Assembly: GCF_000383415.1 (NCBI RefSeq)
Contig: NZ_KB911260.1
Location: 159,255 to 223,254 of the forward strand
Length of the DNA stretch: 64,000 nucleotides
From: Hyphomicrobium zavarzinii ATCC 27496
Lineage (GTDB): Bacteria; Pseudomonadota; Alphaproteobacteria; Rhizobiales; Hyphomicrobiaceae
Direction of reading: 5' to 3'
The notes beneath the pieces were generated by a model. It was not told where the DNA came from and did no database searches. It worked only from the letters and a program-made list of their open reading frames with translations. Below, piece by piece: positions 1 to 64,000 of the stretch. The position numbers and the translations under genes are program-made. Numbering within the stretch: position 1 is the first letter of the stretch; every line of letters starts with the position of its first letter.

Positions 1-1
1 A

Positions 2-33
2 GTTTCTATCCACGCCTCCGCGCAGGAGGCGAC
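2..33 (-). CRISPR. first (leader-proximal) repeat of a type I-C CRISPR array
   Basis: A 32-nt unit with the hallmark type I-C form: on the minus strand it begins GTCGCC, forms a GC-rich stem (GCCTCC/GGAGGC), and ends GGCGTGGATAGAAAC, which becomes the crRNA 5' handle. It lies downstream of cas2 on the minus strand, so the array is read leftward and its spacers are outside the window; only base 1 is spacer. Only one repeat is visible, so the array itself is inferred from this unit and the cas genes. The copy at 4988-5012 is a degenerate relative. Confidence 0.85.
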
Positions 34-214
34 TGACTACAGCTAACCCATTCTATGAAAATTGAAAATTTAGACAGGAGCGCGAACCGCGATGCTGAGA
101 TTGAAAATGCCTCAATCTCATGCGTGAATGACGCCGGAATGCTCTTTCTGACCAATGAGTTATCGCAAGCGCGAACCTCGCCGAGGTTTCTGGCTTGCTT
201 GAGGTTCGCGGAGA
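34..214 (-). promoter_or_regulatory. CRISPR leader
   Basis: This is the 180-bp non-coding stretch between cas2 and the first repeat. It is AT-richer than its surroundings near the repeat (55-75). It holds two inverted repeats: TGAGATTGA/TCAATCTCA around 96-120 (9 bp, 7-nt loop) and CGCGAACCTC at 170-179 with GAGGTTCGCG at 201-210 (10 bp, 21-nt loop). The second lies just beyond the cas2 stop and may end or attenuate cas transcription. The position fits the leader that drives pre-crRNA transcription and marks the spacer-integration end. No promoter boxes were assigned with confidence. Confidence 0.6.
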
Positions 215-505
215 TCAGACGATCAGGGGACCATTGAGATCGGCCGCCGGTTTCGCGCCAATGTGCTCAACGCGGCGCTCCCAGTTCGCGCCAAGCATGT
301 AGAACCGCAGGCTATCATGCTCTGGATCGATCAAGCTGACGAGTCGGGCCTTGAGCTTCGTCCACTGCGCCGGGTCGACCTCGATCTCGAACACCGAATA
401 CTGCACCCTCTGGCCAAAGTCTCGACAGGCCTTCGCGACACGCCGGAGGCGCCTCTCGCCTCCTGGCTCACTGGTGCGCACATCATAGGTTACGAGCACC
501 AGCAT
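215..505 (-). CDS. cas2: CRISPR-associated endonuclease Cas2 (type I-C)
   Basis: Cas2 is the structural partner of Cas1 in the spacer-integration complex. The 96-residue product has the family's usual length. It opens with the ferredoxin-like first strand MLVLVTYDV carrying the conserved Asp, followed by the Arg-rich helix ([17 protein letters not shown]) and QYSVFEIEV, typical of the I-C branch. It ends ADLNGPLIV, close to the common I-C C-terminus. It is the last cas gene, starts 22 bp after the cas1 stop, and is followed by the leader and array, the standard I-C order. Confidence 0.95.
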
Positions 506-527
506 GGCTTCGCTCCCTTATAAGCCG

Positions 528-1562
528 TCACGACCAAATCCACGGAGGATACGCGTCGAGATCGCCGCGCAGGTGCCGCGCCAAGAGCTGGGCTTGAAGG
601 TGCGGTACGAGGCCCAACGGCGCCGTCTCGTCGATGAAGGGATGACGCCGCTCCTCCTTTTTGCGCTCTTGCCACGCGGTGAGCACGGTTTTGCGCCCCT
701 CGTCATTGAGCAAGATGGCGCCGCCCTCATGGCGCTCGAAATCGCGCGATCGAAGTTGCCGGCGGTTGATGAGAGACAGCGCCAGCCGATCCACAAATAT
801 GGGACGCAGCTCCTCCATGAGGTCGAGCGCGAGGCTCGGGCGCCCCGGACGCTCTCGGTGCAGAAACCCAACCGCGGGATCGAGGCCGACACCTTCGGCC
901 GCGCTGCGGCAGTCGTGCGTCAGCAAAGTGTAAAGGAACGACAGTACCGCGTTTACGGGATCGAGAGGTGGCCGGCGGCTGCGGCCCTGGAAGCGAATAC
1001 TCTCATCAGGCGAACGAACCAGCGCACCGAACACAGCAAAGTAGCCTTGCGCGGCTTCTCCCTCGCATCCACGCAACACATCGAGACCATCCGATGTCAC
1101 GGCCACGCGTCGCAAAATCTGCGCCTGCCGTTCGACGACCGCTTCCACCTCACCACGGAGCGGAGACGCCATCTCGGCTCCATAATCGCGCAGGGCACGC
1201 TGAAGCACAGCGCGCTGATTGGCGATCTTCGCCGAAACGATGCTGCGCACGATCTCGTCCGGTTGGTCGGAGGCGCGATACTGAGAGCGACGCAGCAGCA
1301 CGTTACCGGAGACAGGTCCTTCGATGCGGGCCTGGAAGCGTCCCCCACGGTCGAGAAGCACGATGGAGACGCCGAGCGGTGCCAGCGCCTGGATCAGCGG
1401 CGGCGAAACAAAGATGGCGCCGAAGAGGACCAGCGAGCTCAGCATGTGGAATGGAATGCGTGCACGCTCGGCACCCTCGACCTCGGCGACGAGGTTTTCG
1501 CCCTCCTTGCGGAGGGACGCGCCCTCGGTCGTGATATAGAGCGTGTTGAGCAATTTCTTCAC
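528..1562 (-). CDS. cas1: CRISPR-associated integrase Cas1 (type I-C)
   Basis: Cas1 is the metal-dependent integrase that inserts new spacers at the leader end of the array. The product is 344 aa, the normal I-C length. The GTG start at 1560-1562 overlaps the cas4 TGA (GTGA), which implies translational coupling. The N-terminus KKLLNTLYITTEGASL is the usual I-C Cas1 opening. The catalytic C-terminal domain shows DPVNAVLSFLYTLLTHD, GLDPAVGFLHRERPGRPSLALDLMEE (given here as the span around residues 235-260, with the catalytic His and Glu) and a late RHLRGDLDAYPPW. An in-frame upstream extension to 1871 exists but is out-of-frame cas4 sequence and was discarded. Confidence 0.95.
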   Translation of the reverse strand: MKKLLNTLYITTEGASLRKEGENLVAEVEGAERARIPFHMLSSLVLFGAIFVSPPLIQALAPLGVSIVLLDRGGRFQARIEGPVSGNVLLRRSQYRASDQPDEIVRSIVSAKIANQRAVLQRALRDYGAEMASPLRGEVEAVVERQAQILRRVAVTSDGLDVLRGCEGEAAQGYFAVFGALVRSPDESIRFQGRSRRPPLDPVNAVLSFLYTLLTHDCRSAAEGVGLDPAVGFLHRERPGRPSLALDLMEELRPIFVDRLALSLINRRQLRSRDFERHEGGAILLNDEGRKTVLTAWQERKKEERRHPFIDETAPLGLVPHLQAQLLARHLRGDLDAYPPWIWS

Positions 1563-2209
1563 GCGGGTTCGACCTTTTCGAGGGCGGCGGTGATGGCGCG
1601 GTCGCGAAATCCGCGCGCCGAACGGCCGATCGCCTGGGGACGGCAGACCTCGATCAGCGAGCAGGCGCGGCACCGATTGGCGCGATAGTCGGCGGGCGGG
1701 GTGATCCCCTGGGCAAGAACGGCACCGAAGGCGAGCGTGACCTCTTCCGTAAGCTGCCGGAGCTCGGTGTCGAAGGGCACGGAGAGGCGCCGCTTGGTCT
1801 CGGCATAAAAGAGCGCACCCTCCGGAACCGGCTCTCCGGTCATTTCCTCGAGACACAGCGCCTGAGCGCACAGCTGCACCTCGTCGGCCCGATGCTGTTT
1901 CGGTTTCCCGCGCTTGTACTCGACGGGAAACGGCGTCTCGCGCCTGTCATCAAGCAATCGAAACTCGACAAGATCGGCGACGCCCGCCAGATTGAGCCTG
2001 CGGCAGGTGAGAGGAAGTGCTGTGACACGGCGGATAAGGCCTCGCGTCCGCTTCCCAGGATCGTGCGCTGCCTCATGCAACACGCTTCCCTCGGCTGTGA
2101 AGCGATTGTCCTCCCAGAGCCGCTCGACATGAATGAGCGCGGCCTGCCTGAGGCAGAAGATCGCGTGCTGCAATGCCGATATCGGGATGGGATCATCGAG
2201 GTCTGGCAT
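1559..2209 (-). CDS. cas4: CRISPR-associated exonuclease Cas4
   Basis: Cas4 is a RecB-family Fe-S nuclease that trims prespacers and helps select the PAM and orientation; in type I-C it works with Cas1-Cas2. The product is 216 aa. Cys19 plus the C-terminal trio Cys180, Cys183 and Cys189 (NRCRACSLIEVC) are the expected four cluster ligands. The nuclease motifs are His45 (LHEAAH), Asp79 (GVADLVEF) and the E97-x-K99 pair in PVEYKRGK. It lies between cas7 and cas1, starts 5 bp after the cas7 stop, and its stop overlaps the cas1 GTG. Confidence 0.94.
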   Translation of the reverse strand: MPDLDDPIPISALQHAIFCLRQAALIHVERLWEDNRFTAEGSVLHEAAHDPGKRTRGLIRRVTALPLTCRRLNLAGVADLVEFRLLDDRRETPFPVEYKRGKPKQHRADEVQLCAQALCLEEMTGEPVPEGALFYAETKRRLSVPFDTELRQLTEEVTLAFGAVLAQGITPPADYRANRCRACSLIEVCRPQAIGRSARGFRDRAITAALEKVEPA

Positions 2210-2214
2210 GGCGT

Positions 2215-3165
2215 CTAGAGCACGTCAACGATCTCGATGCCGTCTGGGACCGCGCTTCGATCCACTGCAACCGTATAATCGGCGTAGGCACGGGCCGGCG
2301 GGTAGTTATCGAGCTTTGGACTGCCGAGATCGTAGAGATCATCACCCACCTTGCGCTGGACCGTCACCCGCTCGAACAATCTGTGCGCTGGCGCATTTCC
2401 GAGTGCCGACGCGTGCTTGAACGCTATGACGCGACGCGACGCCATCTCGCCTCGGGCTGCGGAGCGGTCGTGCTCGAACATGACTTTCAGTGCCTCGAGC
2501 AGATGCGCGAGGTCCGCCTCGCCGAAGCCCGTCCGTTCAGCAAGCTTCGCGTTGACGAAAACGTGGGCCCGGTAGAGCCCATAGGGCACGATGTGCTTGC
2601 GCCCCATGGTCCGGTTTTCGGTACGCTCGTCGCTACCGTTCTTCTCGCGCTCGGCTTTCTCTTTTTCGTTGGTGGCAGCCATGCGCGTGATGGAGATCTC
2701 GAGGGGCAAGATCTTTTCGACGGATGAGGCGAAGGCAACTTGCACGGGGCCACGCACCTGACCGGCGTTGATGCCGGTGCTCATCACCGCGCCGAACGTG
2801 CGCACATCGAAAAAATTGTCACACATGAACTTGGTGATGGCTTTCGCTTCCTCTCCGTTTTTCGGATTGAGCTTCGGTGCCTTTTCTACGGTCTCGTCGT
2901 CTGGCCTTTTGGCCTTGTAGGCCTCGCGGTGCTGCTCGTTGAGGATCGAACCTTCCTGCACGTAGATCCGGTAACCCGGCTGGTCGCCTTTTGCGAGCTC
3001 GGTGTAGTTGCGAATTTTGCGCTTCAGCGAAACATCGGTCACGAGACCGCAGTTGGTCTCCGGATCGATACGCGGCAGATTACCGGCGTCGGGATCGCCG
3101 TTGGGGTTGCCATTCGTGACGTCGAAAAGAAAGACGATATCGTAGCGGTTCGCGAGTGCGGTCAT
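2215..3165 (-). CDS. cas7c: type I-C Cascade backbone protein Cas7c (Csd2)
   Basis: Cas7 forms the helical backbone of Cascade, binding the crRNA spacer and kinking it every sixth nucleotide. The product is 316 aa. It begins with the RAMP strand NRYDIVFLFDVTNGNPNGDP, highly typical of Csd2, and contains the I-C motif NRTMGRKHIVPYGLYRAHVF around residues 185-205. The preceding segment, rich in Lys and Glu, is a charged loop that makes the protein slightly longer than many family members. Its ATG abuts the cas8c stop (TGATG, one-base overlap), so the two are translationally coupled. Confidence 0.95.
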   Translation of the reverse strand: MTALANRYDIVFLFDVTNGNPNGDPDAGNLPRIDPETNCGLVTDVSLKRKIRNYTELAKGDQPGYRIYVQEGSILNEQHREAYKAKRPDDETVEKAPKLNPKNGEEAKAITKFMCDNFFDVRTFGAVMSTGINAGQVRGPVQVAFASSVEKILPLEISITRMAATNEKEKAEREKNGSDERTENRTMGRKHIVPYGLYRAHVFVNAKLAERTGFGEADLAHLLEALKVMFEHDRSAARGEMASRRVIAFKHASALGNAPAHRLFERVTVQRKVGDDLYDLGSPKLDNYPPARAYADYTVAVDRSAVPDGIEIVDVL

Positions 3166-3566
3166 CAGGCGGCCTCCCCGGCTTCACTCTTGTCTACTGC
3201 TTTGCGGAAGAACTCATTGCGCTGGTGGTAATAGCCGAGAGCGAATAGCGCCTGGCTCTTGTCCGGCAAACTCGCCGGATAGGGATCATGTCCAGGTTCC
3301 ATCAGATCCATGATCTGGGCGACGGCCTTTTCCAGATTGATCCGCCGTCCAGGGCTCTGCTTGCCGACCTTCGACAGATGATTAGCGGAGCCAGCATCGA
3401 GAATGTGGAAGACCTTGCGCGGCTGGGCAGACGCCGAACCATAAAACTTGTCCTTTATGGTCGCGTTGACGCTCGTGCCCAGTGCCGCCACTTGGATCTG
3501 CTCGTAGACGGCGAACAGCCGCCCCAGCAGATAGCCGGGATCCTTGAAGTCGGTGTCGAGCGACAC
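3165..3566 (-). CDS. cas11c: probable Cas11c small subunit, internal in-frame start within cas8c
   Basis: In type I-C the Cascade small subunit is made from an internal ribosome start inside cas8c. Here an in-frame GTG (3564-3566, codon 451) is preceded by GGAGG (minus strand, 3572-3576) with a 5-nt spacer. Initiation there gives a 133-aa, mostly helical, basic protein running to the cas8c stop, which matches the size known for Cas11c. The signal is seen directly; that it is used is inferred from the family. Confidence 0.65.
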   Translation of the reverse strand: MSLDTDFKDPGYLLGRLFAVYEQIQVAALGTSVNATIKDKFYGSASAQPRKVFHILDAGSANHLSKVGKQSPGRRINLEKAVAQIMDLMEPGHDPYPASLPDKSQALFALGYYHQRNEFFRKAVDKSEAGEAA

Positions 3567-4916
3567 GGGGGCCTCCACTCTGAAGTTTCTGATCAGTACG
3601 GATTTGAGGATGGCGACACGCAATGCGTTGACGTCATGATCGGCGCGCAGTCGCATGATGACCGACGAAAGTAGTGTCAATGGATACGTTGTTCCGGTCA
3701 GAATTGCGCGCATCCATTCACCGGCGAGGTTAGGCTGGATGTTCTCAGATTTCCCGAGCACAGCTGTTTCGATCAGCATCCGCCACATGGTGGGAATTTC
3801 GTCTCGCGGTGGCGGATCGATGCTTAGGCGCTGGTGGTGCTCCGCGTAGCGCTTTGCGAGCACGCCAAAATCATCTTCGATATAGAAGCGGATGGAGAGT
3901 CGCGCGGCGTTGGGCGCAAGGCCGAGAATGTGGAAGCGAACTCCTGGCGCGAGCGCGGGCTGAAAATCCCCGACGGGTAGACCTGCGCGAATATTCGCGA
4001 GAATGTCACCTATCTTCGCCCCTTGGACGCTTTCGTCGATCTCGAACAAGAAAGCGAACATGCTTTCTGCGGCGTCTGCCGCCACCGCATTGGAGGCATC
4101 GGCCCAGAACACTGTGGAGGCATCCCCGATCTGAATGCGATGCTTGCTGTCCCGCTCGAGAAGATGGTTCAGCGCCGTCGTGTATGCAAAAGCCGCACGG
4201 TCGGAGATCGGCGCATTGTCACCTTGCTCGTGCTCGTAGGATGTGAACGCCTCGAGATTGAACGAGACAATGGAAGCACCGGAGGACTGTGCACCCCAGA
4301 CCCCTTTGATCGCCGGATGAAGGCGTGCGACGGTTCCCCTGTTGCCATCCACGAGGCAAATGCCTTCGGCTTTCTCGCCCTCCCCTGAGAGCCGCGCCCA
4401 AAGGTCTCGTGTGGCTTGCCGGTCGTGGATGCGGACGTTTGCCAACCGCTCGCTCTCGAGGGCGAAGACGACGTTCTGGTCCTTCATCTCGTCCGGCCAA
4501 CCCAATTCCGCGAACTTCTCGGGCTTCCAGAAATCAAGGAAGCGCAACAACGCGAGCAGGCCCTCGTCCTTGCTCCCCGCGAGCCACTCGCGGTGGCAAT
4601 CGATAAAAGCTTCGTGCTCCTGAGCGGTGCGTCTGCCTTCCTGTGCTGTGACGCCGAGCACATAAGCCGTCTTGTCCCAAAGAAAATTGGGAGCGACGCC
4701 GGACGTGCGCTTGCTCGGCTGCGGCACGGCCATAGCCCGCGCGGTGCGCTTGCGCCCTTCTCCTTCGCGCAAATCGATGGGCTCGCCGGCAGCCGATCCA
4801 TCGGGATTCAGCGAGATGAGGAATCCAACGTTCTGTTGCGAGTAGCCGAAGGCGGGCGCTGTGCCCTGCGCGGCTAAGCGGTCATAAAGACGGGCAAGGG
4901 AGGCGAGAATACTCAT
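3165..4916 (-). CDS. cas8c: type I-C Cascade large subunit Cas8c (Csd1)
   Basis: Cas8c is the large subunit that recognises the PAM and anchors the non-target strand. The product is 583 aa, normal for Csd1. Family landmarks are the opening ILASLARLYDRLA, GYSQQNVGFLISLNPDG, NFLWDKTAYVLGV (residues about 75-88), a central FWADA, HILGLAPNAARLSIRFY, and the C-terminal ALFALGYYHQRNEFFR. Its last 133 codons probably also encode Cas11c from an internal start. The ATG at 4914-4916 has no upstream gene coupling now, because about 540 bp separate it from cas5c; in most I-C loci the two genes are nearly adjacent. Confidence 0.95.
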   Translation of the reverse strand: MSILASLARLYDRLAAQGTAPAFGYSQQNVGFLISLNPDGSAAGEPIDLREGEGRKRTARAMAVPQPSKRTSGVAPNFLWDKTAYVLGVTAQEGRRTAQEHEAFIDCHREWLAGSKDEGLLALLRFLDFWKPEKFAELGWPDEMKDQNVVFALESERLANVRIHDRQATRDLWARLSGEGEKAEGICLVDGNRGTVARLHPAIKGVWGAQSSGASIVSFNLEAFTSYEHEQGDNAPISDRAAFAYTTALNHLLERDSKHRIQIGDASTVFWADASNAVAADAAESMFAFLFEIDESVQGAKIGDILANIRAGLPVGDFQPALAPGVRFHILGLAPNAARLSIRFYIEDDFGVLAKRYAEHHQRLSIDPPPRDEIPTMWRMLIETAVLGKSENIQPNLAGEWMRAILTGTTYPLTLLSSVIMRLRADHDVNALRVAILKSVLIRNFRVEAPVSLDTDFKDPGYLLGRLFAVYEQIQVAALGTSVNATIKDKFYGSASAQPRKVFHILDAGSANHLSKVGKQSPGRRINLEKAVAQIMDLMEPGHDPYPASLPDKSQALFALGYYHQRNEFFRKAVDKSEAGEAA

Positions 4917-4953
4917 CTGCCATGTCTCCGAATGGGAGAGGTGGGCTCACCGC

Positions 4954-5012
4954 CATAGGGCTGTTTTACTGCGTCTTTCCAATCATCGTTTCGATCCACG
5001 CCAAGTGGCGAC
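4954..5012 (-). ncRNA. crRNA-like regulatory RNA (CreA/CreR type): degenerate repeat plus 34-nt guide
   Basis: On the minus strand 5012-4988 is a 25-nt version of the array repeat. The first six bases (GTCGCC) and 14 of the last 15 (GGCGTGGATCGAAAC, one change) match, while the stem-loop is 7 nt shorter (GCC-ACTT-GGC). The sequence after it, 4987-4954, is the guide, 34 nt long as usual for I-C spacers. An 11-bp inverted repeat (5017-5027 with 4943-4953) brackets repeat and guide in place of a second repeat. A weak TATTTT box lies at 5043-5048 on the same strand. The layout matches CreA/CreR RNAs, which use Cascade for repression rather than cleavage. Confidence 0.7.
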
Positions 5013-5016
5013 TGGA

Positions 5017-5027
5017 GCGGTGAGCCC
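5017..5027. repeat. right arm of an 11-bp inverted repeat bracketing the crRNA-like element (left arm 4943-4953)
   Basis: GCGGTGAGCCC at 5017-5027 is the exact reverse complement of GGGCTCACCGC at 4943-4953. The 63 nt between them hold exactly the 25-nt degenerate repeat, 34 nt of guide and 4 flanking bases. In the RNA the arms could pair and define the guide's 3' end. The left arm overlaps one copy of the 10-bp direct repeat that bounds the insert. Confidence 0.6.
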
Positions 5028-5070
5028 GCCGCCAACGTAGGTAAAATACGATGAAAAGTCGATATGGAAC

Positions 5071-5107
5071 TTCGATGAATGGAATGAGGCTGTTTGCAGC
5101 CCATTCC
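5071..5107 (+). promoter_or_regulatory. predicted Cascade target (TTC PAM plus protospacer) of the local guide
   Basis: TTC at 5071-5073 is the type I-C PAM. The bases after it match the guide at positions 1-5, 7-11, 13, 14, 16, 17, 19 and 20, with mismatches at 6, 12, 15 and 18, and little match beyond 20. Positions 6, 12 and 18 are those flipped out of the crRNA-DNA duplex in type I Cascade, so the functional seed match is nearly perfect. Partial matching of this kind is expected for binding without Cas3 cleavage. The core also forms a hairpin, GGCTG-TTTG-CAGCC (5088-5101). Which promoter it blocks is not certain. Confidence 0.65.
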
Positions 5108-5230
5108 ATACCACCATTGCGAAGCTCCGCCGAATCGCCGACATTGGTTCAGGCACTCGCCGCGAACGCTGTCGCAGCTCACGAAAGCTCTGGAACGGGC
5201 GGAGCGCGGAAGGGCGCTCCGGAGCGCTAG
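5075..5230 (+). CDS. small frame starting inside the predicted Cascade target; candidate creT-like partner
   Basis: A 51-codon frame starts at ATG 5075, with a second in-frame ATG at 5084, both inside the protospacer, and ends at TAG 5228-5230. The product would be a small Ala/Ser-rich peptide with no recognisable domain, ending in a basic stretch (GGARKGAPER). There is no good ribosome-binding site. It is listed because Cascade bound at 5074-5107 would block its initiation region, the arrangement expected of a repressed toxin, and because CreT toxins are typically tiny. It could equally be chance. Confidence 0.25.
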   Translation: MNGMRLFAAHSIPPLRSSAESPTLVQALAANAVAAHESSGTGGARKGAPER

Positions 5231-5410
5231 GCTTAAACCTAGCACCCCGGAGATACGACGATGGCGTATTGTTCGTGGCCCAAACCCATACACGTATCCG
5301 CATACGTGAGGGTTCGTAACGGCAAGCTTGAGCACGTATGTGCTCACTGCAGGTCGTACCCTTCCCGCAAGGGATAGCCTCGGAGGCACGACGCGGCGAG
5401 TGCTGCCTGC
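5214..5410 (+). ncRNA. hairpin-dense segment, possible structured RNA
   Basis: Within 200 bp there are six perfect hairpins or palindromes: 5214-5227 (GCGCTCCGGAGCGC), 5226-5243 (GCTAGG/CCTAGC), 5291-5308 (7 bp, CCGC loop), 5330-5345 (GAGCAC-GTAT-GTGCTC), 5359-5373 (CCCTT/AAGGG) and 5377-5387 (GCCT/AGGC). The last two are nested inside TCGT (5354-5357)/ACGA (5388-5391) and GCAGG (5349-5353)/CCTGC (5406-5410), giving a branched fold. I do not recognise the family. The strand is uncertain because hairpins are near-symmetric. Confidence 0.45.
5261..5377 (+). CDS. putative 38-aa Cys/His-containing peptide
   Basis: ATG 5261 is preceded by GGAG (5249-5252) at an 8-nt distance, a fair ribosome-binding site, and the frame stops at TAG 5375. 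The peptide starts MAYCSWPKPIHVSAYVRVR and continues with a CAHC pair followed by RSYPSRKG. Four Cys/His residues could bind zinc, and the two YxR-type segments give it an internally repetitive look. Most of its codons overlap perfect hairpins, so the strand may instead be read as structured RNA. It lies about 150 bp downstream of the predicted Cascade target and is a second candidate for the repressed gene. Confidence 0.35.
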   Translation: MAYCSWPKPIHVSAYVRVRNGKLEHVCAHCRSYPSRKG

Positions 5411-5457
5411 TAAAAATACCGAGATTCGGTTAGGCGTGCCAAACGAAATAGGGATGC

Positions 5458-6180
5458 TCACCGCCGCACCTCCGGCGAGTTGGGCGGCGGAACCTTGAGA
5501 ACGCCGTCCTTCAACGTGGCGCGAAACACCATCGTCGAGCGGTCGCCCGCGTGGTCGATGTCGTAGAGCATAAAGCCGAGGTCGCGCGGCCGGCCGAAGC
5601 CGAGGCTTTCGCTGCGGTCTTCTTCTGACACCATAGGCATCTCAGCATCCGGCTCGATCGGCTCGAATTCCGCGGTGAATTCCCGCGTACCCAAGCACGG
5701 CTGGTGGAAGCACTGTCCCTTGCGGGCTCGCCGATTGAAGGTATCGAGGTGCTTGCCCTCGTTGTCGCCCTGGCCCGCCATCGCCGTCAGCTCGAAATGG
5801 GCGCAGATGACGTAGGCGACGTTTGTCAGAACGGTCGAAGCGCGCTGCTGCCGGTGCTCCTCCACGACGAGTGCGAGATCGCCGACAATCCCGCTGTTCA
5901 TTGCCTTTCGCGCAGCGGCGGCCGAAGCTTTCGCGCCCACCTCATTGCGGCGGATGGATTGGAAGCGAATGGGTTTCAGAACGTGGATCTCGTCGATGAT
6001 CCATTGGATGGCCGGCTTCCAGTGAATGGCCTCGATGATCCCGCGCGCGGCCGACGGCGTCATGACGTCGTAGGAGACACGCTCTACTTTCATTTCCGGC
6101 CGTGTAAAGCAGGCGTACTTGCCGCTGACCAGTAGCCGAACTCCATAAGACATTGGCTCTGTTCCCCCATCGGCGTTCAT
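5458..6180 (-). CDS. cas5c: type I-C crRNA endonuclease and Cascade subunit Cas5c
   Basis: In type I-C, which lacks Cas6, Cas5 cuts the pre-crRNA and caps the 5' handle. The product is 240 aa. Landmarks are the RAMP opening YGVRLLVSGKYACFTRPEMK, VERVSYDVMTPSAARGIIEAIHWKP (residues about 33-57, given as a span), IRFQSIRRNEV, and the C-terminal LGFMLYDIDH. A second in-frame ATG at codon 10 (6151-6153) has a GGGGGAA purine run upstream and may be the true start. The TGA stop lies in the right copy of the direct repeat that bounds the insert before cas8c. Confidence 0.93.
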   Translation of the reverse strand: MNADGGTEPMSYGVRLLVSGKYACFTRPEMKVERVSYDVMTPSAARGIIEAIHWKPAIQWIIDEIHVLKPIRFQSIRRNEVGAKASAAAARKAMNSGIVGDLALVVEEHRQQRASTVLTNVAYVICAHFELTAMAGQGDNEGKHLDTFNRRARKGQCFHQPCLGTREFTAEFEPIEPDAEMPMVSEEDRSESLGFGRPRDLGFMLYDIDHAGDRSTMVFRATLKDGVLKVPPPNSPEVRR

Positions 6181-6237
6181 CTCGTCAAGGCGAGCGAGGG
6201 GACGTTTGCACGCAGTGATTGCGGAAACAATGCAGAA

Positions 6238-8625
6238 CTAGATCGTATTCCCCTCTATCCCCAACTCATCCGCTTTTTCCCAGACCAGTCCTGCCTCCCG
6301 GCTGTAGAAGCTCTCGGTCTTGAGCACCACGAATTGCGTGTCGAAGCCCTCGACGAATGCGGCATGGCCGTTTTCAATTAGCGCGTTGCGATGTTTCGGC
6401 GGTACTTGCACGAGATAACCCTGTAGCTCTCGCGCCGCTTTGCCTGCCGGCATCCCTCCCCGTAACGCGCTGAGAACTTCCTTCGGCTTGTCATCGATAG
6501 CAATGATCACCGGCTCCATGCCGTCCTTGATGAGACGAAACGCTTCGCCGACGGTACGATAGGAGAAGTTCGTGGTTCCGCCATCCAAGGCGAAAGACTC
6601 CTGCACTGACCCTTTAACGTTCTCCCCATTCAAGTTCTTCACCGGAATACGGTCGAGCCCATCGCCCTTATGCCAATAGACTTCCTTGAAATAGAGCTCG
6701 ATCGCGGCCTGCGAAAACAGGTCCGAATGCCTTGGCGCGACGCGTGTCATCGCGGCGGCGAAGTCTTTGATCTCCTTTGGCGGCTCGGCCTCGGTCGGAC
6801 GAAACACGATGACGAAGCTATCCTCCTTGGGCCTCTCCCATTCACGATTGCAGCGGCCGGCCGCTTGAATGATTTGATCCAACCCTGCTTCTGCGCGCCA
6901 GACGCGGGGAAAGGAGATGTCTACGCCGGCTTCAATCAGACTCGTGGCGACGACGCGGCACGGCTCCTTTGCATCAAGCTTGCTCCGCACTGTGGCCAGA
7001 ATTTTCTTTCGATCTGCAGCCGTCTGTCGTGTGGTGAGGTGCACGAGACTTTCCAAGCCCTTCATCTTCGCCGCGCGATACAAAGCAAGTGCATGCTGGC
7101 GGCTGTTGACGATGACGAGCCCCCTCTCGACCTGACTGAGCTCGGAGATGAGCGCGTCGTCCGATAGCTCGCCTGCAACACGAAGCGTGACCCGGCGGAA
7201 GGCATCGTGTAGCTTGGCTGGGTCAGGCGCGAGTTCCTGCGTTGTCTCAAAACCGCCCGCGAACGAGGGCGCCAGCAAAGCCGGCTGCGTCGCCGTACAG
7301 AGCACGATCGTGCAGCCATAGTTGCGCGCCAGCTCGTCCAGCGCCGCCACGCAAGGGCGCAAGACGTGCAAGGGGATTGTCTGCGCCTCGTCGAGGATGA
7401 TCACAGCGTTGGCGAGGTTGTGCAGCTTACGGCAGCGGGAAGGTCGATGTGCGAACAGACTCTCGAACAGTTGCACGTTTGTGGTGACGATGAGCGGTGC
7501 ATCCCAATTCTCCATGGCCCGGCGCAGCTTGGCCTCGGGCATCTGATCCTCACACCTATCGTCTGCCTCAGATCGAGCGTTCGTCTCTAGTTGAGAGTGA
7601 TGTTCGAGAACGATGTTTTCGCCAAGCACGTCGCCAAAGATCTTTGCCGTCTGGTCGATGATCGAGGTGAACGGGATAGAGTAAATAATGCGATCCATGC
7701 TCCAGCGCTTCGCATGTTCGAGCGCGAATGCCAGCGACGCTAGGGTCTTCCCACCTCCAGTTGGCACCTCGAGCGTGAAGACGCCTTTGGGCATCGCTGC
7801 CTTGCTGCGTACCTGAGCGAGAATATCGCTGCGCAGGATATTCAGCGGTGTACCGCGCTCCGCCTGTGGAATGTCTGCTAGCTTCCTTTCCATGTGGGCG
7901 TCGAACGCCAAGACTAACCCGTCAACGTTATTCTTGAGAGAGGGCCACTCCCTGTCGACAGGTCCTCCACTCACTTGGGCGTAGTGGTTCTCGGTATCGA
8001 GGTAATCCGCATCCACAAGGCATGAAAAAATCATCCGACCAAGAAAGGCGAGCTGAAACGCCGCTTGCTCTCTGCTCTTTCGCTGAAGGATGAAACGCGC
8101 GGGGAAAAGGTCTCGGCTCTCTGGTTCGATCTCCCTGGCCCAAACAGGATCAAGATCGGGAAGCTTCTTGTCCTTGAGGCGGGAATCCAGAGAGGCTGAG
8201 ACCCCTTGGCGATCGGGTAGGCCCGCGTGATGACCAGCAATCGCGTAAGCCACAAGCTCTGCAATCAGCTTATCCATCGTCCCCGGAGCTGCAAGCTTCA
8301 TAGCCTCGCGCGCACCCGCGGTGGAGTGATCGACGCTCTGACCCCGCCCGGCGATGTAGGTTTGGAATGCCGAGGAGTATTTTCCCAGATCATGCAGCCA
8401 GCCCGATAGTTCGGCGGCTTTGCGCGCACCGAACTTGCTGCCCCGATCGCCGGCCAGCTCGGCGACTGCGCGAAGGTGATCAACGAGGGATTGCCAATCG
8501 GCACGATCCTCGCGTTCCGTCGAGTGCGCGTAGTGCATCTGTCTCACCCCAAGTGGAGGCGTCTTGCCCCCAACTTCGCCGACTGCCAGTCTAGCTGCAC
8601 GAAACGTTTGAGTGGGAAGAGACAC
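6238..8625 (-). CDS. cas3: CRISPR-associated helicase-nuclease Cas3 (type I-C)
   Basis: Cas3 is recruited by Cascade to unwind and degrade target DNA. The 795-aa protein has an N-terminal HD nuclease domain (WLHDLGKYS with His78-Asp79, H100, and GHH at 131-133) and a superfamily 2 helicase with Walker A PTGGGKT (about 288-294), SIPFTSIIDQ, DEAQ (412-415), TATQPALL and a motif VI QAAGRCNRE. The GTG start at 8623-8625 follows AGGGA with 6-nt spacing; an internal ATG at codon 30 is the alternative. It heads the operon, 57 bp before cas5c. Confidence 0.95.
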   Translation of the reverse strand: MSLPTQTFRAARLAVGEVGGKTPPLGVRQMHYAHSTEREDRADWQSLVDHLRAVAELAGDRGSKFGARKAAELSGWLHDLGKYSSAFQTYIAGRGQSVDHSTAGAREAMKLAAPGTMDKLIAELVAYAIAGHHAGLPDRQGVSASLDSRLKDKKLPDLDPVWAREIEPESRDLFPARFILQRKSREQAAFQLAFLGRMIFSCLVDADYLDTENHYAQVSGGPVDREWPSLKNNVDGLVLAFDAHMERKLADIPQAERGTPLNILRSDILAQVRSKAAMPKGVFTLEVPTGGGKTLASLAFALEHAKRWSMDRIIYSIPFTSIIDQTAKIFGDVLGENIVLEHHSQLETNARSEADDRCEDQMPEAKLRRAMENWDAPLIVTTNVQLFESLFAHRPSRCRKLHNLANAVIILDEAQTIPLHVLRPCVAALDELARNYGCTIVLCTATQPALLAPSFAGGFETTQELAPDPAKLHDAFRRVTLRVAGELSDDALISELSQVERGLVIVNSRQHALALYRAAKMKGLESLVHLTTRQTAADRKKILATVRSKLDAKEPCRVVATSLIEAGVDISFPRVWRAEAGLDQIIQAAGRCNREWERPKEDSFVIVFRPTEAEPPKEIKDFAAAMTRVAPRHSDLFSQAAIELYFKEVYWHKGDGLDRIPVKNLNGENVKGSVQESFALDGGTTNFSYRTVGEAFRLIKDGMEPVIIAIDDKPKEVLSALRGGMPAGKAARELQGYLVQVPPKHRNALIENGHAAFVEGFDTQFVVLKTESFYSREAGLVWEKADELGIEGNTI

Positions 8626-8758
8626 GTCGTTTCCCTGGGGAAAAGCGGACGCGCAAGCATCTCGTCAATATGTGCGTTGTCCACGAATGTCTGACGTCCG
8701 CAATCTCGGCATGACGGACATTAGTGGTGGCGGTATCGGGCGCTCCAGGCCCCCCCCC
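8626..8758 (-). promoter_or_regulatory. upstream region of the cas operon
   Basis: This 133-bp gap separates cas3 from yjdM, both on the minus strand, so the cas promoter should lie here. The interval contains a TTGACG hexamer on the minus strand (near 8665-8670) but no convincing -10 at the right distance. I found no copy of the 4987-4954 guide's target here. The run of C residues at 8751-8758 lies against the yjdM stop. Confidence 0.35.
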
Positions 8759-9103
8759 TCACGCCTTCTTTACGAACTCGGACTTGAGGCTCATGGCGCC
8801 GATGCCGTCGATTTTGCAGTCGATGTCGTGATCGCCGCCGACGAGGCGGATGTTCTTCACCTTCGTGCCCATCTTGATGACTTTGGACGAGCCTTTCAGC
8901 TTGAGGTCCTTGATCACGGTGACGGTGTCGCCGTCCTGCAGGACGTTCCCCGCGGAGTCGCGGATCATGGTTTCGTCCGCTGCTTCGGACGCTTGCGGGG
9001 CGTCAGCGCTCCATTCGTGCGCGCACTCCGGGCAGATGAGGACGCTTCCGTCCTCATAGGTGAAGGTGGAGTTGCACTTGGGGCAGGGAGGGAGCGTGCT
9101 CAT
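8759..9103 (-). CDS. yjdM: YjdM/PhnA-family zinc-ribbon protein
   Basis: A 114-aa cytosolic protein of the PhnA/YjdM family, historically linked to phosphonate use but of unproven function. The N-terminus carries a zinc ribbon with two CxxC pairs ([15 protein letters not shown] and [10 protein letters not shown]). The C-terminal PhnA domain shows the diagnostic [39 protein letters not shown] and [10 protein letters not shown]-like segment. The length matches the family. It stands alone between the cas operon and uvrA, with no phosphonate genes nearby. Confidence 0.93.
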
Positions 9104-9237
9104 GTCTGTGTTCCGGTTCGTGGTCCGTGATGCGGGGTGTTGTGGGCAGTTGAGGTCGCGACGATGAGGTGAGCCTGGGAATCGCGAGCATCCGGCGCTA
9201 ACCTCATGCGCGGTTATAGAGCATGGAGACAGCCGTC

Positions 9238-9318
9238 ATGTCGAAAGGCCAAAGAGCACAGAAGGAAAAGCGCAAGCCGAAGAAGGAGAAGCCGAAGGCC
9301 TCTCCAGGCGGCAAGTGA
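9238..9318 (+). CDS. tiny Lys-rich protein (26 aa)
   Basis: ATG 9238 to TGA 9316 encodes a 26-residue, very basic peptide, MSKGQRAQKEKRKPKKEKPK followed by ASPGGK. It resembles short lysine-rich hypothetical proteins common in Alphaproteobacteria that begin with M-(S/A)-K-G-Q. GGAG at 9225-9228 is 9 nt upstream of the start. It converges on uvrA with 41 bp between the stops. The function is unknown; the composition suggests nucleic-acid or ribosome contact, which is inference only. Confidence 0.5.
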   Translation: MSKGQRAQKEKRKPKKEKPKASPGGK

Positions 9319-9359
9319 GCTGGTTGGAATGACCGGGCAGGCGGCCGGCGCGCGGGTCG

Positions 9360-12329
<2,970 letters not shown>

Positions 12330-12602
12330 GGCGCCCTACGTAGCGCGCCGGCTGGGCGGCGGCAATGCAACCCAACGGCGCGGCGGCAAATATTGGCGTG
12401 AATGCCGGGATATAGGATGCCTCGGTCGATCTTCACATCCCGGTTTGGCACGGGATGCCCGGCGGCACCCGCAGAGGGTGTGCTGGAGGAGTGGTCTCTA
12501 AGCTTAGGCGGGACAAGCAGAAATTCAGATTTTCTGGCTCGCCCTGTTGCTCTATGTCTGCTGCAATCGCTCTTGTCTGCTCAAGGCTGTAGCTCGCCAC
12601 GG
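12330..12602. other. intergenic region between uvrA and the MEKHLA gene
   Basis: This holds the divergent promoters of uvrA and the following gene. I see a 7-bp hairpin, CATCCCG (12436-12442) with CGGGATG (12451-12457), but no GTTC-N7-GTTC LexA box upstream of uvrA, where alphaproteobacteria often have one. Nothing else was recognised. Confidence 0.4.
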
Positions 12603-13073
12603 ATGGCTGTCTCCACGATGCAAATGCCCGATCTCGACGACGCGCAGCGTGCCCACGTCGCCTGCATCGCCGACAGCTACGCCCGGCTGACGGGGCAGCC
12701 GCTGGTCGCGGGCGGAAGCGGCTTGGCGGCCGCGCTGTGGTCGGCCCCGCTTGCGATCGTCGCGCATGGCACCGAGGCCGATCCGATCTTCTTCTTCGGC
12801 AACCGAACCGCGCTCTCGCTGTTCGAAATGAACTTCGACGCTTTCACGCGGTTGCCGTCGCGGCTCTCGGCCGAGCCGCTTCATCGCGACGAGCGCGCGC
12901 GTCTGCTCGAGCGGGTCACGCGCGACGGCATCATTACGGATTATGCGGGCGTGCGGGTGTCCGCGACAGGCAAGCGTTTCCGCATCGCCAACGCCGCGGT
13001 GTGGAACCTGACGGATGCCCAGGGAGCGGCGGCTGGCCAAGCCGCTGCGTTCAGCGAATGGCATCCGCTCTGA
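12603..13073 (+). CDS. MEKHLA domain-containing protein
   Basis: A 156-aa soluble protein with a PAS-like MEKHLA domain over most of its length. Family features are the segment APLAIVAHGTEADPIFFFGN, RTALSLFEMNFDAFTRLPSR, SAEPLHRDERARLLERVTRD, and the C-terminal GKRFRIANAAVWNLTD. Such domains are thought to bind small ligands or act in signalling; the role in bacteria is unproven. ATG 12603 was chosen, with in-frame ATGs at 12618 and 12624 as alternatives, because the domain begins soon after. It converges on the AraC regulator. Confidence 0.8.
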   Translation: MAVSTMQMPDLDDAQRAHVACIADSYARLTGQPLVAGGSGLAAALWSAPLAIVAHGTEADPIFFFGNRTALSLFEMNFDAFTRLPSRLSAEPLHRDERARLLERVTRDGIITDYAGVRVSATGKRFRIANAAVWNLTDAQGAAAGQAAAFSEWHPL

Positions 13074-13131
13074 GCCTGCCCGGAAGCCGGATAGACCCCG
13101 TCGCGACGCGGGGCATGTGTCCGGAACACGC

Positions 13132-14103
13132 TCAGCGGCGCCAGCGAACCTCGCCAGGGGTCATCCCGTATTCCTGTCGGAACGCGCGATTCAATGCGGA
13201 GGCCTCGGGAAACCCGCATTCGAGCGCGATCGATAGGATCGATCGGCCGGCGTTGTGCGGGCTCTCCAGCATCGCGCGGGCACGTGCGACGCGGGCCTGG
13301 CGCACGAAGTCCGAAAAGCTCGTGCCTTTGCGGGCGAGTAGCCGTTGCAGATGGCGAGGGGTGACGTTCTGGCGGGCGGCGATCCATTCGAGGCTTAGGT
13401 TGGTGTCTCCCAGGTTGGCGAAGACGTCGGCTTCGAGGGCTTTCAAACGAATGGAAGCGAGTGAGGTTTGTGCCGCTTCCTGCTGAAATTCCGCCGAGGC
13501 CCCGACCGCCAATGCCAGCATGTCCTGCAGGTGGCGCGCGGCGATGGCCTGGACCGCAGTGCCCGCCAGCGGATCGGCCTCAAGCAAGCCCCCGTAGCGG
13601 GCGAGCAACGAAAGCATGGGGACGTTCTTGCGGATCGCCAGGATCGGCGCGGAGCCGATCTGCGATGTCAGGCGCGCGATGTCACGATGGGCTACGCTCA
13701 ATGCCCAGCATGAGCTGCGCTCGTGAAGTACGAGCCGCATCTCCCTTGCCTTTGACAGAAGCACCGCATCGCCGGGCTGGAGAATGATGTCGTCTCTGCC
13801 CGGCGCGACGACCGTCATGCGTGATTGTGGCATCACCAGCATGAGGTCGTCGCAGCCGTCCTTGACGAGCGACGCCGTGCGCGCGGTTGCCACCGCTGAC
13901 GAAATCGCGGTTCCCCAGCTGGCTCCGGGAACGATCCGCAGGCCGGCCGTGTATTCGAACGGCGCGTCGGGCGCCAGGGCCTCGACCTCGGTCTTCATCA
14001 TGTCGGAAAGGTAGTCTCGCAGCGCGGAGAGGCGCTTGTGGTCCGGGACGCTGACAGCGGAGAAGCCGAGCGACGGTGCTGGTTGCGAGGTGTCTGGTTC
14101 CAT
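13132..14103 (-). CDS. AraC-family transcriptional regulator
   Basis: A 323-aa regulator with an N-terminal AraC-binding-like effector domain (from about GFSAVSVPDHKRLSALRDYL to residue 190) and a C-terminal double helix-turn-helix (LSLEWIAARQNVTPRHLQRL, then ILSIALECGFPEASALNRAF and the terminal EYGMTPGEVR). The ATG at 14101-14103 was preferred to a TTG 57 bp upstream. It is divergent from the autotransporter gene with about 240 bp between them, so it may control that gene; this is inference from position. The effector is unknown. Confidence 0.87.
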   Translation of the reverse strand: MEPDTSQPAPSLGFSAVSVPDHKRLSALRDYLSDMMKTEVEALAPDAPFEYTAGLRIVPGASWGTAISSAVATARTASLVKDGCDDLMLVMPQSRMTVVAPGRDDIILQPGDAVLLSKAREMRLVLHERSSCWALSVAHRDIARLTSQIGSAPILAIRKNVPMLSLLARYGGLLEADPLAGTAVQAIAARHLQDMLALAVGASAEFQQEAAQTSLASIRLKALEADVFANLGDTNLSLEWIAARQNVTPRHLQRLLARKGTSFSDFVRQARVARARAMLESPHNAGRSILSIALECGFPEASALNRAFRQEYGMTPGEVRWRR

Positions 14104-14346
14104 TGCGCATCTCAGAGCTTCGGTATGCCGACTATGAGCACGGAGGGTTTGCCCGATCAACCCGCACAGCGAATTTCTCTTTGAAACTGCAACGCTTTTA
14201 GCACATCGGCAGGAATTCGCGCGGGAGGTCGCCTGGCGTCAAGCCCGAGGTCGCCGGGCGTCAATACGGATAGGGGGCAATCCTTATCTTGCATCCGGGC
14301 GGGTGCGCGAGTCGGTGGCCGCGCTGGGTTCATAGAAGAGGGCAGG

Positions 14347-17079
14347 ATGAAGTCGAGGTCGTCAGCAAATCGCGTGGCGTTCAAACGTGAAGGCCGCCCG
14401 GCTTGGCCGAAAGGGGCGGGGCTTCGCTCTGTGTCCGTGCTTGTCCTTGCGGTTGCGGGGATGGCACGGCCGTCGGTGGCAGACGAATGGACCGGCGCGT
14501 TTTCTGATGTGTGGCACAGCGCCGCCAACTGGGACACGAATACCGTTCCGACGGGCTCGAGCTCGGTCTTCATCAACACCGAGGGGGCGGGCTGGCCCGT
14601 CATCAACGGTGCCAACGCGTATGCGGAAGTGGTTCGTATCGGTGTTTCTGCCGCGGGTGGAAGTCTCTCCATTTACAACGCCGGAACGCTCACGAGCTTG
14701 TCTGCGGATATTGGGCTCAACGATACCGGCTCGGCCACTGTGAGCGGGGCCGGGTCGCTGTGGGCGGTTGCGACCTACATGGAACTGGGGTTTGTGGGAA
14801 GCGGAACGCTGACGATCCAAAGCGGCGGCGCCGTGACGAGCCAGGACGGTTATCTCAGCAATCGGGCTGCCGGCAGCGGCACGGTCGATGTCACCACCGG
14901 CGGCTCGTGGACGAATTCGCGGGAGTTGTTCGTCGGATATCAAGGTGCGGGCGCCTTGAATGTGAACACCGGCGGTACAGTTTCTTCGGTGATTACGACG
15001 CTCGGCTTCTATGGTGCGTCCACCGGTACGGTGATCGTGGACGGGTCCGGTTCAGCGCTCAGCAGCTCCGGCAACCTGTTCGTCGGGCGAGAAGGCACGG
15101 GCACTCTCACCGTGACCAACGGCGGCGTTGTCAGCAATTCCACAGGCCTAGTCGGCAGGTACGCTGGATCCCGAGGCTCGGTCAGCGTGGATGGCGCGGA
15201 CTCGAGATGGGACAACGCAAACAACCTGGCTGTCGGTGTGGAGGGCCAGGGTACCCTGTCCGTTACCAATGGAGCCGCGGTGACCAACTATCGCGGCTTC
15301 ATTGCAGAAGGTGAAAACTCGTCGGGTTCGGTGACGGTATCCGGCTCCGGTTCGACGTGGACCAACTCCGGCGATCTGTGGGTTGGTGGGGCCGGCGACG
15401 GCGCCCTCACGATCCAAGACGGTGCACAGGCCGTCAGCAATGGCGGTATCATCGGTCGCTATGGAACAGGGTCGGGTACGGCGCTGGTGACGGGCGCCAA
15501 TTCCGTTTGGGATCTCGGTAGCGAACTTCTCCTTGTCGGACTGGGCGGGGAGGGACAGCTTACTGTTTCGAACGGCGGCCTTGTCGACGGGCGGATCAGC
15601 ATCGGAAGCTATGGCGTTCTAAATGGTAACGGAACGGTTGGACGCACGTTCGTGTCCGCGGGCGGTGTGGTGGCGCCGGGGCTTTCGATCGGAACGCTCA
15701 ACATATCGGGTGATATCGACTTCGCCGCTGGTTCGATCTACGAGGTGGAGGTAGATGCCGCAGGCCAGTCAGATCGCATCGACGCGACGGGAATTGCAAC
15801 TCTCGACGGCGGCCACGTGCGGGTGCTCGCGCAAGCAGGCCTCTACGCCGCTTCGACGTCCTACACGATCGTCACCGCCGCAGGAGGGCTTGCGGGATCC
15901 TTCGACAGCGTCAGCTCCAATTTTGCCTTTCTCAATCCGTCGCTGAGCTATGATGCCAACGCCGCCTACCTCACGCTGACGCGCAACGCGTTCAGTTTCG
16001 GATCGGTCGGCGCAACACCGAACCAGATTGCGACGGGAGCCGGTGTCGACAGCACCGGTTTCGGAAACCCGATCTATGATCAAGTTCTCTATCTGACGGC
16101 GCCCGAGGCGCAGCGCGCGTTCGACCAGTTGTCCGGTGAGGTCTACGCGTCGGTTCAGAGTGCGTTCGTGGAAGATAGCCGTTTCGTGCGTGCGGCAGCT
16201 CTCGATCGCCTGCGTCGGCTGCTCGATGATGGCGCCCCGGCCGGAGGCGGTAATGCGCTGGCTTCATGGGGGCATGGCTTCGGATCCTGGGCGCACACCG
16301 ATAGCGATGGAAACGCGGCGAAGCTGGATCGCGTGACGGGGGGCGTCATCGCCGGCGTGGATGCGCGCGCGTTCGACGCGTGGCGCGTCGGGGCGATGGC
16401 CGGTTACAGCCGCACCGATTTCGATGTTGACAACCGGGCTTCCTCCGGTGAAAGCGAAAACTATTCGCTCGGCTTTTACGGCGGCCGCCAGTGGGCTGCG
16501 CTGGCGTGGCGGTCTGGCGCCGCGTACACATGGCATGATGCCGACGTTTCGCGCGCCGTGGTGCTGCCAAGCTTCTCCGATCAAACGACCGGGCGTTTCG
16601 ATGCCGAAACGCTGCAGATTTTTTCGGAACTCACCTACGGGTTCAGGGCCGGAGGTGTGCGTTACGAACCGTTCGGAAATTTTGCTTACGTCCGTGTCGA
16701 CGCTGATCGCCTGCGCGAGGCAGGCGGAGAGGCGGTACTTGTGATTTCCAGCGGAAGCATGGATACGGGGTTCGCCACGCTCGGCCTGCGGGCGGCTGCG
16801 GATTTCTCCCTTGCGGGTCTGTCGGCGACGGCTAAGGCAACGATCGGCTGGCGGCATGGCTTCGGTGATACTTCGCCGTCGTCGTCGATGCGCTTCGCGG
16901 CCGGCGGGGACACCTTCGTGGTCGGCGGCGTGCCGATCGCGGACAACGCGTTCGTCGTGGAAGCCGGTCTCGATTTCAAGCTGTCGCCCTTCGCTTCGTT
17001 CGGCCTGTCGACGAACGGACAATACGCGTCCGGCTTCGTCGATCAAACGGTGCGCGCCAATCTCGACGTCCAGTTCTAG
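14347..17079 (+). CDS. type V autotransporter with T5SS-type passenger repeats
   Basis: A 910-aa outer-membrane autotransporter. An extended N-terminal signal (about 46 aa, ending near PSVADEW) precedes a passenger built of seven or so imperfect 45-50-residue repeats of the pattern V-x-G-x-G-S-x-W-x-N-S ... L-x-V-G-x-x-G-x-G-x-L-T-V-x-N-G-G, as in T5SS/PEP-CTERM-associated repeats. A C-terminal beta-barrel (about residues 640-910) ends NLDVQF with the usual terminal Phe. GAGGGCAGG lies just before the ATG. The ligand or surface role is unknown. It is flanked by an AraC regulator and a hybrid kinase. Confidence 0.92.
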   Translation: MKSRSSANRVAFKREGRPAWPKGAGLRSVSVLVLAVAGMARPSVADEWTGAFSDVWHSAANWDTNTVPTGSSSVFINTEGAGWPVINGANAYAEVVRIGVSAAGGSLSIYNAGTLTSLSADIGLNDTGSATVSGAGSLWAVATYMELGFVGSGTLTIQSGGAVTSQDGYLSNRAAGSGTVDVTTGGSWTNSRELFVGYQGAGALNVNTGGTVSSVITTLGFYGASTGTVIVDGSGSALSSSGNLFVGREGTGTLTVTNGGVVSNSTGLVGRYAGSRGSVSVDGADSRWDNANNLAVGVEGQGTLSVTNGAAVTNYRGFIAEGENSSGSVTVSGSGSTWTNSGDLWVGGAGDGALTIQDGAQAVSNGGIIGRYGTGSGTALVTGANSVWDLGSELLLVGLGGEGQLTVSNGGLVDGRISIGSYGVLNGNGTVGRTFVSAGGVVAPGLSIGTLNISGDIDFAAGSIYEVEVDAAGQSDRIDATGIATLDGGHVRVLAQAGLYAASTSYTIVTAAGGLAGSFDSVSSNFAFLNPSLSYDANAAYLTLTRNAFSFGSVGATPNQIATGAGVDSTGFGNPIYDQVLYLTAPEAQRAFDQLSGEVYASVQSAFVEDSRFVRAAALDRLRRLLDDGAPAGGGNALASWGHGFGSWAHTDSDGNAAKLDRVTGGVIAGVDARAFDAWRVGAMAGYSRTDFDVDNRASSGESENYSLGFYGGRQWAALAWRSGAAYTWHDADVSRAVVLPSFSDQTTGRFDAETLQIFSELTYGFRAGGVRYEPFGNFAYVRVDADRLREAGGEAVLVISSGSMDTGFATLGLRAAADFSLAGLSATAKATIGWRHGFGDTSPSSSMRFAAGGDTFVVGGVPIADNAFVVEAGLDFKLSPFASFGLSTNGQYASGFVDQTVRANLDVQF

Positions 17080-17098
17080 GCCGGCGGCGGGTGTGGCT

Positions 17099-19267
17099 TT
17101 ATTTGGTGTGTAGAAGCTTGGTGATCTTGGCCGACATGCTTTCCAGCGAGAACGGCTTGGGCAGCAGCTCGACCCCCTCGTCCAGCACGCCGTTGTGGAC
17201 GATCGCATTGCGGGTGTAGCCGGTGGTGAACAACACCTTGAGGCTGGGGTGCCGCCGCAGGGCCTCCTCGGCAAGCTTGCGTCCGTTCATGCCCGGCATG
17301 ACGACGTCGGTGATGAGGAGCACCACCTCCGGGTGCCGGCCGGCGAGGGCCAGAGCCTCGTGGCCGTTGCTCGCCGACAGGACGGAGAAGCCGAGCTCGG
17401 TCAGCATCTCCGTGGTGAGGCGGCGCACGTCGTCGTCGTCCTCCACGACGAGGACGCGCCTGCCCTGTCCGCGGATGGGCACGACCTCCTGCTCGATAGC
17501 GGGGGGACTGGTGACCCGTTTGTCGGCCAGACGGGGGAAGTAGAGCTTCACCGTCGTGCCGACGCCGACTTCGCTGTAGATTTTGACGTGTCCATTGGAC
17601 TGCTTGATGAAGCCGTACACCTGGCTGAGGCCGAGCCCCGTGCCGAGGCCGACCTCCTTGGTCGTGAAGAACGGATCGAAGGCGCGCCGGATGACCTCGG
17701 GCGCCATGCCATGGCCGGTGTCGGTGACGGCGATGAGCACGTACTGGCCTGCGGTGATGTCGGCATGTGCTGCGACGTAGGGGTCGTCGAGATAGGCATT
17801 GGCGGTTTCAAAGGTGAGCTTGCCGCCTTCCGGCATCGCGTCGCGGGCGTTGACCGCGAGATTGAGGAGCGTGCTTTCGAGGCCATGCTGATCGACGTGG
17901 ATGCTCCACAGCCCACCCGCTCCTACGAACTCCATGGTGATGTTTTCGGGAATGGTGCGCCGGAGAACGTCGGCGATGCCGCCGAGCAGCTTGTTGGCGT
18001 CGGTCCGCTGTGGCGAGAGCGGCTGCTGGCGTGAGAAGGAGAGGAGGCGCGAGACCAGCGTTGCGGCGCGTTCGGCGCCTTTCACGGCGCCGCCGATGAA
18101 CTCCTGGATTTCGAAATCGCCCCGCTCCATGCGCCGCTCGGCGAGCCTGAGGCTGCTCAGGATGACGGCCAGCATGTTGTTGAAGTCGTGGGCAATGCCG
18201 CCAGTGAGCTGGCCGACGGCTTCCATCTTCTGGGACTGGCGGAGCGCTTCCTCGACCGTGCGCAGACGCGCCTGCTCGTTGAGCCGTTCCGTGACGTCGT
18301 ATACGAACTGATAGGCGCCGATCAGTTCACCCGTGGTGTTGAAAAGAGGGTTGAAGCGCATTTCGTAGAAGGTGCGCTGCTCCAGATCTCCGAACTCGGC
18401 GATCTCCATGAACGGCTCCCCGGAGAACGCCCGCTGCCAAAGTGCGTGCGCGGCCTTCTGCTGCTCGGGAAAATCGCGGAGGAGATCGATAAGATTGTCG
18501 CCGACGCGGGGCTCCATGCCGAACAGGCGCTCGAACTCTCGGGCGGCGGCGCCGTTGAGCGCGATCCAACGGTAATCCGTGTCGAGGACCTGGACGAAGG
18601 CGTCGGTCGCCTCGACGATTTCGGCGAGCACCTTGCGCTCGGCGAGCGCCTGGGCAACGCGTGCTTCGAGCGTTTCGTTGAGCCTCTGAAGCGCCTCTTC
18701 CGCTCGCTTGCGGGCCGTCACGTCCTGAAAGAGGACGGCTACTTGCTGTAGGCCCGCGGGTTCGATGCGGAATGCCGAAAGAGCGAGGTGGCGTCCGGTC
18801 GCGATCAGCTCGCGCTCGAAACGGATCGGCTCGCCGGTGACGAGCACGCCGCGGTAGAGTTCCACCCAGCCGTCGGCTTCGTCCGGGACCATATCGCGCA
18901 CCTTCTGCCCGACGACATTCTGGATGCCGGCGTGGAGCGCGTAAGCGGCGTTGGCTTCGATGTGAATGTAGTCGCTGAGCGGGCCGTGCGGGCCGTCGAA
19001 GAACTCGATGATGCAGAAGCCTTCGTCGATCTTCTCGAAGAGGGTGCGGTAGCGTTCGGCACTGAAATCGAGCGGGTCTCTCGTGTCCCCCTCGGCGGCC
19101 GTAACCGATTTCAAGCGCGCGTTCTCGTCTTCCAGGATTGCGATGCGGCGCTGCAGGTCTTCGAGGTGTTCGGATGTCACGCGGGCGGTCCAGGGATGTT
19201 GCGATCTAGGCGTGCTCGCACCGCGGGCTGGCGAAAGTCGCAAAATGCTGGAGGCGCACGCAAACAT
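17099..19267 (-). CDS. PAS-containing hybrid sensor histidine kinase/response regulator
   Basis: A 722-aa cytosolic two-component protein with no membrane segment visible. It has an N-terminal coiled coil (LEDLQRRIAILEDENARLKS), a first PAS (from RYRTLFEKIDEGFCIIEFFD), a second PAS (ATDAFVQVLDTDYRWIALNG), a HisKA box with GGIAHDFNNMLAVI, an HATPase (NLAVNARDAMPEGG, GHGMAPEV, GLGTGLGLS) and a C-terminal receiver (VLVVEDDDDVRRL, phospho-Asp in LLITDVVMPGMNG, late KPF). A GTG at 19178-19180 just before the coiled coil may be the true start. Partner and signal are unknown. Confidence 0.92.
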   Translation of the reverse strand: MFACASSILRLSPARGASTPRSQHPWTARVTSEHLEDLQRRIAILEDENARLKSVTAAEGDTRDPLDFSAERYRTLFEKIDEGFCIIEFFDGPHGPLSDYIHIEANAAYALHAGIQNVVGQKVRDMVPDEADGWVELYRGVLVTGEPIRFERELIATGRHLALSAFRIEPAGLQQVAVLFQDVTARKRAEEALQRLNETLEARVAQALAERKVLAEIVEATDAFVQVLDTDYRWIALNGAAAREFERLFGMEPRVGDNLIDLLRDFPEQQKAAHALWQRAFSGEPFMEIAEFGDLEQRTFYEMRFNPLFNTTGELIGAYQFVYDVTERLNEQARLRTVEEALRQSQKMEAVGQLTGGIAHDFNNMLAVILSSLRLAERRMERGDFEIQEFIGGAVKGAERAATLVSRLLSFSRQQPLSPQRTDANKLLGGIADVLRRTIPENITMEFVGAGGLWSIHVDQHGLESTLLNLAVNARDAMPEGGKLTFETANAYLDDPYVAAHADITAGQYVLIAVTDTGHGMAPEVIRRAFDPFFTTKEVGLGTGLGLSQVYGFIKQSNGHVKIYSEVGVGTTVKLYFPRLADKRVTSPPAIEQEVVPIRGQGRRVLVVEDDDDVRRLTTEMLTELGFSVLSASNGHEALALAGRHPEVVLLITDVVMPGMNGRKLAEEALRRHPSLKVLFTTGYTRNAIVHNGVLDEGVELLPKPFSLESMSAKITKLLHTK

Positions 19268-19819
19268 TAATGGCCGTCATGGCGTGGAGTTCCATGGGAT
19301 GGCCGATTTTGTGCGTGGTGGTGCGAGCGCGGCGCTGGGTAGCGCCGGCACAGGATGCGCGTCTCAACGCCTTTGGCTCTTGACAGACGAGGCTATCGGA
19401 CCAACTCTCATAGGTGACGGCTATCGCTGTCGTGGCTTCCCTGGGACGGATCCGGATGGTCCGTTTCGCGTGGCGGACAGCACCCCCCGGTTGCGAGGAT
19501 GGTCGTCCTTCGTTCAGATCATGTGTGCTGCGTCGGATTGACTGGATCCTCCGCTCTCATGGTCCTCGGAGTGCCGGATCAACAGCGAATGGAGGGAGCA
19601 TGACGCCACCTGGTTACATCGCCGGACCCCGCGCTCAAGCGAGGTCCAAGCTTGGGTGGTGAGAGCCGCTGCAGCATAAGCTCCGCGCATCCAGGTTTTT
19701 CAAACCTCATTGCTGATCATTTTCATGCGAGGGCGGAACGCCGGTCAAGATCTGGACCGAGGCGCCAGAGCCTCGCCTCATAAGCCCGGCTTAGCTGGGC
19801 AGGTTACCGAAGACAAAAA
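19268..19819. other. intergenic stretch without a convincing gene
   Basis: More than 500 bp between the hybrid kinase and the next terminator. Short frames occur on both strands but none has family-like sequence or a good start. A small hairpin, GGACC (19624-19628)/GGTCC (19645-19649), is visible. It may be decayed gene sequence; no insertion-sequence ends were found. Confidence 0.4.
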
Positions 19820-19861
19820 GAGCCCCGGTCGGCTGAAGGCGCGACGGGGCTCAATTTTTTT
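19820..19861. terminator. bidirectional intrinsic terminator
   Basis: GAGCCCCG (19820-19827) pairs with CGGGGCTC (19845-19852). The hairpin is followed by a T-run at 19855-19861 on the plus strand and preceded by A5 (19815-19819), which gives a U-run on the minus strand. It ends the small secreted-protein gene that stops at 19974. Confidence 0.85.
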
Positions 19862-19973
19862 GCCGACTGCTATGTTCCGGCCGTAAGGAGGGACCGGGCG
19901 CGCGAGAGAGACCACACGTTCGCACCCGGCCCGAAGCCGCGGGGGGAGCGCGGCTAACGACTTCATGCCTTCG

Positions 19974-20282
19974 CTATTGGGTCACGGTGCCTTCGACGAC
20001 GGTGGCGCCGTTCAGCTTGCCGTCATTGAAGGTGAGCTTGTCGCCGGACTTGGCCATCCAGGAAAAGCCCCAGGGGCCGGTGAGGCCACAGCCGTCCTTG
20101 CACTTCGCGGAAAGATCCGCGGACTTGCCGCCGGCGACGGTTTCCACGTGCTCGACGTTGCCTTCGTCGATGCCGACCTTCAGGTCCGCCTTGTCCTTGT
20201 TATCGATGGTGAGCGCCATTGCGGGAGACGCGATGAGCGCGAAGGCAGCGGCGGCAAGCCAGGAGGCTTTGGGATGGTGCAT
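19974..20282 (-). CDS. small secreted protein with CxxxC and TGPWGFS motif (paralogue 1)
   Basis: A 102-aa exported protein of a family I do not recognise. A signal peptide (to about ASPAMA) leads into one compact domain: LTIDNKDKADLKVGIDEGN, a GGKSADLS segment, the pair CKDGC, then LTGPWGFS and a short tail. The gene at 22049-22549 encodes the same domain (LTIKN, VGVDNGSEE, GGSVDVT, CSSEC, VTGPWGFS) with a long extra tail, so the two are paralogues. GGAGAGG lies 6 nt before the ATG. Likely periplasmic; the two Cys could form a disulfide or bind metal, but this is speculation. Confidence 0.8.
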   Translation of the reverse strand: MHHPKASWLAAAAFALIASPAMALTIDNKDKADLKVGIDEGNVEHVETVAGGKSADLSAKCKDGCGLTGPWGFSWMAKSGDKLTFNDGKLNGATVVEGTVTQ

Positions 20283-20526
20283 GGTTCCTCTCCAATTGTT
20301 TCTTGGTTACCCTCTCGCCAGGCGCGCCACCTGTCGCTCGCGCAGACACGGAAGGTGTTTCACGTCAGCGTGTTAGCGCGCGCCGGCGATTGTCATGTAT
20401 CTAGGAGCAGGAAGAGCACGCACCATTGCGGACGGCACCGTCCGCGTGCGCCATTACGGGATCGCGACTACGCGATTTTGCGTGTTGAAATGGAGGCTTT
20501 GGCTTCTATTTAAAAGCCTTTTGGGC

Positions 20527-21051
20527 TCATGGTCCCATGCACGCGTTTTCATTGTCGGCTGCCGTTTTCGGTTTCGGCGCGTTGGCGGCCGGCCGGCCGG
20601 AGCCGAGAGCGCCGTTGGCGCGGGCGCGCAGGTAAACGTAGATGTCGTCGAGGTAGCACATCACGTTCTTGTTCGTGCCGAAGGCGGGCATGACGAGCGC
20701 CTGGGCGGTGTTCACGGCCTGCTTTCCGCCGACGACGGTCTTCACGAAATCGTCGTACGACATGGACTTGAGGGAATCCGTGAGGTCCGGGGCAAAACTC
20801 GATCCGGAGCCGTCGAAGCCGTGGCAGACCTCGCATGAGCCATTGAAGCGGCGGTAGCCCGAGAAGGTGTACCAGTCCACCTCGCCGTTCTTGCCGATCT
20901 TGTACGTAGGATTGCCCGCAGCGTCGAAATACTTGCCGTCGTCCGAGGAGGCGACGGCCGGATCGTTCGGGACCACGGGGGCGGCGACCGCGGGTGGAAC
21001 CGCCGGGGCGAGCATCAGAAAGAGGGCGAGGCATGACATGGATGTGCGCAT
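20527..21051 (-). CDS. c-type cytochrome, methanol metabolism-related family
   Basis: A 174-aa periplasmic monohaem cytochrome. A Sec signal peptide (MRTSMSCLALFLMLAPAVPP, cleavage near AVAAP) precedes the haem motif CEVCH within FNGSCEVCHGFDGSG. The likely distal ligand is the Met in VMPAFGTNKNVMCYLDD, which also carries an extra Cys, giving the four-Cys pattern of the methanol-metabolism-related cytochrome family. The ATG at 21049-21051 sits directly at the signal peptide; upstream frame is discarded. No methanol dehydrogenase is in the window, so the electron donor is unknown. Confidence 0.85.
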   Translation of the reverse strand: MRTSMSCLALFLMLAPAVPPAVAAPVVPNDPAVASSDDGKYFDAAGNPTYKIGKNGEVDWYTFSGYRRFNGSCEVCHGFDGSGSSFAPDLTDSLKSMSYDDFVKTVVGGKQAVNTAQALVMPAFGTNKNVMCYLDDIYVYLRARANGALGSGRPAANAPKPKTAADNENACMGP

Positions 21052-21345
21052 GGACGAACTCCCATTCGGTGGCGGGCCTGTGGGGTGATCAGGCGAGGGG
21101 GAACCATGTTTTTCAGGTATGCGCGGACGAGGCGCCTGCAAGGCGCCTTACGCTTAAGTAAACTCGATGGTAAGGGCGCGCCGCGCGCGCTAACTTCGCC
21201 TGCCTAGAGGCGGGCTGAACGCCAGATGAACTTTCCGCTCAACGGCGGTTCAGGGAGCCTGTGTCACATCCCGGCGTGAGACTTCGCGTAACGAAGCAGG
21301 CCGTGCATGACGTATCAAGCAACGATATCCGAGGGAACGATACCG

Positions 21346-21957
21346 ATGACAGAGCGAGCTATGGGCGACGATCAGCATCTTGGCCCGGTGCAGCGCTTCG
21401 TTCCGTTTCTCAAGACGGCGGCGCTGGTGGTGACGATCGTGGGCGCGGTCCCGACCGCAATCACCGCCTATCATGCCTGGCAGTACAAGGTTCCGTTCAC
21501 GCAGGTCTCGCACCGCTTGCAGCAGTACGAGATCTGGGAACGCAACATCGACTGCAAGATCGACTACAAGGCGCTTTCCACCTCGCAGGGAACGAAGGTC
21601 GATGCGGGGGCGTGCGCGAGCACGGGCGACATCTCGCTCAAGGTCTCGACGCCTGATGGAAAAGCGACCTACGAGTGGATTGCCTACAATCAGCTTCAGA
21701 AGCCGGGCGAGCCGCCCTCATCGAGCTTCATCGATCTCTTCATCGGCGCCGCGCGTGCCGATGGCGCTTTGCCGCAAGGCGTGCGCGTTGCGCAGAGCCT
21801 CGAGGTCGTCTGCCAGTCGCTCGTGAGCAAGACGCAACTCGTGCGCGTGGTGAAGGAAGGCGGCAAATGCTATCGCGAGGTCATGTCGCCGATGCGCGGC
21901 ACGGTGGACAAGCGCGAGGAGGTGCCGTGCGAAACGAAGTGCACGGCCGCGGGCTAG
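21346..21957 (+). CDS. single-pass membrane protein, periplasmic Cys-containing domain, unknown function
   Basis: A 203-aa protein with no family I recognise. A short cytosolic N-terminus is followed by one transmembrane helix (LKTAALVVTIVGAVPTAITA, about residues 22-42) and a 150-residue exported domain with six cysteines (in NIDCKIDY, GACAST, EVVCQS, GGKCYRE, PCETKC). GAGGGA is 9 nt before ATG 21346; an upstream ATG at 21307 is possible. It lies between the cytochrome and the second TGPWGFS-family gene and shares their exported, Cys-bearing character. Confidence 0.65.
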   Translation: MTERAMGDDQHLGPVQRFVPFLKTAALVVTIVGAVPTAITAYHAWQYKVPFTQVSHRLQQYEIWERNIDCKIDYKALSTSQGTKVDAGACASTGDISLKVSTPDGKATYEWIAYNQLQKPGEPPSSSFIDLFIGAARADGALPQGVRVAQSLEVVCQSLVSKTQLVRVVKEGGKCYREVMSPMRGTVDKREEVPCETKCTAAG

Positions 21958-21986
21958 CCTCGCGGTCTTCCCCACCATGAAATGAA

Positions 21987-22026
21987 AAATCCGCGGACCG
22001 GATACCGGTCCGCGGATTTGTTTTTT
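21987..22026. terminator. intrinsic terminator between convergent genes
   Basis: A perfect 15-bp stem: AAATCCGCGGACCGG at 21987-22001, loop ATA, and its complement at 22005-22019, then T6 at 22021-22026. It lies between the convergent genes ending at 21957 and 22049; the A-run at 21985-21989 lets it serve the minus strand too. Confidence 0.9.
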
Positions 22027-22048
22027 ATGCGGTGCTCGCGGCGCGCGC

Positions 22049-22549
22049 TTACTTCTTGGGGCCCTCGAAGAGCATCTGGAAGCTGCCGGCGCCGGGGCCT
22101 TTCTGGGCCTGCTTCGAGGAGCGCGGCTTGTTCGCGCGCTTGCTGCGGGCCTTCGCGGGGGCGGCCTTGGCGGGCGCGGCATCGGGCGCCGTAGCGGCCG
22201 TGGCCTGGGCGTCTGCCGGCTCGGCGACAGGGTTCTGCGGAACTAGGCCCTGGGCGGGCGGCGCGGCGGTGGCGGTGACGAGCGAGTCACCATCGGTGGA
22301 GATGGTGGCGTTCTGGGCGACGAGGCGCGAGAAGCCCCACGGGCCGGTCACGGCGCATTCGGAGCTGCAATCCTGCGTCACGTCCACGGAGCCGCCGGCC
22401 GGGATCTGATAGACGGCCTCCTCGGATCCGTTGTCGACGCCGACCGAGACCTCCTTGCCGGAGGTGTTCTTGATGGTGAGTGCTGCAACCGGAATGGCCG
22501 CGACGGTAAGCACGGCGAAAGCGGCTACGGCGCGCGTCATGAGGCTCAT
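22049..22549 (-). CDS. secreted protein with CxxxC and TGPWGFS motif and basic Ala/Pro tail (paralogue 2)
   Basis: A 166-aa exported protein. GGGAG lies 6 nt before the ATG at 22547-22549 (MSLMTRAVAAFAVL), which sets the start after an apparent signal peptide ending near VAA. Residues about 23-95 repeat the domain of the 19974-20282 gene, including the CSSEC pair and VTGPWGFS. The C-terminal 70 residues are an Ala/Pro/Lys-rich, low-complexity, strongly basic tail (KARSKRANKPRSSKQAQKG) ending SFQMLFEGPKK. The tail may bind the cell envelope; its function is unknown. Confidence 0.78.
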   Translation of the reverse strand: MSLMTRAVAAFAVLTVAAIPVAALTIKNTSGKEVSVGVDNGSEEAVYQIPAGGSVDVTQDCSSECAVTGPWGFSRLVAQNATISTDGDSLVTATAAPPAQGLVPQNPVAEPADAQATAATAPDAAPAKAAPAKARSKRANKPRSSKQAQKGPGAGSFQMLFEGPKK

Positions 22550-22762
22550 GGTCGTCTCCCTGGTCATGCGGCGGGGCCGTTGCTCACTCAACCGTTGGCC
22601 TTCCGCGGGCGCGGCCGCCAGATACCATTCTGGGGCGTAGATGGCATCATAAATAATGTATGTTTAACAATTTACTTAAAATTGCTCCTATGCAGAGTTA
22701 TCTCTGCAATTCATTTGCTTGATTTTCCGTGTTTATTTTCTGTTGTCCCGACGAAGCAAGCT

Positions 22763-23269
22763 TTAACGGTTCGTTGTTACGGCAACCCAGGTCGGGTCTT
22801 CCTGTGAGCGGCGCTCGAAGGTGAGGAAGTCGTAGTAGCCGCAGCGGCCCTTGCCGGGGAACGAGCGGCAGACCGAGGGGCGCGCCTCGTAGATGGTGCA
22901 GCGGCGCTTCACGGTATCGAAGAAGCGGCAGATGGCGCCGAAGTGGCGGTCCTTCTTGCGCTTCATGGCGTACTTGCGCCCGTGGGCCTCGCGCGTGAAG
23001 GCGCGGCGGGCCTCCTCGAACTCCATGCCGTGATGACGGGCGAGACGCTCGACGTCTCGCTTGTCGAGCGCAATGAGCGGGTAGGAGCAGCAATACCCGG
23101 GGCACTTCTTACAGTCGTACACGCGAGAGATATCCGTTTCGAGGTTTGTGGCTTGACGGGTGATCGGGGGCGAGCGGCCGGCGTGCTTGGCTTCCTCTGC
23201 GCGCAACCTCGGGCGCCCCGCATCCACCACCCTTCTCTTCCTGTTATCGCCCCTTCTCGCCCACGGCAA
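22763..23269 (-). CDS. YkgJ-type cysteine cluster protein
   Basis: A 168-aa soluble protein of the YkgJ (CxxCxxCC) family, thought to bind zinc or an Fe-S cluster. Cysteines are in YDCKKCPGYCCSYPLI, AICRFFD, RRCTIYEARPSVCRSFPGKG, a textbook arrangement (R-P-x-V-C-R). The first 45 residues are poorly conserved and the true start may be internal, just before ETDISRVYDCKKC. The biochemical role is unproven. It is divergent from the pentapeptide-repeat gene. Confidence 0.85.
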   Translation of the reverse strand: MPWARRGDNRKRRVVDAGRPRLRAEEAKHAGRSPPITRQATNLETDISRVYDCKKCPGYCCSYPLIALDKRDVERLARHHGMEFEEARRAFTREAHGRKYAMKRKKDRHFGAICRFFDTVKRRCTIYEARPSVCRSFPGKGRCGYYDFLTFERRSQEDPTWVAVTTNR

Positions 23270-23449
23270 CGGCCAAAGCCTGTGTTGCCAAAGGACTAGG
23301 CACTCGAGGTGCGTGCTTTTTGCGTCCAGGGGGCAACAATCCGAAAGAAAAGTGCTGCAGGCTGGGACCTGGTGCCCTGGCCTCCGGACACACTTTCTCC
23401 TTTAATGTCGGCGCATGTCAGTACCCGTATCTTATCGAGGGTTCCCGGA

Positions 23450-25504
23450 ATGACGGATTTGGCTCGTGGCGCGCCAGAGGGTGAAACGCCGGTCAACCCG
23501 TACAGTCTGCTCGAGGCGGTGAACAGCTCGAGCGACACCGCGCATACGGGCTGGCTGATCTTCCTCGCCATCATGGCCTACCTGGTGATCGCTGTAGCAG
23601 GCGTCACGCATAAGGATCTGCTGCTCGAAACGCCGGTTTCCCTGCCGATCCTTCAGGTCAATATTCAGCTCAAGCAGTTTTTCCAGTTTGCGCCCATTGT
23701 GCTCGTGCTGATGCACCTGGGGCTCGTGTCGCAGCTCACGCTGCTCGCACGCGAGACGCTGGAGTTCGACTACGCCATCCGGCTGCTCGAAGCGACGGAC
23801 AAGCGCACGCATCCGCTCCGGCTCGAGCTCAACAACTTCTTCTTCGTGCAGGCGATCGCGGGGCCGTACCGGAGCCGCGTGATGAGCGCGTTCCTGCACG
23901 GCATGAGCTGGCTGACGCTGGTGGTGCTGCCGGTGGTGCTGCTCATCTACATCCAGGTGGTGTTCCTGCCGTACCACGATGTGGCCATCACGTGGACGCA
24001 TCGCGTGGCGCTTCTGGTCGACATCGCCATGCTGATCTCCATCGGCGTGTTCCTGATGCGGGCCGAGACGTCGTTCATGCAGGCGTTCCTGCGGACCACG
24101 TCGGCACATCCGGTGAGCTTTGTCGCCACCATCGTGGTGCTGCTGGCGGTGTGGATCTTCTCGTTCTTCTTCGCGACGATCCCGGGCGAGCAACTCGACC
24201 GAACCACGCAGCGCATGCTCGGCTTCAACAACGAGGACGAGGTGGGCGAGCGGCCGCGCTACGTGGCTGGATATGCGGTGCCGCTGCTGACGTTCGGATC
24301 CGAAGGATCGCTGCTCGGCATTTTCAAGCGCAATCTCGAGGTGATCGATACCGATCTCGTGGTGGACAAGGAACAGACGCCGGGCGAGCCCAGCATCAGC
24401 CTGCGCGACCGCGATCTCCGTTTCGCGAAGCTCGACCGCTCGGACCTGCACCAGGCGGACCTCACGGGAGCGGATCTGCGCGGGGCGTCTCTCATCGGCG
24501 CCGATCTTCGCGGCGCGTGGCTCGCGTGCGCGGATGCGATGCAGCTCATCCTCACCGAGGATCGCCAGGCGGCGAATTGCACGACGGCGCGGCGGGCGGT
24601 GTTCACGCGTGCGCGGCTCGACGGCGCACACATGACCGGCGTCGACCTTCGCGGCGCAAAGCTCGACGAAGCCCGCCTCGAAGGGGCGGAGCTTCCCTAT
24701 TCGCTTCTGCAGGGCGCGAACTTCTCGTCGGCCCGGCTCGACAAGGCGGATCTCACGGGCGGCGTGCAGGCGCAGGGCGCTAATTTCCTGGTGGCCAACC
24801 TGCAAGGGGCGGATCTCACGGGTGCGCACCTGCTCGCGGCGGATTTCTCGAGCGCCGACATGACGGGCGCGGTGCTGAGCTACGCGCATCTCGATCTCGC
24901 GGAGCTGCGTGACGCCAAGCTCGACGGGGCCGTGCTCTATCGCGCGTCTCTGCGCGGGGCCGATCTCATCGGCGCCAGCATCACCGGCGCTGACTTGCGA
25001 GAGGCCAAGGTGTGGCGGACGGTGCCGCCGACCGTCGACCCGGAAGGGCTGGCGGACCTTTCGGGCGTTGCCGTCACGGCGATGACGGAGACCGACGTCT
25101 CTGACATCAAGTATTCGCTGGAGCGCATCCTGAGCCGGCGTGTGAAGGCGCGCGTCGCGGAGCAGGTGGAGCCGCTGGTCAACCTGCCGGAGGTGGCCAA
25201 GTGGGAGTCGACGCCGGATTTCGCGCAGTGGCAGGGGCTCGCCTCCAACGGCGCCCAGCCCGTGGCGGATGCCTACCGGACGCGTATCACGGACTACCTG
25301 ATGCGGCTGCAGTGCCGCCCGCGGTGGAGCAACGGCTCGGTGGCGACGGGCGTCGCGCGGCGCGCGCAGCGGCAGGAATTCCGCGGCGACCTGACGGCGA
25401 TCTACGACCGCCTCAAGACCGAGGACTGCCCGGCTTCGAAGACGGTGGCACCGAAAACGCTGAAGGATCTTTCGGCGGCCGCCGACATCGCGCGCGGAGG
25501 CTGA
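23450..25504 (+). CDS. membrane-anchored pentapeptide-repeat protein
   Basis: A 684-aa protein. The N-terminal half has about four transmembrane helices (GWLIFLAIMAYLVIAVAGV, FAPIVLVLMHLGLV, a pair near LTLVVLPVVLLIYIQVVFL, and FVATIVVLLAVWIFSFFFAT). From about residue 320 it carries two long runs of A(D/N)LxGA-type pentapeptides (DLTGADLRGASLIGADLRGA and many more), which fold as a right-handed quadrilateral beta-helix, then a Cys-bearing C-terminal region. ATG 23450 was chosen because the upstream frame is not protein-like. The partner and function are unknown. Confidence 0.88.
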   Translation: MTDLARGAPEGETPVNPYSLLEAVNSSSDTAHTGWLIFLAIMAYLVIAVAGVTHKDLLLETPVSLPILQVNIQLKQFFQFAPIVLVLMHLGLVSQLTLLARETLEFDYAIRLLEATDKRTHPLRLELNNFFFVQAIAGPYRSRVMSAFLHGMSWLTLVVLPVVLLIYIQVVFLPYHDVAITWTHRVALLVDIAMLISIGVFLMRAETSFMQAFLRTTSAHPVSFVATIVVLLAVWIFSFFFATIPGEQLDRTTQRMLGFNNEDEVGERPRYVAGYAVPLLTFGSEGSLLGIFKRNLEVIDTDLVVDKEQTPGEPSISLRDRDLRFAKLDRSDLHQADLTGADLRGASLIGADLRGAWLACADAMQLILTEDRQAANCTTARRAVFTRARLDGAHMTGVDLRGAKLDEARLEGAELPYSLLQGANFSSARLDKADLTGGVQAQGANFLVANLQGADLTGAHLLAADFSSADMTGAVLSYAHLDLAELRDAKLDGAVLYRASLRGADLIGASITGADLREAKVWRTVPPTVDPEGLADLSGVAVTAMTETDVSDIKYSLERILSRRVKARVAEQVEPLVNLPEVAKWESTPDFAQWQGLASNGAQPVADAYRTRITDYLMRLQCRPRWSNGSVATGVARRAQRQEFRGDLTAIYDRLKTEDCPASKTVAPKTLKDLSAAADIARGG

Positions 25505-25555
25505 CTGGCGGTCGCGGATGGGCTGCGCTGTTGCCAAGACGCCGTTCGGGATGTA

Positions 25556-25570
25556 GAACGTAACAAGAAC
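25556..25570 (+). promoter_or_regulatory. LexA-box-like sequence upstream of ssb
   Basis: GAACGTAACAAGAAC is an exact GAAC-N7-GAAC, the alphaproteobacterial LexA operator. It lies 52 bp after the pentapeptide-repeat stop and about 260 bp before ssb, which is SOS-controlled in many relatives. The distance to ssb is long, so a remote promoter would be needed. Confidence 0.5.
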
Positions 25571-25827
25571 TGTGGCGATTTCGCCAGCGCGGGTGGTCGA
25601 AAAGCGACGGCGAGCGCGGAACTGGTGCGAACGTTTCCGTCCTAACTTCGTGGCACCAGTGGAGAAAGCTTTGGGGACAACCGCCGACGGGTTTCCCGGC
25701 GGGTCACTATTACGGGTAGGGTGCTGCAACTTGAGTCGCCGGTCGCGGGCAGAGGGTGCCGCGGCGAGGCGGCCATCGATGCGCCGGCTCTGCAGGCGTT
25801 CGCAAGCGAAAGAACAAGGAGTTCGAT

Positions 25828-26370
25828 ATGGCTGGATCGGTCAACAAGGTGATCCTGGTCGGAAACCTCGGGCGTGATCCCGAGATCCGCCGCACGCAGG
25901 ACGGGCGTCCGATCGCCAACCTCCGGATCGCCACCAGTGAGACCTGGAAGGACAGAAACAGCGGGGAGCGCCGCGAGAAGACCGAGTGGCACTCGGTCGT
26001 CATCTTCAACGAGAACCTTTGCAAGGTTGCCGAGCAGTATCTGCGCAAGGGCTCGAAGGTGTACGTCGAGGGCCAGCTTCAGACCCGCAAGTGGCAGGAC
26101 CAGCAGGGCCAGGAGCGCTACTCCACGGAAGTCGTGCTGCAGGGTTTCAACGGCCAGCTCACCATGCTGGATGGCCGCGCAGGCGGGAGCGGCCTCGCCG
26201 AAGGTGGCCAGTCTGACTACGGCGGGGACAGCGGCGGCTTTGGCGGTGGCAGCAGCGGCGGCGGGTTCGGTGGCGGCGGCGAAGCCAAGCGCTCGCCCCG
26301 CAGCAGCGGCGGCGGCTCCAAGGGCGGTGGCGGCATGGACAAGCCGTTCGACGACGAGATTCCGTTCTAA
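25828..26370 (+). CDS. ssb: single-stranded DNA-binding protein
   Basis: SSB coats single-stranded DNA and recruits repair and replication proteins. The product is 180 aa. The OB fold begins [20 protein letters not shown] and runs to about residue 112 ([40 protein letters not shown]). A Gly/Ser-rich linker follows and the conserved acidic tip DDEIPF ends the protein. AAGGAG lies 8 nt before ATG 25828, which settles the start. It is usually next to uvrA in this order; here accessory genes separate them. Confidence 0.97.
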
Positions 26371-26571
26371 TGGGACGGCAGCGGGCAGCCGGAAGCAGGC
26401 AGCACGTGTGAGAGTGTAGGGCACGGGGGCTGATACGCCGCTTCCGAGGCTCCGAAGATGGTCGAAACGGTGCAGGAGCGCGCGAACCGATGAGCTCGGA
26501 TCGCGCGCTTTCGTTTTTAGATCGGCCGCTAATACTTTCGACGAGCCGGCATCCCCTTCGCCGGAGACGCG

Positions 26572-27783
26572 CTAGTGCCGCTTCTTCTGGCGCTTGCGCT
26601 CTTTGCGGCTCAGCGGTTTTGCGGGAACGGGCGCGGGATCGCTCGCGAGGGTGAGTGTCGCGGCAGGTGCCTGTGGCCGGGCGGCGGGTTGCTTCGCCGG
26701 CAAGGTTTGGGCTGGCGAGGCTGGAGCCTGGGCGGTCTCGGCTGGTGAGCCACCGGGCGAGGTCATCGCCCTCTCGGCGCGGGCGTGATCCTGCATCGAC
26801 TGGCCTTCCAGGAAGAAGCGCCGAACGGCCGGGTGCTGCGCCTTGATGGTGCGCTCGATGCGGGAGGTCGCCTCCTCGATGGCGGCCGCGGTCGCCTGAT
26901 CCTCGAAATCGACGCTGGCCACCACCAGGATATCGGTGGGACCGAGATGCATGCTGCGGATCTCGTTGATGGCGCTGATGGTGCGCCCGACGCCGCGCTC
27001 GGCCGCGATGGTGGCGCGGATGTCGTGCAGCACGGCGGGGGAAGCCGCCTCGCCCACAATGAGGCTGCGGATCTCGATGCTCATGAAGGCGGCGACGGCG
27101 CCGAGCAGGAGGCCGATCGCGACGGAGGCGTAGCCGTCGGCCGTGGGCGAGCCGGTGAGATGCGAGATGGAGATGCCGAGGGTCGCGATCGTGAGGCCCG
27201 CGAGCGCGGCCGCATCCTCCAGCAACACCGTGAAGAGGGCGGGGTCCTTCGAGCCGCGGAGCGCGCGGAATACGGGTGTATCGCCGCGCCGGCGGTTGAA
27301 CTCCTTGATGGCACGCGCGGCGGAGATGCCTTCGAGGAGGAAGGCGACGGCGAGAACCACGTAGTTGACGATGGGGTCGGTGATGGGGTGCGGGTCGAGC
27401 AGCTTCTCGACGCCCTCGTAAATGGCAACGCCCGCGCCCAGCGAGAACAGCAGGATCGCGACGACGAAGCTCCAGAAATAGAGCTCTTTCGAATAGCCGA
27501 AGGGGTGGACGGCATCGGCGGGCCGCTCGGAGCGCCGGATGCCGTGCAGGAGCAGCACCTGGTTTCCGGTGTCGACGAGGGAGTGGATCGCCTCCGATAG
27601 CATGGCCGACGAGCCGGTCCACGCGGCGGCTGCGAATTTCGCGACGGCGATCCCGAGATTGCAGACCAGTGCAACGACGACGACGCCTGTCGAGCCACCC
27701 GCTGCCACGTGCCTCTCCCTCGATCCCGTGCTCTCGCTCGTGTTTAGGCCGGTTTGTGCCGGCCCGGAAGGCGCCTCATGCAA
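26572..27783 (-). CDS. cation diffusion facilitator (CDF) metal transporter
   Basis: A 403-aa inner-membrane metal/proton antiporter. After about 30 soluble residues come the CDF helices with the metal site SEAIHSLVDTGNQ in TM2 and the signature HPFGYSKELYFW, then TM5 with LLEDAAALAGL carrying the second Asp. The C-terminal cytosolic domain (about 230-330) has the usual ferredoxin-like fold (ILVVASVDFEDQ). A long Ala/Pro-rich tail ends SRKERKRQKKRH, unlike most CDF proteins. Substrate metal cannot be told. Confidence 0.92.
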   Translation of the reverse strand: MHEAPSGPAQTGLNTSESTGSRERHVAAGGSTGVVVVALVCNLGIAVAKFAAAAWTGSSAMLSEAIHSLVDTGNQVLLLHGIRRSERPADAVHPFGYSKELYFWSFVVAILLFSLGAGVAIYEGVEKLLDPHPITDPIVNYVVLAVAFLLEGISAARAIKEFNRRRGDTPVFRALRGSKDPALFTVLLEDAAALAGLTIATLGISISHLTGSPTADGYASVAIGLLLGAVAAFMSIEIRSLIVGEAASPAVLHDIRATIAAERGVGRTISAINEIRSMHLGPTDILVVASVDFEDQATAAAIEEATSRIERTIKAQHPAVRRFFLEGQSMQDHARAERAMTSPGGSPAETAQAPASPAQTLPAKQPAARPQAPAATLTLASDPAPVPAKPLSRKERKRQKKRH

Positions 27784-27815
27784 AAGCCTGCCGCATGGTT
27801 ACACGCGGCAGGCTT
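27782..27815 (-). terminator. intrinsic terminator of the PRC-barrel gene
   Basis: An 11-bp stem, AAGCCTGCCGC (27784-27794) with GCGGCAGGCTT (27805-27815). On the minus strand it is followed by a T-run (complement of AAAA at 27782-27785), so it ends the gene that stops at 27843. Confidence 0.8.
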
Positions 27816-27842
27816 CGCAAACCTTAAAGGCTCAAGTGCCGA

Positions 27843-28508
27843 TCAGGGTGCCGGAGTGGCCGGAGCTGGCTCGCTCGGTGCCGGGGTTGCCGGAGCCTCG
27901 GGAGCGGGTGCAGGCTCGCTCGGCTTGGTGGCGCTGTCGACCGCCTCCTTGGCGGAATCGATCGCGCCCGAGACGGCCTCCTTGGCCTTCTCGATGGCGG
28001 GCGCGGCTGCCTCCTTCGCCTTGTCGAGAGCCTCCTGAGCCTTCTGCTTGGCGTCGTCGAGCTGGGGCTTCGACTTGTCGGAGAACTCGTTGACCTTCTC
28101 CTTCGCGCGCTCGAGCAGCGACTTCGCAGGCTTCTTGCGCTGGAATTCCGGCGCGGTGTCGAGCGTTTCCTTGGTCAGGTCCGGCAGGGATACGAAGAGC
28201 TTTCCGTCCTTCTCCTCGAACTTCAGGGAGGAGAGGTCGACGCCAACCTTCTTCTCGGCCCATCCGAGATAGCCGCCGGTGCCCATAACAACGCCGACGA
28301 CCTGATTCTGGTCGTTGATGATCAGATCCTCGACGTCGCCGACGATGGTGCCTTCTTTGCCGTGAACCTTCGCACCGATCAGGTGATCCTTCGCGAGGTA
28401 CTGGGCATCGGTCTGGGCGGGGACAAAGACGGTATCGGCCCAGGAAAGGGTGGCTGCCAGCGGGGTTGCCACGAGAAGGCCGGCAGCGAGAAGCGAAATG
28501 TGTTTCAT
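27843..28508 (-). CDS. exported PRC-barrel domain protein with helical tail
   Basis: A 221-aa protein with a Sec signal (MKHISLLAAGLLVATPLAA, cleavage near SWA). The PRC-barrel (about residues 38-110) shows KDHLIGAKVHGKEGTIVGDV, EDLIINDQNQVVGVVMGTGG and YLGWAEKKVGVD. A Lys/Ala/Glu-rich helical segment (EKAKEAVSGAIDSAKEAVDS) and an Ala/Pro tail follow, resembling envelope stress proteins of Hyphomicrobiales. An EcfG-like promoter lies 43 nt plus upstream, suggesting general-stress control. Confidence 0.87.
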   Translation of the reverse strand: MKHISLLAAGLLVATPLAATLSWADTVFVPAQTDAQYLAKDHLIGAKVHGKEGTIVGDVEDLIINDQNQVVGVVMGTGGYLGWAEKKVGVDLSSLKFEEKDGKLFVSLPDLTKETLDTAPEFQRKKPAKSLLERAKEKVNEFSDKSKPQLDDAKQKAQEALDKAKEAAAPAIEKAKEAVSGAIDSAKEAVDSATKPSEPAPAPEAPATPAPSEPAPATPAP

Positions 28509-28557
28509 GCGGTTTCAGGTCCTTGGAACAGTATGCGTCTTGTACGTGATGGGACGA

Positions 28558-28582
28558 TACGCGTCTTACAAGCACGGGTTCC
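28558..28582 (-). promoter_or_regulatory. EcfG-type general-stress promoter
   Basis: On the minus strand GGAAC (28578-28582) is followed by 16 nt and CGTA (28558-28561), close to the alphaproteobacterial EcfG consensus GGAAC-N16/17-CGTT. The start codon of the PRC-barrel gene lies about 50 nt downstream. One -10 base differs from consensus. Confidence 0.45.
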
Positions 28583-28876
28583 AAGAAAGCACCACTTTTT
28601 GGCAGGCGTGCGTCCAAACGCACAGGGGAGAAAATCCTGCCAAGGCGCTCGAATCACGGACATAATTGGGGAGGAGACGTGCCTTTCGCCGCGCCAGGAT
28701 TGCAGGGGCGGGGATCGGTCGGCTAAACTCGCCCCTATCGTCGAATCTGCACGCGGACGGGCGTTTTTGGGTAGTTGCTCGATGGCCCCGGGGTGCTTTG
28801 TGAAGTGGGCTCGCGCCTGCCTCTCAAACGACCGGGGTTTCGCCGCCGTCACGTCACCGCTTCTAGGACACCGACA
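28583..28876. other. gyrA upstream region
   Basis: About 290 bp between the stress promoter and gyrA. It should hold the gyrA promoter; no clear -35/-10 pair, operator or small gene was recognised. An inverted repeat, CTTGGAAC (28522-28529) with GTTCCAAG (28578-28585), spans the PRC-barrel promoter next door. Confidence 0.35.
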
Positions 28877-31651
28877 TTGACAGACAATAGTGACCGGCCC
28901 GGCGCCTCAGGTCCGAGCGACATTCGTCCCGTTCTCATTCAGGACGAGATGAAGCGCTCGTATCTCGAATACGCGATGAGCGTGATCATCTCCCGCGCGC
29001 TGCCCGATGTGCGCGACGGCCTGAAGCCCGTGCACCGGCGCATCCTCTACGCCATGCAGCGGCTGGGGCTCGACTGGAACAAGAAGCACATGAAGTCGTC
29101 CAAGGTGGTGGGCGACACGATGGGCGACTTCCATCCCCACGGCAACCTCGCCATCTACGACGCGCTCGTGCGCCTCGCGCAGGATTTCTCCATGCGCGTG
29201 CCGCTGATCGACGGGCAGGGCAACTTCGGCTCGGTGGACGGCGATCCGCCCGCGGCCGAGCGCTATACGGAAGCGCGCCTCTCCAAGATCGCGCAGTTCC
29301 TGCTCGACGATCTCGACAAGGATACGGTCGACTTCAAGCCGAACTACGACGACCGTCTCGAGGAGCCGTCGGTGCTGCCGGCGAAGTTCCCGAACCTGCT
29401 CGTCAACGGCGCGGGCGGCATCGCCGTCGGTATGGCGACGAACATTCCACCCCACAATCTCGGGGAAGTCATCGATGCCTGCATTCTCATGCTCGACAAC
29501 CCGGAGACGAGCATCGACGATCTCACGCAGGTGATCCCGGGGCCCGATTTTCCGACGGGTGGTCTCATTCTCGGACGCGCGGGCGCGCTCGCCGCCTATC
29601 ACAAGGGCCGCGGCTCGATCATCATGCGCGCCAAGGTCGAGGTGGAGGAGATCCGCAAGGATCGCGACGCGCTGGTCGTCACGGCCATCCCCTATCAGAT
29701 CAACAAGCGGGTGCTGATCGAGAAGATCGCCGACCTCGTGCGCGAGAAGCGCGTCGAGGGCATTTCCGACATCTGGGACGAGAGCAACCGCGAGGGTATG
29801 CGGATCGTCATCGAGCTCAAGCGCGACGCGATTGCGGACGTGGTTCTGAACCAGCTCTGGCGCTATTCGGATCTGCAGACCACGTTCGGCGCCAACATGC
29901 TGGCGATCAACGGCGGCAAGCCCGAGCAGCTCAATCTCCGCGACATCATCGAGGCGTTCACGACGTTCCGCCAGGACGTGGTGACGCGGCGGACGCGGCA
30001 TCTGCTGTTCAAGGCGCGCGAGCGGGCGCACGTGTTGGTGGGCCTCGCCATCGCGGTCGCGAACATCGACGAGGTAATCAAGCTGATCCGCTTCTCGCCC
30101 TCTCCGGCGGAAGCCAAGACGCAGCTCATGGCGCGCGACTGGCCTGCGAAGGACATGGCCCCGCTGATCGAGTTGATCGCCGATCCGCGTCACGGCCTCG
30201 CGGCGGACGGCACCTACCGGCTCTCGGAAGAGCAGGCCAAGGCGATCCTCGAACTGCGTCTCTCGCGCCTCACGGCGCTGGGCCGCGACGAGATCGGCGA
30301 CGAGTTGAAGAAGATCGCCGAGGAGATCAAGGACTACCTCGCCATTCTCTCCTCGCGTGCGCGCATCGTCGACATCGTCAAGGGCGAGCTCATCGCCATC
30401 AAGGACGAGTTCGCGACGCCGCGTAAGACGGAGATCGTCGACATCGAAGGCGAGGTCGAGGACGAGGACCTGATCCAGCGCGAGGACGTGGTCGTCACCG
30501 TCTCGCACAAGGGTTACATCAAGCGCGTGCCGCTCTCGACCTATCGCGCGCAGCGGCGCGGCGGAAAGGGGCGCTCCGGCATGTCGACGCGGGACGAGGA
30601 TTTCGTCACGCAGATCTTCATCACGTCGACGCACACGCCGGTGCTCTTCTTCTCATCGCGCGGCATGTGCTACCGCATGAAGGTGTGGCGGCTTCCGGCT
30701 GCGACGCCGCAATCGTCGGGCAAGGCGCTGATCAACCTGCTGCCGCTGGCGCAGGGCGAGGTGATCACGTCGATCCTGCCGCTGCCCGAGGATACCTCAA
30801 CGTGGGCTAACCTCGAGCTTATCTTCGCGACCCGCAGCGGCAACGTGCGCCGCAACGCGCTCACCGATTTCGAGAACATCAATCGCAACGGCAAGATCGC
30901 GATGAAGCTCGACGCCGACGAGGCGGGCGAGGTGGATCGCATCGTGTCGGTCGCCATCGCCTCTCCGGAGGACGACGTGCTGCTCACCACGGCGCGCGGG
31001 CGTTGCATCCGCTTCCTGATCAAGGACGAGGTGCGCCTGTTCAAGGGGCGTGACTCGAGCGGCGTGCGCGGCATCCGGCTGGAGGACGACGACGAGGTGA
31101 TCTCGATGGCGATCCTCACGCACGCCGAGGCCTCGCCTGCGGAGCGTGCGGCCTATCTCAAGCAGGCCGCGCAGATCCGCCGAAGCGAGACGGGGGAGGA
31201 AGCCGAGCAGGCACCCGAAGCCGAGGTTGAGGCCGAGGAGGGCGAAGAGGCTGCGGCGGAGCTTTCGCCCGAACGGTACGCCGAGCTTTCCGCCAAGGAG
31301 CAGTTCGTGCTCACAGTCTCCGAGAAGGGCTACGGAAAGCGCAGCTCGTCCTACGAGTACCGGACGAGCGGGCGCGGCGGCAAAGGCATCGTCGCCATGG
31401 TGGTGAACGATCGCAACGGCGATCTCGTCGCCTCGTTCGCCATCGAGCATTCGGATCAGATCATGCTGGTGACGGACGGCGGCCAGCTCATCCGCTGCCC
31501 CGTGCACGACGTGCGCATCGCCGGGCGCAACACGCAGGGCGTGCGTATCTTCAAGACGGAGGCGGAGGAGCGGGTGGTCTCGGTGGAGCGCATCCCCGAC
31601 GACGGCTCCGACGGCGAAGCAGGCGAGAACGGCGGCGCGGCCGACGCCTGA
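28877..31651 (+). CDS. gyrA: DNA gyrase subunit A
   Basis: The breakage-reunion subunit of DNA gyrase, 924 aa from TTG 28877, chosen because the N-terminus [20 protein letters not shown] matches relatives and the first ATG lies too far in. The catalytic Tyr is in [12 protein letters not shown]; the quinolone-determining region [20 protein letters not shown] is of wild-type form. The GyrA box QRRGGKG (near residue 560) opens the C-terminal wrapping domain. That domain is interrupted by an acidic insertion ([20 protein letters not shown], roughly residues 775-800). A Ser/Asp-rich acidic tail ends the protein. Confidence 0.97.
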
Positions 31652-31878
31652 GCGGCGCCTCGTCCAGCCGCGTCAGGGCGCAGGTATATCTTGCAAAATC
31701 AGATGGATGCGGGCCGGGTAGCGAAAGCTGCGCGGCCCGCATCCGTTTGGGGCTCTGGGTCGAGGAGGTCTTGCAGAGTAAACTCGTGCTGGAAACCCGA
31801 ACGGGTGCGATTGCGTTTAGAGTGCACGCCCAAAGGGTCGAGTTTCCGTGATTTGCGTGGCGGCGGCGACCTTCGAAG

Positions 31879-34476
31879 ATGCCGGAGAATCCCTCCCGAG
31901 TTTGGATGATGACAAGCCCCGAAGGCGTTACCCTCACCAATTGCGATCGCGAGCCGATCCACATCCCCGGCAGCATTCAACCTCATGGCTGCCTGCTGGC
32001 CTTCGATGCGGAGCTAAGGTCGGTCGAACGGCACTCGGCGAACGCCGCGGTGCTGCTCGGCCGCGAGGCAGACTCGCTGATGGGTGCCAGCCTCGACACG
32101 CTGGTGGGGCCGCGCTGCGCACATGACATCCGCAACGTGCTCACCACGTCGACGAATGCGGCGCGGCCGGGTCTCATGATGGGCGCGGCGGTGCCGGATG
32201 GCTCCGCCTTCGATATCGCGGTGCATCGCTACAAGGGCAATGCCATCGTCGAGCTCGAGCCCGCGCGGAGAGATCGCGCCGGAAGGCCGCTCGAGCTGGC
32301 GCGCGCGCTGATCGGTCGCCTCAAGGATCTGAGCAGCGTGGACATGATGATGATGCAGACGCCGCGTCTGCTGCGCGTGCTGCTCGATTACGACCGGGTG
32401 ATGATCTACCAGTTCGCCCACGACGGGGCAGGGTGCGTGAGGGGTGAGGCGAAGCGGGAGGATCTCGAAAGCTTTCTCGGCCAGTATTTTCCGGCGAGCG
32501 ACATTCCCCGGCAGGCCCGTGAGCTCTATCTCAAGAATACGATCCGCATCATCTCGGATGCGAGTTGTGAGCGTATTCCGATCCTGCCGGATCTCGATGC
32601 TTCCGGCGAGCCCTTGGACCTCAGCTACGCGCATTTGCGCAGCGTCTCTCCGATCCATTGCGAGTATCTGCGCAACATGGGCGTCGCGGCCTCCATGTCG
32701 ATCTCGATCATCGTCGGAGGCGAGCTTTGGGGGCTGATCGCATGCCATCACTATTCGCCGCGCTCGCTTTCCATGGCGGAGCGTGTGGCGGCGGAGATGT
32801 TCGGCGATTTCTTTTCGCTCCACCTGGAGGCGCTGCACCAGAAGAACCGGCTGGAAGCGGCTGTCGCTGCGCGGCGCGTGCTCGACGGCCTGTTGCGCGA
32901 GGTCAGCTATCATAGCGACATCGAGAGCTTTCTGCGCGAGCGGATTGCGACGTTCGCCAATCTGATACCCTCGGACGGCGTCGGGCTCTGGATCAACGGC
33001 GCCTATACGGCTCATGGCACCACGCCGCCCGCTGCCGCGATTCCTGCGCTTGCGCGGCTCGTCGCGTCCGTTTCCGAGGGGAAGGTGTGGGGAACGCACG
33101 AGCTTTCGTCGCTGCTGCCTGCGGCGGAAGCCTATCGGGCGGATGTTTCGGGAGTGCTGGCCGTGCCGCTGTCACAGGTGCCGCGCGACTATCTCCTCTT
33201 CTTCCGCAAGGAGGTGGTGGAGACGGTGTCGTGGGCCGGCAATCCCGACAAGGAGTATCAGACGGGACCGTCCGGCGACCGGCTGACGCCGCGCAAGAGT
33301 TTCGCGATCTGGAAGCAGACGGTGGAGCGGCAATCCCTGCCGTGGATGGCGAGTGACCGGGAGAGCGCCGAAGCGGTGCGCACCGCGCTGCTCGAAGTGA
33401 TCATGCGGCAGACCGAGCTTCTCTCTGCCGAGCGGCGCAAGGCAGATGTGCGCCAGAAGGTGCTGAACGAAGAGCTCAATCACCGCGTCAAGAACATCCT
33501 GGCGTTGATCAAGTCGCTCGTTTCGCGGCCGGTGGAGGATGCGCGCTCGCTCGACGAGTACGTCGTGTCGCTCAAGGGGCGTATTATGGCGCTCGCGTTC
33601 GCCCACGATCAGGTGATCCGCAGCGACGGAGGCGGCAATCTTCGGGATCTGCTCGAGGCGGAGCTCGGACCCTACGGGGGTGGCAAGGCTCGGATCACGA
33701 TCGAGGGGCCGAGCGTGGGGCTTGATGCGCGCGCCTATTCGGTAATGGCGCTGGTGTTTCACGAGCTGGCAACCAACGCTGCCAAGTATGGCGCGCTCGC
33801 GGTGGATGGCGGGCACCTCGATGTGCGCTGGTCGCTGACGGAGACTGCTGACTGCGGGGTGCGCTGGCGCGAGACAGGCAAGGTGGGGATGTCGGCGCCC
33901 GCGCGCCGCGGCTTCGGCATGGTTCTGATCGACAGGAGCGTGCCGTTTGATCTCGGCGGTGAGAGCGAGCTGGTGTTCGAGCCGGGCGGTGTCTCCGCGC
34001 GCTTTCTCATTCCGAGCAAGTTCGTATCGGCGGTCAGCGTCGAGCGAGGAAAGACGGGTGCCGTGCGGGCTGGAGCGGGCGAACAATCGGCTACGCTCGA
34101 GGGCCTTCGCGTGCTGATCGTGGAGGATCAGCTCGTGATCGCCATGGACGTAGAAACCGTGCTGTCGCGTTACGGCACACAGTATATCGACACGGCAGCG
34201 ACCTCCGCCGAGGCCCTGCGGATCGTGACGCGGACGGCTCCAGACGTCGCGATCCTCGACATCAATCTCGGCATCGGCACCTCTCTTCCCGTTGCGGAAG
34301 AGCTGACGAGGCGCAAAATCCCGTTCGTCTTTGCCACCGGATACGGGGACTCGCTGATCATTCCCCGCAGCATGGCGTCCGTGCCGATCGTGCGGAAGCC
34401 GCACGACGAGGGGCTGTTGGTGGAGGCTATCAACGTGGCTCTCTCACGTGCACGGGCGGACACCTCGCACGGCTAG
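31879..34476 (+). CDS. bacteriophytochrome with HWE histidine kinase and receiver domain
   Basis: A red/far-red photoreceptor kinase of 865 aa. Cys22 (TNCDREPIHIPGSIQPHG) is the biliverdin attachment site at the head of the PAS domain. The GAF domain has the chromophore motif PASDIPRQAR, and a PHY domain follows (PRDYLLFFRKE, then WAGNP and PRKSFAIWKQ). The kinase is of the HWE type (NHRVKNILALIKSL, His535; FHELATNAAKYGAL). A C-terminal receiver has EDQ, phospho-Asp794 (VAILDINLG) and a late KP. ATGs at codons 10 and 11 are alternative starts. It has no haem oxygenase neighbour to make biliverdin here. Confidence 0.93.
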   Translation: MPENPSRVWMMTSPEGVTLTNCDREPIHIPGSIQPHGCLLAFDAELRSVERHSANAAVLLGREADSLMGASLDTLVGPRCAHDIRNVLTTSTNAARPGLMMGAAVPDGSAFDIAVHRYKGNAIVELEPARRDRAGRPLELARALIGRLKDLSSVDMMMMQTPRLLRVLLDYDRVMIYQFAHDGAGCVRGEAKREDLESFLGQYFPASDIPRQARELYLKNTIRIISDASCERIPILPDLDASGEPLDLSYAHLRSVSPIHCEYLRNMGVAASMSISIIVGGELWGLIACHHYSPRSLSMAERVAAEMFGDFFSLHLEALHQKNRLEAAVAARRVLDGLLREVSYHSDIESFLRERIATFANLIPSDGVGLWINGAYTAHGTTPPAAAIPALARLVASVSEGKVWGTHELSSLLPAAEAYRADVSGVLAVPLSQVPRDYLLFFRKEVVETVSWAGNPDKEYQTGPSGDRLTPRKSFAIWKQTVERQSLPWMASDRESAEAVRTALLEVIMRQTELLSAERRKADVRQKVLNEELNHRVKNILALIKSLVSRPVEDARSLDEYVVSLKGRIMALAFAHDQVIRSDGGGNLRDLLEAELGPYGGGKARITIEGPSVGLDARAYSVMALVFHELATNAAKYGALAVDGGHLDVRWSLTETADCGVRWRETGKVGMSAPARRGFGMVLIDRSVPFDLGGESELVFEPGGVSARFLIPSKFVSAVSVERGKTGAVRAGAGEQSATLEGLRVLIVEDQLVIAMDVETVLSRYGTQYIDTAATSAEALRIVTRTAPDVAILDINLGIGTSLPVAEELTRRKIPFVFATGYGDSLIIPRSMASVPIVRKPHDEGLLVEAINVALSRARADTSHG

Positions 34477-34738
34477 ATGCCCTTTGGGTTACACTCGCGG
34501 AAATTATTACGGGCGGACGTTCGGGCTTCGCCGTTCTGACTCAATGCAGCCGTTTGCTGTGCGAGACGGGGCGAGTCGCGCGGGGCTGTCGTGCGAGCTG
34601 TCCGCTCACAGGGGCGGTCGTTTTCGATTGAAACGCGATCGTGCTCGGCGTCTCTTGTGTGTTCTTTGATTCACGCTCGGGATCGCCTGCGATTCCGGGG
34701 ACTTGCTTGTCGAAGTTGGTTCGCAAAGGGGAAATTGG

Positions 34739-35017
34739 ATGAAGGGTCTATTCGTAGTGGCCGCGTTGTCGCTGTCGATGTCCGCAACGGCCGCGCTGGC
34801 CGTGAATGACGCGGTGAAGAACGCCTGTCGCGACGACTATCACAAGCACTGCGACAAGCTCGAAGTCGGCAGCGACGAGCTGCGCTCCTGCATGAAGTCC
34901 AAGGCGACCGAGCTGTCGAAGGAGTGCCTGCAGGCGCTCGTCGACAACAAGGAAGTCACTGAAAAGGACGTCGAGGAGTACCTGAAAGAGGTCGAGCAGA
35001 AGAAGGCGGCCCAGTAA
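34739..35017 (+). CDS. small secreted protein with cysteine-rich repeat
   Basis: A 92-aa exported protein. A signal peptide (MKGLFVVAALSLSMSATAALA) precedes a four-Cys module (CRDDYHKHC ... CMKSKATELSKEC) resembling the Golgi-protein/FGFR-type cysteine-rich repeat found in proteobacterial secreted proteins. A charged helix (EKDVEEYLKEVEQKKAA) ends it. AAAGGGGAAA lies 6 nt before the ATG. The function is unknown. Confidence 0.8.
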   Translation: MKGLFVVAALSLSMSATAALAVNDAVKNACRDDYHKHCDKLEVGSDELRSCMKSKATELSKECLQALVDNKEVTEKDVEEYLKEVEQKKAAQ

Positions 35018-35043
35018 GGCCCGCAGTCTGCGATCGAATTACG

Positions 35044-35082
35044 AAGGCGCCGGCCCCGTTATGCGGGGCGGCGCCTTTTTTC
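35044..35082 (+). terminator. intrinsic terminator
   Basis: AAGGCGCCG and CCCCG (35044-35058) pair with CGGGG and CGGCGCCTT (35064-35077), followed by T6. It ends the Cys-rich protein gene and faces the convergent Crp/Fnr gene. Confidence 0.85.
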
Positions 35083-35102
35083 GTGAGAGAGGAGGGTCTC
35101 GG

Positions 35103-35807
35103 TCAGATAGCCGGTAACGGCTGGCGGACCGCGGTGCCGTGCATGCGCTCGAGCGTCGTGGCCAGCGGGCATTCGCTTTCGAGCATCTCAATGCTGCGGC
35201 AGACCAGACGATTACGGCCAGCGACCGCGATGAGCCCTTTGGCGCGCATGCGCGAGACGATGCGCGAGACCGTATCCGCATTGAGCGCCAGGTGCTCTGC
35301 GATGTCGGTACGTGAAAGGGGCATGTCGAACACGAAGCCCGCCGGCGTCTGCTTGCCGATGCGGAGCACGAGTTCCGTGATGAGTGCTGCGACGCGCTCT
35401 TCGCCTGTGAGACCGGCGATGATCGCGTTGTGCAAGGCGAGGCGCGCCGTCTGGTTCGCGACGCGATCCGAAACATAACGTGCGAGGTTGGGATCGGTCT
35501 CCATGGCGGTCTTGGCGGCCGACCAGCGGACGCGCCAGACCTCTCCGCTCTCCGTCGCCGCCGTAATCTCGGAGCCGTCGAGCGGCGGCATGGCGGCCGA
35601 ACGCACGCAGTCTCCAGGATAGAGGATGCTCATGATCTGGTGACGCGCATGGGGCATGGATGCCCGTGCGAGAAACAGCCCTTTGCGGACCAGATACAGG
35701 GTCTCGTCAGGCTCTCCTGTGAGAGCGATCTTCTGACGCTTGCGCGTAGCAATGCGAACCGCGTGCGGTTCCAATTGCTGCAGGATGAGGTCGGGTGCGG
35801 GTTTCAT
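35103..35807 (-). CDS. Crp/Fnr-family transcriptional regulator
   Basis: A 234-aa regulator with a cyclic-nucleotide-binding-like sensor domain (LYLVRKGLFLARASMPHARH, ILYPGDCVRSAAMPPLDGSE) and a C-terminal winged helix (LSRTDIAEHLALNADTVSRI, then RMRAKGLI). It lacks the N-terminal Cys cluster of true FNR, so oxygen sensing through an Fe-S centre is unlikely; it looks more like a FixK/Dnr- or CooA-type protein. The recognition helix TVSR fits TTGAc-type boxes, three of which lie just upstream and may mediate autoregulation or control of ompW. Confidence 0.88.
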   Translation of the reverse strand: MKPAPDLILQQLEPHAVRIATRKRQKIALTGEPDETLYLVRKGLFLARASMPHARHQIMSILYPGDCVRSAAMPPLDGSEITAATESGEVWRVRWSAAKTAMETDPNLARYVSDRVANQTARLALHNAIIAGLTGEERVAALITELVLRIGKQTPAGFVFDMPLSRTDIAEHLALNADTVSRIVSRMRAKGLIAVAGRNRLVCRSIEMLESECPLATTLERMHGTAVRQPLPAI

Positions 35808-35946
35808 GTCGGATTAGCGGATCCCGTCCGTTTCGATTCTGGTTGTTGCACCCGCCTTGCGGCGGGGCGACGGTCACGATGAATCCGGTGCGGATCCTCC
35901 TCCCTCGACCGTCTGAACCACATCTACATCTTCGGGACGGAGCGCC

Positions 35947-36076
35947 TTGACGGCAGTCAAAAGGGGGCATTTCGGAGCCTGGCGCCGTTGCCGCATCCAA
36001 ATTGATCCAGGTCAACACTCTCGTGGCGGCGCAGCAACGCAGCGAGTGGATTGATTTTCCTCCTGACGCACGTCAG
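35947..36076. promoter_or_regulatory. three FixK/FNR-like palindromes between the Crp/Fnr gene and ompW
   Basis: TTGACGGCAGTCAA (35947-35960) is a perfect TTGAC-N4-GTCAA palindrome. TTGATCCAGGTCAA (36002-36015) differs from the FNR/FixK consensus TTGAT-N4-ATCAA at one base. CTGACGCACGTCAG (36063-36076) keeps the TGAC-N4-GTCA core. Centres are 55 and 61 bp apart. They lie 140-270 bp upstream of the divergent regulator and 120-250 bp upstream of ompW. Confidence 0.6.
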
Positions 36077-36195
36077 CTCGCCCAGCGAATTGCCGCTTAA
36101 GGTCAGTCCCCGACCCAGCACAAAGTCAAGGCATCAGGTGCCGGCGCGTCGATTGAGTCGGTTACGGGGGTTTCAGGCGGAAGGACGCGATTATC

Positions 36196-36930
36196 ATGAC
36201 GATGAAGTTTTTGGGGGCTATGGCAGCCGTGGCCACGGGATTGGCCACGATGGCGGCGGGTTCGCTTCCGGCTGCGGCGGGAGACAGCAACGGCAACTTC
36301 CAGATCAAGGCCGGCGTCTCCGGCGTGTGGACCGATGACGATACGACCAGCCTGGTCACGTCGGGGGGTGTCAATCTGCTGGCCGCGGGCGCTCATGCCT
36401 CGACCGACGACATGGTGCTGCCCACGCTGACGCTCACCTATTTCTTCAACCGCAACGTGGCGGTGGAGCTGTTCTGCTGCTTCGGCCAGACCAGCGTTGT
36501 GGGCGAAGGCATTCTGCGCGGGAACGGCGAGCTGGCGGAGACGTGGATGTTCCCGCCGATCCTCACGCTGCAGTATCACTTCGACGGATTTGGTGCGGTT
36601 CGCCCGTACGTGGGCGCCGGCGTGGAGTGGATCCACTACTTCGACAGCAAGGTCGGCAAGAACGGTCTCGGTGCGGCTTCGGTGGATCTCGACGACAGCT
36701 TCGGGTTTGCGCTGCAGGCGGGCGTCGATTTCGACCTCGGCGGCGGCTGGTCGCTGGGTCTCGATGTGAAGAAGGTGTGGGAGGACACCGAGGTGACCTG
36801 GAAGTTCGCCAACGGCACGTCCATCAAGGCCGATCACGACATCGATCCGCTGATCGCGACCGCGAATCTCGGCTACCGCTTCAATCTCGACGACCTGTTC
36901 GGCCGGCGTGAAGCCGCGCCTCTCAAATAG
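36196..36930 (+). CDS. OmpW-family outer-membrane protein
   Basis: A 244-aa small beta-barrel. A signal peptide (to about LPAAAGD) precedes alternating strands typical of Omp[67 protein letters not shown], and a barrel-closing [12 protein letters not shown] near the end. OmpW proteins form small channels for hydrophobic compounds and are often induced under low oxygen, which fits the FixK/FNR-like boxes upstream. A second ATG two codons in is possible. Confidence 0.9.
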
Positions 36931-37001
36931 ACAGCAGGCTGCTCCGGCCTTCCGGAGCAGCCCCGCATTCCTTTCCGTTGTCCGTTGCGACGGAACACTT
37001 G

Positions 37002-37028
37002 GGCCTGGCGCAAGCTGGGCCTTTTTTT
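37002..37028 (+). terminator. intrinsic terminator after ompW
   Basis: GGCCTGGC (37002-37009), GCAA tetraloop, GCTGGGCC (37014-37021) with two G-T pairs, then T7. A stronger 11-bp hairpin without T-run lies upstream at 36937-36962. Confidence 0.75.
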
Positions 37029-37124
37029 ACCATCTGCAACTTGGGACGCGCCGGCCGGGCTCTTTCACGAGACGGCTCTGCTGGCTGCTTGCTCTCGCCT
37101 TTGGCGCCCGGCTACAGTGAGTCC

Positions 37125-37628
37125 ATGAGCAGAACCGGTTTCTATTCGGGGTCGTTCGATCCCGTCACCCTTGGGCACACGGACATCATCGCGCGCGCGA
37201 GCCGGCTGGTGGACCGGCTGGTGATCGGCATCGGCGTGCACCCCGCAAAGGCGCCACTGTTCTCCGACGAGGAGCGCGTCGAGATGCTGGAGGTGGAGAC
37301 GCGGGCCATTGCCACCTCTGCCGGGATCGACATCGACGTGATCACCTTCTCCGATCTCGCGGTCACGGCGGCGCAGCGGGTGGGTGCGAGCGTCATCTTT
37401 CGCGGGCTGCGCGACGGGACGGACTTTGACTACGAAATGCAGATGGCCAACATGAACGGGGAGATGGCGCCCGCGGTGCAGACCGTGTTCGTGGCGGCCT
37501 CGCCGGAGGTTCGGCATATCGCCGCCAATCTCGTGCGCCAGATTGCGCTGATGGGCGGCGACGTGACGCCGTTCGTGTCCACAGGGGTTGCGCTGCGGCT
37601 CGTGGACAAGGCAAAGGCCAAGCGGTAA
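37125..37628 (+). CDS. coaD: pantetheine-phosphate adenylyltransferase
   Basis: CoaD joins ATP to 4'-phosphopantetheine, the penultimate step of coenzyme A synthesis. The 167-aa protein has the nucleotidyltransferase motif [14 protein letters not shown] at its N-terminus, [13 protein letters not shown], the [19 protein letters not shown] segment, and SSxxVR-equivalent [16 protein letters not shown] 37125 directly precedes the first strand. It lies in the usual gyrA-coaD-ppi-queA-tgt order of Hyphomicrobiales, although accessory genes separate it from gyrA. Confidence 0.96.
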
Positions 37629-37747
37629 CGCTCTGGGATAGATCAACTTTCCAGCATCGGGTTGCCGCGAGGGCCGCAAAAGGCCATAACGGCGGCTCGG
37701 GCAGCGGCGGTCTTGCCGCGATAGGAAACCGGATTTGGGGAGCGCGC

Positions 37748-38371
37748 ATGGGAACGATCAGGTGGCTCGTCTCGCTGAAGGGGGCGGCCTTGATGGCGCT
37801 GGCCTTCGTCATGACGGCCTGCAGCGGCAACAGCTCTCAGATCCAGGTGGTCGACAAGACGCAGCCGGCGACGGCGGGCAGCATGGTGACGACGGGGGCC
37901 GTCGCCGCGGATCCCTCCAACACCCTCATCATGGAACTGAAGACCGGCAAGGTCACCATCCGGCTGAGGCCGGATCTGGCGCCGAAGCATGTGGAGCGCG
38001 TCAAGCAGCTCACGGCCCAGGGCTTCTACAACGGCCTCAAGTTCCACCGCGTGATCCCGGGCTTCATGGCCCAAACGGGCGATCCGCAGGGAACCGGCGC
38101 GGGCGGCTCGAACCTGCCGGATCTGCCGGCCGAATTCACGCCGACGCCTTTCGAGCGCGGCACGCTCGGCGCAGCGCGCACCTCGGACCCCAACAGCGCG
38201 AACAGCCAGTTCTTCATCTGCTTCACCTATGCGCCGCACCTCAATGGGCAGTACACGGTGTTCGGCCAGGTGGTTGACGGAATGCAGTACGTGGACCAGA
38301 TCGCCAAGGGCGAGCCGCCGCCGAAGCCCGACGTCATCGTGAAGATGTATCTGGCAACGGCCGCACCCTGA
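37748..38371 (+). CDS. lipoprotein cyclophilin-type peptidyl-prolyl isomerase
   Basis: A 207-aa cyclophilin with a lipoprotein signal: a hydrophobic stretch ends in lipobox VMTAC (Cys25), so the protein is tethered in the periplasm. The catalytic domain shows [43 protein letters not shown] and YTVFGQVVDGMQ. It is followed 97 bp later by a cytosolic cyclophilin of the same type, so the pair probably arose by tandem duplication and divided the two compartments. Confidence 0.93.
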   Translation: MGTIRWLVSLKGAALMALAFVMTACSGNSSQIQVVDKTQPATAGSMVTTGAVAADPSNTLIMELKTGKVTIRLRPDLAPKHVERVKQLTAQGFYNGLKFHRVIPGFMAQTGDPQGTGAGGSNLPDLPAEFTPTPFERGTLGAARTSDPNSANSQFFICFTYAPHLNGQYTVFGQVVDGMQYVDQIAKGEPPPKPDVIVKMYLATAAP

Positions 38372-38468
38372 TCGACGTTTCGATCGCAGCTCCTCCTCCC
38401 GGGTGGCCTACGGGCGCCGGGCGGTGGACGCGTTTTTTCCTTTCACCCTTTCAAGTGGAGCTTTCCCA

Positions 38469-38945
38469 ATGGCCGAGATCAAGGATCCCGAGAACACGCT
38501 GATCATCGATACGACGCAAGGGCGCGTCGTCATCGAGCTTCGCCCGGATCTGGCGCCGAACCACGTGGCGCGCATCAAGCAGCTCGTCCGCGAGGGCTTC
38601 TATGACGGCATCGTGTTCCATCGCGTGATCGACGGCTTCATGGCGCAGACGGGCTGCCCCAAGGGAACGGGCACGGGCGGGTCGAGCTATCCGAACCTCA
38701 AGGCCGAGTTCAACGCCGAGCCGCATGTGCGCGGCGTGTGCTCGATGGCGCGCGCGGCATCTCCCGACAGCGCCAACAGCCAGTTCTTCATCGTGTTCGA
38801 CGATGCGACCTTCCTCGACCGCAAGTACACGGTGTGGGGACAGGTGATCGAGGGCATGGAGAACGTGGACAAGATCAAGCGCGGCGAGCCGGTGCAGAAC
38901 CCCGACAAGATGGTGTCGGTGAAGGTGGCTGCGGACGCGGCCTGA
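38469..38945 (+). CDS. cytosolic cyclophilin-type peptidyl-prolyl isomerase
   Basis: A 158-aa single-domain cyclophilin without signal peptide. The domain carries [31 protein letters not shown], the active-site [11 protein letters not shown] and [21 protein letters not shown] 38469 was preferred to 38403 because the domain begins immediately and the upstream segment is not conserved-looking. It catalyses cis-trans isomerisation of Xaa-Pro bonds in cytosolic proteins. It is the second of a tandem pair. Confidence 0.94.
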
Positions 38946-38967
38946 GGCGAGACCGGAAAGGGCTCAT

Positions 38968-39357
38968 ATGTCGGACGGGCGCTGGGCTTATTGGAACGCG
39001 GGGCTTGCTCCGTTGCTGGGTGCGGCGGGCGTGGCGCTCGCCGCAGTCGCTGCCCATCGCGTATCCGACACGCAGCTCGCGACGGCCTCGCAGTTCCTGA
39101 TTGTCCATGCGGCGGCGGCGTTGGCGTTGACGGCGTTCGGTGCGGGGGGCGAGCGGCGTACCGGCTTTCTAGCCGCCGCCTCGCTCATGATTTTTGCCGT
39201 CTCGCTGTTCTCAGGCGACCTCGTGGTGCGCGCGTTCACCGGCGAGCGCCTGTTTCCGTTCGCGGCGCCCACGGGCGGCTCGCTGCTGATCCTGTCCTGG
39301 GTGGTGGCAGCGTTCTGCGGTCTGCGCGGGGCTTTCTCGGCGCGCGGCAGGGGCTAG
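38968..39357 (+). CDS. DUF423 small membrane protein
   Basis: A 129-aa inner-membrane protein with about four helices ([73 protein letters not shown]). The pattern GAxGVALxAxAAH and FSGDL with P.GG is diagnostic of DUF423 (YgdD-like). The function is unknown. It starts 22 bp after the second cyclophilin, so it may share its transcript. Confidence 0.88.
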
Positions 39358-39527
39358 ACCCACTTCGGTGGCGGCTCGGATGGCCCTACGGGCGGCTCGA
39401 TCTTGGGCTCGGGCTCCTTGTCCGGTGGCGGCACCGGCTCCTTTGTCGGATCCGGGTTCATCGGCTCTGGCGGCTTGTGCGGGTCCGGATCGCCGGGGGA
39501 TCGCGTCGGTTTGTTCGGGCCGGGCAC
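39354..39527 (-). CDS. Pro-rich small protein (57 aa)
   Basis: On the minus strand GTG 39525-39527 follows AGGA with 7-nt spacing and the frame stops at TAG 39354-39356, overlapping the DUF423 stop. The product is about 40% proline with repeated acidic and basic units ([20 protein letters not shown]) and ends PPPKWV. Similar short Pro-rich proteins are common in Hyphomicrobiales next to unrelated genes. It is probably disordered; the function is unknown. Its position antisense to nothing else known supports it being real. Confidence 0.5.
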
Positions 39528-39619
39528 GGGCGGGTCCTCGCTGGACAGAGATGTACTTAACGAACGCGTCGTCGTCGCAGAGGGTTCCGCCCCGGGCCGG
39601 GAGCCTCTATGAGAGCGCG

Positions 39620-40738
39620 ATGCGCACCGACCTTTTCGATTTCGACCTTCCTGACGATCGCATTGCCCTGCATCCGGCCGAGCCGAGGGATGCGGCGCGG
39701 ATGCTCGTGGTCGATCCCGGCCGCGTGCCGGTGCTAGCCGATCTCGGGGTGCGGGATCTGCCGGATCTCTTGCGGCCGGGCGATGCGCTGGTGCTCAACG
39801 ATACGCGCGTCATTCCGGCTGCGCTTGAGGGCGTGCGCATCAGGGGAGAGTTGCGCTCGCGCGTTGCCTTCAATCTGCTGCGCCGCGTGGACGGGGCGCG
39901 GTGGCGGGCGCTCGCGCGTCCCGCCAAGCGGCTCGCCGTGGGAGACCGGGTGCGGTTCGGCACGGAGGCGGAGGGCATGACCTGCCTGCTGGCGGCGCTC
40001 GACGCGACCGTGACGGAGCGACTGGACGCTGGCGAGGTGGAGCTGGCCTTCGATCTTTCGGGCCCAGATCTCGACCGGGCGATCGAGAGCGTGGGCGAGA
40101 TGCCGCTTCCGCCCTACATCGCGCTGAAGCGCGGGCCGGACGCGCGGGATCGCGCAAGCTATCAGACCATTTACGCCGCGCAGGAAGGGGCGGTGGCCGC
40201 GCCGACGGCAGGGCTGCATTTCACGCCGGAGCTGTTTGCGGCGCTCGATCAGCGCGGCATCTCCCGCCATTTCGTGACGCTGCATGTGGGGGCGGGCACG
40301 TTTCTGCCAGTCAAGGCGGACGACACGCGCGAGCACAAGATGCACTCCGAGTACGGGGTGGTTTTGACGGAGACGGCGGCAGCGCTCAACGCGGTGCGCG
40401 CCTCGGGCGGGCGCATCGTTGCGGTCGGGACGACGTCGCTCCGCATTCTCGAAAGCGCGGCCACCCCGGACGGCGTCATCCATCCCTTTTCGGGTGATAC
40501 CGCGATCTTCATTACGCCGGGCTATGCCTTCCGCGCCATCGACGTGCTGCTCACCAATTTCCATCTGCCGCGCTCGACGCTGTTCATGCTGGTTTCGGCT
40601 TTCGCCGGGCTCGACACCATGAAGGCCGCGTACGCGCATGCGGTGGCCTCCGGATACCGCTTCTATTCCTACGGGGATGCGTCGCTGCTGTTCAAAGCGG
40701 CACCGGCTCCCGCCGACCACAAGGACAGTCATGACTGA
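39620..40738 (+). CDS. queA: S-adenosylmethionine:tRNA ribosyltransferase-isomerase
   Basis: QueA moves the ribosyl group of SAM onto preQ1-modified tRNA to give epoxyqueuosine. The product is 372 aa. It starts [20 protein letters not shown], as in most homologues, and carries [51 protein letters not shown] and [22 protein letters not shown] 39620 lies at this conserved start; upstream frame is discarded. It overlaps tgt by 8 bp, so the two queuosine genes are co-translated. Confidence 0.97.
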
Positions 40739-41876
40739 GGCATTCTACTATCGTCCGCTCGGGCGGGACGGACTGGCGCGCCGGGGCGAGATCGTGACGC
40801 CGCGCGGGATCATCCGCACGCCCGCGTTCATGCCCGTTGGCACGGTGGCGACGGTGAAGGCGCTCTATCCGGAGCAGGTGCGCGATGCAGGCGCCGACAT
40901 CCTGCTCGGCAACACCTATCATCTGATGCTGCGGCCGGGCGCGGAGCGCGTCGCGAAGCTGGGCGGCCTGCATAAGTTCATGCGCTGGGAGAAGCCGATC
41001 CTCACGGATTCGGGCGGCTTCCAGGTGATGAGCCTCTCCAAGATCCGCAAGATCACGGAGGAGGGGGCGCTGTTCCAATCGCATCTCGACGGATCGCGGC
41101 ACATGCTTTCGCCCGAGCGGTCGATCGAGATTCAGTGCCTGCTCGGCTCAGACATTCAGATGCAGTTCGACGAGTGCATCGAGCTTCCGGCGGAGCGGCG
41201 CGAGGTGGAGCGCGCGATGGAGCTGTCGCTGCGCTGGGCCGAGCGGTCTCGCACGGCGTTTCTGGGGCAGCGCGCGAGCGGCGGCGCTGGGCCGGGCCAG
41301 GCGCTGTTCGGCATCGTGCAGGGTGGTACGGACACGGACCTGCGTCGGCGCTCGGCCGAGGCGCTGGTCGGTCTCGATCTCGAGGGCTATGCGGTGGGCG
41401 GCCTTGCGGTCGGCGAGGGGCACGACCTGATGCTTGCCACGCTGGAAGCGACGCTGCCGTTCCTGCCGGAGAACAAGCCGCGCTATCTGATGGGCGTCGG
41501 CACGCCGCTCGATCTCATCGAGGCGGTGCGGCGGGGCATCGACATGTTCGATTGTGTGCTGCCGACGCGGAACGGGCGCCATGGGCTCGCCTATACGTGG
41601 GGCGGCCCCGTCAATCTGCGCAACGCGGTCAACGCCGACGATGCCGCGCCGCTCGATCCGGAAAGCTCGTGCCCTGCGGCGCGGGACTATTCGCGCGCCT
41701 ATCTGCATCATCTGATCCGCTCGGGCGAGTATCTCGGCGCGATGATCCTCTCGTGGGTGAACACGGTGTTCTACCAGGACCTGATGGCGCGCATGCGAGC
41801 CGCCATCGAGGAGGGCCGGTTCGCAGATTGGGCGGAGGAGACCAAGGCGCGCATCGTCACCAAGCCTGCCGCGTAG
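40731..41876 (+). CDS. tgt: tRNA-guanine transglycosylase
   Basis: Tgt swaps guanine-34 for preQ1 in tRNAs with GUN anticodons, just before the QueA step. The product is 381 aa. Landmarks are [23 protein letters not shown] (nucleophile region), [44 protein letters not shown] and the [12 protein letters not shown] loop. The zinc-site Cys residues lie in the C-terminal third. It is translationally coupled to queA through ATGACTGA. Confidence 0.97.
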
Positions 41877-41900
41877 GTTTCACTGCCAGGGAAGTGCGGA

Positions 41901-42842
41901 TCAGGACGGCGGAGCGGCGTCCACCATCTCGCGTGCGATGCTGCGCTCGCGGTGGACGAGATAGACGCCCGAGCCCACGATCAGCGTTGCGCCGGCCAGC
42001 GTCCACAGATCCGGCAGGTCTCCGAACACCGCATATCCGAAGGCCACCATGGTGAGAAGCTGCATGTAAATGAAGGGCGCGATGGAGGAGGCGGGCGCGA
42101 GCCGGTAGGCGTGCAGGAACAGCCAGTGGCCGACGCCGCCGAGAATGCCGAGCGCGCCGAGCAACACCCAGGCGATCGCGTCGGGCGGCGTCTGCCAGCC
42201 GGCGTATGCGATGGGTGCGCCAGCGAACGTGCCGACGAACATCGAATAGAACAGCGTGACGAGCGGCGGATCGAAATGCGCCATGTGGCGCGTGAGCAGC
42301 ATGAATAGCGCATAGACTAGCATGGCCGCGAACGCATAGAGCACGGCCGGATGGATGACGCCGAAACCGGGCCGCACTGCGATCAGAACCCCGATAAAGC
42401 CCACCAGGATCGCGACGAGCCTGCGGCGGCCTACCCATTCGCCGAGCAGCGGGCCTGCGAGCAGCGCCACCATGAGGGGCGCGAGGAAGACGATGGTGAT
42501 GGTCTGGTCCAGGCGCATGTATTGCAGCGCAAGGAAGTTGAAAGCGGTGGTTCCTACCATCAGCACGGAGCGGACGAGTTGAAGCCCAAGCCTGTTGGTG
42601 GTGAAGAGCGCTTTTGCGCTCATGATACCGAACGCTGGCACGAGCAGGAGCAGCAGCACGAACTGGCCGATGAAGCGTGCCCACACCACCTGGCCGACGG
42701 TGAGACCGTCGCGCGTGACGAGATACTTCGCGGTGGTGTCGAGACCCGAAAAGAGCACGACGGCGGCCACCATCAGGCCGATGGCCTTGAGCCGCTGGCG
42801 GGCGGCATCGGTGTCATTGGAACTATCGGGAGCGTCTTTCAT
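41901..42842 (-). CDS. DMT-superfamily (EamA) exporter
   Basis: A 313-aa inner-membrane protein with ten predicted helices arranged as two EamA repeats (first about 20-150, second about 165-300). Features include LFSGLDTTAKYLVTRDGLTV, VVWARFIGQF, PLMVALLAGPLLGEWVGRRR and, in the second repeat, LAPASSIAPFIYMQLLTMVA. Such proteins export amino acids, metabolites or drugs; the substrate cannot be told. It is convergent with tgt, with only 24 bp between the stops. Confidence 0.9.
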   Translation of the reverse strand: MKDAPDSSNDTDAARQRLKAIGLMVAAVVLFSGLDTTAKYLVTRDGLTVGQVVWARFIGQFVLLLLLVPAFGIMSAKALFTTNRLGLQLVRSVLMVGTTAFNFLALQYMRLDQTITIVFLAPLMVALLAGPLLGEWVGRRRLVAILVGFIGVLIAVRPGFGVIHPAVLYAFAAMLVYALFMLLTRHMAHFDPPLVTLFYSMFVGTFAGAPIAYAGWQTPPDAIAWVLLGALGILGGVGHWLFLHAYRLAPASSIAPFIYMQLLTMVAFGYAVFGDLPDLWTLAGATLIVGSGVYLVHRERSIAREMVDAAPPS

Positions 42843-43241
42843 GGCGGGCCGGGTTCGATGCGCGCTTCTCTCGTCGCCGAAGGGCCGAGTGCCGGTGGCG
42901 GCTGTCGCGCTCGGCGCGCCTCAGCGCATCGCGAACGATCAGGCTTTAAGCATGTGCCCCGTCTTAATGCACGGAATTGCGGAGGAGGCGCGGCATTTTC
43001 GCTGTGCGTCGTAACTGATCCTGCCCTGCCCGAGACCGGCTTGCTTTTGCGATGCCCGGGAAGCCCTGTGGCGCTCACGCGCGTTTCCCGAGCGTTTTTT
43101 CCGGGACTGGGCGACCGACGCCCCGTTTGCTGCGTTAATTCTCGTGCTTCATGTCGGAAAAGCGCTTCACACTGGTCCGGAACCACACTAGAAAGCGCTC
43201 TCTCCATGAGGCCGTCCGCACGCACTGCGTGAGACGGCTTG
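42843..43241. other. intergenic region upstream of tRNA-Lys
   Basis: About 400 bp without a convincing gene. At 43143-43180 it holds a degenerate copy of the TGTCGGAAAA-type dispersed repeat also present before clpP, and an imperfect inverted pair AGCGCTT (43159-43165)/AAGCGCT (43194-43200). The tRNA promoter should lie in the last 60 bp. Confidence 0.4.
43143..43180. repeat. degenerate copy of an alphaproteobacterial dispersed repeat
   Basis: TGCTTCATGTCGGAAAAGCG and the following CTTCACACTGGTCCGG closely match the copies at 54721-54750 and 54791-54832. They resemble the short intergenic repeat common in Hyphomicrobiales with the core GTCGGAAAACCG. Confidence 0.45.
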
Positions 43242-43316
43242 GGGCCGGTAGCTCAGAGGTAGAGCACGTGACTTTTAATCATGGGGTCGAGGGTTCGATT
43301 CCCTCCCGGCTCACCA
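43242..43316 (+). tRNA. tRNA-Lys(TTT)
   Basis: A 75-nt cloverleaf with CCA encoded. The acceptor GGGCCGG pairs with CCGGCTC (one G-T). The D arm is GCTC/GAGC, anticodon stem CGTGA/TCATG, loop CTTTTAA with TTT at 43274-43276, and T arm GAGGG-TTCGATT-CCCTC. Discriminator A is followed by CCA. Confidence 0.97.
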
Positions 43317-43428
43317 AAATTTCTCAATAGCTTTAATCGACTAAGGACCAGCGCGGGTCTCTGGGACGCGTTTGCGTCCGGCTGTTGCCGGACGCAATGG
43401 GGACGCGGGGGACGGCGTACTCTGGCGT

Positions 43429-43866
43429 TTACTCGCAGGGGACGGTCATGGTCTTGCCGACGGCGGGGAAGAACTTCTTGCAGCCGACTTCCGCCGCGGG
43501 TTCGGGGGTAGCGTTCGTGGTTTGGCGGCCGGTCTCCAGGAGCATCGCGGTCGAAACCGGGGTTTCGCGCTGGGGCTGGGCTTCCTCGGCAGGGGCCTCC
43601 GCGGTGGCGACCTTGGTGGGCGCGGTTTTGGCGGCAGGGGCGGGATCAGCCTTGGCAACGCGGGTTTTCTGGGGTGCGGGGAGGCGCTTCTGCTGCGTCT
43701 CAGCGACGTAAACGCGCTTCTTTTGCGGGCGCTTAGCCTGGTTCGTCAGGTGGGGCCGGACGACCTCCGGGGTGTATTCGCAGGAGATGCAAGCCTGAGC
43801 GCCCGAAGCAAAAAGCGTTGCCGAAGCGATGAGTGAGGTGGCGATGGCCAGAATGGTCCGTGTCAT
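43429..43866 (-). CDS. secreted small protein with CISC motif, unknown function
   Basis: A 145-aa exported protein. The signal peptide MTRTILAIATSLIASATLFA is cut near ASGAQA, leaving a mature N-terminus with CISCEYTPEVV. The middle is a Lys/Ala/Pro-rich low-complexity stretch, and two Cys return near the end (VGCKKFF, VPCE). A similar CxxCEYTPE start occurs in other Hyphomicrobiales hypotheticals. No function is known; the CxxC at the mature N-terminus could bind metal or form a disulfide. Confidence 0.68.
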   Translation of the reverse strand: MTRTILAIATSLIASATLFASGAQACISCEYTPEVVRPHLTNQAKRPQKKRVYVAETQQKRLPAPQKTRVAKADPAPAAKTAPTKVATAEAPAEEAQPQRETPVSTAMLLETGRQTTNATPEPAAEVGCKKFFPAVGKTMTVPCE

Positions 43867-44014
43867 TGATGCCTCCCGAGGTTTCGCGCCCTAACCTGGT
43901 ATTCGTCCCGGGATTGATCATGCGCGTCCGGCCCCTGCGGGGCTGTTCCAGCCGGAACAGGCTCCGAAATTTCTGGAGGCCAGGGTGCGCGTGAGGCCTT
44001 TTCGGCGCTTGGAC

Positions 44015-44302
44015 CTACCTGAGGCGGTAGCAGTTCGAGTAGGTCCGGGGCGTGCGGGTGACGTCGTAGCCCGACAGGCACTGGACGAGCGAGGTCTCCG
44101 TCGGATGGCGGAAGAGGAGCAGCGCGGCGCGGTTGTCGTATCCGCTGGTGAAGCCTGCGACCTGCCAGCCGGACTTCAGGAGCTCCTCGATGGAGATCTG
44201 CTCCTCGTCCGGCTGGGAGCGAGCGTCCGGCGGCGGGAGAAGGAAGGCCGCCGTGAGCGCAAGGGCGCCTGCAAGGGTGGTGCGATAAGGGAAAGTCATC
44301 AC
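44015..44302 (-). CDS. small secreted protein, unknown function
   Basis: A 95-aa exported protein. The signal peptide (TTLAGALALTAAFLLPPPDA) ends near ARS, and a compact domain follows: EQISIEELLKSGWQVAGFTSG, ALLLFRHPTETSLVQCLSGY, and TYSNCYRLR. Two cysteines probably form a disulfide. Proteins of this form are common orphans in Hyphomicrobiales. It is in the same direction as the previous gene, 148 bp upstream of it. Confidence 0.68.
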   Translation of the reverse strand: MMTFPYRTTLAGALALTAAFLLPPPDARSQPDEEQISIEELLKSGWQVAGFTSGYDNRAALLLFRHPTETSLVQCLSGYDVTRTPRTYSNCYRLR

Positions 44303-44686
44303 GTCCTCCTGTGCCTCGAAGGAATACCGGACCGCGCCCTCTCGTCCTGATCCAGAACGGGGGCATCATATCGCTTTTTTGCCGCATGAGGGGGTGGTTT
44401 GCCCGGAAACGCCGCGGCTGGGCGCGACCTGCCTGAAGGACGGGCGAAAGCCACGGACGACGCTCGGAAATCCAGGCCCGCGCGCCCTTGCCGCCACTTG
44501 CGGGCGTCACACGGCGCCATTAGGGTACGCTCCGCTGGGTGGTTCGAGTGCGACGCAGGGCAGGTTTTGCCCTCCGGGCCACACTATCCCGTAGGTTCTC
44601 GGGTTCGTCCCTCACAGCCAAGATCTTCGCGGCTGGCACTCCGCTTGCCTCAGAGCCGCATGCCACAAGTGTCCAAGGAGGATTTC
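44303..44686. other. intergenic region upstream of sseA
   Basis: About 380 bp holding divergent promoters for the small secreted gene and sseA. I see no small gene, clear promoter or operator. The sseA start is set by its ribosome-binding site at the right end. Confidence 0.35.
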
Positions 44687-45553
44687 GTGCCGGGTAGCGC
44701 CAAGAACTGGATTGTCGAGACGGACTGGCTGGCGGATCATCTCGATGCGCCCGACCTCATTGTTTTCGACGGCTCCTGGCATCTGCCGAACTCGGGCCGC
44801 GACGCGAAGGCGGAGTATCTCGCCGAGCATATTCCGGGTGCGCTGTTCTTCGACATCGACGATCTGGTCGACGAGAAATCGCCGCTGCCGCACATGCTGC
44901 CGCCCACGCCGAAGTTCGCGTCGCGGATGAAGAAAATGGGCGTCGGCGACGGCATGCGCATCGTGATCTACGATACCTATGGCCTGTTCTCCGCCGCGCG
45001 CGTGTGGTGGACGTTCCGCGCCATGGGGCATCAGGACGTGGCGGTGCTGAACGGCGGCCTCAAGAAGTGGAAGGCCGAGGGGCGTCCGCTCGAGGACATG
45101 GCGCCGGTGCCGCGCACGGCGCGCCACTTCACGCCGCTCCTCAACAACTCGCTGGTGCGCGATCTCGACGACATCAAGGGCTATGTCGCCAAGGGCGGCA
45201 CGCAGATCGTCGACGCGCGGCCGAAGGCACGTTTCGAGGGCACGGAGCCCGAGCCGCGCCCGGGCCTGCGCGCCGGACATATCCCCGGCTCCAAGAACGT
45301 GCCGTCGTCCACCATCCTGAATGCAGACGGGACCCTCAAGTCCAAGGCGGAGCTCGAGAAGATCTTCCGCGACGTTGGCATCGATCCCCAGCAGCCGGTG
45401 GTGACCACGTGCGGATCGGGCGTGACCGCCTCAATGCTGTCGCTGGCGCTCAGCGTGATCGGCCAGGACAACGCTGCCGTCTATGACGGCGCGTGGGCAG
45501 AGTGGGGCCAGGAGGCGCTCGATACGCAGGTGGAGACGGGGCCCGCGAAATAG
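44687..45553 (+). CDS. sseA: 3-mercaptopyruvate sulfurtransferase
   Basis: A two-domain rhodanese that moves sulfur from 3-mercaptopyruvate to thiol or cyanide acceptors. The product is 288 aa. The inactive N-terminal domain runs to about residue 150; the active C-terminal domain carries the catalytic loop CGSGVT, the mark of mercaptopyruvate rather than thiosulfate enzymes. GTG 44687 was chosen because a perfect AAGGAGG (44675-44681) ends 5 nt before it; an ATG at 44660 lies upstream but without such a site. Confidence 0.93.
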   Translation: MPGSAKNWIVETDWLADHLDAPDLIVFDGSWHLPNSGRDAKAEYLAEHIPGALFFDIDDLVDEKSPLPHMLPPTPKFASRMKKMGVGDGMRIVIYDTYGLFSAARVWWTFRAMGHQDVAVLNGGLKKWKAEGRPLEDMAPVPRTARHFTPLLNNSLVRDLDDIKGYVAKGGTQIVDARPKARFEGTEPEPRPGLRAGHIPGSKNVPSSTILNADGTLKSKAELEKIFRDVGIDPQQPVVTTCGSGVTASMLSLALSVIGQDNAAVYDGAWAEWGQEALDTQVETGPAK

Positions 45554-45602
45554 CTCAAGGGCGCGTCTGTTTTCCGTTTCGGTTGTTCCGTTTAAAGTGA
45601 GA

Positions 45603-45634
45603 AGCGCGCGGGCTCCCAAGTCCGCGCGCTTTTT
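45603..45634 (+). terminator. intrinsic terminator after sseA
   Basis: AGCGCGCGG (45603-45611) pairs with CCGCGCGCT (45622-45630), followed by TTTT. It lies between sseA and the VWA gene. Confidence 0.82.
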
Positions 45635-45663
45635 CGGTCCTGGCCCGGTCGAAGGACGGTCTC

Positions 45664-46353
45664 ATGCGCAGTCTCTCTGTTGCTGCCGTTTCAGCGTTCG
45701 CCTTGTTCGCATCCGGCCCTGCCTCGGCTGCCGGCGAGGTGCGCTGCCTGGACGATGCAATGCTCGTGTTCGACGCCTCGGGCTCGATGGCAGGAACCGA
45801 CATGAATGCCGTGCGCCCGCATATCGCCAAGGTGCGCGAGGCGCTCGCGAGCGTGCTGCCGGCGGTGACGCCGCGGCGCCATCTCGGGCTCATGGTCTAC
45901 GGTCCGGGCCCGCGCGCGAAATGCAGCAACATCGACCTGCGCCTCAAGCCCGGCCCGAACAGCGCCGAGACCATCATGGGTGAGGTCAACAGTGTGGTGC
46001 CCGCAGGCGAGACGCCGCTCACGGCGGCTGTGAGAGGCGCGGCGGAGGAGCTCAAGTTTCGCGAGAAGCCCGCGGTCGTGGTGTTGCTGACGGACGGTGA
46101 GGAGACGTGCGGCGGCGATCCCTGCAAGCTTGCGCGCCAGCTCAAGGCCGAGGCGAGCGCACTCACTATCCATGTCATCCAGTTCAAGATCAGCGGCTCC
46201 ACGTGGCTGCAAAGCGGGACGGGATCCGCCTGCATGGCCGCGGAGACGGGCGGTGTGTCGCTCACGGCCGGTACCAAGGACGAGCTGATCGAGGCGCTTC
46301 AGAAAACGCTCACGTGTCCCCTGTTCTCGGAGAGAGCGGCGCGGCTTCGTTGA
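45664..46353 (+). CDS. exported von Willebrand factor A domain protein
   Basis: A 229-aa periplasmic protein. The signal peptide MRSLSVAAVSAFALFASGPA ends near SAAG. The VWA domain fills the rest, with the metal-binding MIDAS motif DASGSM (residues 37-42), the threonine of ETPLTAAV and the Asp of LLTDGEETCGGDPC. Six or more Cys are spread through it. VWA proteins bind partners through the metal site; the partner is unknown. It converges on the glucan protein gene. Confidence 0.88.
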   Translation: MRSLSVAAVSAFALFASGPASAAGEVRCLDDAMLVFDASGSMAGTDMNAVRPHIAKVREALASVLPAVTPRRHLGLMVYGPGPRAKCSNIDLRLKPGPNSAETIMGEVNSVVPAGETPLTAAVRGAAEELKFREKPAVVVLLTDGEETCGGDPCKLARQLKAEASALTIHVIQFKISGSTWLQSGTGSACMAAETGGVSLTAGTKDELIEALQKTLTCPLFSERAARLR

Positions 46354-46362
46354 GCCCGGCGG

Positions 46363-47979
46363 CTACGCCTCGGGGAAAAACTGGAAGACCCACGTCTCGG
46401 TGAGGGCGCGCTCGCCCTGGCGGAGGAAGACGCGGATGTCCACGGGCTCGGAGCCTTTCGCCTCGATGTCGAACAGTGCGCGCCAGCGTTCCCGCTGATC
46501 GACGACCGGATGGCTGTAGGCGTTGCTGATCTCTCCGCGCGACGGGGTGACGACCAGCTCCACGCCATCGTTGCGGCCGATGCCGCGGAATACGGTGCCC
46601 TGGAAGTCGATCACGAACTTCGTGACGCCTTCGGGGCGCTTGTGTCCCGGACGGCCGCCGAGGCCGGTCCAGGTTGCGGTTGCCTTGGCGAGCGCGCTCG
46701 GGAACGGAATCTCGTCCACCCACTTGAGGCGATAGTGATAGCGCCGTTGCTCACCGGCCCGGAACGGCTCCTTGGGGCACCAGTAGGCGGCGATGTTGTC
46801 GTGGATCTCGTCGTCTGTCGGGATTTCGAGAAGCTGCACCTCGCCTTCGCCGAAGCTCTCGATGGGCTCGATCCAGACCGACGGACGGCGCTCGTAGAAG
46901 ACGCTGTCGTCGAGATAGTGGACGAAGTCGCGGTCGCGCTGCAGAAGGCCAAAGCCGCGGATGTCGCGGTCGACGAAGGCGTTGACCATGACGCGAGGCG
47001 GATTGTTGAGCGGGCGCCAGATGCGCTCGCCCGCGCCGGTCCAGATGGCGAGCCCGTCCGAGTCGTGAATCTCCGGGCGCCAATCGACCACCTGGCGGCG
47101 GCTCGTCTCGCCGTACCAGTACATGCTCGAGAACGGCGCGATGCCGAGGCGTGCGATGTCGCGGCGGGCGAACAGCTCGGCCTCGATCTCCATGTCGATG
47201 CGCGCGACGTCGCGCTTGTCGGTGGTGCGCCGCGCCTTGATGCGGTAGGCGCCGGTTACGCTCGGGCTGTCGAGTAGAGCGTAGAGCGTGAGGCCGTCGT
47301 CCTGGGGAGCGCTGCTGTCGAGCCAGAACTCGGTGAAGCGCGGAAACTCCTCCGGCGTCTGCATGCCGGTGTCGATGGCGAGGCCGCGGGCGGAGAGACC
47401 GTACTGGTTGAAGGGCCCGGACGTGCGGAAGTAGGACGCGCCGAGGAAGGCGAGCCAGTCGGTCTTCTGGTCAGGGGCCATGACGCGGAAGCCGGCGAAG
47501 CCGACGCCGTCGGGCAGCTCGCGGGCCGGGTGATCGGGCGGGCTGTCGAAGAGGCTCGCGCTGTAGAGCACCTCCTGCGCTTCGCCACCGCGCGCCAGGT
47601 GGATCTTCACCGGATCGGGCGACATGCGGCTCAGGTGGAAGAGCTGGACGGGCAGGCGATGCGCCGGATCGAGCATCAGGCTCATCTCGGGGCGAAAGCG
47701 AATGGCCTGATAGGCGTCGTAGTCGATCCGGTAGAGGATCTCGGGCACGACCTTCGGCGTCGGCTCCCAGGCCGCCTTTGCCATGTCCTTCGCGCGGTCC
47801 TGGAGGATCGCGAACGAGAACGGTTTAGGAGCGTCGAGGCTCAAGCCGTTGTTTGCTGTGCCTGCGTCGGCTGTTCCGGCGCTGGCCGTGCCGACGACAT
47901 TCAGTTTTGCGGTCAAACCTGCCGCTGCCACTCCGGCAAGGATCTGCCGCCGATCGAGCTCCGAGCGCTTCACAGTCAT
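46363..47979 (-). CDS. Tat-exported periplasmic glucan biosynthesis protein (OpgD/MdoG family)
   Basis: A 538-aa periplasmic protein of the OpgG/OpgD family that shapes the backbone of osmoregulated periplasmic glucans. The N-terminal DRRQILAGVAAAGLTA has twin arginines, as in OpgD, suggesting Tat export. The body has the beta-sandwich landmarks VPEILYRIDYDAYQAIRFRP, FPRFTEFWLD, the IAPFSSMYWYGE segment, VQLLEIPTDDEIHDNIAAYW and KFVIDFQGTVFRGI. The glucosyltransferase OpgH is not adjacent, so the gene may act with one elsewhere. Confidence 0.92.
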   Translation of the reverse strand: MTVKRSELDRRQILAGVAAAGLTAKLNVVGTASAGTADAGTANNGLSLDAPKPFSFAILQDRAKDMAKAAWEPTPKVVPEILYRIDYDAYQAIRFRPEMSLMLDPAHRLPVQLFHLSRMSPDPVKIHLARGGEAQEVLYSASLFDSPPDHPARELPDGVGFAGFRVMAPDQKTDWLAFLGASYFRTSGPFNQYGLSARGLAIDTGMQTPEEFPRFTEFWLDSSAPQDDGLTLYALLDSPSVTGAYRIKARRTTDKRDVARIDMEIEAELFARRDIARLGIAPFSSMYWYGETSRRQVVDWRPEIHDSDGLAIWTGAGERIWRPLNNPPRVMVNAFVDRDIRGFGLLQRDRDFVHYLDDSVFYERRPSVWIEPIESFGEGEVQLLEIPTDDEIHDNIAAYWCPKEPFRAGEQRRYHYRLKWVDEIPFPSALAKATATWTGLGGRPGHKRPEGVTKFVIDFQGTVFRGIGRNDGVELVVTPSRGEISNAYSHPVVDQRERWRALFDIEAKGSEPVDIRVFLRQGERALTETWVFQFFPEA

Positions 47980-48252
47980 ACTTTCTTATTTGTGTCGTCG
48001 TTGAGCGTTTCCCCCGGCTTCCCTACCGCAGAACGCGGAGGCTGGCCAGCGGCGGCCGCGGCATTTGGCCCTCCGCCGCCTGCCGCCGGGGAGGGGCGCA
48101 GCCCGAAAAATGTGCAGCCGGACGTGGCGAGACCGAGGGTGCACGGACGACTAAGACCTTGCAATCGCCTGTGCATCGCAACACTGGACTGTTTATAGAT
48201 GAAGACCGTAAGGATAGAGAAACCGACGGGTTGGGGGGCAACGAGGGGAGTC

Positions 48253-49401
48253 ATGAGCCGCTACTTCAAGGTGCTCCGCGCAGTCTTGGTGCTGACTGTG
48301 GCAAATTTTGTGTGCGCCGCACCGCTGTTCGCCCAGGGGCCGCCGGCCCCTGCCGTGACCGTTGCAACGCCACTCGCGAAAAGGACGACGACCTGGGACG
48401 AGTATTCCGGCCGTTTCGAAGCGGTGGAAACCGTCGAGGTGCGCCCCCGCGTCTCCGGCTTCGTCGACAAAGTACATTTCAAGGACGGACAGATCGTCAA
48501 AGCGGGCGATCCGCTATTCACCATCGATCCCAGGCCGTTCGAGATCGCAGTGGAGAGCGCGCGCGCCGAGATCTCGCGCGCCAAGGCGCAAGTCGCGCTG
48601 GCGTTGAGCGAGGTGGAGCGCGCGGCGCCGCTGGTCAAGTCGGGCGCGGTGACCGAGCGTGACTTCACGCAGCGCAGCGCCAACCTCAACGTGACGGAAG
48701 CTCAGCTTCAGGTCGCGGAAGCCAATCTCAAGGCGGCCGAGCTCAATCTCGAGTGGACGGTTGTGACGGCGCCGATCTCGGGACGCATATCGGATCGCAA
48801 GGTCGACATCGGAAACCTCGTGATCGGCGGATCGCAGGGCACGACGCTGCTCACGACCATCGTCTCGCTCGATCCCATTCACTTCGTGTTCGATACGTCG
48901 GAGGCCGACTATCTCAGGTATGCGCGTCTCGGCCTCGCGGGCGAGCGCACGTCCTCGCGCGACACGGCGAGCCCGGTTCGCATCAGGCTCGCCGACGAGA
49001 GCGACTGGGCGCACGAAGGCCGCATGGACTTCCTCGACAACCAGTTCAATCCGCGCTCGGGAACGATGCGCGGACGCGCCATCATCGCCAACAAGGATCA
49101 ATTGTTCTCGCCAGGCATCTTCGCCCGGCTGAGATTGTTCGGCGGCGAGATCGACGCTCTATTGCTGCCCGACAGCGCGGTCGTGTCCGACCAGATGCAG
49201 AAGATCGTGTTCGTGGTGGGTGACGACGGGGTGGTGAAGGCCGCGCCGGTGACGCTCGGTCCGCTGGTCGAAGGCTTGCGGGTGGTGAAGGGCGGCATCA
49301 AGGCGACGGACAAGGTCGTGCTCGACGGGCTCGCGAGCCCGTTCGTAAGGCCGGGTGCGAAAGTCGTGACGCAGGCCGGGGAGATCAAAACCGTTCCGTA
49401 A
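48253..49401 (+). CDS. RND efflux periplasmic adaptor (membrane fusion protein)
   Basis: A 382-aa adaptor that links an inner-membrane RND pump to an outer-membrane channel. A signal peptide (MSRYFKVLRAVLVLTVANFV, cleavage near FAQ) is followed by the lipoyl/hairpin region (VRPRVSGFVDKVHFKDGQIV, GDPLFTIDPRPFE), the coiled-coil hairpin (residues about 85-160) and the beta-barrel (APISGRISDRKVDIGNLVIG). ATG 48253 was chosen because the signal peptide starts there and AGGGGAG lies just before it; ATG 48199 is an alternative. The permease follows 101 bp later. Confidence 0.94.
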   Translation: MSRYFKVLRAVLVLTVANFVCAAPLFAQGPPAPAVTVATPLAKRTTTWDEYSGRFEAVETVEVRPRVSGFVDKVHFKDGQIVKAGDPLFTIDPRPFEIAVESARAEISRAKAQVALALSEVERAAPLVKSGAVTERDFTQRSANLNVTEAQLQVAEANLKAAELNLEWTVVTAPISGRISDRKVDIGNLVIGGSQGTTLLTTIVSLDPIHFVFDTSEADYLRYARLGLAGERTSSRDTASPVRIRLADESDWAHEGRMDFLDNQFNPRSGTMRGRAIIANKDQLFSPGIFARLRLFGGEIDALLLPDSAVVSDQMQKIVFVVGDDGVVKAAPVTLGPLVEGLRVVKGGIKATDKVVLDGLASPFVRPGAKVVTQAGEIKTVP

Positions 49402-49502
49402 GGACACGGCCGTCGTCTTTTTTTCGTCATTCCGGCGCGTTGCGAAGATCCTTCGGGGGATCGGCGAGCAGATCTAGGGGCGGGTGCCCGCGGAAGAGTT
49501 TC

Positions 49503-52500
49503 ATGCGCTTTTCTCACTTCTTCATCGATCGACCGATCTTCGCCACCGTGCTCTCGGTGATCCTCACGATCGTGGGCGTGATCGCGGGTGCCGCGCTGCC
49601 GATCGCAGAATATCCCGAGATCGCACCGCCCACGGTGAACATCTCGGCCTCCTATCCCGGTGCGTCGGCGGCGGTGATCGCGGAGACCGTGGCCGCGCCC
49701 ATCGAGCAGGAGGTGAACGGCGTCGACAATATGCTCTACGTCGTGTCGCAATCGACCGGTGACGGGCGGTTGTCGATCAGCGTGGTGTTCAAGCCGGGCA
49801 CCGACATCGACCAGGCCCAGGTGCTGGTGCAGAACCGCGTGTCGATCGCGGAACCGCGCCTGCCCGAGGACGTGCGGCGCCTCGGCCTCACGGTGCTCAA
49901 GGCCTCGCCCGACCTGATGATGGTCGTGCACATGATCTCGCCGGACGGCTCGCGCGATCAGCAGTACATCTCGAACTACGCCACGCTCTACATCAAGGAC
50001 AGGCTGGCGCGTATCGACGGCATCGGCGACAGCCGCGTGTTCGGCGCGCGCGACTACTCGATGCGCGTCTGGCTCGATCCGGCGAAGGTGGCCTCCCGCG
50101 ATCTCACGGCCTCGGAGGTCGTGGCGGCGATCCGGGCCGCGAACCTGCAGGTCGCGGCGGGCTCCATCAACCAGCCGCCCGCGTCCTCGCCGGGCGCCTT
50201 CACGCTCTCTGTGCACACGCTCGGGCGTCTCTCGACGGTCGAGGAGTTCGAGAACATCGTCGTGCGTGCGGAAGAGGGCGGCGAGGTGGTGCGCGTCAAG
50301 GACGTGGCGCGCGTGGAACTCGGCTCGCAGGACTATACGGTCAACGCCTATCTCTCGAACAAGGTCGCGACGGCGGTGGTGCTATTCCAGCGTCCCGGCT
50401 CCAACGCGCTCTCGACGGCTGCTGCGGTGAAGGCCGAGATGCAGACGCTGGCGAAGGATTTTCCGCCGGGCGTGGGTTACACGATCGTCTACAACCCGAC
50501 AGAGTTCATCCAGTACTCGATCGACGCCGTGGTGGCGACGCTGATCGAAGCGCTGATCCTGGTGGTGCTGGTCGTCATCCTGTTCCTTCAGACCTGGCGC
50601 GCGGCGGTCATCCCCATCATCGCCATTCCGGTGTCTCTCATCGGCTCGTTCGTGGTGATGGGCGCGCTCGGGATCTCGTTCAACTCGCTCTCGCTGTTCG
50701 GGCTCGTGCTCGCGATCGGCATCGTGGTGGACGACGCGATCGTCGTTGTCGAGAACGTGGAGCGGCGGCTCGCGGAAGGCCTCGCGCCGAAAGAGGCCGC
50801 GCATCAGACGATGGACGAGGTGGGTGGCGCACTGATCGCGATCACGGCGACGCTGATCGCGGTGTTCCTGCCGACGGCCTTCATCTCCGGATTGCAAGGC
50901 ACCTTCTACAAGCAGTTCGCGATCACCATCGCGGCTTCGACCGCCATCTCGTGCTTCGTGTCGCTCACGCTGTCGCCTGCGCTCGCGGCGCTGCTGCTCA
51001 AGCCGCATTCCTCGCATCATGAGAAGCAGGGGCTTCTCGCGCGCATTCTGGGCGCGCCGGTGCGCCTCTTCTTCCGCGGCTTCAATGCTGCATTCGACGG
51101 CCTTTCGCATGGGTATGCGGGCCTCACTGGCCGGCTGATCCGGCTGCCGCTGATCCTGCTCGCGCTCTACGGCGGGCTTCTATTCCTGACCTACGACCGG
51201 CTCGCGAAAACGCCGACGGGCCTCATCCCGCAGCTCGATCGCACCTACTTCATTACGGTGTTCCAGCTTCCGCCGGGATCTACGCTCGATCGTACGGACG
51301 CGGTGGTGCGCAAAGCCTCCGAGCTGATGCTTAAGCGGCCGGGCGTCTCGGATGCGGTGGCGTTCGCGGGTTTCGACGGCGCGACATTCACCAATGCGCC
51401 GAACACGGCTGTGATCTTCGTGCGGCTCGCTACATTCGAGGAGCGGCTCAAGGCGGGCATCACCAAGGATCAGATCCTGGCCGACCTGCGCGGGCAGATG
51501 GCGACGATCAAGGAAGCCTTCGCGTTCGTGCTCGAGCCGCCTTCGGTGCCGGGCATCGGCACGGGCGGCGGCCTCAAGGGCTATGTGCAGGACCGCAGCG
51601 GGCGCGGCTATCACGCGCTCGAAGGCGCGGCCTGGACGGTCGCGGGCGGCGCCGGGCAGGTGCCGGGCATCGTGCAGCCGTTCACGCTCTTCAACACGCG
51701 CACGCCGCAGATCTGGGCGGATATCGATCGCACCAAGGCCGAGCAGCTCGGCGTGCCGATCGGGCGCGTGTTCGATGCGCTCTCGATCTACATGGGCTCG
51801 GCGTTCGTGAACGACTTCAACATCCTGGGGCGCACCTACCGGGTGACGGCGCAGGCGGACAATCCGTTCCGCGAGACGTTGCGCGACGTGGCGAACCTCA
51901 AGACGCGGAGTGCCTCCGGCGACATGGTGCCGCTCGGCTCCGTAGCGACATTCTCGGATACGACGGGTCCCTACCGCGTTCCGCGCTACAACCTGTTCCC
52001 GGCTGCGGAGGTGCAGGTGGGGCTCGCGCGCGGCTACTCGTCCGGCCAGGGTATCCAGGCCATCGAGCACATCGTCGACTCGGCGCTGCCGTCCGGGTTC
52101 GGCTTCGAGTGGACGGAGATCGCGCTGCAGGAGAAGCTCGCGGGAAGCACGGCGGTGGTGGCGTTCGGCCTTGCGGTCGTGTTCGTGTTCCTGGTGCTGG
52201 CCGCGCTCTACGAGAGCTGGCTGTTGCCGCTCGCCGTCATCCTGATCGTGCCGATGTGCATTCTCGCGGCGATGCTCGGCGTCAACTACATGGGCCTCGA
52301 CCGTAACATCCTGGTCGAGATCGGCCTCGTGGTGCTCGTCGGTCTCGCTGCCAAGAATGCGATCCTGATCGTCGAGTTCGCCAAGCAAGCCGAGGACGCG
52401 GGCATGAGCCGCTACGAGGCGGCGGTGAGCGCGGCGCGGACCCGCTTGCGGCCCATCCTCATGACATCGCTCGCCTTTATTCTCGGCGTGGTGCCGCTGG

Positions 52501-52679
52501 TGCTGGCCACGGGCGCGGGCGCGGAGATGCGCCAGTCGCTCGGCACGGCTGTGTTTTCCGGCATGCTGGGCGTGACGCTGTTCGGCCTGATCTTCACGCC
52601 GGTATTCTACGTGGTGACCAGCAAGCTCGCCGGGCGGGGGAGCAAGGCGGACGAGGCGGCGGGCACGGCGGCCGAGTGA
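49503..52679 (+). CDS. RND multidrug efflux permease (HAE1 family)
   Basis: The 1058-aa inner-membrane proton-driven pump of a tripartite efflux system. It has twelve helices with two large periplasmic loops. The start MRFSHFFIDRPIFATVLSVI and YPGASAAVIAETVAAPIEQE are typical of HAE1. TM4 carries the proton-relay pair in GIVVDDAIVVVENVERR, and the second half has GLAAKNAILIVEFAKQ and RPILMTSLAFILGVVPLVLA. No outer-membrane channel or local regulator is present, so it may share a TolC-like protein. Confidence 0.95.
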   Translation: MRFSHFFIDRPIFATVLSVILTIVGVIAGAALPIAEYPEIAPPTVNISASYPGASAAVIAETVAAPIEQEVNGVDNMLYVVSQSTGDGRLSISVVFKPGTDIDQAQVLVQNRVSIAEPRLPEDVRRLGLTVLKASPDLMMVVHMISPDGSRDQQYISNYATLYIKDRLARIDGIGDSRVFGARDYSMRVWLDPAKVASRDLTASEVVAAIRAANLQVAAGSINQPPASSPGAFTLSVHTLGRLSTVEEFENIVVRAEEGGEVVRVKDVARVELGSQDYTVNAYLSNKVATAVVLFQRPGSNALSTAAAVKAEMQTLAKDFPPGVGYTIVYNPTEFIQYSIDAVVATLIEALILVVLVVILFLQTWRAAVIPIIAIPVSLIGSFVVMGALGISFNSLSLFGLVLAIGIVVDDAIVVVENVERRLAEGLAPKEAAHQTMDEVGGALIAITATLIAVFLPTAFISGLQGTFYKQFAITIAASTAISCFVSLTLSPALAALLLKPHSSHHEKQGLLARILGAPVRLFFRGFNAAFDGLSHGYAGLTGRLIRLPLILLALYGGLLFLTYDRLAKTPTGLIPQLDRTYFITVFQLPPGSTLDRTDAVVRKASELMLKRPGVSDAVAFAGFDGATFTNAPNTAVIFVRLATFEERLKAGITKDQILADLRGQMATIKEAFAFVLEPPSVPGIGTGGGLKGYVQDRSGRGYHALEGAAWTVAGGAGQVPGIVQPFTLFNTRTPQIWADIDRTKAEQLGVPIGRVFDALSIYMGSAFVNDFNILGRTYRVTAQADNPFRETLRDVANLKTRSASGDMVPLGSVATFSDTTGPYRVPRYNLFPAAEVQVGLARGYSSGQGIQAIEHIVDSALPSGFGFEWTEIALQEKLAGSTAVVAFGLAVVFVFLVLAALYESWLLPLAVILIVPMCILAAMLGVNYMGLDRNILVEIGLVVLVGLAAKNAILIVEFAKQAEDAGMSRYEAAVSAARTRLRPILMTSLAFILGVVPLVLATGAGAEMRQSLGTAVFSGMLGVTLFGLIFTPVFYVVTSKLAGRGSKADEAAGTAAE

Positions 52680-52917
52680 CCGGCGCCTCCTGGCCGGGCG
52701 GGCGAGGGGAAAGCTTGATCTCCGACCGCCGCCCCTAGTATATGTGCCCATCCTGGCGCGGCCTTTGGCTCCCGAACCGGGCCGGCATCCCTGTTAACGC
52801 TGGTCCTTCCGGGCCGGGCCGTGAGGTTCCCGGCGCTCGGTTGACGTGAGCTACGCGATTGATTTTGCGTAGACTTCATGTTCGAGGTCGCTACGATCTC
52901 AGGCGATCAAGCTCTAG

Positions 52918-53002
52918 GCGGGCGTGGCGGAATTGGTAGACGCACTGGATTTAGGTTCCAGCGGCGAAAGTCGTGGGGGTTCAAGTCCCTCCGCCCGCAC
53001 CA
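52918..53002 (+). tRNA. tRNA-Leu(TAG)
   Basis: An 85-nt class II tRNA with CCA encoded. The acceptor GCGGGCG pairs with CGCCCGC. Anticodon stem CTGGA/TCCAG holds loop TTTAGGT with anticodon TAG at 52952-52954. A long variable arm (GCGGCGAAAGTCGT) precedes the T arm GGGGG-TTCAAGT-CCCTC. Confidence 0.97.
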
Positions 53003-53085
53003 GGGTCGGAAGCGAGGATTTTGAGGGTTTCGCCCCGCGAGGGGCATTCGAGAGTTGAACGAGCGAGCGAAGGCAGCAGGACGTC

Positions 53086-54441
53086 ATGCAGGTTACGGAA
53101 ACGAGTTCAGAGGGCCTCAAGCGCAAGCTCAAGGTCGTGGTCGGGGCCGATGAGCTCGGCGAGCGCTTCAGCGCACATCTCGACAAGATCAAGGATCAGG
53201 TGCAGCTCAAGGGCTTCCGCAAGGGCAAGGTGCCGATCGCGCACATCAAGAAGGTGTTCGGCCGCTCGGTGATGAACGACGTGCTGCAGGAGACGATCCG
53301 CGAGACCTCGAACAAGGCGATCGTCGACCGCAAGGAACGCCCGGCCATGATGCCGGACATCGCGCTCGCCGAGAACGCAGCAGCGATCGAGAGCGTGGTC
53401 GAGGGCAAGGCCGACCTCGCCTACGAGATGAGCTTCGAGGTGCTGCCCGAGGTGGCGCTCACGGATCTCAAGTCGCTCAAGCTCGAGCGGCTGGTTGCGG
53501 ATGTCGACGACGAGCAGCTCGACAAGGCGCTCGGCGAGCTGGCTGAGCGCAACCAGACGTTCGCCGCCGAGGAAGGCCGCGCCGCCGAAGAGGGCGATCG
53601 CGTCACCATCGATTTCAAGGGCACCATCGACGGCGTTGCCTTCGAGCGTGGCGAGGGTGAGAACCTGCAGCTCGTGATCGGCAATGCCGGGTTCATCCCG
53701 GGCTTCGAGGAAGGCATCAAGGGCGCCAAGAAGGGCGAGAGCCGCGACGTGAAGGCGACGTTCCCGGCCGAGTATCCGGTGGCGGATCTTGCCGGCAAGG
53801 ATGCCGTGTTCGCGATCACGGTCAAAGAGGTCGAGAAGCCCGTCAAGACCGAGATCAACGACGAGTTCGCCAAGGCTCTCGGCACCGAAGGGCTCGACAA
53901 CCTGAAGGAGCTCATCTCGGCGCAGATCAAGCGCGAGCTGGATCAGGCCTCCCGCATGAAGCTCAAGCGTGAGCTGCTCGACGCGCTCGAGACGGCGCAC
54001 ACGTTCGAGCTGCCGCCGACGCTCGTCGAGCGCGAGTTCGAGGCCATCTGGAAGCAGGTGACCGAAGGGCTCGCCCGCGAGAACAAGACGTTCGCCGACG
54101 AAGGCAAGACAGAGGACGAGGCGAAGGCCGAATACCGCACCATCGCGGAGCGCCGCGTGCGCCTCGGCCTGGTGGTCGGTGAGATCGGCGACAAGAACAA
54201 GATCGAGGTCACGCAGGACGAGATGCGCCGCGCGCTCATCGAGCACGCCCGCCGCTTCCCAGGCCAGGAGAAGAACGTCTACGAGTACTTCGAGAAGACG
54301 CCGGGCGCGCTACAGGAGCTGAGAGCGCCGATCTTCGAGGACAAGGTGATCGATTTCGTCATCGAACTCGCGAAGCCGGCCGAGAAGAAGGTGTCGCGGC
54401 AGGAGCTGCTCGACAGCCTCGAGAAGGTCAGCAACGCCTGA
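53086..54441 (+). CDS. tig: trigger factor
   Basis: The ribosome-bound chaperone and prolyl isomerase that meets nascent chains, 451 aa. The N-terminal ribosome-binding domain has the signature GFRKGKVP within LKGFRKGKVPIAHIKKVFG. The FKBP-like domain (about 150-245) shows GDRVTIDFKGTIDGVAFERG and FIPGFEEGIKGAKKGESRD. The helical C-terminal chaperone arms fill the rest. It heads the common tig-clpP-clpX-lon cluster. Confidence 0.97.
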   Translation: MQVTETSSEGLKRKLKVVVGADELGERFSAHLDKIKDQVQLKGFRKGKVPIAHIKKVFGRSVMNDVLQETIRETSNKAIVDRKERPAMMPDIALAENAAAIESVVEGKADLAYEMSFEVLPEVALTDLKSLKLERLVADVDDEQLDKALGELAERNQTFAAEEGRAAEEGDRVTIDFKGTIDGVAFERGEGENLQLVIGNAGFIPGFEEGIKGAKKGESRDVKATFPAEYPVADLAGKDAVFAITVKEVEKPVKTEINDEFAKALGTEGLDNLKELISAQIKRELDQASRMKLKRELLDALETAHTFELPPTLVEREFEAIWKQVTEGLARENKTFADEGKTEDEAKAEYRTIAERRVRLGLVVGEIGDKNKIEVTQDEMRRALIEHARRFPGQEKNVYEYFEKTPGALQELRAPIFEDKVIDFVIELAKPAEKKVSRQELLDSLEKVSNA

Positions 54442-54880
54442 GGCGGATTGTTTCCGCGCGCCGAGGCGAGCGGGAAATAGGCTGTGACTTGATTGCAGGC
54501 GCTACGTTCCGGACGGTCCCGTCCCGAGCGTTGCGCCTGTGATTTTGAGGTGGTTGCCTCCGTGAGGCGCGCGTGCCTTCTGCGTGGGTTACCGTTGCGC
54601 ACACCACATGCCGCCGGGGGGCTTGAAGTCACGCTCCGCTATGCTGATCTGATGTCTCTGCTGCCGGCCGATTCGGCGGTGCCGGGCCTCGACTCGTCCT
54701 CGAGCGGGGCCTAGTCTTTTGTTTGATCGGGCTTCTTGTCGGAATGCCGGGCTGCCTCGAGAGGGGCTGGTGTTCTGGAAGCAATCTGAGTTTGATCGTG
54801 CTTCTTGTCGGAAAACCGCTTCCATTCCGGTCCTTGCCGGGACAGGCTTTTCCCGAAGCACTCTGAGGAGCTAAGACCCC
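54442..54880. other. tig-clpP intergenic region with hairpin and repeats
   Basis: About 440 bp without a gene. A long imperfect hairpin at about 54496-54541 (CAGGCGC/GCGCCTG with inner GACGG/CCGTC) lies 55 bp after tig and could end its transcript, but the T-run after it is poor. Two copies of a dispersed repeat follow. The clpP promoter should lie near the right end. Confidence 0.45.
54699..54832. repeat. two near-copies of a dispersed intergenic repeat
   Basis: GTTTGATCGGGCTTCTTGTC (54721-54740, then GGAATGCCGG) recurs as the unit beginning GTTTGATCGTGCTTCTTGTC at 54790 (then GGAAAACCGC). Each is preceded by CCTCGAG(C/A)GGGGC (from 54699 and 54754), so a unit of about 55-70 bp is repeated in tandem. 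The GTCGGAAAACCG core resembles a repeat common in Hyphomicrobiales genomes; a third copy is at 43143. Confidence 0.55.
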
Positions 54881-55528
54881 ATGCGCGATCCCGTCGCTAC
54901 TCTCACCGGTTCCTTCTGGCCCATGGTCGTCGAGCAGACGGCTCGCGGCGAGCGGGGCTATGACCTGCCTTCGCGGCTTCTCAAGGAGCGCATCATCTTC
55001 GTGACGGGTCCGGTCGAGGATCAGATGGCCGCGTCGATCTGCATGCAGCTTCTCTTCCTGGAGGCGGAAAACCCCAAGAAAGAGATCTCCATGTACATCA
55101 ACTCGCCTGGTGGCGTGGTGACTGCCGGCATGGCGATCTACGACACCATGCAGTTCGTGAAGCCGCCGATCGCGACCCTGTGCATCGGCCAGGCCGCCTC
55201 GATGGGCTCGCTGCTGCTCTGCGCCGGCAACAAGGACATGCGCTATGCGCTCCCGAACGCGCGCATCATGGTTCACCAGCCCTCGGGCGGGTTCTCGGGC
55301 CAGGCTTCGGATATCGAGCGGCATGCCGAAGACATCATTAAGATGAAGCGGCGTCTGAACGAAGTTTACGTCAAGCATACGGGGCAGCCGTATGAGACGA
55401 TCGAGCGGACGCTGGACCGCGACTACTTCATGACTGCCGATCAGGCCAAGGATTTCGGTCTCATCGACCGCGTGCTCAACAAGCGCGACGATGTGGACAC
55501 CAAGGCTGACGAGGCCAAGACGACCTGA
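54881..55528 (+). CDS. clpP: ATP-dependent Clp protease proteolytic subunit
   Basis: The barrel-forming serine protease that works with ClpX or ClpA, 215 aa. The catalytic Ser is in [14 protein letters not shown], the His in [12 protein letters not shown], and the Asp in the LDRDYF segment. The entry motifs [13 protein letters not shown] and [19 protein letters not shown] are textbook. GAGGAG lies 7-8 nt before ATG 54881. It is followed by clpX and lon. Confidence 0.97.
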
Positions 55529-55953
55529 TAGTCTTTGTTTGCAGGGGTTTGGGAGCGGCGGTGTGCCCCACCGTCGCACCCGGCCCGGTTTCCGGCCACC
55601 CCTTGCAGACTTTGCTATGCTTGGTCGAGACAGGCCCACCGGCCGCGGCGACCGTGCCGGGCCCCGGGTTGGGTCCACGCAAGGTTGGCAGGATATTGTT
55701 GCCCTCTTAACCGGTTTGATCCGTTCGACTTTTCGGCATCAACTCTGTGGTAATCAGGCCGAAAGGTTCAGACGGGGACGGGAGAGGCATTAATCGAATC
55801 TTGATCTCGGGAACGCTAGCGTGTTGAGATCGGGTGTAACAGTTTCGTGTACCTCGCGGCGGGCTACGCCGTAGACGCTCCGAAAGGCCTTTGCCGGCCT
55901 TAATTAATCCGGATCTTCCGGGCGTACTTCCTGACTGCGGGTGAGAGAACAGA
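55529..55953. other. clpP-clpX intergenic region
   Basis: About 425 bp; no gene seen. The length suggests clpX has its own promoter. No clear sigma-32 or other promoter could be placed with confidence. A short AT-rich run (GGCCTTAATTAATCC near 55896) lies 50 bp before clpX. Confidence 0.35.
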
Positions 55954-57207
55954 ATGGCTCAGGAAAAGAACACCCTTTACTGCTCTTTCTGCGGAAAAAG
56001 CCAGCACGAGGTCAGGAAGCTGATCGCCGGCCCGACGGTATTCATCTGCGATGAATGCGTCGAGCTGTGCATGGACATTATCCGCGAGGAGAACAAGAAC
56101 ACCCTCGTCAAGTCGCGCGACGGTGTGCCAACGCCGCAGGAAATCTGCACGGTGCTTGATTCCTATGTGATCGGTCAGTTCCACGCGAAGCGCGTGCTGT
56201 CGGTGGCCGTCCATAACCACTACAAGCGCCTTAACCACGCGGCGAAGAACAACGACGTCGAGCTCGCGAAGTCGAACATCCTCTTGGTCGGCCCCACGGG
56301 TTGCGGCAAGACGCTGCTCGCGCAGACGCTCGCGCGCATCCTCGATGTTCCGTTCACGATGGCCGACGCTACGACGCTCACGGAAGCGGGCTATGTGGGC
56401 GAGGATGTCGAGAACATCATCCTCAAGCTTCTGCAGAACGCCGACTACAACGTCGAGCGGGCGCAGCGCGGCATCGTCTACATCGACGAGATCGACAAGA
56501 TCAGCCGCAAGTCCGACAACCCGTCCATCACGCGCGATGTCTCGGGCGAGGGCGTGCAGCAGGCGCTTCTGAAGATCATGGAAGGCACGGTTGCCAGCGT
56601 GCCGCCCCAGGGCGGCCGTAAGCATCCGCAGCAGGAGTTCCTGCAGGTCGATACATCGAACATCCTCTTCATCTGCGGCGGTGCGTTCGCTGGTCTCGAG
56701 AAGATCATCGCGCGTCGCGGCAAGGGGACGTCGATCGGCTTCGGCGCGCGGGTGATGGGTCCCGACGAGCGGCGCACCGGCGAGGTGCTGCGCGAGGTGG
56801 AGCCCGAGGATCTGCTGAAGTTCGGCCTCATTCCCGAGTTCATTGGCCGTCTGCCCGTCATCGCCACCCTCGAGGATCTCGACGAGGCGGCTCTGGTGCA
56901 GATCCTCAACGAGCCGAAGAATGCGCTCGTGAAGCAGTATCAGCGCCTCTTCGAGATGGAGGACGTGAAGCTCACGCTGACGCAGGATGCGCTGCGGGCG
57001 ATTGCGCGCAAGGCTATCGAGCGCAAGACGGGCGCACGCGGTCTCCGCTCGATCATGGAAGGCATCCTGCTCGACACGATGTTCGATCTGCCGGCGCTCA
57101 AGGGCGTCGAGGAGGTCGTGATCGGGCCGGAGGTCGTCGAGGGCGGCGCGCGTCCGCTCCGGATCTATTCGGACAGGGCCGAGGAGAAGGGCTCCACAGC
57201 CTCCTAA
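55954..57207 (+). CDS. clpX: ATP-dependent Clp protease ATP-binding subunit ClpX
   Basis: The AAA+ unfoldase that feeds ClpP, 417 aa. The N-terminal zinc-binding domain has [11 protein letters not shown] and [10 protein letters not shown] (four Cys). The AAA+ module shows Walker [16 protein letters not shown], Walker [20 protein letters not shown] and the pore loop region. The ClpP-docking IGF loop is present as a SIGFGARV-type segment. The sensor-2 [14 protein letters not shown] lies near the C-terminus. Confidence 0.97.
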
Positions 57208-57301
57208 GCCGGCGGGCTGCCCTGAAACAAGGCGTCTGACGTGGATATGTGGCCGCGGGCACCTCTGTGCCCGTGGTGCGGCGGGGGAGGCGAGGCTCAT
57301 T

Positions 57302-57330
57302 ATTGATTAGGCCGGGGACCGTCCCCATCT
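57302..57330 (+). promoter_or_regulatory. possible heat-shock (sigma-32) promoter of lon
   Basis: ATTGATT (57302-57308), a 14-nt spacer and CCCCATCT (57323-57330) resemble the sigma-32 consensus CTTGAAA-N11/16-CCCCATNT; the -10 fits in all fixed positions, the -35 keeps TTGA. lon is a classic heat-shock gene and its start lies about 165 bp downstream. Confidence 0.45.
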
Positions 57331-57494
57331 TTCCTCAGCGACGCTTCCCATGGGCCGGCTCGGTTCTGGGGATTTCAAAATGAAAGATGCGGCGTGGGTT
57401 TCCCGGTTTCGGCCATAATGGCGCGAGCCTTGGGGACTACAGTGGGCTTCGAAGGCCGGTCAACGGCCGCGCAGCGCAACGCGAATGGGTGACG

Positions 57495-59921
57495 ATGATG
57501 AGCGAAGAAAAACAGACAAAGGACAAGCCGGGCGCGCGGGATCATTATCCCGTTCTGCCGCTGCGCGACATTGTCGTGTTCCCCTACATGATCGTGCCGC
57601 TGTTCGTCGGGCGCGAGAAATCGATCAACGCGCTCGAGGAAGTGATGCGCGCCGACAAGCACATCCTGCTTGCCGCGCAGAAGAACGCGGGTGACGACGA
57701 TCCGGCGACGGATGCGATCTATCAGGTCGGTACGCTCGCCTCGGTGCTGCAGCTCCTCAAGCTGCCCGACGGCACGGTGAAGGTGCTCGTCGAGGGCACG
57801 GCGCGCGCACGCGTGCTGCGCTACACCGACAACGCCAACTATTTCGAAGCCGAGGTCGAGCGCATCTCGGAGACGATCGGCACCAAGGCCGAGATCGAGG
57901 CGCTTGCGCGCTCGGCGGTCTCTCAGTTCGAGAACTACGTCAAGCTCAACAAGAAGATCTCGCCGGAGGTGCTCGGCACCGTCGCGCAGATCGAGGACTA
58001 CTCGAAGCTCGCCGACACGATCGCCTCGCATCTCGCAGTCAAGATTGCGGACAAGCAGGACGTGCTCGAGACTACGGTCGTCTCCGACCGTCTCGAGAAG
58101 GTCTATACGCTCATGGAGAGCGAAATCTCCGTGCTGCAGGTGGAGCGCAAGATCCGTTCGCGCGTGAAGCGGCAGATGGAGAAGACGCAGCGCGAGTACT
58201 ATCTGAATGAGCAGATGAAGGCCATTCAGAAGGAGCTCGGCGACACTGAAGAGCGCGACGACATCGCGGAGTTCGAGGAGAAGATCGACAACACCAAGCT
58301 GTCGAAGGAGGCCAAGGACAAGGCCACTGCCGAGCTCAAGAAGCTCAAGCAGATGAGCCCGATGTCGGCCGAGGCGACGGTGGTGCGCAACTACCTCGAC
58401 TGGCTGCTCTCGATCCCGTGGGGCATCAAGGGCAAGGTCAAGAAGGACCTCGAAGAGGCCCAGCAGGTGCTTGATGCCGAGCACTACGGTCTCGGGAAGG
58501 TCAAGGAGCGCATTCTCGAGTATCTCGCGGTGCAGGCGCGCACCAACAAGCTCAAGGGTCCCATCCTGTGCCTCGTCGGCCCGCCCGGCGTGGGCAAGAC
58601 CTCGCTCGGCAAGTCGATCGCCAACGCTACGGGCCGCGAGTTCGTTCGCATGAGCCTCGGCGGCGTGCGTGACGAGGCGGAGATCCGCGGTCACCGGCGC
58701 ACCTACATCGGCTCCATGCCGGGCAAGGTGATCCAGTCGATGAAGAAGGCGAAGCGGACCAATCCGCTGTTCCTTCTCGACGAGATCGACAAGATGGGCC
58801 AGGACTTCCGAGGCGATCCGGCGGCGGCTCTGCTCGAGGTGCTCGATCCGGAGCAGAACGGCACGTTCAACGATCACTATCTCGAGGTCGACTATGACCT
58901 TTCGAACGTGATGTTCGTGACGACGGCCAACACGCTGAACATTCCGCCGGCTCTCATGGACCGCATGGAGATCATCCGTCTTGCGGGTTACACCGAGGAC
59001 GAGAAGGTCGAGATCGCCAAGCGCCATCTGCTCACCGAGCAGCGTCAGGCCCATGGCCTCGAGGACGGCGAGTGGGAGGTCGAGGACGGCGCGTTGCTCG
59101 AGATCATCCGCCGCTATACGCGGGAAGCCGGCGTGCGCTCGCTCGAGCGCGAGGTCGCCAAGCTCGCGCGCAAGGCGGTGAAGGAGATCCTGACGTCCGA
59201 CAAGAAGAAGGTCGTCGTGACGGCTGCCAACGTCAGCGATTATCTCGGCGTGCCGAAGTATCGCTTCGGCGAGGCCGAGGTCGAGGACCAGGTGGGTATC
59301 GTCACGGGCCTCGCTTGGACGGAAGTCGGCGGCGAGTTGCTCACGATCGAAGGTGTCATGATGCCCGGCAAGGGCAAGATGACGGTCACGGGCAACCTGC
59401 GCGACGTGATGAAGGAGTCGATCCAGGCCGCGAACGCCTACGTGCGCTCGCGCTCGGTCGAGTTCGGAATCCATCCGAGCCTGTTCGAGAAGAAGGACAT
59501 CCACGTGCACGTGCCGGAAGGCGCGACGCCGAAGGATGGTCCCTCGGCCGGTGTCGCGATGGCGACTGCGATCATCTCGGTGCTCACCGGCATCGCAGTC
59601 CGCAAGGACGTGGCGATGACGGGCGAGATCACGCTGCGCGGACGCGTGCTTCCGATCGGCGGCTTGAAGGAGAAACTGCTCGCGGCACTGCGCGGCGGCA
59701 TCAAGACCGTGCTGATCCCCGAGGACAACGTGAAGGATCTCGCTGAGATCCCCGAAGAGGTGAAGAAGAAGCTGGAGCTCGTGCCTGTGGCGCGCATGGA
59801 GGACGTGGTGAAGACCGCGCTCGTCAGCGTGCCCGAGCCGATCCAGTGGGACGAGCAGGCGGAGGCGACGACGGTTCCTTCCGACGGCTCGACCGGCGGA
59901 CCTCGCGTGACGGCGCATTGA
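57495..59921 (+). CDS. lon: ATP-dependent protease Lon
   Basis: A AAA+ protease that degrades damaged and regulatory proteins, 808 aa. The N-terminal LON domain begins [20 protein letters not shown]. The AAA+ part has Walker [26 protein letters not shown] and a conserved [18 protein letters not shown]-type sensor. The protease domain carries the catalytic Ser in [13 protein letters not shown] and the Lys in [13 protein letters not shown]. Starts ATG 57495 and 57498 are adjacent; the frame upstream lacks family sequence. Confidence 0.97.
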
Positions 59922-60302
59922 CCGGCGTCGCGCATTGATCCGAATGCCGATGCTCTCTTTGAGGATAAATTTGTCCTAGCGAGCAGACGCAAATTTGAAT
60001 GAACGGCGTGCGGGTGTTTTTCGATGGTTCACTCCTCGAAAGCGCCCGCACTTCTTTGGTTAATCGTGTGCGTATTTTCTACGCAGTGCGCTGCCTCAGC
60101 GATGCTCGGATGCGCCGATTTTTAAGGCCTAAAGGGGCGTTTTGCCCCTTGACGCGCCCTGTCATTAGGGGCTTTTGTGCGGCCACTATCGCCGATGCAA
60201 CGGTCTCCAAAAGTAAGAATTGAACCGCATCGGTGTGCGCCAGCGGCGCGAGATCCAGAGACCAAGCCAATCCAAATTTATTCCAGTCACGAGGACGGAA
60301 AA
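59922..60302. other. hup upstream region with hairpin
   Basis: About 380 bp without a gene. A perfect hairpin AAGGGGC-GTTTT-GCCCCTT (60132-60150) could be a regulatory or terminator structure. A TTGACG hexamer follows at 60149-60154 and could be a -35 box for hup, but no good -10 was seen. The rest is AT-rich. Confidence 0.4.
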
Positions 60303-60575
60303 ATGAGCAAGAAAGATTTGATCGACGCCGTTGCCAAGGAAACCGAGCTGACCAAGGAGAAGGCTGGGACGGCAGTCGATGCAGTGCTCGCGCACATCAG
60401 GAACTCGCTCAAGAACGACGAGGAAGTGCGCATTCCCGATTTCGGCACGTTCAAGGTGACCAAGCGCAAGGCGCGCGAGGGTCGCAACCCCGCGACTGGC
60501 GCCACGATCAAGATTCCCGCTTCGCGCGTTCCGAAGTTCAGCCCCTCGAAGGGCCTCAAGGACGCGCTGAACTAA
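60303..60575 (+). CDS. hupB: DNA-binding protein HU
   Basis: A 90-aa nucleoid protein that bends DNA as a dimer. MSKKDLIDAVAKETELTKEK begins the helical dimer core; the DNA-binding arm holds the family signature FGTFKVTKRKAREGRNPATG, and the end is SRVPKFSPSKGLKDALN. GAGGACGGAAA lies before ATG 60303. It follows lon, as in most relatives. Confidence 0.97.
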   Translation: MSKKDLIDAVAKETELTKEKAGTAVDAVLAHIRNSLKNDEEVRIPDFGTFKVTKRKAREGRNPATGATIKIPASRVPKFSPSKGLKDALN

Positions 60576-60597
60576 GCGCGTTCGAACCGGTTTGAGG

Positions 60598-60630
60598 AAG
60601 CGCGTCGCGGTCGGTCTGCGGCGCGCTTTT
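60598..60630 (+). terminator. intrinsic terminator after hupB
   Basis: AAGCGCGTCGC (60598-60608) pairs with GCGGCGCGCTT (60618-60628) with one G-T pair, then TT. It lies 22 bp after the hupB stop. Confidence 0.75.
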
Positions 60631-60728
60631 CATTTGCGGCAGCAGACAACGGCAGCAGGCGGCAATTCGAGCTTGCGGACCGATTGGCGATTGCCGATTG
60701 CGTCGCGTGCCGTTATGGAATGCGTGTC

Positions 60729-60757
60729 GGGCGGTTAGCTCAGTGGTAGAGCGCTGA
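60729..60757 (+). pseudogene. tRNA 5'-half fragment
   Basis: The first 27 nt (GGGCGGTTAGCTCAGTGGTA then GAGCGCT) are identical to the start of the intact tRNA-Val at 60877. The match ends at the anticodon stem; the following sequence (GATCTTTTATCG) forms no anticodon arm, and no T arm or acceptor 3' strand occurs before the next gene. It is a broken tRNA copy, probably from duplication or a past integration event. Confidence 0.75.
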
Positions 60758-60876
60758 TCTTTTATCGCTCACGCGCGCTGATCCGTTCGCTTTCGCGACC
60801 GGGCGCGCTCCGCGGGGGCGGCGCTTGCGCCGAGCCGCCTTGCGGCCAAGGCCCTTGGCCTGTAGGAGATGAGTTG

Positions 60877-60951
<75 letters not shown>

Positions 60952-60955
60952 TTCC

Positions 60956-61321
60956 CTACTTCGCCTGCTTCAAGCGAATACGATAGGATGCGTTCGCCGT
61001 GGCCGACGCGAACTCCTGAGCACGTGATCCCCGTAGCGCGTTGACCTGCACATTCAGTCGCGCGAGCTCGCATGTGTCCGCGATCGTCGCGGTCAGGTTG
61101 GTGCATTCGTTTCCGGCCATCTCGTAGAGCATCCGGCGGCCCTTCTCCATCGCGTCCTTCTGGACCTCCGGATCGTCGGATTTGAGGGGAACGGACATGT
61201 TGTAGCTGACCGTGACTTCAACGGCGCGTGCGGCGTCGGAGGCTTGCGCGCGGGGGGGGGCCGTCGAAAATGCCGTCCCGGCTGTGATGGCAAAAAGCAG
61301 GTGGAGTACAGATATACGCAT
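60956..61321 (-). CDS. small secreted protein, unknown function
   Basis: A 121-aa exported protein. The signal peptide (MRISVLHLLFAITAGTAFST) ends near RAQA; the mature part has one probable disulfide (NECTNL and ADTCELA) and a segment SYNMSVPLKSDDPEVQKDAM. ATG 61319-61321 starts the signal peptide; the longer upstream frame is not protein-like. It does not match a family I can name. It lies on the opposite strand between tRNA-Val and the DUF1993 gene, so it interrupts the usual tRNA-Val to tRNA-Asp spacing. Confidence 0.6.
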   Translation of the reverse strand: MRISVLHLLFAITAGTAFSTAPPRAQASDAARAVEVTVSYNMSVPLKSDDPEVQKDAMEKGRRMLYEMAGNECTNLTATIADTCELARLNVQVNALRGSRAQEFASATANASYRIRLKQAK

Positions 61322-61438
61322 GCCCGGTCCTTCCCGATGATGATCGCTGTCGAGACTAGGCACAGAAGATGACCATGGCACGTGCGCGGCGGCCCGATCG
61401 CGTGCGATGGTAAAGGCGCTCTAACCATGAGGAAACGC

Positions 61439-61954
61439 ATGTCCATCACGATGCACGAAATCGCCGTTCCGTCGTTTACCAAGCATCTCGAGGCGCTCGA
61501 CGCGATCCTCGACAAGGCGGCGGCTTACGCAGAGGCGAAGAAGATCGATCCCAACGCGCTGCTCTCGGCGCGGCTCTATCCGGACATGTACACGTTCACC
61601 AAGCAGGTGCAGTCGGCCTGCGATTTCGCGAAGCTGTCGGTGGCGCGTCTCGCGGGGATCTCGGCTCCCGGGCACGACGACAGCGAGACGACGTTCGCGG
61701 AGCTCAAGACGCGTATCGCGGAGACGCTTGCGGTGCTCAAGGCCGCGCGCCCCGAGCCGATGGAAGCCGCTGCGGACCAGGAGGTGAAGATCAAGGCGGG
61801 TCCGCGCGAGCTGACGTTCACGGGGCGCGAGTATCTGCTCCACTTCGCGCTTCCCAACTTCTATTTCCACTGCGCCACGGCCTACGGAATCCTGCGCCAC
61901 AACGGGCTCGAGATCGGAAAGCGCGATTTCATGCGGCGCATGCCTCCCGCGTAA
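61439..61954 (+). CDS. DUF1993 family protein
   Basis: A 171-aa soluble helical protein of DUF1993. Features are MHEIAVPSFTKHLEALDAIL near the start, LYPDMYTFTKQVQSACDFAK in the middle, and the C-terminal LHFALPNFYFHCATAYGILR with GxxIGKRDFM. The fold resembles DinB-like four-helix bundles. The function is unknown. GAGGAAA lies 5 nt before ATG 61439; a second start 12 bp upstream is possible. Confidence 0.88.
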   Translation: MSITMHEIAVPSFTKHLEALDAILDKAAAYAEAKKIDPNALLSARLYPDMYTFTKQVQSACDFAKLSVARLAGISAPGHDDSETTFAELKTRIAETLAVLKAARPEPMEAAADQEVKIKAGPRELTFTGREYLLHFALPNFYFHCATAYGILRHNGLEIGKRDFMRRMPPA

Positions 61955-61967
61955 GGGGCTGCAGGCT

Positions 61968-62519
61968 GTGAGCAGCGGCGGCGGGATTGAGCGGTTTCTC
62001 GTGGTGACCGGCGGACCTGGGTCTGGGAAGACGACATTGATCGATGCGCTTCGGGCGCAAGGCTTTCAGGCCATGCCCGAAGCGGGGCGCGCGATCATTC
62101 AGGACCAGGTGGCGATCGGCGGGGCGGCCCTTCCCTGGGCCGACCGGCTTGCGTTCTCCGAGCTGATGCTCGGCTGGGAGCTGCGCTCCTACCGCGAGGC
62201 GCAGGCGCACTATGGGCCTGTCGTGTTCGACCGCGGTGTGCCGGACGTGATCGGCTATCTGTCGCTCTGCGGGCTTCCTGTCGGAGATCACGTCGCGCGT
62301 GCGGCAGAGCTTCACCGCTATCGGCGTGAGGTGTTCATTGCGCCGCCTTGGCCCGAGATCTTCACGCAGGACGCCGAGCGCAAATAGTCGCTCAATGAGG
62401 CGGAAGCAACCTATCATGCCCTCGCGGGCGCCTATGAGCGCTGCGGGTACGGCCTCGTGCCACTGCCGCGGGTGCCGGTTGCGGAGCGGGTGCGCTTCGT
62501 GCTGTCGCGGATCGGGTGA
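61968..62519 (+). pseudogene. AAA family ATPase, broken by one in-frame stop
   Basis: From GTG 61968 the frame encodes an ATP-binding protein with Walker A TGGPGSGKTTLIDAL, a Walker B-like region VVFDRGVPDVIGYL and IAPPWPEIF. A TAG at 62385-62387, after DAERK, interrupts it. The same frame continues with the family-like end (SLNEAEATYHALAGAYERCG ... RVRFVLSRIG) to TGA 62517-62519. Homologues usually have Gln at that position, so a CAG-to-TAG change is likely. The protein is truncated by about a quarter; loss of function is inferred. Confidence 0.8.
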
Positions 62520-62685
62520 GGGGCGGAACGGTGCTCGGCCGCCGCTGCGCTCTGCGGCAATGGCGCCCTCCGGTAAAAACACCTAAAATAGGTCGTTCGC
62601 TTCGCTTGACTTAGGCCACGCGAACACGTATCTCACCCTTCGCTTTTGCGTCGTTCGGCCGCCAAGTCGTGCCGGGACGCGGATT

Positions 62686-62762
62686 GCGGGAGTAGCTCAG
62701 TTGGTTAGAGCGCCGCCCTGTCACGGCGGAGGCCGCGGGTTCAAGTCCCGTCTCTCGCGCCA
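62686..62762 (+). tRNA. tRNA-Asp(GTC)
   Basis: A 77-nt tRNA with CCA encoded. The acceptor GCGGGAG pairs with CTCTCGC (one G-T). Anticodon stem CCGCC/GGCGG holds loop CTGTCAC (anticodon GTC). The T arm is GCGGG-TTCAAGT-CCCGT; discriminator G. Confidence 0.97.
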
Positions 62763-63114
62763 TTTTTCCGAACCTCGATGCCATGACCGATCTCGCCCTG
62801 GGCCGCACCTGGGGTTGTGACGCGTACTCGCGGCTCTTCGAGCCTGCTTGGCGCCTGAGCTGTGGCCGGGCTCGCTTCATCCGCAAATTTCTTCGCAGGG
62901 CTCAACCCAGATCAAAGACTGGGGGATTCGGAGCCGCCATGGTCCCCGCATCCTGGCCTTTGGTTCGCGGCAAAAAAGGCCGGCAGAGAGCCAGGATTTC
63001 CCTCGGTAGCTGTTGCGTGTCCGACGGGCTATGGGTTAACACCAAGGGCGTGATTTTGCGTCGCGATAAGTCCTCGCAAAAGCGGACGTGCGGGCTCCGG
63101 AAGGACGGGACTTC
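62763..63114. other. upstream region of the nuo operon
   Basis: About 350 bp between tRNA-Asp and nuoA. It should contain the nuo promoter. Short frames occur but none is convincing; no operator, riboswitch or small RNA was recognised. Confidence 0.35.
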
Positions 63115-63480
63115 ATGAACGAGCTGCTCACTGACTACCTGCCTCTTGCCGTCTTCATCGGCGTCGCGCTCGCTATAGGTGCAGCGCTCATGATCGCGCC
63201 GTTCCTGGTCGCCGTTCGCAACCCCGACCCCGAGAAGGTCTCGGCTTACGAGTGCGGCTTCAACGCCTTCGACGATGCGCGCATGAAGTTCGACGTGCGC
63301 TTCTACCTCGTGTCTATTCTGTTCATCATCTTCGATCTCGAGATCGCGTTCCTGTTTCCGTGGGCGGCTGCCTTCGGCAATGTGGGTCTGTTCGGCTTCT
63401 GGTCGATGATGCTGTTCCTCGGGGTGTTGACTGTAGGCTTCATCTACGAGTGGAGAACGGGAGCGCTCGAATGGGATTGA
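63115..63480 (+). CDS. nuoA: NADH-quinone oxidoreductase subunit A
   Basis: A 121-aa membrane subunit of complex I with three helices ([59 protein letters not shown]). The conserved [20 protein letters not shown] lies between the first two. ATG 63115 starts the mature family sequence. It overlaps nuoB (ATGGGATTGA), as in most nuo operons. Confidence 0.97.
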
Positions 63481-64000
63481 TCGTTCCGCCGGAGTTTCAG
63501 CTCGACCGCGCCAAGGAAGGCGCTGGCGGGTCTCAGGGCGCGCTGGTGAAGCCGGGTGATCCGTTCTTCACGGAGCTTTCCAACGAGCTCGGCGACAAGG
63601 GCTTCCTCGTCACCACGACCGACGATCTCATCAACTGGGCGCGCACGGGCTCGCTGATGTGGATGACGTTCGGCCTCGCGTGCTGCGCTGTGGAGATGAT
63701 GCAGGCGTCGATGCCGCGTTATGACCTCGAGCGCTTCGGCTTTGCGCCGCGCGCTTCGCCCCGCCAGTCCGACGTGATGATCGTCGCTGGCACGCTCACC
63801 AACAAGATGGCCCCGGCGCTGCGCAAGGTCTACGACCAGATGCCGGAGCCCCGCTACGTCATCTCCATGGGAAGCTGCGCCAACGGCGGTGGCTACTACC
63901 ACTATTCCTACGCGGTGGTGCGCGGTTGCGATCGCGTCGTGCCGGTGGACGTGTACGTGCCGGGCTGCCCGCCGACGGCGGAAGCACTCGTCTATGGCGT
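63471..64000 (+). CDS. nuoB: NADH-quinone oxidoreductase subunit B (partial, cut by window end)
   Basis: The complex I subunit that carries cluster N2 near the quinone site. 176 codons are visible before the window ends. The cluster ligands are seen in [25 protein letters not shown] and [11 protein letters not shown], all intact. The start overlaps the nuoA stop by 8 bp (ATG within the nuoA end). Confidence 0.97.

What the first reader, a model, noticed from the sequence alone, without database searches (positions are those of the whole stretch)
5071..5107. Guide target with TTC PAM and mismatches at positions 6, 12 and 18
After TTC at 5071-5073, the plus strand matches the guide at 16 of the first 20 positions; the mismatches are 6, 12, 15 and 18. 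Type I Cascade ignores every sixth position, so three of four mismatches are silent and the seed is effectively perfect. Matching fades after position 20, which should permit binding but not Cas3 recruitment. A chance hit with correct PAM and periodic mismatches 62 bp from the guide is very unlikely.
Basis: partly seen in the sequence, partly recalled or inferred. Interest (0 to 1): 0.92.

Follow-up and report, generated by a model that had tools for sequence, protein, structure and literature searches.

The report
CRISPR guide aimed at cas promoter
A bacterial CRISPR immune system carries, between two of its own genes, a single stray guide that matches a site just upstream in the way CRISPR binding tolerates, and relatives carry the same arrangement with different matching letters, so the system most likely uses it to turn down its own genes.

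Summary
After TTC at 5071-5073 the + strand matches the guide (- strand, from 4987) at 16 of 20 positions, mismatched at 6, 12, 15 and 18. It is the best non-self match in 64 kb. The guide follows one degenerate repeat in the cas5-cas8c gap of a complete type I-C operon.

Among 149 I-C loci I kept 18 such elements; two more came later. Guides differ, yet each matches its own nearby target at 1-5, 7-11 and about 13-17. Positions 6, 12 and 18 match in 4, 1 and 4 of 18. No shuffled guide reached the window's score (0 of 1,800).

Best reading: a CreR-type guide. Cascade carrying it binds beside the promoter of a CreR-cas8c-cas7-cas4-cas1-cas2 transcript and represses it. Transcription, repression and absence of Cas3 cutting are inferred; the window's promoter is weak. 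CreR is in print for I-B, I-E and V-A; I saw no I-C case, but two key papers were unreadable here. Several relatives carry a small hydrophobic ORF between target and guide, a possible toxin variant.

The parts
5071..5073 (+). PAM TTC (GAA on the cas-coding strand)
   Evidence: TTC and TTT are the consensus PAMs of N. lactamica I-C (PMC10865793, passages)
5074..5107 (+). partial protospacer; matched to the guide over 5074-5093 except positions 6, 12, 15, 18
4988..5012 (-). single degenerate type I-C repeat (shortened hairpin, intact GTGGATCGAAAC end)
   Evidence: array repeats of the same genome
4954..4987 (-). guide (spacer-like) segment of the CreR-type RNA, about 34 nt up to the closing stem
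5016..5027 (-). 5' arm of the closing stem GGGCTCACCGCT
   Evidence: 12 pairs, one of them G-U; 0 of 200 mononucleotide shuffles as good; present in the predicted fold, z -3.24, 1 of 200 shuffles folds as well
4943..4954 (-). 3' arm of the closing stem GGCGGTGAGCCC, in the place of a second repeat
5034..5062 (-). weak promoter candidate TCGACT-17-TACGTT, 8 nt after the PAM; would start the RNA near 5027. Read by eye; the best scored pair there is GTTCCA-16-TATTTT, 7 of 12
   Evidence: sequence; not reported by the consensus scan
3165..4916 (-). cas8c, first gene after the guide
   Evidence: TIGR01863, 567.6 bits
2215..3165 (-). cas7
   Evidence: TIGR02589
1559..2209 (-). cas4
   Evidence: TIGR00372
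528..1556 (-). cas1 (start approximate, from the extent of the family match)
   Evidence: TIGR03640
215..505 (-). cas2
   Evidence: TIGR01573
5458..6180 (-). cas5 (repeat-processing subunit in I-C, general knowledge), upstream of the target
   Evidence: TIGR01876
6238..8625 (-). cas3
   Evidence: TIGR01587, TIGR01596

Best explanation
It is a CreR-type cas-regulating guide RNA in a type I-C system. One ectopic degenerate repeat plus a guide is transcribed from the cas5-cas8c gap in the direction of cas8c. A 12-bp stem closing the element replaces the missing second repeat and marks the 3' side of the guide. Cas5 processes it and Cas5-Cas8c-Cas7 carries it. The complex binds the TTC-flanked site through positions 1-5, 7-11 and 13-17, with 6, 12 and 18 flipped out, immediately upstream of the promoter of the same CreR-cas8c-cas7-cas4-cas1-cas2 transcript. 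The R-loop is too short for Cas3 attack, so the promoter is blocked rather than cut: negative feedback on effector level, relieved when array crRNAs or an anti-CRISPR take up the effector. Shown here: the sequence anatomy, its uniqueness in the genome, guide-target co-variation, the periodic match profile, and the closing stem. Inferred: transcription, processing, promoter position, repression, lack of cutting, and the titration logic (taken from published CreRs).
For: Complete I-C operon. Unique best target with a PAM. A pair scan that ignored the repeat found the same arrangement in other loci, directly after a repeat-like ...GAAAC or ...GAAAT. Eighteen elements among 149 loci (185 gaps): match counts per position 1-5 = 17,16,16,17,18; 6 = 4; 7-11 = 17,16,17,18,17; 12 = 1; 13-17 = 17,17,13,14,13; 18 = 4; later positions 1 to 9 of 18. 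Shuffled guides: 0 of 1,800 reach 14 of 15. In one genus two guides differ at paired positions 3, 4, 5 and 8 and their targets carry the same four changes, while free position 6 changed in the guide alone. Hexamers with 5 or more of 6 matches to TTGACA lie within -3 to +12 nt of the PAM in 11 of 17 loci (L008, with its target on the other strand, left out), against 7.7% of other positions. Closing stems of 9-16 bp in 8 of 18 loci, and 10-13-bp hairpins starting at guide+22 to +34 in 7 others (no shuffle control for the hairpins). I-C Cascade without Cas3 represses transcription in practice (PMC10865793, passages).
Against: No expression data. The window's own promoter candidate is weak (best 7 of 12), and the consensus scan instead reports a site 350 nt further upstream at 5442-5413, which could drive cas8c from before the target. 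The predicted fold of the leader keeps the closing stem but forms a CCAC/GTGG hairpin in place of the usual repeat hairpin. The element is facultative: most loci examined lack a detected one, including a same-genus genome with 82.7% identical Cas8c (L032/L129). Selection of the 18 used the 15 paired positions, and for five low-scoring ones the TTC PAM too; the 18 are not all independent.
Confidence: 0.8

Rival explanations
1. CRISPR-repressed toxin-antitoxin (CreTA/CrePA): the guide is an antitoxin that silences a toxin rather than cas genes.
For: In several relatives a 30-54-codon hydrophobic ORF lies between target and guide, behind the targeted promoter. A 96-bp translated Cascade-repressed toxin is known in Citrobacter rodentium I-E (PMC12055562 section 13).
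Against: In the window only 74 nt separate the PAM from the conserved repeat end, with no ATG before the repeat; the one ORF listed starts at TTG and runs through repeat and guide. The two other cas5-cas8 gap elements (L026, L110) and L117-L119 also have short guide-target spacing (75-96 nt); L026's ATG ORF likewise runs through repeat and guide. An RNA toxin cannot be excluded.
Confidence: 0.08
2. A chance or ordinary self-derived spacer remnant with no function.
For: Degenerate repeat, incomplete match, absent from the closest Cas8c relative.
Against: Periodic match profile, PAM and co-variation across 18 loci; paired changes within a genus. A self-acquired spacer would start as a full-length match.
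Confidence: 0.05
3. The two similar sites are paired operators for a DNA-binding protein; the 27-nt palindrome overlapping the protospacer (5081-5107) is its site.
For: GGAATG.GGCTG/CAGCC.CATTCC imperfect palindrome, found once in the genome with up to 3 mismatches.
Against: A protein operator would not be relettered from locus to locus in step with the sequence after a CRISPR repeat, nor show free positions every six bases.
Confidence: 0.04

Closest known systems
CreR, cas-regulating RNAs (type I-B, I-E, V-A)
   Same: crRNA-like RNA with partial complementarity to a cas promoter, autorepression of effector genes (PMC13131331 and PMC12737573, passages)
   Different: I-C effector; one repeat only; 3' side closed by a long stem; target, guide and cas8c in tandem, so that guide and cas8c could share one transcript
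CreTA of haloarchaeal type I-B
   Same: degenerate repeat, partial match to a promoter; H. hispanica CreA also lacks the 3' handle (PMC8501985, passages)
   Different: no toxin is recognisable between target and guide in the window
CreT/CreA of Citrobacter rodentium type I-E
   Same: repeat-like and spacer-like guide aimed next to a promoter, with a PAM, in a cas intergenic gap (PMC12055562 section 13)
   Different: there the target controls a 96-bp translated toxin and the guide lies on the opposite strand; the like-sized ORFs here are in relatives, not in the window
Long-form tracrRNA of Cas9
   Same: a CRISPR effector reprogrammed by a natural guide to repress its own operon (PMC8730458, passage)
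   Different: Class 2 effector and a tracrRNA-derived guide

Membership tests
CreR | repeat-like sequence plus spacer-like segment outside the CRISPR array, inside the cas locus | tested here: met
   5012-4954 in the cas5-cas8c gap; the array lies beyond cas2
CreR | limited complementarity with a correct PAM to a site at a cas promoter | tested here: inconclusive
   complementarity and PAM met; promoter weak in the window, clearer in relatives
CreR | guide-target pairing kept by selection | tested here: met
   co-variation and periodic profile
CreR | no toxin gene coupled to the guide | tested here: inconclusive
   no ATG before the repeat; one TTG ORF of 40 codons runs through repeat and guide; an RNA toxin is not testable here
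CreR | effector- and guide-dependent repression of cas expression | not testable with these tools
   needs a reporter or RNA-seq
CreTA/CrePA | toxin expressed from the targeted promoter | tested here: inconclusive
   window: no protein candidate found, RNA toxin not testable; relatives: candidate ORFs, toxicity untested
type I-C CRISPR-Cas | cas3-cas5-cas8c-cas7-cas4-cas1-cas2 with I-C models | tested here: met

The most novel reading that the evidence does not exclude
Type I-C systems carry a family of single-repeat guides in two forms. One (the window, L026, L110, L117-L119) controls the effector operon from inside its own 5' leader: because the CreR is part of the leader, each mature CreR costs one cas leader, coupling transcriptional and post-transcriptional feedback. 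The other (L084, L029, L068, L103 and probably L010, L146) represses a hydrophobic micro-peptide toxin that makes the cell depend on Cascade. The window form may have lost the toxin.
Probability: 0.25. Interest if true: 0.68.

Novelty: new member of a known kind. Interest (0 to 1): 0.55.

Why it matters
If true, RNA-guided autorepression extends to type I-C, a very common CRISPR subtype, and I-C cas levels would respond to crRNA load and to anti-CRISPRs. The natural guides also act as an evolutionary experiment on what I-C Cascade needs to bind: 18 pairs (not all independent) show a footprint of about 17 positions with free positions every six bases. This gives design rules for I-C gene repression that can be tested at once.

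Tried and rejected
Chance: rejected by whole-window, whole-genome and within-gap controls. Rfam: no match up to E 1 in 4800-5600. NCBIfam and Pfam: no family for the + strand 38-codon ORF at 5261-5377; weak Pfam hits of two micro-ORFs (Vpu E 0.42, Radical_SAM_N2 E 0.099) are below cut-off and were discarded. Promoter scan: does not report the candidate beside the target, but one at 5442-5413.

Selection told in full. One search left out seven re-fetched duplicates (L136-L142), loci without a detected cas8, and up-cas3 stretches with more than one repeat (arrays). It printed 36 repeat-like hits in 149 loci. L027 is the same sequence as L084 and was dropped. I kept those with a best match of at least 13 of 15, or 11-12 with TTC: 18. 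L071, L078, L082 and L095 (11 or 12 of 15 with other PAMs) and lower ones were dropped. So for L092, L114, L117, L118 and L119 the TTC was part of the choice; for the other 13 it was not (12 TTC, 1 TTT). L124 contains a run of N. In L114 and L124 one other start position in the gap ties with or beats the guide. The 149 loci are not all independent genomes (for example L032 and L129), and L117-L119 are one genus. L185 and L188 came later and are not in the profile counts.

In one search some hits unrelated to this arrangement score as high or higher (L034, L054); I read them as array or tandem repeats. Cross-locus guide swaps reached 15 at most, with 4 of 306 at 13 or more; I assume these are pairs of close relatives, but did not list them. 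A look at relatives of L068 without the element (L058, L052) showed no clear remnant. Nine paper searches showed no I-C CreR in the titles and abstract starts listed; the listings were capped.

Full report
What is there. The window's left end is a complete type I-C CRISPR-Cas operon on the - strand: cas3, cas5, cas8c, cas7, cas4, cas1, cas2, followed by repeats of an array whose inside is masked in the held genome. The genes cas5 and cas8c are separated by 541 bases (4917-5457). In that gap, reading in the cas direction, come the target with its PAM (5107-5071), a stretch with a possible weak promoter, one degenerate I-C repeat (5012-4988) and the guide (from 4987), then cas8c at 4916.

Observation. 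The best other non-self sites on both strands of the 64-kb window have 14 of 20. In the whole genome the pattern TTC plus 17 guide positions, with 6, 12 and 15 free, has one exact match, this site; with two mismatches allowed the only others are one site on another contig and the guide itself.

Relatives. A first scan of 136 gaps compared every position with every TTC-flanked site, without using the repeat. It recovered the window's pair and the same arrangement in L008, L010, L026, L027/L084, L029, L048, L068, L103 and L110, each with a repeat-like sequence ending GAAAC or GAAAT directly before the guide. Its other hits, some scoring as high or higher (L034, L054), I read as array repeats, tandem repeats or chance.

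A second scan began from repeat-like sequences and allowed any PAM (149 loci, 185 gaps). It gave 18 self-targeting elements by the rule told under Tried and rejected. Match counts by guide position over the 18 are 17, 16, 16, 17, 18 (1-5), 4 (6), 17, 16, 17, 18, 17 (7-11), 1 (12), 17, 17, 13, 14, 13 (13-17), 4 (18), then between 1 and 9 for positions 19-30. Positions 6, 12 and 18 and everything after 17 played no part in the choice, so the periodic gaps and the end near 17 are free results. Shuffling each guide 100 times gave a mean best score of 9.56 of 15, a maximum of 13 and none at 14 (0 of 1,800), with TTC in 2%. The window scores 14. Two further elements, L185 (13 of 15) and L188 (14 of 15), both with TTC, turned up in one more family.

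Co-variation within one genus is the cleanest case. L117 and L118 come from one genus and align well through the gap. Their guides differ at positions 3, 4, 5, 6 and 8; their targets differ at 3, 4, 5 and 8 by the same letters, and the change at position 6 is not followed. L119 has L118's guide and one uncompensated target change, at position 3.

Promoter. In cas orientation the PAM reads GAA. In L029, L048, L068, L084 and L103 it is part of a TTGAA hexamer start; in four of these (not L084) that hexamer with a -10-like hexamer 17 bases on is the best-scoring pair of the zone, 7-8 of 12. In L010, L104, L110, L114, L117, L118, L119 and L124 a TTGAC hexamer starts 4-12 bases from the PAM. Eleven of 17 loci (L008 left out) have a hexamer with at least 5 of 6 matches to TTGACA in the zone from -3 to +12, against 7.7% of other positions. 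The window, L026, L092 and L146 are among the weak ones. In the window I see TCGACT-17-TACGTT by eye; the best scored pair is 7 of 12. If the former is right, the RNA would start at about 5027, the first base of the closing stem.

Closing stem. In the window GGGCTCACCGCT (5027-5016) pairs with GGCGGTGAGCCC (4954-4943), enclosing repeat and guide; 0 of 200 mononucleotide shuffles do as well. The predicted fold of 5030-4920 includes it (-46.3 kcal/mol, z -3.24, 1 of 200 shuffles folds as well), but forms a CCAC/GTGG hairpin instead of the usual repeat hairpin. Stems of 9-16 bp with a 3' arm starting at guide+29 to +44 occur in L026, L084, L029, L048, L068, L103 and L110 with differing letters; for L084, L068 and L103 the shuffle control is weaker (0.015-0.04). 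In L010, L114, L117-L119, L124 and L146 a local hairpin of 10-13 bp starts at guide+22 to +34 instead (no shuffle control). L008, L092 and L104 show neither clearly. I read this as a substitute for the second repeat that bounds an ordinary crRNA. In some relatives (L048, L068, L084) the 3' arm also covers the likely ribosome-binding site of cas5 (sequence, by eye).

Two forms. With short guide-target spacing (75-96 nt; window, L026, L110, L117-L119) I see no clear separate gene between target and guide; the ORFs listed for the window and L026 run through repeat and guide. With longer spacing (152-309 nt; L008 apart at 370 with its target on the other strand), L084, L029, L068 and L103 carry a 32-33-codon ORF of one family, MR(I/L/V)P...(D/E)FW followed by a hydrophobic stretch. 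L010 and L146 carry unlike hydrophobic ones; L048's region has only a frame-broken resemblance, seen by eye; in L008, L092, L104, L114 and L124 I see no clear member. A profile of five of these peptides matched 2 of 297 genomes of the order, both at these I-C loci. The known 96-bp translated CreT of C. rodentium I-E sits in a similar gap (PMC12055562, section 13 read), so these ORFs are candidate Cascade-repressed toxins. The window has none that I can see, so I file the window element with CreR.

Distribution. On a Cas8c tree of 155 sequences the nearest neighbour of 14 of the 19 element-bearing sequences placed has no detected element. The window's nearest Cas8c relative (82.7%; L032, and L129 from a same-genus genome, which looks like the same contig) has cas5 and cas8c directly joined, while L026, also of the same genus (71.0%), has the element with another guide. 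The element is therefore facultative and either often gained or often lost.

Known work. CreRs are described for I-B, I-E and V-A (PMC13131331, passage; PMC12737573, passages). I recall, without having been able to read them, a 2023 survey of standalone repeats (Shmakov and others) reporting many in type I loci aimed at cas promoters, and the 2023 CreR paper. An I-C case may be listed there. TTC and TTT as I-C PAMs, and repression by I-C Cascade without Cas3, are from PMC10865793 (passages). That type I effectors flip out every sixth base is general knowledge; a search of the I-C Cas3 paper for it returned no passage.

Verdict. Observation confirmed, interpretation supported by comparative evidence, function unproven. 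A new I-C member of the CreR kind as far as my searches reach, with a closing-stem twist and a toxin-like sister form in relatives.

Noticed in passing
L084 9109-9210; also the cas3-cas5 gaps of L029, L068, L103: A 32-33-codon hydrophobic ORF family lies between target and guide, behind the targeted promoter; a profile matched 2 of 297 genomes, both at these I-C loci. Candidate Cascade-repressed toxin.
   Followed up: partly
window 5081-5107: A 27-nt imperfect palindrome overlaps the PAM-distal part of the protospacer; once in the genome. Possible terminator or operator.
   Followed up: partly
window 5439-5465 and 4928-4954: The cas5-cas8c junction sequence GGCGGTGAGC recurs as the 3' arm of the closing stem, as if the module had entered at the old cas8c start with a short duplication; the relative L032 has the two genes joined there.
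   Followed up: partly
window 5261-5377, + strand: A 38-codon ORF (MAYCSWPKPIHV...) on the opposite strand in the gap; no NCBIfam or Pfam family found.
   Followed up: partly
L168 (own genome, contig C5, near 149.8 kb): A second CRISPR-like array with a GTGGATTGAAAC-type repeat, masked inside, on another contig.
   Followed up: no
window 5442-5413, - strand: Promoter-like TTGGCA-18-TATTTT overlapping a terminator-like hairpin just after cas5.
   Followed up: no
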